A stretch of 22,954 nt of DNA from a virus: positions 1 to 22,954 of the IMG/VR virus record IMGVR_UViG_3300020056_001790, one strand, 5' to 3'. A model generated the notes under the pieces. It made no database searches, had not been told where the DNA came from, and saw nothing but the letters and a program-made list of their open reading frames with translations. Positions 1 through 22,954 of this stretch are shown here, one piece after another; the stretch's first letter is position 1; the number at the start of each line of letters is the position of its first letter. Position numbers and translations under genes: made by a program.

Positions 1-1589
1 TTGTTTGTAATGTCAAAACTGTTTGAAACAAAACTAAAGTTATTGCTGTTATCAACATTCATAACATTAACACTGTTGTTTGTAATATCAAAACTGTTAC
101 TGTTGAATGTTAAATTATTGCTGTTATCAACGTTCATGATACTAACACTGTTGTTGGTAATATCAAAACTTTGACTTACAATACTAACTGTGTTGCTGTT
201 ATCAATTGTTACGTTGTTGCTGTTGTCAATGTTTAAAACACTCAAGGAGTTGTTGGTAATATTATAACTGTTGCTGGTAAATGAAACATTGTTGCTATTA
301 TCAATGTTTAGTACATTTACGCTGTTGTTTGTAATATCATATGAATTACTAATAAATGCAATATTGTTGCTGTTATCTATTGATAAAGAATTTATAGTGT
401 TGTTTGTAATTAAATATGAATTACTTGTAACACTCCAATTAAAACTATTATCAATATTTAAAACATTGTATTGTGTATCAACGTCAAGCACAGTTTGGTT
501 AATCTGTATATCAAAATTTTGTGCTGTAATATTTACACTGTTATCAAACGCAATATCAAATATATTAATATCGTTGTTGGTAATATCAAAACTAACGTTT
601 GTAAATGACACATTGTTACTGTTATCAATTAATAAGTTATTGTTTAAATTAAACACACTATTGTCAATTGTGATGTTGTTGCTTGCGTCGATTGTCATAA
701 CATTATTGAATGTTATATCTGAACTTGCATCGATATTAAACAAGTTTGTAGTTAAATTAAAATTGTTACTAGCATCAACATTCAATGTCATAGTAGAACT
801 ATTATCAATGAATATATTATTGTTATTACCTAACGCTAAGTTATTGTTAGCGTATATATAAATGCCTGCATCGGCACCTGCTTCAACAGTAATAGCACCA
901 TTTGACAAACCTCCTAATGCAGGAGGTGTGTATTCAAGTGTGCCAGTTGAGCTTTCATATACTAATGCACCTGTACCTTCATTTGGATACTGTACAATTT
1001 CAATTTCTGATAGCACTTGACTGACGGTAACACCAAAGTCGTTACCCGCAAAATCAACAATAGTACCGCCTGATGGCAAACGCAAGTTACCGTCTTGTTG
1101 GAATATCCATGTGTAACTGTTGTTGCTGTTATCGGTAATAATATTTGTAGTTTCAGTATTGCTGATTGTTGTATTTGTTGTTACAGTATTGATTACGTTG
1201 TTTGTAATTTCAACTGTTGTGTCACCTGAGTTAATATCAATATCAACACTGTTGTTTGTGATGTTAATAATATTATCACCGCTATTGATGTTGATATTCA
1301 TAGCAGTTGTAATATTCATTGTTACACTGTTTGTAACATCAATGATCATATTGTTTGATAGATCAATACTGATTGTTACCATTGTAACATCTACGTTGTT
1401 TTGAATTTGTATTTCTTGTGTAATTACTCTAGCATTATCAACATTTACTGTTATAACGTTTTGCTCAATTCCTACCAGTGTGAACAAGTTTGAAAAGTTG
1501 TTGTTGATTTTTACAAATGCAGAATATATACACTCGCCATCTGTTGCAAGTCTACCTGATCCTACGTTAACTAATTCAAAACTACTCAT
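1..1589 (-). CDS. Tail fibre-like structural protein, 3' end cut by window edge
   Basis: This is an open minus-strand frame of at least 529 codons from ATG at 1589 that leaves the window at base 1, so the C-terminus is missing. The N-terminus carries a DGECIYSAFVKINNNF segment; similar 'DG...AF.KINNNF' openings are known to me from tail and fibre proteins of marine T4-like phages. A middle part (about residues 155-235) looks globular and contains LRLPSGGTIVDFAGNDFG. The rest is Asn/Ser/Ile/Val-rich low-complexity sequence built on DITNNSV and NVDNSNN units, which become a regular repeat toward the left edge. Such composition suggests a beta-solenoid or trimeric fibre shaft (inference). It is the last of three structural genes read in the same direction and starts 10 bases after the previous stop. 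Whether it is a host-binding fibre or another appendage cannot be told. Confidence 0.75.
   Translation of the reverse strand, partial: MSSFELVNVGSGRLATDGECIYSAFVKINNNFSNLFTLVGIEQNVITVNVDNARVITQEIQIQNNVDVTMVTISIDLSNNMIIDVTNSVTMNITTAMNININSGDNIINITNNSVDIDINSGDTTVEITNNVINTVTTNTTISNTETTNIITDNSNNSYTWIFQQDGNLRLPSGGTIVDFAGNDFGVTVSQVLSEIEIVQYPNEGTGALVYESSTGTLEYTPPALGGLSNGAITVEAGADAGIYIYANNNLALGNNNNIFIDNSSTMTLNVDASNNFNLTTNLFNIDASSDITFNNVMTIDASNNITIDNSVFNLNNNLLIDNSNNVSFTNVSFDITNNDINIFDIAFDNSVNITAQNFDIQINQTVLDVDTQYNVLNIDNSFNWSVTSNSYLITNNTINSLSIDNSNNIAFISNSYDITNNSVNVLNIDNSNNVSFTSNSYNITNNSLSVLNIDNSNNVTIDNSNTVSIVSQSFDITNNSVSIMNVDNSNNLTFNSNSFDITNNSVNVMNVDNSNNFSFVSNSFDITN
3..587 (-). repeat. In-frame 25/25/33-residue tandem repeats
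   Basis: The DITNN-type motif (plus-strand gttKgtaatatc and variants) recurs at 3, 78, 153, 252, 327, 402, 501 and 576. The spacings are 75, 75, 99, 75, 75, 99 and 75 bases. Every spacing is a multiple of three, so the coding frame is kept. The 33-residue units are 25-residue units with eight extra residues, and the order 25-25-33 recurs, giving a higher-order period of 249 bases (83 residues). The array continues past the left edge. Confidence 0.85.
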
Positions 1590-1599
1590 ATCTCATTCC

Positions 1600-2031
1600 T
1601 CAGTGATTCATCTTAATACTGTTAATTGTTCCGCCTACCCATTCTGTAATAAACGCACGTAGCCAAGTATAGTTGCCAGTAAAGTTGTAAACTACTGTTG
1701 TAGTTGTTGGATCAGTGTATTCTAATTTGAAAGGTATTTTTTCTGAATACCATAAACCTGTGGTAAGCACACACTGTGCTTCTTCAATAACAACTGGTGA
1801 CCAATCTGTACCATCATTACAGTTTGTAAAAAATGGATCTTCTGGATCTACACCTAGTGTACCCTCAATCTCAATTGTGCCAACAAAATCAGTGATTGTA
1901 ATTTGAACAGTGTGCAAACCATCATCGCGGCTGTAGTAGCCATCGCCCTTGAATTTTTCGCCTCTTACTGTCTGTGCAGAAGAGTCTCCTGGGTGTATTG
2001 TAGTAGGTAATAACGTTTCACTATTGCTCAT
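1600..2031 (-). CDS. Small virion structural protein, unknown role
   Basis: A 143-residue protein with no catalytic motif, rich in Thr, Gly and aromatic residues as beta-sandwich appendage proteins are. Segments GLHTVQITITDFVGTIEIEG (about 38-57) and YNFTGNYTWLRAF (about 115-127) match, in the same order, parts of the C-terminal half of the gene just upstream (AVHTVQFYTDA...GDITIKGTLD and FNTFNGVYTYLRFD). The two therefore appear to share a domain. It lies between that gene (27-base gap) and the fibre gene (10-base gap). The ATG at 2031 lacks a clear ribosome-binding site, having only GGAT about 12 bases upstream. Function as a baseplate or tail-tip component is inferred from context. Confidence 0.6.
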   Translation of the reverse strand: MSNSETLLPTTIHPGDSSAQTVRGEKFKGDGYYSRDDGLHTVQITITDFVGTIEIEGTLGVDPEDPFFTNCNDGTDWSPVVIEEAQCVLTTGLWYSEKIPFKLEYTDPTTTTVVYNFTGNYTWLRAFITEWVGGTINSIKMNH

Positions 2032-2058
2032 ATTTATATTTATCCATACGTTTTATTA

Positions 2059-2868
2059 TCAGTTTCTTACCAAAATTTTCACAATCTTATCAGTTGGATC
2101 TGTGTCAGTATCAAATCTCAAATATGTGTAAACACCATTGAATGTGTTGAAAACTGGTCTAGTTTCTGTACCATCGAATGTCACAGTATCGATTGTTGCC
2201 CAACTGTTTTGTCCAGTAATTTGATTGTCTAGTGTGCCTTTGATTGTTATATCACCTACAAAGCCATTGTTGTTGTGTGCATCGGTGTAGAACTGAACAG
2301 TGTGTACTGCTTCGTTTTTGTTTTGTTTTGGCATGGCAGTAATTTTGTTGATATCATCGTATCCAGCAACCCATGTGTCGTTGACTTGCATCCAGTTTGT
2401 AACTGTGTTGCTGCTGCGAATAGTTGGGTGTGTACAATCGTCAATATAGATATGTCCACACGCATCAAACCCTCTATTTGTGTATGTTACAACTCTGCTG
2501 TCACATGCTTCTTTTTGATACACAACATAACTCAAATACTGAGAAGGCAAACTCAACAAGTCGTTTTCAGTTACAGTAACATAAAACATACCTTTGGTAT
2601 TTTTGGTTGAGCCGTCATCTTGTACTGTACCTTCGTAATATAGCACTTGATCTTTTTCTTCATCAAATGCTTCAAACACCATTACTTGTCCGCTGATGTC
2701 TACGGGTTTTTGATCAGCGTTGAGCATTCTAAATTGTATTTTATTGTCAACGCCCTTATATACTTTTAATTGTCTGCTATACACTGGTCTATACTCCACA
2801 ACGAATCCTATATCGTTTGAAACAACCGTAACATCATTTTTGTATAAATATCTAGGTATAAGTTGCAT
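2059..2868 (-). CDS. Virion structural protein with BppU-like N-terminus
   Basis: A 269-residue protein. Residues about 34-125 (KVYKGVDNKIQFRMLNADQK, then PVDISG, then an acidic beta-rich part) resemble the Ig-like N-terminal domain seen in baseplate upper proteins and many marine T4-like structural proteins. The C-terminal 90 residues (VHTVQFYTDA to the end) resemble the 143-residue protein encoded next. It is the first gene of the leftward structural set. Its ATG is preceded by AAGGAT about seven bases upstream and by a late-promoter-like AATAAATA 22 bases upstream. A role in baseplate or tail-fibre attachment is inferred; the exact position in the virion is unknown. Confidence 0.6.
   Translation of the reverse strand: MQLIPRYLYKNDVTVVSNDIGFVVEYRPVYSRQLKVYKGVDNKIQFRMLNADQKPVDISGQVMVFEAFDEEKDQVLYYEGTVQDDGSTKNTKGMFYVTVTENDLLSLPSQYLSYVVYQKEACDSRVVTYTNRGFDACGHIYIDDCTHPTIRSSNTVTNWMQVNDTWVAGYDDINKITAMPKQNKNEAVHTVQFYTDAHNNNGFVGDITIKGTLDNQITGQNSWATIDTVTFDGTETRPVFNTFNGVYTYLRFDTDTDPTDKIVKILVRN
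2843..2850 (+). promoter_or_regulatory. Candidate T4-type late promoter for the plus-strand gene
   Basis: An exact TATAAATA on the plus strand, 53 bases before the ATG at 2904 and inside the first codons of the divergent structural gene. It is the only good late-type box upstream of that lone plus-strand gene. Other exact copies occur in this window where no plus-strand gene follows, so chance is a real alternative. Confidence 0.3.
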
Positions 2869-2890
2869 ACAGGATCCTTAACTACTACTA

Positions 2891-2898
2891 TATTTATT
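2891..2898 (-). promoter_or_regulatory. Candidate T4-type late promoter for the structural genes
   Basis: The minus strand reads AATAAATA, a 7/8 match to the T4 late -10 box TATAAATA, in the 35-base gap between divergent genes. Its downstream end is 22 bases before the ATG at 2868, with AAGGAT in between, which is the right geometry. AT-rich DNA yields several such octamers by chance, so support is position more than sequence. Confidence 0.35.
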
Positions 2899-2903
2899 AA
2901 AAA

Positions 2904-3275
2904 ATGCTATTAAAAGATATTGAACAAAAATTTCCATACTTGAGTGTTGTCGCATATGGCGGAAACGAATATATAGGTGTGATTGTTAATCAAGATCCAA
3001 CTATAACAACAATGTATATCTACACCAAATTAAAGTCTGATGAACACAAAGCACTGTTGATTGAACTAGGAGAAATTTGGTGGTGGGAATCAAATCGTAT
3101 GATTCCAATCAATATATTTTTGAGAAACGAAATAGCAGAATTAAATTATAGTTTAATATCTATGAATTCAAAAGATGTTAAAGTTGTTATTGGACCATGT
3201 GTAAATTTAAACAACTTGACTATGAAACGTGTTAAACGAAAAAGTGTGCAAGTTATGCGGAAGCCGGCTCGCTGA
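2904..3275 (+). CDS. Conserved-looking unknown protein on the opposite strand
   Basis: A 123-residue protein I cannot assign. It is a compact soluble protein with a hydrophobic N-terminal half, a striking EIWWWESNRMIPINIFL segment (about 57-73) and a basic tail (MKRVKRKSVQVMRKPAR), which could bind nucleic acid or a partner; this is speculation. No transmembrane segment or signal peptide is evident. The ATG lacks a visible Shine-Dalgarno sequence (it follows TTATTAAAAA). It is one of only two plus-strand genes here. It diverges from the structural operon and its last 23 bases overlap, tail to tail, the end of the DnaE-like gene. Confidence 0.6.
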   Translation: MLLKDIEQKFPYLSVVAYGGNEYIGVIVNQDPTITTMYIYTKLKSDEHKALLIELGEIWWWESNRMIPINIFLRNEIAELNYSLISMNSKDVKVVIGPCVNLNNLTMKRVKRKSVQVMRKPAR

Positions 3276-3825
3276 GTTGTTCGCATACAAGATTCATATG
3301 AACAACACATGCCATAGCATATGAAATAGCGTGTGCTTTTTTAAAATAGTATGATCCGTCAGTGGGTGCAACCCACACATTTTCTAATATCGTTTGCCAA
3401 GTTTCGTTGACAAGATGGCGTTTGGCAGGCCGAATCATCGCTAACACTGCTGCCAACTGTTCTACGTTTGTAGGGTTTGTTTTGCGAAGAATCTCTCCGT
3501 GACCGGAGATATGAAAGATAAGATCTACAAAATCGTCGTGTTGTAAGAGACTCCATTCAGGTTCCTTGTTCATTAAAAGTTGTAAGTGTTCATTATCGAT
3601 AATATCATTATAGATGCTAACATTCAAAAAATCTAATTTAAAGTATCCTCTGTCTTCTGCTGTTTTGTAATCAATAGTGCTCAAGTTGTCCACAGGATTG
3701 TGCGGACACTCAGTAACGTATACACCGGTGTTGTGTTTTTTACCTGTATCTAGTTTTGCCACACGGTGTTGTATCTTGTCTAATATAACACTGCGATCAG
3801 CAAAGTCGATATCAATATCAGGCAT
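3253..3825 (-). CDS. Miniature DnaE-like (DNA polymerase III alpha palm) protein
   Basis: A 190-residue protein that aligns colinearly, in my reading, with the polymerase core of bacterial DnaE (about 1,160 residues) but with large deletions. MPDIDIDF at the N-terminus corresponds to the MPDFDVDF aspartate motif. KKHNTGVYVTECP (29-41) matches the GKHAGGVVIAP region. IDYKTAEDRGYFKLDFLNVS (51-70) matches VTQFD...GLVKFDFLGL, including the third catalytic Asp (D65). EWSLLQHDDFVDLIF to AAVLAMIRPAK (90-135) matches the FDMLQ...VALFRPGP part. YYFKKAHAISYAM (159-171) matches YGFNKSHSAAYAL. PHP, thumb, beta-binding and OB parts are absent. It overlaps the previous gene by eight bases (ATGCCTGA) with GGAG nine bases upstream. 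Activity alone seems doubtful; a regulatory or decoy role is possible. Confidence 0.75.
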   Translation of the reverse strand: MPDIDIDFADRSVILDKIQHRVAKLDTGKKHNTGVYVTECPHNPVDNLSTIDYKTAEDRGYFKLDFLNVSIYNDIIDNEHLQLLMNKEPEWSLLQHDDFVDLIFHISGHGEILRKTNPTNVEQLAAVLAMIRPAKRHLVNETWQTILENVWVAPTDGSYYFKKAHAISYAMACVVHMNLVCEQLSEPASA

Positions 3826-4000
3826 TTATTTTACTCCAATGATATTCGCCTTCTTTGGGCGTGTTCCCAATATACTCTTCTCCTGTCTCTCTGTCAACCA
3901 GTTTCCACTTCATAGGAGCACGAGTTTTAATAACCAGTTCTACAGGCTCCTCAAGTTCATATACTTGCACTCCATCTTTAAGTTTTCTAAAGTTAGTCAA
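3818..4000 (-). CDS. Small unknown protein
   Basis: A 60-residue protein if it starts at TTG 4000, or 74 residues from an upstream GTG at 4042. I prefer TTG 4000 because GAGAGGAAGG lies just upstream and the codon overlaps the stop of the nucleotidylyltransferase gene (TTGACTAA). The upstream alternative would overlap that gene by 50 bases. The sequence has a beta-rich look (VQVYELEEPVELVIKTR, then WKLVDRETGEEYIGNTP) and no motif I can name. It is tightly coupled to its neighbours: stop TGA falls inside the ATGCCTGA start region of the DnaE-like gene. Confidence 0.6.
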   Translation of the reverse strand: MTNFRKLKDGVQVYELEEPVELVIKTRAPMKWKLVDRETGEEYIGNTPKEGEYHWSKINA

Positions 4001-4406
4001 GTTTGCCTTCCTCTCTGAGTTTTGCCCTAATTTTTGTAGCACTGATGTTGTGTATCTCTTCTCCTAAATCGTGTTGTGTAAATGTGTATCCTACACCACG
4101 ACCGTAACTGATATCTACAATGTTTGGCACTTGCATGATAACATACTCTACACCTTCGGTAAAGTCGTGTTCTGCTAGTCCTGCAACAATGTTTTGACGT
4201 ACTTCATTCCAACGAAATGGATTATCATCTTGTGTTGCTGTGCGTCCTGCACCTGCGTCTTCTCCTACAATGCCTCCAACATCACGTACCATAATACAAA
4301 CTTGTCCTGTTTCAGCAAGTGCTTTTTTAAACAATGCAGTATGTCCATCGTGCCATGGCTGCCAGCGTCCAAGCATCTGTGCTGTAGGTTTTTTCCAATC
4401 AAACAT
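3993..4406 (-). CDS. Nucleotidylyltransferase (HxGH superfamily, NMNAT-like)
   Basis: A 137-residue protein from ATG 4406, chosen over an ATG at 4433 because GGAGAGA sits a few bases upstream and the start overlaps the previous stop (ATGTTTGA). It carries the two signatures of the HIGH/ISxTxxR nucleotidyltransferase superfamily: GRWQPWHDGH (13-22) and ISATKIR (121-127). The first resembles the GRFQPFHxGH of nicotinamide mononucleotide adenylyltransferases. The enzyme would transfer a nucleotidyl group from an NTP to a phosphorylated substrate; the substrate is not known. It sits directly downstream of an APS-kinase-like gene and, in my memory, this pair recurs in marine T4-like phages. NAD salvage or activation of a surface-polymer precursor are the main options. 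Confidence 0.75.
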   Translation of the reverse strand: MFDWKKPTAQMLGRWQPWHDGHTALFKKALAETGQVCIMVRDVGGIVGEDAGAGRTATQDDNPFRWNEVRQNIVAGLAEHDFTEGVEYVIMQVPNIVDISYGRGVGYTFTQHDLGEEIHNISATKIRAKLREEGKLD

Positions 4407-4824
4407 TATTTCTCTCCATCCAACGTTGTACAACTTTCAGTAACACTTCATGTGTATCACTAAACCACCCTTCTACATGATAATCACAATGAGGCGGATC
4501 TACAAACATTTTATTTGTATCTTCAAACCTGCCTTCTTTGATTGTATCCATCCATACAGTAAAGTCGGGGTTAAACTCACTACGTGCTTGTTCTGTAGGA
4601 CACACAAAGTCAGTAACTGCAACTTTGCCTGCACGTACAACACCGTCCGCTAGATAGCGCATACGTGCTGCTTGACGCATACGTCCTTCTGGTGAAAAGT
4701 CCCAGTCGTTATAATGACTTCTAACTTCGTCTGCATTAATATGCACACCTCCAATTAAGTCAGCAAAAGGTTTTGCTAACGTGGTTTTGCCACTACCTGG
4801 CAAACCAAATATTAAAATTTTCAT
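4399..4824 (-). CDS. APS-kinase-like P-loop kinase
   Basis: A 141-residue P-loop protein. The Walker A motif GLPGSGKTT is at 7-15. NADEVR (30-35) and the following RMRQAARMRYLADGVV and VAVTDFVCPTEQAR segments follow the order of adenylylsulfate kinase (CysC), where the matching parts are the DxDxxR motif, the Arg-rich helix and the TSFISP strand. CysC makes PAPS from APS, but this protein is shorter than the usual roughly 180-200 residues and could phosphorylate another small molecule or a nucleotide. The ATG overlaps the previous stop (ATGA), and the nucleotidylyltransferase follows with an eight-base overlap, so the two are probably co-translated and may act on one substrate. Confidence 0.7.
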   Translation of the reverse strand: MKILIFGLPGSGKTTLAKPFADLIGGVHINADEVRSHYNDWDFSPEGRMRQAARMRYLADGVVRAGKVAVTDFVCPTEQARSEFNPDFTVWMDTIKEGRFEDTNKMFVDPPHCDYHVEGWFSDTHEVLLKVVQRWMERNNV

Positions 4825-5501
4825 AAATTCATTTCCTTGATAATTTGTTTTGCAAATTCTACATCTTTTGGTTGACGTTTAAATCTCAATGCCCAATGAC
4901 TTGGATCTAATACAGCACCAAGCATATTTAGTTGTTCGTCGTTGAAACTATTTAAAACTTGTTTGCCACTGGCACAGTTGAGTACTAACCACGGCGATAT
5001 CTTACCGTCTTTAATATCCCAAGTAATTCTGTTTGTACTTGCGTATGCAAAATAATGATTATATACACTATCCTTTTCTTTTGCCCAATCGCTCATAGTT
5101 TGTATGCTACGTTCTAGTGCTGTTTCAACACCTTCTTTGCGAATAAGTTCAATAGCATATTTTTCATACATTGCATCTCTGCACCAGTGATCGAGTTTTA
5201 CGTTACTGGTAACAACATAATCAATATACTTGTCAGGGTAAAGAGGCCTAACATTATTAACAAAACTGCCGAACTTAACAAAAGCATTGTAAAACGATGA
5301 CTTAACAAAGTCTTCATATGTTTTATCCTTTTTGTGACCTGCACTTAATTTATAAAATCTTTGAAATGCATAAAACCCTACTTGTGTTGGTTTGTCATCT
5401 TTTTGTAGCCAACGTCTTTTTGGCTCACACACATGCGCTATCAGTGTGCTTTCTTTAACATAACTTTTACCACAATATTCACAAGTGTAATTAGATGTCA
5501 A
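4821..5501 (-). CDS. Zinc-finger-bearing conserved phage protein, unknown function
   Basis: A 226-residue protein from TTG 5501. The frame is open back to a TTG at 5564, but that would overlap the previous gene by 74 bases. The chosen TTG overlaps the preceding stop (TTGACATCTAA) and places the metal motif near the N-terminus, as I remember from marine T4-like phage homologues. The motif is C7-x2-C10-x12-H23-x-C25 (CEYCGKSYVKESTLIAHVC), a C2HC zinc finger followed by a basic EPKRRW. The remainder is helical and aromatic-rich (VGFYAFQRFYKL; YIDYVVTSNVKLDHWCRD) with no enzyme motif I know. Nucleic-acid binding is inferred from the finger. It pairs with the next upstream gene, and both look like a conserved two-gene unit. 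Confidence 0.65.
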   Translation of the reverse strand: MTSNYTCEYCGKSYVKESTLIAHVCEPKRRWLQKDDKPTQVGFYAFQRFYKLSAGHKKDKTYEDFVKSSFYNAFVKFGSFVNNVRPLYPDKYIDYVVTSNVKLDHWCRDAMYEKYAIELIRKEGVETALERSIQTMSDWAKEKDSVYNHYFAYASTNRITWDIKDGKISPWLVLNCASGKQVLNSFNDEQLNMLGAVLDPSHWALRFKRQPKDVEFAKQIIKEMNL

Positions 5502-5961
5502 CTTTTTCGTACCCGTGTTCTCGGGCGAGTTCTTTGATTTCTTTTTTTGTAGATATTCTAGCAAGTGTTTCGACCTCGTCCATCTTCATGTCTGGATATA
5601 TTTGTGCTAATAATTTTACTGCTTTGCTGCTGTCGTCTTTTTTCTTCTTTAATCCGATCCAAGGATGGAATTGTTTTTTACCTGTTTTACCTGCAACACA
5701 TAACAGTTGCCATTGCAGTTTAACATGATTTGTTCCGCCTAATACATTCCAGTTTTTGTTGTAATATTCATTAACTTTAAACACTGCTAGTGCAGTCTTT
5801 TCATAGTTGCCTTTGACACTACTAATATAACGGTTTAGGTTCCATAAGTCAAGTTTAATATCTTTCTTGCCATCTTCGCCAGCAGCATCATACAGCTCTT
5901 TGAAACCCATATCAATGCTTGGAATAAGTTCTTTGAATAAGTCTAGTTCTTTGTTTGCCAC
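5491..5961 (-). CDS. Conserved marine T4-like phage protein, unknown function
   Basis: A 156-residue protein from GTG 5961, with AGAGGA about nine bases upstream and 19 bases of overlap with kdsB. It has an acidic N-terminus (KELDLFKELIPSIDMGFKEL), a central LWNLNRYISSVKG (40-52) and WQLLCVAGKTGKKQFHPWIG (84-103), segments I associate with a hypothetical protein common to marine T4-like phages. The C-terminal part is charged and helical. No catalytic motif is recognised. Its stop lies next to the start of the zinc-finger protein gene, so the two are likely translated together. Confidence 0.6.
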   Translation of the reverse strand: MANKELDLFKELIPSIDMGFKELYDAAGEDGKKDIKLDLWNLNRYISSVKGNYEKTALAVFKVNEYYNKNWNVLGGTNHVKLQWQLLCVAGKTGKKQFHPWIGLKKKKDDSSKAVKLLAQIYPDMKMDEVETLARISTKKEIKELAREHGYEKVDI

Positions 5962-6608
5962 TTTTCTAAATCCTCTGGCGTGTTAATTTCAATACCGTCA
6001 AACTCAACTTCTACTACGCCAATCTTTTGTCCGTTTTGTATCCAACGTAGTTGTTCTAGTTTTTCAATATCTTCCTCTGCGTACTTGGTGCTAGTAGTAT
6101 ATACAATCTTTGCTTCTCTGTTATAGCCATACACACCCAAGTGATGATCACCGTATGTGAGACTTGCACGTAAGAACCAATGCGCTCTACCTCTGCTGTG
6201 TATCATTTTAACACTGTTTGGATCATTTCGCAAGTTAAAATCCATTGGTGTATATGCAGTTGCTACGTCACTAAACTGTAATGCACCTTCTACAGCACGT
6301 ATAATATCTTCTGTGATGTCTGGCATATCGCCTTGTACATTTATATATCTATCATATTGTAACACTTCGTCAATAACTTGCATACAGCGTTCTGTGCCAT
6401 TTTCTGCCTCACGTGTCATGAGACATCTATTGGCACCCATATAGTTGTAAATGTCTTGATGATCAGTTAGCACATAAGTATCAAGGCCTGTAGCAGCACA
6501 CTTGTTGTAAACGTGTTCCACCAATGGCACACCTTTTAGTATTGTCATCATCTTACCAGGAAAACGTGTGCTTGCATATCGTGCAGGTATTAGTATTGCC
6601 GTTGTCAT
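5943..6608 (-). CDS. kdsB: CMP-Kdo synthetase (3-deoxy-manno-octulosonate cytidylyltransferase)
   Basis: KdsB activates Kdo with CTP to give CMP-Kdo, the donor for lipid A core and capsule Kdo transferases. The 221-residue protein carries the family motifs in order: IPARYASTRFPGK (7-19, nucleotide loop), TDH (48-50), ENGTER (69-74), NVQGD (90-94, metal-binding Asp), HHLGVYGY (155-162), EKLEQLR (182-188) and INTPEDLE (208-215). It is shorter than the usual roughly 250 residues, mostly through losses between the NVQGD and HLG regions. The family's GDEP reads GDMP here. The ATG has AAAGG seven bases upstream. kdsA lies two genes upstream in the same direction. A related cytidylyltransferase specificity (for example for another ulosonic acid) cannot be excluded. 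Confidence 0.88.
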   Translation of the reverse strand: MTTAILIPARYASTRFPGKMMTILKGVPLVEHVYNKCAATGLDTYVLTDHQDIYNYMGANRCLMTREAENGTERCMQVIDEVLQYDRYINVQGDMPDITEDIIRAVEGALQFSDVATAYTPMDFNLRNDPNSVKMIHSRGRAHWFLRASLTYGDHHLGVYGYNREAKIVYTTSTKYAEEDIEKLEQLRWIQNGQKIGVVEVEFDGIEINTPEDLEKWQTKN

Positions 6609-6619
6609 TTGTTGCCTTT

Positions 6620-7270
6620 CTATAATCTACCAAATGCCCATTTTCTTTCTTCGCACCACCAACAGTTATCACAATGAGATTCAAATGTTGTTGTTGGTGT
6701 AGTACAACTTCTTGTTTTATCAAATAAATCTTCTATGCCTAGAATACGGTATGCGGTTGCAACATCACGTTTATCATGATTTTTCATAGGTGAAAAATGT
6801 TTACCATTTATTACGTGTGAATGTTTTTTGCTCCTATCGTCATCTAATTTGTCGTATTTTTTTGCAAGTTTGTTAAAACTATGATCTTGAGGTTTTGCAG
6901 TTATTGCTGTTATAAATCCTTCAATACCTTCTTGGTAATGTCTACGTTTTTGTTTTTTCATAAAATCAAGTTTTTCAAAACCTGTTCCTGAAAAGTTATG
7001 TACTAAGTGTTTTCCTAACTTTATCGGATATCTTGCTATTGTATACTGTATTATATTTTTTGAAAATATTTCTTGAAAAGGTGCCTCAGATTCTAATATA
7101 GTGAATGGAAAGATTGTTTGATTAATACTATTTTCAAAAATATATTTTGCTGTATAATAAAACAATAACGCAGAATCTGCACCACCACTTATACTAAATG
7201 CCAAGTTTTTTTTATTTCTTGGATAGTGTTCATTATAAATATCATCTAAAAATAGTACACCTGGTATCAA
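6620..7270 (-). CDS. PP-loop ATPase with C-terminal zinc site (QueC-like or sugar amidotransferase-like)
   Basis: A 216-residue protein with the PP-loop signature SISGGADS (26-33), which binds ATP and adenylates the substrate. Near the C-terminus are four cysteines spaced like a QueC zinc site: C189 in TRSC, then C200-x2-C203-x2-C206 in HCDNCWWCEERKWAF. QueC turns carboxy-deazaguanine into preQ0, but PP-loop amidotransferases of surface sugars (WbpG/PseA type) are an alternative that suits the location between kdsA and kdsB. The start is TTG 7270, overlapping the kdsA stop (CGTTGA) with GGAG six bases upstream. No other deazaguanine gene is present in the window. The middle is Lys/His-rich and not recognised. 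Confidence 0.7.
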   Translation of the reverse strand: MIPGVLFLDDIYNEHYPRNKKNLAFSISGGADSALLFYYTAKYIFENSINQTIFPFTILESEAPFQEIFSKNIIQYTIARYPIKLGKHLVHNFSGTGFEKLDFMKKQKRRHYQEGIEGFITAITAKPQDHSFNKLAKKYDKLDDDRSKKHSHVINGKHFSPMKNHDKRDVATAYRILGIEDLFDKTRSCTTPTTTFESHCDNCWWCEERKWAFGRL

Positions 7271-8064
7271 CGAAAACTCCGTACAGTTTGATTGATGTGA
7301 TATAGTTGACGCACTGTTTCTGCAAAGTCTTCCAAGCGTAGCATATTAGGCCCATCACTTGGTGCATTATCTGGATCAGGATGTACTTCTAAGAAGAAGT
7401 TATCAACACCCATGCCAGCGGCAGCATTAGCAAGAGCTGGAACATAAGCCCTATTACCACCACTGCTGTCACCTTGGCCTCCTGGCTTCTGGACTGAGTG
7501 TGTGACGTCAAATACCACAGGAACAGGAAAGTTGTCACGCATATACTGGATGCCAGTAAAATCAGTGACCAAAGTATTATATCCAAAACTAGTACCTCTT
7601 TCTGTTATCCAAACTTCTTTTGCACCATAGTGTGCTGTTTTACTTAGTATTCCTTTGACATCCCAAGGTGCTAGGAACTGTCCTTTTTTAACATTTATAA
7701 TACAGCCACTATCACAAGCTGCTTTGATTAGATCAGTTTGTCTGCACAAAAACGCAGGTATTTGCAGCACATCAACACTGCTGGTCATTCTATTCCAGTC
7801 TTTGATTTGATACACTTGTGACACATCATGCACATCAGTTAGTGTTTTTATTTCTAAACTTTTTTTGATTATATCAAAATGTTTTAGTGTATCTTCTAAA
7901 CCAATGCCACGTTTGCCTGTTATGCTTGTGCGATTGGCTTTGTCAAAACTTGCTTTAAAGATATATTCAATATCAAATAAATCACATACACGTTTGCATT
8001 CTTTAGCAATATCAAAACTATGTGATAAACTTTCGTGCTGACACGGTCCGGCAATAATTCTCAT
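7267..8064 (-). CDS. kdsA: Kdo-8-phosphate synthase, metal-dependent type
   Basis: KdsA condenses phosphoenolpyruvate with arabinose-5-phosphate to Kdo-8-phosphate, the first committed step of Kdo synthesis. The 265-residue protein covers the full family length. Motifs are GPCQHES at 6-12, KASFDKANRTS (37-47), LTDVHD (75-80), QIPAFLCRQTDL (101-112), INVKKGQF (123-130), ERGTSFGYN (155-163), FDVTHS (185-190), EVHPDPDNA (226-234) and SDGPN (236-240). C8 in place of the Asn of the E. coli enzyme, with H189, E226 and D237, marks the metal-dependent class. KANR and FDVTH favour KdsA over DAHP synthase. The ATG has GGAG upstream. The phosphatase KdsC and isomerase KdsD are not in the window, so host enzymes would be needed. 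Confidence 0.92.
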   Translation of the reverse strand: MRIIAGPCQHESLSHSFDIAKECKRVCDLFDIEYIFKASFDKANRTSITGKRGIGLEDTLKHFDIIKKSLEIKTLTDVHDVSQVYQIKDWNRMTSSVDVLQIPAFLCRQTDLIKAACDSGCIINVKKGQFLAPWDVKGILSKTAHYGAKEVWITERGTSFGYNTLVTDFTGIQYMRDNFPVPVVFDVTHSVQKPGGQGDSSGGNRAYVPALANAAAGMGVDNFFLEVHPDPDNAPSDGPNMLRLEDFAETVRQLYHINQTVRSFR

Positions 8065-8065
8065 G

Positions 8066-8344
8066 TTAGTCTCCGTCTCTTATAATATAATAGAGATCCA
8101 GTGTTTTGTCAAGTTGTTTCCGCAGTGTAGGATGTGTATCTGCCAATGCAAATAGTTCTCGCCAACTGTCGTATCCTAAATATCCTTGTGCTTTTGCTAC
8201 GCCCTCTGCATCTCCACCTATGATCCATCTTCCTGGATAAATGCTTTTTTTAGGCTCATCTCTAAACCGTGCATAAACTACACCTTGAGCTCTCTCATAT
8301 ATAAGAGCTTCGCCTGCTAGGTCTTCATTTTTTGGTCTAAGCAT
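8066..8344 (-). CDS. Small unknown protein
   Basis: A 92-residue protein from ATG 8344, which overlaps the stop of the dehydrogenase gene (ATGCTTAG) and has GGA seven bases upstream. The frame is open further upstream, but that would overlap the dehydrogenase gene by more than 60 bases. The sequence is mixed alpha/beta (GEALIYERAQGVVYARFRD; IYPGRWIIGGDAEGVAKAQG; LGYDSWRELFALADTHP) with no motif I can name. WIIGGDAEG looks like a turn around a small-ligand site but this is only an impression. It lies between the UDP-sugar dehydrogenase and kdsA, in the carbohydrate block. Confidence 0.55.
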   Translation of the reverse strand: MLRPKNEDLAGEALIYERAQGVVYARFRDEPKKSIYPGRWIIGGDAEGVAKAQGYLGYDSWRELFALADTHPTLRKQLDKTLDLYYIIRDGD

Positions 8345-9131
8345 CACGCATTCCGTTAAACACTGTTTTTGTAAACTGTTGATTATCGTTATCAATATCA
8401 CCGATTAAGTTGTATGGTAAATCCAAGTTTTTCAACAGTGTGTTAAAAGCCTTTACATCTTTGGGCAAACACATGCCACTGTATCCACGCAACTGTTTAT
8501 TAACATCTAAATACAAATCGTTAGTCTTACCTGTTGTTACATATGCATCTTTTATTTTACTGTAATCACATTCAAACTGCTCTGCAACTTCGTAAAAAAT
8601 ATTTGCAAAAACAATACGCAATGCAGCATACGTGTTGTTATAATATTTAAGTATTTCAGCTTCTGTAGGTGATAGTTGTTTTGTATTTTTTGGCAAGTGT
8701 CCATGTGCTTCAACAATCTTTTTGTATACATACGGATCGTTTGTGCCCACAGCCAATAGTTCGTGATTGTTAATAAAGTCGTCGGCTGCACAGCGTTCAC
8801 GTAAAAACTCTGGAGCAAAACAGATACGCAAATCTGCATATCTTGCAATCATAGATTCTGTAAATCCAACACTAACTGTGCTGCGAATGCAAACAATTCC
8901 TTTATAATCAAGACTGCTTAAATCGTCAACTACTTGTTCTACAATTTCTGTGTCACAATCATTTTCTAGATTTGGTGTTGGTACACAAACAAAAACTATT
9001 TCTGTATCTAATACATCTTTGATTTCTGTATCAAACTTAATATCGTGCGTGATAACTTGATGTTGTAGTAACGTAAAACCAGCACTGTTTGCACTGCCCA
9101 CAACACCCATTCCTATGATTCCTAGTTTCAT
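8337..9131 (-). CDS. Short UDP-glucose/GDP-mannose dehydrogenase family protein
   Basis: A 264-residue member of the UDP-sugar 6-dehydrogenase family, which oxidises a nucleotide sugar to the uronic acid with two NAD+. The N-terminal Rossmann motif is GIIGMGVVGSA (4-14), followed by VCVPTP (48-53), STVSVGFTE (84-92), APEFLRE (106-112) and the dimer helix LKYYNNTYAALRIVFAN with K162 and N166. The catalytic Cys is C221 in SGMCLPKD. Family members are usually about 390-450 residues; here the sequence stops about 40 residues after the Cys, so the C-terminal UDP-binding domain is missing. The ATG follows GGAAAG and overlaps the epimerase stop. It may be an active short form, act on another substrate, or need a partner. 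Confidence 0.85.
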   Translation of the reverse strand: MKLGIIGMGVVGSANSAGFTLLQHQVITHDIKFDTEIKDVLDTEIVFVCVPTPNLENDCDTEIVEQVVDDLSSLDYKGIVCIRSTVSVGFTESMIARYADLRICFAPEFLRERCAADDFINNHELLAVGTNDPYVYKKIVEAHGHLPKNTKQLSPTEAEILKYYNNTYAALRIVFANIFYEVAEQFECDYSKIKDAYVTTGKTNDLYLDVNKQLRGYSGMCLPKDVKAFNTLLKNLDLPYNLIGDIDNDNQQFTKTVFNGMRDA

Positions 9132-9991
9132 AATAAACTTTCCACTGTTTTCTTTAATCCTTCTTCCAAAGGCGTATAATCTGTAAATCCTGTTAGTGTT
9201 TGAACAAGAGTAGTATCAGGACATCTACGAGTAGCACTACCTTTAAGTCCAGGCAAGATTTCTAATCTATCTGGGTTAATGCCCATGTAACCCATTATCA
9301 TTTTTGCAACTACTGAAATACTTATTTCATTGTCGTTACCGACATTTACGGTTTTGTTACTGACATTATTTACAAGCATGTCTGTCATAGTAACAGCATC
9401 ATTTACATAACAAAAACTGCGTGTGTCATTGCCGTTGATATAGTACAATCCGTTTTTGCATCTTTCAATAAACTCGTTTACAAAATGATCAGTTTGTCCT
9501 GGACCGTACACATTAAAGTAACGAATAATCAAATAGTCAAGTCCACTGTTTGCAACTAGATTCTCTCCTAGTGCTTTTGGAATACTGTAACTCCAACGAG
9601 GATTGGTAATATCGTTGTACATAATAGGCACTGCTTCATCTGTAGGCACATGATAGTATCCGTTGTCAATAGTGCTGTTGAATATTTCACAAGTACTAGC
9701 AAACACAAACTTTGTGTTGGTATTTCTGTAGCGTTCAATAAGATTTACAGTGGGCAATGTGTTGTTGATTAACACATCTGTAGGATGATCGTAAAACAAC
9801 CGTGTGCCATTAGTTGCAGCTAGATGCACTATTACATCAGTATCGGGCATGAGTTTTGTTGTATTTGAATCAGCTAAGTCTTCGCCTCTAATCTTTTTAT
9901 CATATGGAACAACATGTCTTTGCTGTTCTTGCAAAAACTTATAGTAATGACTGCCTATAAAACCATGCGATCCTGTAAGTAACATTTTCAT
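9128..9991 (-). CDS. NAD-dependent epimerase/dehydratase (extended SDR)
   Basis: A 287-residue nucleotide-sugar epimerase/dehydratase. It has the Rossmann motif TGSHGFIGSH (6-15), VHLAATNG (55-62), FASTCEIF (97-104), the catalytic Y135-x3-K139 (YSIPK) and RYFNVYGPGQ (157-166), typical of UDP-glucose 4-epimerases, GDP-mannose 4,6-dehydratases and UDP-xylose synthases. The exact reaction cannot be read from the motifs. It is directly followed, with a four-base overlap, by a UDP-sugar dehydrogenase, so decarboxylation or epimerisation of the uronic acid product is one possibility. The ATG overlaps the stop of the glycosyltransferase gene before it. Confidence 0.87.
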   Translation of the reverse strand: MKMLLTGSHGFIGSHYYKFLQEQQRHVVPYDKKIRGEDLADSNTTKLMPDTDVIVHLAATNGTRLFYDHPTDVLINNTLPTVNLIERYRNTNTKFVFASTCEIFNSTIDNGYYHVPTDEAVPIMYNDITNPRWSYSIPKALGENLVANSGLDYLIIRYFNVYGPGQTDHFVNEFIERCKNGLYYINGNDTRSFCYVNDAVTMTDMLVNNVSNKTVNVGNDNEISISVVAKMIMGYMGINPDRLEILPGLKGSATRRCPDTTLVQTLTGFTDYTPLEEGLKKTVESLL

Positions 9992-10731
9992 TTTCTATTG
10001 TACCATTTCTTTTTTTCAGGGCCTTTGTCGTGTGTAAAATAGTAGTTAAGTGGACAATGATTTAGCGGAGTGTGAGTATCTACATTTTTGTATTTCATGC
10101 TAGACAGATTGAAAACATATTTTTCAAAATGACTTGCTGCTAACATACACACCTGTCCATCATACCATCTTTGTATTTGTTTTGGCTTACTATTCATTGT
10201 ATAATACATTTCGTATTTGTCAACAAAGTTGTTGTATTCCGGATGCTTTTTGTTGAATACTACATAGCCACTTTCTGCACTATAGCCAGTATCACCTAAA
10301 TAACTGTGATCAAATAATCCAACAAGTTTTTCTTTTTTCAAAGTATTGTCAATGATGCTGCCATCAAACTTGTTATGAAATATTATGTCACTGTCTATCC
10401 AAATCAACCTATCTGCGATAATATGTTTCAGTGCATATAAAAAAGCAAAACCTTTTTTAGCAAACTTTTGTTCTTTACTGTTGTTGGTTTTAGTGCAAAA
10501 GTTTTGCCAATCGGGTTTACAAATATAGTTCCAATCATAAACTTTTATTCTGCTATCAAAGTTTGATTCAACATTTTCTGCAATAACACAAAGTTCAAAA
10601 CTTGAATCAGCATATTGATAAAAAGTATCCATCATTCGTTTACCACATAAATCATAATAATCTTGATTCATTGTGGTAACGAATGTGTACTTGCGTTTCT
10701 TGGTGCCTAGTGTTTTATACTTCCGTGCCAA
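9988..10731 (-). CDS. DxD glycosyltransferase (GT-A type)
   Basis: A 247-residue protein with the layout of GT-A glycosyltransferases. It has a first strand YTFVTTMNQ (15-23), then YDLCGKRMMDTF, then the metal- and nucleotide-binding DSD in LIWIDSDIIF (109-118). SGYVVFNKKH and RWYDGQV come later. It is a paralogue of the plus-strand gene at 15643, with matching openings 'TF....YDLYGxRxxDSF' and 'DSRIxxxD' in both. No membrane segment is seen, so it probably works in the cytoplasm of the infected cell on a surface-glycan precursor. The start is TTG 10731, overlapping the cupin gene by 17 bases. A later ATG (residue 21) would remove the first beta strand, so the TTG is preferred. Confidence 0.75.
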   Translation of the reverse strand: MARKYKTLGTKKRKYTFVTTMNQDYYDLCGKRMMDTFYQYADSSFELCVIAENVESNFDSRIKVYDWNYICKPDWQNFCTKTNNSKEQKFAKKGFAFLYALKHIIADRLIWIDSDIIFHNKFDGSIIDNTLKKEKLVGLFDHSYLGDTGYSAESGYVVFNKKHPEYNNFVDKYEMYYTMNSKPKQIQRWYDGQVCMLAASHFEKYVFNLSSMKYKNVDTHTPLNHCPLNYYFTHDKGPEKKKWYNRK

Positions 10732-11059
10732 CCGATCGTCTTACAATATCGTTATGATTAAACTCTGCCCAGTATAGTTCAAACGCTACACCATCTTCAA
10801 GTCCTTCAAACTGATGAATAACACCTGGCTTGACTTGTGTAAAATCGCCTGGACCTAAAATAGTTTCATCAACTAAATCATAATCTTTCTGCCAAACACG
10901 CACAAGCATTTTACCCGACTCTACAAAGAAGCCATTCCATTTGAACCTATGTTCGTGTTCGCTACATTTATAACCTGCTTTATATTCAATACGATGAAAC
11001 TCTAGTACACCGTTAGCGTGGATAAGTTCAGTCTGTCCCCAAATCTTTCCTGCTTTCAT
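10715..11059 (-). CDS. Single-domain cupin
   Basis: A 114-residue cupin. Motif 1 includes HEHRFKWNGFFVESGKM (35-51), with metal ligands H35 and H37, and motif 2 includes PGVIHQFEGLED (78-89) with H82. The proteins I find closest in style are the C-terminal cupins of sugar isomerases/guanylyltransferases and phage sugar-binding cupins. A nucleotide-sugar isomerase or binding role is inferred only from the neighbouring glycosyltransferase and oxygenase genes. The ATG at 11059 has GGAGAAG just upstream and shares its first base with the last base of the oxygenase stop. Confidence 0.7.
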   Translation of the reverse strand: MKAGKIWGQTELIHANGVLEFHRIEYKAGYKCSEHEHRFKWNGFFVESGKMLVRVWQKDYDLVDETILGPGDFTQVKPGVIHQFEGLEDGVAFELYWAEFNHNDIVRRSVGTEV

Positions 11060-11628
11060 TATTCTTCTCCTTCAAAAAAATCAGCAAACAATCTTAAGCC
11101 TGTTTCCCAACTAATAGGCTTATTACCTATTTGTGGTTTAAAACATATTGTCCATCTACCTGGAGCATCTTCTGGATTGTATGTATCGTGCCAAACACCA
11201 GTGTTTACTAGTGTAGGTTTATTAGTATTTGCCTCTCCAATTTTTACACAATCTTCAATATTTGCGTACTCAACTAAACCATCATACATACGCTGATCGT
11301 CTGAAATATGAGGCTGTTCTTTAAAACTTTTAGTTGCATCATACCATCTAATAACACCACCGTCAACTCCGTAGCTAATGTTGATTTTACATAATCTATC
11401 ACCGTCGTGATGAATAGGAATACTTTGACCTGGCGATGTATAAAATGCTTCAACCTCGTCTAATCCAGCACCGCACATTGCGACAAACTCCTCCATTTGT
11501 TCATCGAAATATCCATACTTTTCTGTGATATTTTCTTCATTAAAAGGATGTGAATACGTTACTTCTAGTAGTGCATCAGGTCGTTTTATTTCAAACGGTA
11601 ATTTTAAATATCTGTATAGGTTATTCAT
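11059..11628 (-). CDS. 2OG-Fe(II) oxygenase-like protein
   Basis: A 189-residue protein with a double-stranded beta-helix oxygenase signature. HHD at 73-75 (SIPIHHDGDRLCKINIS) gives the His-x-Asp pair, H147 in NTGVWHDTYNP the distal His, and R158 in PGRWTICF the 2-oxoglutarate-binding Arg. Such proteins are frequent in marine T4-like phages and hydroxylate unknown targets. It is coupled to the cupin gene downstream and to an unknown gene upstream (CTATGA overlap, with GGAAAG before the ATG). Its substrate might be a sugar, a protein or a nucleobase; the sequence does not tell. Confidence 0.68.
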   Translation of the reverse strand: MNNLYRYLKLPFEIKRPDALLEVTYSHPFNEENITEKYGYFDEQMEEFVAMCGAGLDEVEAFYTSPGQSIPIHHDGDRLCKINISYGVDGGVIRWYDATKSFKEQPHISDDQRMYDGLVEYANIEDCVKIGEANTNKPTLVNTGVWHDTYNPEDAPGRWTICFKPQIGNKPISWETGLRLFADFFEGEE

Positions 11629-12131
11629 AGTAGCTTTCCAAAATCAATTATTTCGCTTTGTCTATTTACATCTTTCACAAAAAATGCACACAAACTATTT
11701 TCTTTTTCTTCTATAGGAATACTTAGTAAATGTCCATTTCGCATTTTAGGAAAAAACCATTTTACATCGTTGTAAAAGTTTGTTATTTCAACTGTGCCAA
11801 ACTTAGGATGGGTACTAGTTAAGGGATTAAATAAAAACGCTTCAAATCCTCTTTCGTTTAAACTAGTTAAAGGTAAAACTTCTAAATCACTACCTGCTTG
11901 ACTACATCCAACAGCTAAACACCAATCTAACGGCATTGTTATTTCATTACCGTTTATTTCTAAAACTACAGCAGGCGAGTTAAAGGACTCTAAAAAGATT
12001 AAAGGATTAAAAAAGAAATCTGGTTCTTTAGGATTACTGTTATCTAATATAGAAAATCTTATTTCGTCGTCTATTGTTTCGGGTATTTTATTCAAAGAAA
12101 ACGATGTGTTTTCAAGTGTTAATATTCTCAT
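11625..12131 (-). CDS. Conserved phage protein encoded after uvsW
   Basis: A 168-residue protein of unknown function. It has a run of recognisable segments: MPLDWCLAVG (66-75), VLPLTSLNERGFEAFLFNPL (84-103), YNDVKWFFPKMRNGHLLSIP and CAFFVKDVNRQSEIIDF. I remember very similar blocks in a gene found in many marine T4-like phages. The content is beta-rich and soluble, without enzyme motifs. The ATG directly follows the uvsW stop (TAAATG), which suggests translational coupling, but there is no evidence that it works with the helicase. Confidence 0.6.
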   Translation of the reverse strand: MRILTLENTSFSLNKIPETIDDEIRFSILDNSNPKEPDFFFNPLIFLESFNSPAVVLEINGNEITMPLDWCLAVGCSQAGSDLEVLPLTSLNERGFEAFLFNPLTSTHPKFGTVEITNFYNDVKWFFPKMRNGHLLSIPIEEKENSLCAFFVKDVNRQSEIIDFGKLL

Positions 12132-13595
12132 TTATTTCCAATCTACTTTTTCTATAGTGAATGGGTACTGCGCCTCTTTGTAAAACTTTTTACGTTGAGT
12201 AAGGTGCCGCTTCGCAAACTTACAAGTGCTTGTAAGATCCCATATTTGCACGAAGTCTTTGTCCTTTGCCTTTCTAACGCCTCTACCTATAGATTGAATA
12301 ACTCTAACAAAACTTTTTCCAGGTTCAATAAGTACAAGGTTAAAAATACGAGGGATATTAATACCAACAGCAGCGACACCATAAGTGGCAATAACCACTT
12401 GATTATCTGCCGTGTTGATTTCGTCATACGCATCTTTTCTATCCTTTAGTTTTACATCGCCTTTTACGAATGTTGATCCTGGTATAAGTTCTTGTAGCAT
12501 CTCGCCTGCACTAATCCTATCTACAAGTATTAGAGTATTGCCTGATTGTTTTACACTGTTTAATAGTTTGCCTATATATTCGATTCTTGCTTGATTTGTT
12601 GTTAAATATTTTAATTCTTCTTGATAGTTTGTATGTGCTACTGTGTCAATAAGTTGCACAATATTAACATGACATGCTGAAAGCACTCCTTTGTCTTGTA
12701 GTTCTTTTGCAGTAATCTCGCCAATGACTGGACCTAAACTTGCGTGTATACTTTCAAACTCAAACTTTTCTTTAGGTACAGTGCCTGTTAGTCCCCAACG
12801 TATCGGAGCATTACGCAAGTTACGTGTTAACAAGTTTTTAAGAACTTCTGCTTTTGCTTGGTGTACTTCGTCCACAATAACTGTGCTTACACCTTCTAAA
12901 AACTCTGCAAGACTTAAAACTGCTTCGCCATCCTTGTGTCTTTTGTCTAAAATGTTTAAACTTTGCCATGTACAAATAGTATGTGTTTTGTTTAACATCT
13001 TTCTATCGCCAAAATACACACCTACATCTAGTCCACAGTTAATATAGTCTTCTTCAGTTTGTTCAACTAGACTTTTGTTAGGAACAATAACAAGACTACG
13101 ACCGTACTTTTCACTCATGTGTGACAGTGTAGCAGTTGTAATAGTTTTACCTGCACCTGTTGCAATCTGTTGCAGGCTTTGTGGATTGTTTGCAAAGTTG
13201 TTGATTGCTTCGACTTGATAGTCACGCAGAATGATTTCTTCACCTTCTGCAGGATGTCCTTTAGGCCAGCATACACCTTGGTCAGCCCAATAGCGTTCTG
13301 TTACTGGTGCAAAGCTCAAGTCGATTGGATGACGTCTGTCTTCAATATCAACTATTTGAACATTGTTTTTAGCAAGTACTTCAGTAACAATATCCAAGTG
13401 ATTAACATAGCCAGTACCGCCAATACCAAAAAAAGCAACTTTGCCGTCCCACCTGCCAAGTTTATACTGTGGCATATATCGTGCGTATGGCACATCAAAC
13501 TTGAGAGCATTTGATAACTTTCGCCGTACATCTACATCTAATCCTTCTAGTTTGATGTTTACTTCATCTTCTATGATAAGTTTACATGTTGCCAT
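12132..13595 (-). CDS. uvsW: UvsW-type SF2 DNA/RNA helicase
   Basis: UvsW unwinds branched DNA and R-loops and drives the switch from origin-dependent to recombination-dependent replication in T4. The 487-residue protein has the full SF2 set: LRDYQ (123-127, Q-like motif), Walker A ATGAGKT (145-151), DEVH (242-245), LTGT (269-272), LILVDR (355-360), ATYGVAAVGINIP (403-415) and QSIGRGVRK (434-442). About 120 N-terminal residues precede the helicase core as in T4 UvsW, with ARYMPQYKLGRWDGK matching the N-terminal domain. It overlaps the gene before it by 25 bases. It sits between two carbohydrate islands, away from uvsX and uvsY. Confidence 0.93.
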   Translation of the reverse strand: MATCKLIIEDEVNIKLEGLDVDVRRKLSNALKFDVPYARYMPQYKLGRWDGKVAFFGIGGTGYVNHLDIVTEVLAKNNVQIVDIEDRRHPIDLSFAPVTERYWADQGVCWPKGHPAEGEEIILRDYQVEAINNFANNPQSLQQIATGAGKTITTATLSHMSEKYGRSLVIVPNKSLVEQTEEDYINCGLDVGVYFGDRKMLNKTHTICTWQSLNILDKRHKDGEAVLSLAEFLEGVSTVIVDEVHQAKAEVLKNLLTRNLRNAPIRWGLTGTVPKEKFEFESIHASLGPVIGEITAKELQDKGVLSACHVNIVQLIDTVAHTNYQEELKYLTTNQARIEYIGKLLNSVKQSGNTLILVDRISAGEMLQELIPGSTFVKGDVKLKDRKDAYDEINTADNQVVIATYGVAAVGINIPRIFNLVLIEPGKSFVRVIQSIGRGVRKAKDKDFVQIWDLTSTCKFAKRHLTQRKKFYKEAQYPFTIEKVDWK

Positions 13596-14761
13596 CTAGC
13601 ATATCTTTCAGTTAGTGGAATCTCTTCGTCATAATATATAAATAGATCACTATTTACTATATACTTTTTTACATGTTTAGTTGTTGGTATACTACTCAAA
13701 CTTAACACACACATTGGCATCCACTTTGTTCTCAATAATAACTTTGGTAGTTTATTCTTTTTAATATACACTATTTCAGTGGTGTTGTCAACCCAGTTGT
13801 TTAATCTATTGTCTTTTACAAAGGTATTAATATTTTCAGAATCGTCTTTGTTATCAGTTCTAAACAAAACACTTTGTTTTTCATCACTTATAAAGTATTT
13901 AAATGCATTATATACATTATATACTTGATTGTATTCTTCGTTATCGTCTATTAAAACTAGTATAGGAAATCTATTAAGATGTAATATAGATTCTGCTAGA
14001 TTTTGAATCGTATACTGACTTGGTTTTACTAGACATTTAATATCTTCTCTTGATGCAATAACAGCAGGCAATGATGAACTAATATTATACTCTACAAAGT
14101 CTAATCCGTATCTTCTTTTCCTATCTAGTAAATGTAATCCTGTGTACTCTTTTCCAAGTTCTTTTTCGATCAAACTTTTACTATCGTCTTTGATATTTGA
14201 AAAAAGTTGATTATTATAGCAGGTTTTGTACTCAAATTCGTTTGACAGTACATAACAGATTTGGTTGTAATAATCTAATAGTTCTTGATCTATTTCAAAC
14301 GATGTGTCTTTGAACAGTTTTATAACTTGAAAAATCATATCTTCATTTAGTCTATAAAAATGCTCATGCGATCCTTTTCTATGCACATATTCTTTATGCT
14401 TGAACTGTATGCTGTTTATCTTCATTATATCTTTTTTGCTAAAAGGAAATCTTACTTTAATCCATTTCCAGTCAGATTTTGAAGATTCGTATACCATATT
14501 AGAATATACATCTTCTGTATCTACTATTTTAATATATTTAGAACGATCAATAGTACGCAAAGGTTGTTTGGATAAAATATCAGTAGGCATTTCTGGAAAC
14601 ACACTAGACAGAATGGTTTTGCACAAGTTGTATTGCCTATCTGTAAGTGCTGTTCCTTTTGCACATTGGCGTTCTATGCTTTCTAATATTTGCTTGTTTT
14701 TATCTTCAACACCAATGTCTCTTACATAGTGAGTGAGATATTGTTCTATATATTCAAACAT
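13571..14761 (-). CDS. Large unknown protein upstream of uvsW
   Basis: A 396-residue protein I cannot assign. The N-terminal part is helical with TALTDRQYNLCKTILSS (37-53), and the middle is charged and Tyr/Lys-rich. The C-terminal half alternates hydrophobic strands and charged loops (FPILVLIDDNEE, then VLFRTDN, TEIVYIKKN, MCVLSLSS and VNSDLFIYYDEEIPL). This vaguely recalls the second RecA-like lobe of a helicase but lacks a Walker A motif and any DExx box. A degenerate helicase partner is a guess. The 25-base overlap with uvsW suggests co-translation. The ATG has GGACAAATAA before it. Confidence 0.55.
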   Translation of the reverse strand: MFEYIEQYLTHYVRDIGVEDKNKQILESIERQCAKGTALTDRQYNLCKTILSSVFPEMPTDILSKQPLRTIDRSKYIKIVDTEDVYSNMVYESSKSDWKWIKVRFPFSKKDIMKINSIQFKHKEYVHRKGSHEHFYRLNEDMIFQVIKLFKDTSFEIDQELLDYYNQICYVLSNEFEYKTCYNNQLFSNIKDDSKSLIEKELGKEYTGLHLLDRKRRYGLDFVEYNISSSLPAVIASREDIKCLVKPSQYTIQNLAESILHLNRFPILVLIDDNEEYNQVYNVYNAFKYFISDEKQSVLFRTDNKDDSENINTFVKDNRLNNWVDNTTEIVYIKKNKLPKLLLRTKWMPMCVLSLSSIPTTKHVKKYIVNSDLFIYYDEEIPLTERYARWQHVNLS

Positions 14762-15608
14762 TTATTTGTCCTAAAAGTCTATCTAAAGGTAATCCTGCTG
14801 ATATTTCTTCAACCGTATACTCTGTCCAAGCATAATCATTTAACCATTGTTGTCTATCAGGATAAGGAATATTTTGTAACTGTCTTACATTATTCATAGC
14901 AACTGGATATGCAAGACTGCTTGGTCCTACAAGAGCAGGAACTCCATTTATTACGCTATGTATACCAGGGTTACTGCTATAACTTACAGTAGCGTGTATT
15001 CTTTCAAAGTTCAAATCGAAATCATCATATGTATTGTCAATATGTCTAGGTTCTTGTCTGATAACATTTTTATATTGATGTTCTATTGCTTCTAATCTGC
15101 AACGAGGGTGCGGACGAAATATAATAGGCAAATCAGAAACAGTTTGGAGTGCCCATATTGTATCCATTACCCATTTGCTCATTCGAGGCATGTCTCTCCA
15201 CTGAAGACTCTTTTCGTGTTGTCCGCAGATTAGTAAGTATTCGCCTTGTTTACGCCAGGGTCTTAAAAATAACCCCTGACTTTCAGCTCTACTATTATCC
15301 ATACCAGTAGGACCGAAATAAGCATCACGATTAATTCCATTTAATCCTACCTTCCAAGTTGTGCCACGTTTTATGCCACCTACTTCTAAAACAATCACAG
15401 GCTTATCGTGTTTTTGACATGCATCCCATACTTCTTTGTTTCTTAACATACGTCCGTGAAATAACACACTCCATATTACATGTACATCAGCATCTTCTAT
15501 TCCACCTTTAATAGATGTAAATCCTTTGTTTAAAAGACTTTTTTCAAATGCATCAAATATAGGCTTGCTATTTAAAGCACCGTATTCTCTCCACAATCTA
15601 AACTTCAT
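14754..15608 (-). CDS. RPHP-motif glycosyltransferase-like protein (KpsS/KpsC-like), copy 1
   Basis: A 284-residue protein with the C-terminal architecture of capsule polysaccharide KpsS/KpsC-type transferases. These include an ILLICGQ-like strand (YLLICGQ, 124-130), a helix with WVMDTIWAL, then LPIIFRPHPR (160-169), then a strand-loop-helix VSYSSNPGIHSVINGVPAL (208-226). Known KpsC and KpsS transfer beta-Kdo from CMP-Kdo, and kdsA and kdsB are in this window, so a Kdo-related transfer is a reasonable inference but not shown. Two related proteins follow. The ATG at 15608 has no Shine-Dalgarno sequence but lies at the predicted +1 of a near-consensus promoter. It diverges from a plus-strand glycosyltransferase. 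Confidence 0.65.
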   Translation of the reverse strand: MKFRLWREYGALNSKPIFDAFEKSLLNKGFTSIKGGIEDADVHVIWSVLFHGRMLRNKEVWDACQKHDKPVIVLEVGGIKRGTTWKVGLNGINRDAYFGPTGMDNSRAESQGLFLRPWRKQGEYLLICGQHEKSLQWRDMPRMSKWVMDTIWALQTVSDLPIIFRPHPRCRLEAIEHQYKNVIRQEPRHIDNTYDDFDLNFERIHATVSYSSNPGIHSVINGVPALVGPSSLAYPVAMNNVRQLQNIPYPDRQQWLNDYAWTEYTVEEISAGLPLDRLLGQINV

Positions 15609-15614
15609 GAGTAA

Positions 15615-15643
15615 ATAATAACATATTTTAAAAGGAACGTCAA
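15615..15643 (-). promoter_or_regulatory. Near-consensus sigma70-type promoter giving a leaderless mRNA
   Basis: On the minus strand TTGACG (15643-15638) is followed by exactly 17 bases and TATTAT (15620-15615), a 5/6 and 5/6 match to the bacterial consensus with optimal spacing. The expected start, about seven bases downstream, falls on the A of the ATG at 15608, which has no ribosome-binding site. The -35 overlaps the start codon of the divergent plus-strand gene. Confidence 0.5.
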
Positions 15644-16464
15644 TGTCAATTACAGTAGTATCAACATTTCATAAACCGGTTTTAGATTTATATGGACAAA
15701 GATTTGTTGACAGTTTTAGCCAAAACATAGATAAAAATATTAAACTACTGTTGTATGCGGAAGATTGTGTTCCTGGGAGTAATGATTCTCGTATTACCAT
15801 ATTAGACCAAAAAACTAGTTTACCAAAACTTTTAGCATTTAAACAGCGTTGGAAAGATGTGCCAAAAGCAAACGGCAAATGTCCTCCAGAAATCAAAGCT
15901 CGTCGTCCAAGAGATTGGCACAAAGAGTTTAAATGGGATGCTATAAGATTTGCTAATAAAGTATATGCAGTATTTGATGCTGCCGAACGCTGTGATACAG
16001 ATTGGATTGTGTGGATGGATGCAGATACATTTGTACACTCAGCTTGGTCATATGAAAACTTTAAATATTTCTTACCTGAAAAAACTTGGCTTGCTTATAT
16101 GGGCAGGGGTAAAAAATGGCCAGAATGCGGTTTCTATGGTATCAACTTAAAAACAAAAGTTGGAAAAGAGTTTTTAAAAGAGTTTGAACATGTATACGAA
16201 CATGCTGAATATGGAATATTCAGAATGGAAGAATGGCATGACAGTTATGTTTTTGATGAAGTTTTAAAAAAGATTAAAAACAAATATCCAAATGAACTGA
16301 TTAATAATATAAGTGGAAACTTGATAAACGGCGAAGGACACCCTATCATTAATAGTGATTTAGGAAAATACATTGATCACTTAAAAGGCGATAGAAAAGA
16401 AATAGGCAAGAGTAATAAACCAAAAGATCTTATTGTAAAACGCAAAGAAGCCTATTGGCAATAG
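15643..16464 (+). CDS. DxD glycosyltransferase on the opposite strand
   Basis: A 273-residue GT-A type glycosyltransferase with ITVVSTFHKPVLDLYGQR at the N-terminus and the metal-binding MDAD in WIVWMDADTFV (122-132). Later parts include GFYGINLKTKVGKEF and RMEEWHDSYVFDEV. The opening and the NDSRITILD segment (47-55) match the minus-strand glycosyltransferase at 9988, so the two are paralogues with different surroundings. The ATG has AAAGGAA upstream. It is divergent from the first RPHP gene across 34 bases. It converges on the second RPHP gene with a 13-base overlap, where both genes end in CAATAG within one short palindrome. Its strand makes it a likely separately regulated or newly inserted gene (inference). 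Confidence 0.75.
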   Translation: MSITVVSTFHKPVLDLYGQRFVDSFSQNIDKNIKLLLYAEDCVPGSNDSRITILDQKTSLPKLLAFKQRWKDVPKANGKCPPEIKARRPRDWHKEFKWDAIRFANKVYAVFDAAERCDTDWIVWMDADTFVHSAWSYENFKYFLPEKTWLAYMGRGKKWPECGFYGINLKTKVGKEFLKEFEHVYEHAEYGIFRMEEWHDSYVFDEVLKKIKNKYPNELINNISGNLINGEGHPIINSDLGKYIDHLKGDRKEIGKSNKPKDLIVKRKEAYWQ

Positions 16465-17381
16465 TTTCTCATATGTTTCCAGCAAGAGCCGTTTGCAAGT
16501 TCCTCGAAGTTCCAATGGAACATACTAATACGTTGTAACCAACGTTCTCTATCATACAAGTTTGGATTTTCAATCAATCTAAAATCAGTATTACTTACTT
16601 CTCTATTTTGGCTGCTTTCAGGATCTGTTACAAACGAATGATAACCTTGTATAATAGGTCCAACTGCTGCGCTGCTATTATGATTTACAACTGCCCATGC
16701 TTTTGAAAGTTCTTCTTCTAAAGATTTTCCTTGTAAACTTATTTTGACATTAGGTAGATTTTTAAGTCTAGTTTTGTTTACGTTTAGATATATTGGTGCT
16801 TTTTTATCTCCAGGATGTGGTCTAACTAAAATAGGTCTATCGCTGTGTTGTCTAATCTTGCTTATTGTATCTAGTGCCCATTGTTCGACGTCATATCCTT
16901 TCATGCTCCAGCCGCCTTGACGCTGAAGCATTAATATAATCCATTTACCTTGTTGTTTTGTATCTTCTATTTTTATGCCAAGATGCTTGCTTATTTGTCT
17001 CCAACGTTTTGGATTAATATTATCATCGCAGTACAATCCTGTTTGTGGAAATACACCATTAAAACTATACCTTAAATAACCAAAAGGATTTGTTTTATCT
17101 TTATAGTTAAACAAACTTGCATCTGCACAAGCAACAAATTTTTGTTTTTGTATTTGTGTATCTATTACAGTTTTACGTAATCTTAAATGAGGAGAGCTAA
17201 TGTTGTCGTATACCCATCCTTGTATAACTCCTACATCGCAATCTTCTATAGTATTTCCTGTGTGCAGTATGCCTTGATCTCCTGCGGCATTTACTCCTTG
17301 TGCAAACTTAATAAGCAGCTCTGTTTTTTGTTTATTACTATTTCGAGCTGGAACACTATTATAATAACTAACTACTTTCAT
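16452..17381 (-). CDS. RPHP-motif glycosyltransferase-like protein, copy 2
   Basis: A 309-residue paralogue of the 14754 gene. WIILMLQRQGGWSM (147-160) is followed by a VEQWALDTI helix, then RPILVRPHPGDKK (182-194), then AVVNHNSSAAVGPIIQGYHS (230-249), the same strand-helix-RPHP-strand-Ser/Asn order. The N-terminal half (MKVVSYYNSVPARNSNKQK, CDVGVIQGWVY) has no motif I know. A GT-B-like transferase acting on a surface glycan is inferred. It overlaps the next copy's 3' end by 14 bases at its start. Confidence 0.62.
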   Translation of the reverse strand: MKVVSYYNSVPARNSNKQKTELLIKFAQGVNAAGDQGILHTGNTIEDCDVGVIQGWVYDNISSPHLRLRKTVIDTQIQKQKFVACADASLFNYKDKTNPFGYLRYSFNGVFPQTGLYCDDNINPKRWRQISKHLGIKIEDTKQQGKWIILMLQRQGGWSMKGYDVEQWALDTISKIRQHSDRPILVRPHPGDKKAPIYLNVNKTRLKNLPNVKISLQGKSLEEELSKAWAVVNHNSSAAVGPIIQGYHSFVTDPESSQNREVSNTDFRLIENPNLYDRERWLQRISMFHWNFEELANGSCWKHMRNYCQ

Positions 17382-18180
17382 TTACTATATTCCATGCATA
17401 ACCACTTACCATTTCCGCTGCGGTAAACTGACAATAGGAAAGATGTTTTGCAAATGCTAGTACTTCTCCTTTTGTAGGAATATGTAAACTTCTAACATCG
17501 GATATATGTGTGTTACATAAAACTGTTGCTGCATTTGGTGCTAATGCAATAGCAGGTTTGCTCATTAATAATGCCTCTGTTGCAGCAATACTATTAAATG
17601 TTACTAAACAAACAGCATCTTCTAATGCTTGCCATATTGTATCATTATTAACTCTGTCTTCTCTACTAGGTTTTAGCCTTACCTTAATGGGTATATTTGT
17701 ATAAGTTTTAATCTGGTCGAGTGTTTCTTCCATCCATTGATTTAAATCTCTACCATAAAACTTCATTACCTTTTCACTAGGAGGACAAACCAATATATAA
17801 CTACCCCCTGTTGGTTTTGTATAACTCCAATTTAGTTTACGTAATCTGTCCATTGATCTATCTTTTATTGGACCTAGATTTTGTAATGCATTTTTTGTAA
17901 TGCGATGATATTCTTTTTTCTTGCCAGGTTGAATATAACCTGTATCTATCGCATAAAATGTTCTGCCTATTGACATACATTGTTTTAGAGCTTTTTGACT
18001 AGTGCCTCCTAAGCCTCTTATAACTAAGTCGTTATCGGTATTTTCTTCGGTTTTCCAATCACTAATGATTCCGCCAGCACCTAAAATAAAATCTCTACAA
18101 TACGGATCGTAAATGTCGCCTTTTTTATCGTAGTTAAAATCACCTGGATCAGGTATAATGCTTGCAACTTTTACACCCAT
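17368..18180 (-). CDS. RPHP-family glycosyltransferase-like protein, copy 3 (divergent motif)
   Basis: A 270-residue third member of the family. SYILVCPPSEKVM (127-139) is followed by LNQWMEETL, then IPIKVRLKPSRED (163-175), where RPHP has become RLKP, and VTFNSIAATEALLMSKPAI (193-211). Loss of the His in the motif could mean changed or lost activity. The ATG at 18180 has AGAGGT about seven bases upstream, a good Shine-Dalgarno sequence. The frame nevertheless stays open upstream for more than 45 codons, through to an A9 tract in the end of the previous gene, without another ATG, GTG or TTG. Confidence 0.6.
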   Translation of the reverse strand: MGVKVASIIPDPGDFNYDKKGDIYDPYCRDFILGAGGIISDWKTEENTDNDLVIRGLGGTSQKALKQCMSIGRTFYAIDTGYIQPGKKKEYHRITKNALQNLGPIKDRSMDRLRKLNWSYTKPTGGSYILVCPPSEKVMKFYGRDLNQWMEETLDQIKTYTNIPIKVRLKPSREDRVNNDTIWQALEDAVCLVTFNSIAATEALLMSKPAIALAPNAATVLCNTHISDVRSLHIPTKGEVLAFAKHLSYCQFTAAEMVSGYAWNIVNESS

Positions 18181-18317
18181 GTTTTTTACCTCTATTTTAT
18201 CTTCACTTGTAAACCATTTTTCTTGTGGATCAATCTTATCATATAAACTTGCATTTAGATTTGCTTTTATAACATCAGAGTAAGTAGTATTATTAATATA
18301 CCTAGGACGTTCTTTCT
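18181..18317 (-). other. Open in-frame stretch between two genes
   Basis: These 137 bases, the longest gap in the window, read on the minus strand as an uninterrupted frame in phase with the gene starting at 18180. The translation looks like ordinary protein (segments RPRYINNTTYSDVIKANLNA, SLYDKIDPQEKWFTSEDKIE). It has no start codon of its own. It is reached from the upstream glycosyltransferase by a -1 shift at the A9 tract. It may be a displaced C-terminal tail of that gene or an N-terminal extension of the next one. Confidence 0.5.
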
Positions 18318-19052
18318 CTAGTCTGACCTTTTTTTTTGATCTTCTAGTTCCTTGGTGAGATACAAGCGTTCTGCTTTGTAATACTCATTTGCATATTCGC
18401 AGTCTTGATAATCTTCAAACCAAGGACCACCTTCTGTGTAATGTAGTGCTTTTGGTTTACCATCGTCTGGCTCTTTGTACCAGCCAACTAGCCAGTTCCA
18501 CTCGTGACTGATTGCTCCAATCTTGTCATCGTCTAACCAACTAAATCTATGAAACCATGCACCAGTTTTGTGTTCATCATTTACACACTCGGGTGTAAGA
18601 ATACTATTGTCAGGATGGCCTGCGTTAAACAAAACTGCACTACTCCAGTTTTTTCTTGGATAAATGTGCTGATCTTTTCCATCCATCTTTGTGCCAGCTT
18701 TTGGAGTGTAATCGTGTTGCGCACACATGACTGCAAACTTGTCATTTGTTTTGGCAAACAACTTTGCAACATCATCTAGGAAAATAAAATCACAATCGAT
18801 AAACAAAGCCCATCCCTCAAAGTTTGCAAGTCTAGGAACTAAGAATCTTGTAAAAGTAAATTCTGTGCTTGCAAGTGTATCTACTGCACGAGTATACATT
18901 CCATCTCTGCGTAAGTTATGTTGTTTTAATGGTATTACTTTTACAGGCACAGATGCATGTTTCAAAATACTTGCTTTACATGCTTGAAATGCAATATCTT
19001 CTCTACTGTCCCATCCAACATATATTCTAAGTGGTTCAATCTCTTCGCTCAA
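18318..19052 (-). CDS. DxD glycosyltransferase (GT8-like)
   Basis: About 244 residues from TTG 19052; an ATG at 19058 is the alternative but lies only one base after GGAG, while the TTG is seven bases away. Motifs (numbered from the ATG) are LRIYVGWDSRED (10-21), YTRAVDTLASTEFTFTRFLV and DCD in LFIDCDFIFLDD (85-96). GAISHEWNWLVGWY and ALHYTEGGPWF then follow the usual order of small GT-A hexosyltransferases of bacteria and marine phages. It overlaps the nucleotidylyltransferase-cupin gene by about 17 bases. Its C-terminus (KELEDQKKRSD) ends abruptly just after the A9 tract, so the natural end may be longer. Confidence 0.78.
   Translation of the reverse strand: MSEEIEPLRIYVGWDSREDIAFQACKASILKHASVPVKVIPLKQHNLRRDGMYTRAVDTLASTEFTFTRFLVPRLANFEGWALFIDCDFIFLDDVAKLFAKTNDKFAVMCAQHDYTPKAGTKMDGKDQHIYPRKNWSSAVLFNAGHPDNSILTPECVNDEHKTGAWFHRFSWLDDDKIGAISHEWNWLVGWYKEPDDGKPKALHYTEGGPWFEDYQDCEYANEYYKAERLYLTKELEDQKKRSD
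18329..18337 (-). other. A9 slippery tract at the end of a glycosyltransferase gene
   Basis: The minus strand reads GATCAAAAAAAAAGG, in frame as GAT CAA AAA AAA AGG, followed three codons later by TAG. A -1 slip, or an A10 version of the run, enters the open frame at 18181-18317 and continues into the gene ending at 17368. A AAA AAA is a slippery heptamer of the type known to support -1 frameshifting in bacteria and phages. Confidence 0.5.
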
Positions 19053-19800
19053 TATCATTCTCCGTTAGTTCTTTTCCCATCCAAACTTCAACTACTTTAG
19101 CATCTTTGTTGTCAATGTTAACTGCCTTGTGCCACCAGCCAACAGGAATATCAATACTGTCTCCTGGTGTTAGTAGTGTGCTAGTTCTTCTGCCTATTTT
19201 ATCTTCAAGGAACATATTTATAACACCGTCAACTACATGCCAATGTTCACTGCGTTTGAAGTGGCGCTGATCGCTTAGTGCCTTTCCTTGATAAAATGTA
19301 AGTTCTTTAACCTGCCATTCGCCGTTGCGATCTAATATTTTATATTCGCCCCAAGCACGTTTGGTTACAGGCTTTTCCCAGTTTTTTAATATCCAACTCG
19401 AACTGTTCTTTTTATCTTCTCCGCCAACACCAAATACAAAATCTACGTCTTTGTGATCGCCATATATTTTTTGTTCAGGTATTTCTCCGTCAACTCTATC
19501 TCCACCGTTAGCGACAATCAACTTACCACTGTTTGTAGCCAGCAAATAGCCAATGGCTTGTGTTGTACCTCCGGTATCATCGTCTTTAACAAGTATAACC
19601 TCGTCTACCATATCTAGATGCTTAACGATATTTGCTCTTTCAACAAGTGGCATAAATGGCTTGCCTTTTTTATTAACAAGCCATTCGTCACTGTTGAGTC
19701 CAACAACCAGTTTATCTCCTAGTTGCTTTGCTGCTTTGAAATATTCAATATGTCCGCTATGTAGTGGATCAAATCCGCCTGTAACTAATACTGTGGTCAT
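19036..19800 (-). CDS. Nucleotidylyltransferase-cupin fusion
   Basis: A 254-residue two-domain protein. Residues 1-135 form a cytidylyl/adenylyltransferase of the RfaE/HldE C-terminal type, with TGGFDPLHSGHIEYF (7-21) holding the HxGH site and LVVGLNSDEWL (31-41). Residues 145-250 form a cupin of the type II mannose-6-phosphate isomerase kind, with RAWGEYKIL (148-156), HFKRSEHWHVVDG (180-192) and GWWHKAVN (221-228). HldE makes ADP-heptose; the fused cupin suggests another nucleotide-sugar or alditol product. The start is taken as ATG 19800, directly at the first strand; an upstream ATG at 19845 would overlap the previous gene by 35 bases. Coupled genes on both sides encode a glycosyltransferase and a methyltransferase. 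Confidence 0.82.
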   Translation of the reverse strand: MTTVLVTGGFDPLHSGHIEYFKAAKQLGDKLVVGLNSDEWLVNKKGKPFMPLVERANIVKHLDMVDEVILVKDDDTGGTTQAIGYLLATNSGKLIVANGGDRVDGEIPEQKIYGDHKDVDFVFGVGGEDKKNSSSWILKNWEKPVTKRAWGEYKILDRNGEWQVKELTFYQGKALSDQRHFKRSEHWHVVDGVINMFLEDKIGRRTSTLLTPGDSIDIPVGWWHKAVNIDNKDAKVVEVWMGKELTENDIERRD

Positions 19801-19810
19801 ACGGTATTTA

Positions 19811-20434
19811 CTACTTCCAACCGAATATGTAATCTTTTCTGACATTACCTAAGGACACTGCACCTAGTTCTCGCAAATAGTCTGCTGCTTGATATTTTGA
19901 TTCAGGATGCTGTTCTACTATAACAATAGGTTTGTATTTTAGTATTGTATCTTTACCGCCTTTGACTACTTCTAGTTCGTGACCTTCACAGTCAATTTTT
20001 AACATTCCAAACTTAGGTAAATCTAAACTATCTAATGTCTTAATATCAATAGTGCCTTGTCCTACTTTGCTTACAAAACTACCGCCTGTGTTTTCACTAT
20101 CATAGGTCATAGTAACTTTGCTATTGGTAGATCCAAGTGCAAACTTATTAATCTCTACAGGTAAATCTTTACAGTTCATTTCTAAACAACTATAAACTTG
20201 TTCAAGTGGTTCAAATGCAATAACTCGATTAAACTTTTCTACTAAATGTTTAGACCATAATCCAACGTTTGCACCCACATCAACTGCAATATCAAAGTCT
20301 TTTACATATTTGTATGCTTCTGCTCTAGTATCGTCTTGGTATTGTGGAGGCCCACCTTTTTTTATTCTTTTTGCTATAAGACGTTCAAAATGCTCATCGG
20401 TATCGGGCATCCAATATTCAAAAACTTTTTTCAT
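19811..20434 (-). CDS. FkbM-family methyltransferase
   Basis: A 207-residue SAM-dependent methyltransferase. AVDVGANVGLW (50-60) is the SAM-binding loop, VIAFEP (71-76) holds the acidic ribose ligand, and TLDSLDLPKFGMLKIDCEGH (around 135-153) is the FkbM signature, followed by VVKGG and KPIVIVEQHPE. FkbM proteins methylate oxygens of sugars and natural products. Here it probably methylates a surface glycan made by the neighbouring glycosyltransferases (context inference). It overlaps the methyltransferase gene before it by four bases. Confidence 0.85.
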   Translation of the reverse strand: MKKVFEYWMPDTDEHFERLIAKRIKKGGPPQYQDDTRAEAYKYVKDFDIAVDVGANVGLWSKHLVEKFNRVIAFEPLEQVYSCLEMNCKDLPVEINKFALGSTNSKVTMTYDSENTGGSFVSKVGQGTIDIKTLDSLDLPKFGMLKIDCEGHELEVVKGGKDTILKYKPIVIVEQHPESKYQAADYLRELGAVSLGNVRKDYIFGWK

Positions 20435-20985
20435 GATTTTTCCAATACAACAATATATTTTACAACATGTCTTGGAGGTCCTTTTTTAACTTTGGCATAT
20501 CTTTCAGTTATTTCTTCATGAATAATATTCCATCCATTTAATGATTCTATTTTTTTCTTCCACCATTTAGGATTTTCAATAATTAAATGGGCATTACGAC
20601 CGTCACTTAATGCTTTCTTTGCAGGATGACATGCTATTAAATGATATTGATATCTTGTAGATCTAGCACACAAATCATTAAGTGTTTCATCAATCAAATC
20701 AGGCTCAACATGTTCTAAAACATCACTGCTGTAGGTTAACTCAACTTCCTTAGGTAAAGGATTAGGAAATGTAGCAGGATCGAATGTATGTAAATCTATT
20801 TCAGGATATGTTTGAGATATAGTAGCACTGGTATGTCCTTTACCTGCGCCAAAATCTAAAAAACTTTTTATATTATTTTCTTTAATAATCTTATGAACTA
20901 TTTCGGGAATATTTCTATTTAACCCAAATGTTTTTTTATTGTGTAGAGTTTTTAACTCTTCTAAATACTCTTTTGAATATGACAT
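20431..20985 (-). CDS. Class I SAM-dependent methyltransferase
   Basis: A 184-residue Rossmann methyltransferase. SFLDFGAGKGHTS (41-53) is motif I, LHTFDP (65-70) has the acidic residue of motif II, and YSSDVLEHVEP (85-95) is the motif IV/post-IV region common in Methyltransf_11-like enzymes. The target is not evident; location beside the FkbM gene and glycosyltransferases suggests a sugar. The ATG has AGGAAG about five bases upstream, inside the uvsY stop region. It is the first carbohydrate-type gene after the uvsX-uvsY core. Confidence 0.8.
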   Translation of the reverse strand: MSYSKEYLEELKTLHNKKTFGLNRNIPEIVHKIIKENNIKSFLDFGAGKGHTSATISQTYPEIDLHTFDPATFPNPLPKEVELTYSSDVLEHVEPDLIDETLNDLCARSTRYQYHLIACHPAKKALSDGRNAHLIIENPKWWKKKIESLNGWNIIHEEITERYAKVKKGPPRHVVKYIVVLEKS

Positions 20986-20993
20986 TTAACTTC

Positions 20994-21449
20994 CTAAAGT
21001 GTTGCATCTTCCATGCCTGCTACTCTTAACTTTACTATATTAGTTATCTGCCATTGCTTTTGATCTAGAGCTTTTAGAACACCTAACCATTTATTACGCA
21101 TTAATGCAAACTCGTTTATAATTTTTTCATAGTCGCAAACATCTTTTTCTCCATCGACATATTTTTCTACATCGCGACTGCTTAATGCACGTTGATAGTT
21201 TTCAAGATATTTTTTAAAATATGAGCTGCGTAGTTTTCGCAGCTCAATATTCATATATTCAAGGATTGCTTCTATCTCTTGAAGCTGATTAAAACGATGT
21301 TCAACAATACCTGGCATTTCAGATGCTGCTTTTTCAACATTGCCTTTTAACTTTACCTCAGTTTTTGCTGTTGCTAGTTCAGTTTCAAAATGTTGTATTG
21401 CTGCAGGTATTAAACTAATATCTCTGCTAACACGGCTATACCAACCCAT
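20994..21449 (-). CDS. uvsY: UvsY-type recombination mediator
   Basis: T4 UvsY loads UvsX onto gp32-coated single-stranded DNA. This 151-residue, mostly helical, charged protein has a C-terminal half (YQRALSSRDVEKYVDGEKDV, then INEFALMRNKWLGVLKALDQ, then NIVKLRVAGMEDA) whose spacing resembles T4 UvsY (137 residues), including the glycine-rich/acidic stretch before the long helix and the final short helix. Position supports it: it follows uvsX with one small gene between. Sequence identity to T4 UvsY is low by eye, so context carries much of the call. Confidence 0.75.
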   Translation of the reverse strand: MGWYSRVSRDISLIPAAIQHFETELATAKTEVKLKGNVEKAASEMPGIVEHRFNQLQEIEAILEYMNIELRKLRSSYFKKYLENYQRALSSRDVEKYVDGEKDVCDYEKIINEFALMRNKWLGVLKALDQKQWQITNIVKLRVAGMEDATL

Positions 21450-21450
21450 A

Positions 21451-21672
21451 TTAATCCCAGTCGTCTTCGTCGTAATCGTCGTCTACATCTAAGTAATATT
21501 GAATAGCATTATCTAAATCTTTATCATTACCTAGCGATTCTTTTAGTACGATATCATCAACTCCATAGTCTGCAAGTAGATCAACAAACTTTTCTGCTGT
21601 TATTTCTACTTGTTTTTTATCTAAGTTTGGCTTAAACAAGTTCCAGATATCAACAATCTGTTCTTCATTCAT
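21451..21672 (-). CDS. Small acidic protein between uvsX and uvsY
   Basis: A 73-residue acidic protein ending in a dense run of Asp and Glu (DVDDDYDEDDWD). The rest is predicted helical (VDIWNLFKPNLDKKQVEITA, FVDLLADYGV). Its ATG overlaps the uvsX stop (ATGAATGA context) and its stop is one base before the uvsY ATG, so all three are coupled. The acidic tail resembles those used to mimic DNA or contact ssDNA-binding proteins, which would fit a modulator of the UvsX-UvsY system, but this is inference. I know of no named family. Confidence 0.6.
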   Translation of the reverse strand: MNEEQIVDIWNLFKPNLDKKQVEITAEKFVDLLADYGVDDIVLKESLGNDKDLDNAIQYYLDVDDDYDEDDWD

Positions 21673-22756
21673 TCTCGGCTAACTCCTCGTTATGATCAAT
21701 CACTGCTTCTTCGTCAGCGTTAGCGATATTTACCATTTGTTCTTCTTTTGCCGGTAAATCGGCCATGATCATTTCGAGTTTGTCACCTGTCCAATTCTTA
21801 CGATATTCTAGTGTTTCAACACCTGTACTATCAATGTATTTGTAACGATTACCTTGTTTCTCAAGTAAGCCTTTTGCTTCAAGCAAATCAAACATACCTG
21901 AATATGGATCCATACCTGTTTCGTATGGAATCTTAACTTGTACACCTTCAAACGGTTTTGCGTAACGTGTTTTCATAACTTTACACGCTGCACGAATACC
22001 ATTTACTGTGCTGGTTTTGTTACCATCTGCATCCTCTTTTAGTTTTAGTTTTTTCATTGCTACAACCATTGAGCTTGCATAGATAAAACCGCTACCGCCT
22101 GAGATCTTATCATCTGGATCAAACATATCTTGACTTGCGTATGTGTGGTTAGTAACAACCATACCTACGTTATATGAACCAAACATATTAACACAGTTAG
22201 TAACCAATGCTTTTAGTGCTTTGGCCTTACGACCCATATCACCTTTCATATCACCTGCTTCAAACTGATTAACTTCAGTTGGTGACATAAGCATACCCAA
22301 ACTATCAACTACAAACAATACTTTAGGACGATCTGCTTCGTCCATTGCACGATAGTCATCCATAAATGTTGAAATAGTTTTGGCAACGTCATCAATCATT
22401 GCCATATTGAGTTTTAGGATTTTGTCTTCTGTTGTTTCTACACCTAAGGCGTGTAGCCACTTTTCATCAAGAGCATTTTCACTGTCAATCAGTACAACAA
22501 AAATACCTTGTTCTTGTGCTGACTTGACAATATTACCAGACACAATATACGATTTACCTGCACCACTTTCGCCTGCAAATACGCTTACTTTGCCTAGTGG
22601 AATACCTCTACGGAAATCACCACTTAGCAGATAGTTAAGTGCATAGTTGCCTGTACTGATCCAATCTTGCGGATCATTAAAGCCTGCACTCATACCTTTA
22701 ATAGATTTTGTTAATGAGTTTCGAAACTTGGAAGGATCGAATGCTTTTGTAGCCAT
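21665..22756 (-). CDS. uvsX: UvsX RecA-like recombinase
   Basis: UvsX forms filaments on ssDNA and catalyses strand exchange for recombination-dependent replication and repair. The 363-residue protein (T4 UvsX about 390) has Walker A GESGAGKS (62-69), LIDSENALD (89-97) with the catalytic Glu region, Walker B VLFVVD (146-151), the L1/L2 neighbourhood (FEAGDMKGDMGRKAKALKAL, then VTNHTYASQDMFDPDDKISG) and an acidic C-terminus. AGGAG lies seven to eight bases before the ATG. A UUCG hairpin separates it from the gene upstream. Confidence 0.94.
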   Translation of the reverse strand: MATKAFDPSKFRNSLTKSIKGMSAGFNDPQDWISTGNYALNYLLSGDFRRGIPLGKVSVFAGESGAGKSYIVSGNIVKSAQEQGIFVVLIDSENALDEKWLHALGVETTEDKILKLNMAMIDDVAKTISTFMDDYRAMDEADRPKVLFVVDSLGMLMSPTEVNQFEAGDMKGDMGRKAKALKALVTNCVNMFGSYNVGMVVTNHTYASQDMFDPDDKISGGSGFIYASSMVVAMKKLKLKEDADGNKTSTVNGIRAACKVMKTRYAKPFEGVQVKIPYETGMDPYSGMFDLLEAKGLLEKQGNRYKYIDSTGVETLEYRKNWTGDKLEMIMADLPAKEEQMVNIANADEEAVIDHNEELAENE

Positions 22757-22783
22757 ACGTATCTCCTATTCTAAAAAGCGTAG

Positions 22784-22803
22784 GAAAGGGCCGAAGCCCT
22801 TTC
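22784..22803 (-). terminator. UUCG-capped hairpin between genes
   Basis: The minus strand folds as GAAAGGGC-UUCG-GCCCUUUC, a perfect eight-base-pair stem with the extra-stable cUUCGg tetraloop. It begins two bases after the stop of the upstream gene and ends 27 bases before the uvsX ATG. No long U-run follows at once (UUU is in the stem and CUUUUU comes seven to eight bases later). It may be a weak terminator or an mRNA-end stabiliser rather than a strong stop. Confidence 0.7.
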
Positions 22804-22805
22804 TA

Positions 22806-22954
22806 TTATTGATTTTGACGTGCTCTAATCATTGCAAGAATGTCTTGTGCGCCACCTGCATCACCTGCTGGTTCTGCCGCTGCTTCTGGTGCAGGTGCAG
22901 GCTCTGGTGTTGCTGCTGGTGCTGGATCTTGCCAACCAGTATCATTTACAGTTT
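22806..22954 (-). CDS. C-terminus of a Pro/Ala-rich protein, possibly gp32 ssDNA-binding protein
   Basis: The last 49 codons of a gene that enters from the right edge. A Pro/Ala/Glu-rich linker (PAPAATPEPAPAPEAAAEPA) is followed by GDAGGAQDILAMIRARQNQ. A flexible acidic linker with a short terminal helix next to uvsX fits the C-terminal tail of gp32-type ssDNA-binding proteins in marine T4-like phages, but gp32 tails usually end more acidic. The OB-fold part is outside the window, so the name is tentative. It is followed by the UUCG hairpin. Confidence 0.55.
   Translation of the reverse strand, partial: TVNDTGWQDPAPAATPEPAPAPEAAAEPAGDAGGAQDILAMIRARQNQ

What the first reader, a model, noticed from the sequence alone, without database searches (positions are those of the whole stretch)
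3253..3825. A 190-residue miniature of the DnaE polymerase core
The protein keeps, in order, five landmarks of the DnaE palm/fingers region, including the PDxDxDF aspartates and the third catalytic Asp in KLDFLN, yet it is about one sixth of DnaE and lacks PHP, thumb and C-terminal domains. T4-like phages use a family B polymerase (gp43), so a C-family palm fragment has no obvious replication role. It could be a host-polymerase decoy that competes for the clamp loader or template, a regulator, or a repurposed nucleotidyltransferase.
Basis: partly seen in the sequence, partly recalled or inferred. Interest (0 to 1): 0.85.

Follow-up and report, generated by a model that had tools for sequence, protein, structure and literature searches.

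The report
Half of a split phage polymerase
This small phage gene encodes one half of a stripped-down bacterial-type DNA polymerase whose other half is made from a separate gene in related large phages; the split had already been predicted from genomes, and what the enzyme does is still to be tested.

Summary
The ORF is real: minus strand, 3253-3825, 190 aa, under purifying selection, with several hundred relatives. It is the C-terminal half of a split, minimal Pol III alpha core. In 93 sequences the catalytic aspartates (E. coli D401, D403, D555) and K553 are invariant; the steric-gate His (H760) is kept in 98%. The AlphaFold model aligns along nearly its whole length to C-family polymerases.

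It is not a complete miniature core. It starts at PDxDxDF and lacks the GRGS half of the palm, most of the thumb, and the fingers segment with R709/R710. The missing palm half is a separate ~170-185 aa protein in the same genomes (59 of 60 listed cultured-phage records). The halves map to adjacent DnaE segments (E. coli ~272-393 and ~399 onward). This split was published for group 2.2 jumbo phages (PMC7824862).

The decoy idea has no support. Best reading: two subunits rebuild a short-patch nucleotidyltransferase beside the family B replicase. Assembly and activity are untested. The window is too short to show the partner gene.

Side finding: a ~550-aa PHP-less DnaE lies near this gene in many uncultured relatives; my searches found no report of it.

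The parts
3253..3825 (-). C-terminal half of split minimal Pol III alpha (190 aa; second half of palm plus reduced fingers), PHROG 11778
3802..3822 (-). PDIDIDF, residues 2-8; D3, D5, D7 correspond to E. coli D401, D403, D405; each invariant in 93 sequences
3622..3639 (-). KLDFLN, residues 63-68; K63 corresponds to K553, D65 to D555; both invariant in 93 sequences
3316..3345 (-). FKKAHAISYA, residues 161-170; H165 corresponds to the proposed steric gate H760; kept in 98% of 93 sequences
   Evidence: H760 role from PMC8485763 (abstract and passages)
2904..3275 (+). Convergent small ORF (123 aa, PHROG 11637, unknown function) whose 3' end overlaps the C-half gene by 23 nt; conserved neighbour
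3818..4042 (-). 74-aa ORF just upstream whose stop overlaps the C-half start by 8 nt
12132..13595 (-). UvsW-like helicase; same order and strand as in RaK2 and CBB (context only)
21665..22756 (-). UvsX-like recombinase; same order and strand as in RaK2 and CBB (context only)

Best explanation
The gene encodes the C-terminal subunit of a split, minimal C-family DNA polymerase core. SHOWN by sequence and predicted structure: it starts at the strand that carries the metal-binding aspartates and continues through the third aspartate into a shortened fingers domain with the sugar-selecting histidine; a second, separately encoded protein in the genomes of its relatives carries the preceding palm segment with the GRGS motif and stops just before PDxDxDF. 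INFERRED: the two proteins join non-covalently, rebuild one Pol beta-type active site and add deoxynucleotides. Because thumb, R709/R710 segment, clamp-binding and PHP parts are missing, the enzyme should be distributive. Most likely it fills short gaps or extends primers next to the phage's own family B replicase: the C-half gene lies within a few kb of primase and/or DnaB-type helicase genes in 8 of 8 cultured phages viewed, and the N-half gene a few genes from an annotated clamp loader in 4 of 8. The window itself is too short to show the N-half gene.
For: D3, D5, D7, K63, D65, H31, G34 invariant in 93 sequences and H165 in 98%. AlphaFold model of the window protein: pLDDT 90.1, pTM 0.79. 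The first 13 rows of the structural comparison are C-family polymerases (three of them are titled only 'DNA polymerase' and are taken as PolC from their residue numbers), Z 6.1-9.4, 180-188 of 190 residues aligned at 3.2-4.3 A; next row Z 3.3. Foldseek ranks 1-14 are of the same kind. The N-half model (residues 64-185) aligns to E. coli 272-393; its first 11 rows are C-family polymerases, Z 7.3-10.6. PF07733 is divided between the proteins: positions about 18-98 in the N-half of ten records, 95-196 in the C-half of three, the latter below cut-off. hhalign to a DnaE alignment: C-half 96.0%, N-half 96.6%, to non-overlapping segments; the halves do not match each other, 0.2%. Both halves in 59 of 60 listed cultured-phage records, RefSeq/GenBank duplicates included, in XacN1 and in Slicko01. 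N-half and family B polymerase found in the same 10 of 14 records. Gene neighbours: C-half; N-half. dN/dS 0.08-0.18. Published prediction of this split in group 2.2 jumbo phages (PMC7824862, section 13 read).
Against: The fingers residues R709, R710, K714, K715, invariant in five longer C-family proteins, fall in a segment missing here, so polymerase competence is uncertain. In IMG/VR contigs the halves are seldom seen together: N-half in 3 of 52 C-half contigs (14-262 kb), C-half in 5 of 18 N-half contigs, three of those five being RaK2/121Q-type genomes of 346-355 kb. The halves lie about 120 kb apart in G001 and G054, so fragments are expected to lack one, but G003 (262 kb, C only) and G058 (236 kb, N only) are long. 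Foldseek E-values are modest (best 1.2e-3 and 5.5e-3), and Pfam/NCBIfam are below cut-off for the single sequence. The meeting of the three aspartates in space was not measured, because no coordinates were returned. The N-half is not near an annotated clamp loader in 4 of 8 phages viewed.
Confidence: 0.72

Rival explanations
1. The two halves assemble, but into something other than a DNA polymerase: for example an end-processing or template-independent nucleotidyltransferase, or a DNA-binding platform that keeps the metal site for structure.
For: Thumb region 22 residues against 104 in E. coli (407-510); the R709/R710/K714/K715 segment is missing; no clamp-binding or PHP part; a family B replicase is present in the relatives anyway.
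Against: The steric-gate His, K553 and the aspartates are kept, a combination expected for dNTP incorporation; the gene lies near primase and/or helicase genes.
Confidence: 0.15
2. In part of the lineage the C-half works with, or has been partly superseded by, the ~550-aa PHP-less DnaE encoded a few kb downstream rather than with a stand-alone N-half.
For: All 16 contigs of at least 22 kb that were fetched by the compact DnaE and were not already known as C-half contigs also carry the C-half. 8 of 52 C-half contigs carry the compact enzyme, including the one whose C-half is 91% identical to the window's. None of the 16 shows a separate N-half.
Against: In G001 and G054 the N-half lies about 120 kb from the C-half, beyond the reach of the compact-enzyme contigs on that side, so absence is not shown. 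G001 and G054 have both halves and no compact enzyme. The compact enzyme has its own full set of active-site motifs.
Confidence: 0.08
3. A decoy or regulator that competes with the host Pol III for clamp loader, clamp or template.
For: A small fragment of a host-type replicase in phages whose relatives have their own replicase.
Against: The chain ends with the fingers, so C-terminal binding parts have no counterpart; catalytic residues are invariant; a complementary half is encoded in the same genomes.
Confidence: 0.04
4. A decaying remnant of a captured dnaE gene.
For: Large parts of DnaE are missing.
Against: Hundreds of relatives of similar length, dN/dS 0.08-0.18, invariant catalytic residues.
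Confidence: 0.01

Closest known systems
Split minimal DNA polymerase III alpha of group 2.2 jumbo phages (PMC7824862); PHROG 11778 (C-half) and PHROG 11127 (N-half)
   Same: Stand-alone C-terminal, Mg- and template-binding part; in relatives a separate, usually distant gene for the N-terminal part and a family B polymerase; no other Pol III alpha domains in the protein
   Different: The window is a 23-kb virus record (taken as uncultured) that does not itself contain the N-half. The paper's figure with accessions is not held here, so identity of the families rests on its text and on the cultured phages searched.
Bacterial DnaE (Pol III alpha), e.g. E. coli DnaE
   Same: Second half of palm, catalytic aspartates, K553, HxxG, R639-P640, steric-gate His, order of motifs
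   Different: No PHP, no GRGS half of palm, thumb almost gone, fingers segment with R709/R710 gone, nothing after the fingers
PolC (Geobacillus kaustophilus, 3f2b)
   Same: Same fold over 186 residues at 3.5 A, Z 9.3
   Different: Same omissions; the motif has the third Asp of DnaE (DIDID) where PolC has Asn (PMC3919608, passages)
Full-length DnaE-like polymerase of Streptomyces phages (Zemlya gp55, 1159 aa)
   Same: Phage-encoded C-family polymerase, weak local similarity (28%, query residues 31-149)
   Different: Single long chain with the active-site motifs in one protein

Membership tests
Split minimal Pol III alpha of jumbo phages (C-half) | Stand-alone protein carrying the metal-binding aspartates and fingers only | tested here: met
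   190 aa, model aligned to DnaE from the aspartate strand through the fingers
Split minimal Pol III alpha of jumbo phages (C-half) | Separate gene for the N-terminal NTP-binding half in the same genome | not testable with these tools
   The 22,954-base record shows none but is likely a fragment. In relatives: 59 of 60 listed cultured records, XacN1, Slicko01 and contigs G001, G002, G052, G054 have both; many contigs, G003 and G058 the longest, show one half only
Split minimal Pol III alpha of jumbo phages (C-half) | Accompanied by a family B polymerase | not testable with these tools
   Window too short and not searched for it. In relatives 10 of 14 records, the same ten that carry the N-half
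Split minimal Pol III alpha of jumbo phages (C-half) | Group 2 phage context (UvsW helicase, T4-like replication genes) | tested here: met
   UvsW-like and UvsX-like genes in the window; same order in RaK2 and CBB
Split minimal Pol III alpha of jumbo phages (C-half) | Same protein family as the accessions in the paper's Figure 3b | not testable with these tools
   Figures not held; the text names group 2.2 with Atu_ph07, whose N- and C-halves were found here
C-family DNA polymerase (Pol III alpha) | Three catalytic aspartates | tested here: met
   D3, D5 and D65 invariant in 93 sequences
C-family DNA polymerase (Pol III alpha) | Complete palm including the GRGS segment in one chain | tested here: not met
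   Chain starts at PDIDIDF with an in-frame stop just upstream; the segment is in the separate N-half of relatives
C-family DNA polymerase (Pol III alpha) | PHP domain, thumb, HhH and clamp-binding motif | tested here: not met
   No sequence for them: 22 residues where E. coli has 104 (thumb region); chain ends with the fingers
C-family DNA polymerase (Pol III alpha) | Steric-gate His (H760) | tested here: met
   H165 in 98% of 93 sequences; role from PMC8485763
C-family DNA polymerase (Pol III alpha) | Nucleotide polymerising activity | not testable with these tools
   needs bench work
Decoy or inhibitor of host Pol III | Binding to host replisome parts | not testable with these tools
   needs bench work; no search for binding motifs was run

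The most novel reading that the evidence does not exclude
Many uncultured T4-like phages of this lineage carry three C-family-derived pieces: the two split halves and, a few kb downstream of the C-half, a ~550-aa one-chain DnaE without PHP. They would then hold both a compact one-piece and a split minimal Pol III core beside a family B replicase, with the C-half either an accessory subunit of the compact enzyme or part of a second, specialised polymerase. All three in one genome has not been seen here; the contigs with the compact enzyme are too short to tell.
Probability: 0.3. Interest if true: 0.7.

Novelty: new member of a known kind. Interest (0 to 1): 0.45.

Why it matters
If the pair works, it would be a Pol III core of only about 360 residues in all, split within the palm between the GRGS segment and the aspartate strand. 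It would show which parts of the bacterial replicase are dispensable for catalysis. PMC7824862 proposes that such versions model the ancestral enzyme; a biochemical test on proteins of 170-190 aa is straightforward. That many uncultured relatives also keep a compact ~550-aa PHP-less DnaE near it gives an intermediate size to compare.

Tried and rejected
Stand-alone miniature polymerase: rejected, because the GRGS half of the palm is missing and sits in another protein. Host-polymerase decoy: no support (see rivals). Pseudogene: rejected on dN/dS and conservation. Fusion of the two halves into one minimal chain: looked for among ORFs of at least 60 codons in the 263 loci then held; the only ORFs matching both profiles were four longer DnaE-type proteins (E. 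coli DnaE, Zemlya gp55, an 859-codon frame in L263, and the compact DnaE of L022), so no minimal fusion was found there. Single-sequence matches in Pfam, NCBIfam and PDB were weak or below cut-off and alone would not have settled the case. Streptomyces phage hits: the one opened is a full-length DnaE. A paper search for nucleotide-contacting fingers residues gave nothing, so statements on R709/R710 rest on conservation in five aligned proteins and recall. Origin of the split (ancestral or derived): no tree was built. Paper searches for the split enzyme or for a compact PHP-less phage DnaE: in open-licence PMC papers only; among what I opened only PMC7824862 describes the split, and PMC9123017 (passages) reports PF07733 in 51.9% of its cluster PGC_A without saying which form. 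Sequences left out: of 108 C-half ORF hits, four full or compact DnaE were dropped before counting conservation. The C-half alignment for AlphaFold used the window and 75 of the 93 C-half loci then fetched from IMG/VR; the 18 left out were chosen without a strict rule (near-duplicates for the most part, L009 for a stop, L195 cut short). The N-half alignment used 78 of 145. Contigs tested for the compact DnaE: 52 C-half contigs, not all that were fetched.

Full report
OBSERVATION. The frame at 3253-3825 is open on the minus strand (190 aa, ATG, preceded in frame by TAA). The plus strand there is not coding. The sequence upstream of the start contains GGAG, and the start overlaps the stop of a 74-aa ORF by 8 nt. 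PHROG 11778 ('DNA polymerase') matches at 2e-58. A tblastn search finds 126 phage records, 63 with at least 80% of the query covered; the strongest are large phages such as PA5oct, Phosso, Atu_ph07, 121Q, RaK2, GAP32, CBB and SCTP-2. dN/dS of the window gene against eight relatives (76-91% identical) is 0.08-0.18.

WHAT IT IS. In 93 sequences, after four longer DnaE proteins were left out, D3, D5, D7, H31, G34, K63 and D65 are invariant and H165 is kept in 98%. The proline of PDxDxDF is not conserved: 19 of 104 ORFs did not fit the pattern with Pro. Against the E. coli protein fetched here these positions are D401, D403, D405, H511, G514, K553, D555 and H760. D401, D403 and D555 are the catalytic triad (PMC3919608, passages), and H760 is the proposed steric gate (PMC8485763, abstract and passages). 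Between PDIDIDF and the HxxG histidine there are 22 residues against 104 in E. coli; between RP and the F of the H760 motif 27 against 115. The second gap removes R709, R710, K714 and K715, which are invariant in five longer C-family proteins.

STRUCTURE. The AlphaFold model of the window protein has pLDDT 90.1 and pTM 0.79. The 13 best structural rows are C-family polymerases (Z 6.1-9.4, 180-188 of 190 residues, 3.2-4.3 A; three rows, 9qrn, 9qpc and 9qrl, are titled only 'DNA polymerase' and are taken as PolC from their numbering); the next row has Z 3.3. The list is a second look at Foldseek's candidates, whose own best E-value is 1.2e-3. The first aligned residues in Taq (461) and M. tuberculosis (419) agree with the sequence register of PDxDxDF.

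THE OTHER HALF. PF07733, searched in 14 records, matches a second protein over its cut-off in ten of them at model positions about 18-98; the C-half is seen in three of the 14, below cut-off, within 95-196. The second protein carries GRGSS about 30 residues before its end and stops at or just after a final EF motif (EFLR, EFLK, EFLN, EFFK). Its model (pLDDT 82.9, pTM 0.61) aligns over residues 64-185 to E. coli 272-393. Profile comparison puts it at DnaE 320-393 (96.6%) and the C-half at 509-642 (96.0%); the halves do not match each other (0.2%). It is PHROG 11127. Of 60 listed cultured records with the C-half, duplicates included, 59 are also in the N-half list; the exception is PP728206, a 109-kb record marked UNVERIFIED, against about 346 kb in its relatives. 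XacN1, seen first by its N-half, has the C-half. The genes lie 11 kb (Slicko01) to 224 kb (Phosso) apart. Among IMG/VR contigs the pair is seldom complete: 3 of 52 C-half contigs show the N-half (G001, G002, G052) and 5 of 18 N-half contigs show the C-half (G054, G052 and three RaK2/121Q-type genomes). In G001 and G054 the genes are about 120 kb apart, so fragments should often lack one; still, G003 (262 kb) shows only C and G058 (236 kb) only N. The window shows no N-half, as expected for 23 kb.

CONTEXT. Family B polymerase is found in 10 of 14 records, the same ten as the N-half. In 8 of 8 cultured phages viewed (RaK2, PA5oct, Atu_ph07, Phosso, SCTP-2, Slicko01, Vibrio 2.275.O, CBB) the C-half gene is followed within a few kb by a gene annotated as primase and/or DnaB-type helicase. 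The N-half gene is a few genes from an annotated clamp loader in 4 of 8 viewed (RaK2, Atu_ph07, CBB, XacN1); Phosso and Vibrio 2.275.O have an unnamed ATPase there, PA5oct none annotated, and in Slicko01 the clamp loader is beside the C-half instead. In the window UvsX, UvsW and the C-half gene have the same order and strand as in RaK2 and CBB. A convergent small gene of PHROG 11637 follows the C-half in the window and in 7 of 8 cultured phages (Slicko01's neighbour did not match) and in 69 of 99 loci with enough sequence, its end overlapping in 65 of the 69.

PRIOR WORK. Section 13 of PMC7824862 (read whole; other passages) describes a phage-specific minimal Pol III alpha in group 2.2 jumbo phages, split into an N-terminal NTP-binding and a C-terminal Mg- and template-binding protein from distant genes, and suggests cooperation with the family B enzyme. 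PMC6102473 and PMC5259590 (passages) note a Pol III alpha-like gene in Atu_ph07 (gp316) and a truncated one in CBB (CBB_328, 172 aa); by position these are the N-halves. PMC9123017 (passages) reports PF07733 in 51.9% of the phages of its cluster PGC_A. The finding is therefore a new member of a described kind.

SIDE FINDING. A ~550-aa DnaE-type protein without PHP (PF07733 148 bits, PF17657 55 bits) with the active-site motifs including RR lies roughly 4-11 kb downstream of the C-half in 8 of 52 C-half contigs, or 7 of the 28 with at least 7 kb downstream (the distances also). One is the contig of L001, whose C-half is 91% identical to the window's; the contig of L005 (82%), with 175 kb downstream, lacks it. 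In the other direction, 305 IMG/VR stretches encode it (80 kept), and all 16 kept contigs of at least 22 kb that were not already known as C-half contigs carry the C-half; none of the 16 shows a separate N-half. The ORF before it in L264 reads like a DnaB-type helicase; I did not search it. A 484-kb uncultured phage has a 36% identical relative over 97%. I found no description of it in the searches listed.

MECHANISM. Shown: homology, split point, conservation, co-occurrence in cultured phages. Inferred: assembly, catalysis, short-patch synthesis. I put about 0.95 on identity as the C-half, 0.75 on assembly with the N-half, and 0.35 on gap filling or primer extension as the role; these are judgements.

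Noticed in passing
L264:1441-3084; also the contigs of L001, L004, L025, L030, L038, L040, L060 (L266-L272): A ~550-aa DnaE-type polymerase without PHP, a few kb downstream of the C-half; all 16 further contigs of at least 22 kb fetched by it carry the C-half. No description found in my searches.
   Followed up: partly
window 2904-3275 (+): Conserved convergent small gene (PHROG 11637, unknown function) whose 3' end overlaps the C-half gene in 65 of the 69 loci where it was found; possibly functionally linked.
   Followed up: partly
window 3993-4433 and 4399-4824 (-): Two overlapping ORFs match consecutive parts (119-228 and 2-121) of one PHROG family (10255, 'kinase'): a P-loop kinase-like part and a nucleotidyltransferase-like part encoded separately here.
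   Followed up: no
window 5943-6608, 7267-9991, 18318-19845 (-): Sugar-metabolism type genes between UvsX, UvsW and the C-half gene: DAHP-synthetase family (PF00793), cytidylyltransferase (PF02348), UDP-glucose/GDP-mannose dehydrogenase, epimerase, mannose-6-phosphate isomerase C-terminal type, and a glycosyltransferase 8 match just below cut-off.
   Followed up: no
window 3-1589 (-): Open-ended ORF of at least 529 aa rich in Asn repeats (DNSNN, ITNNS), running off the record.
   Followed up: no
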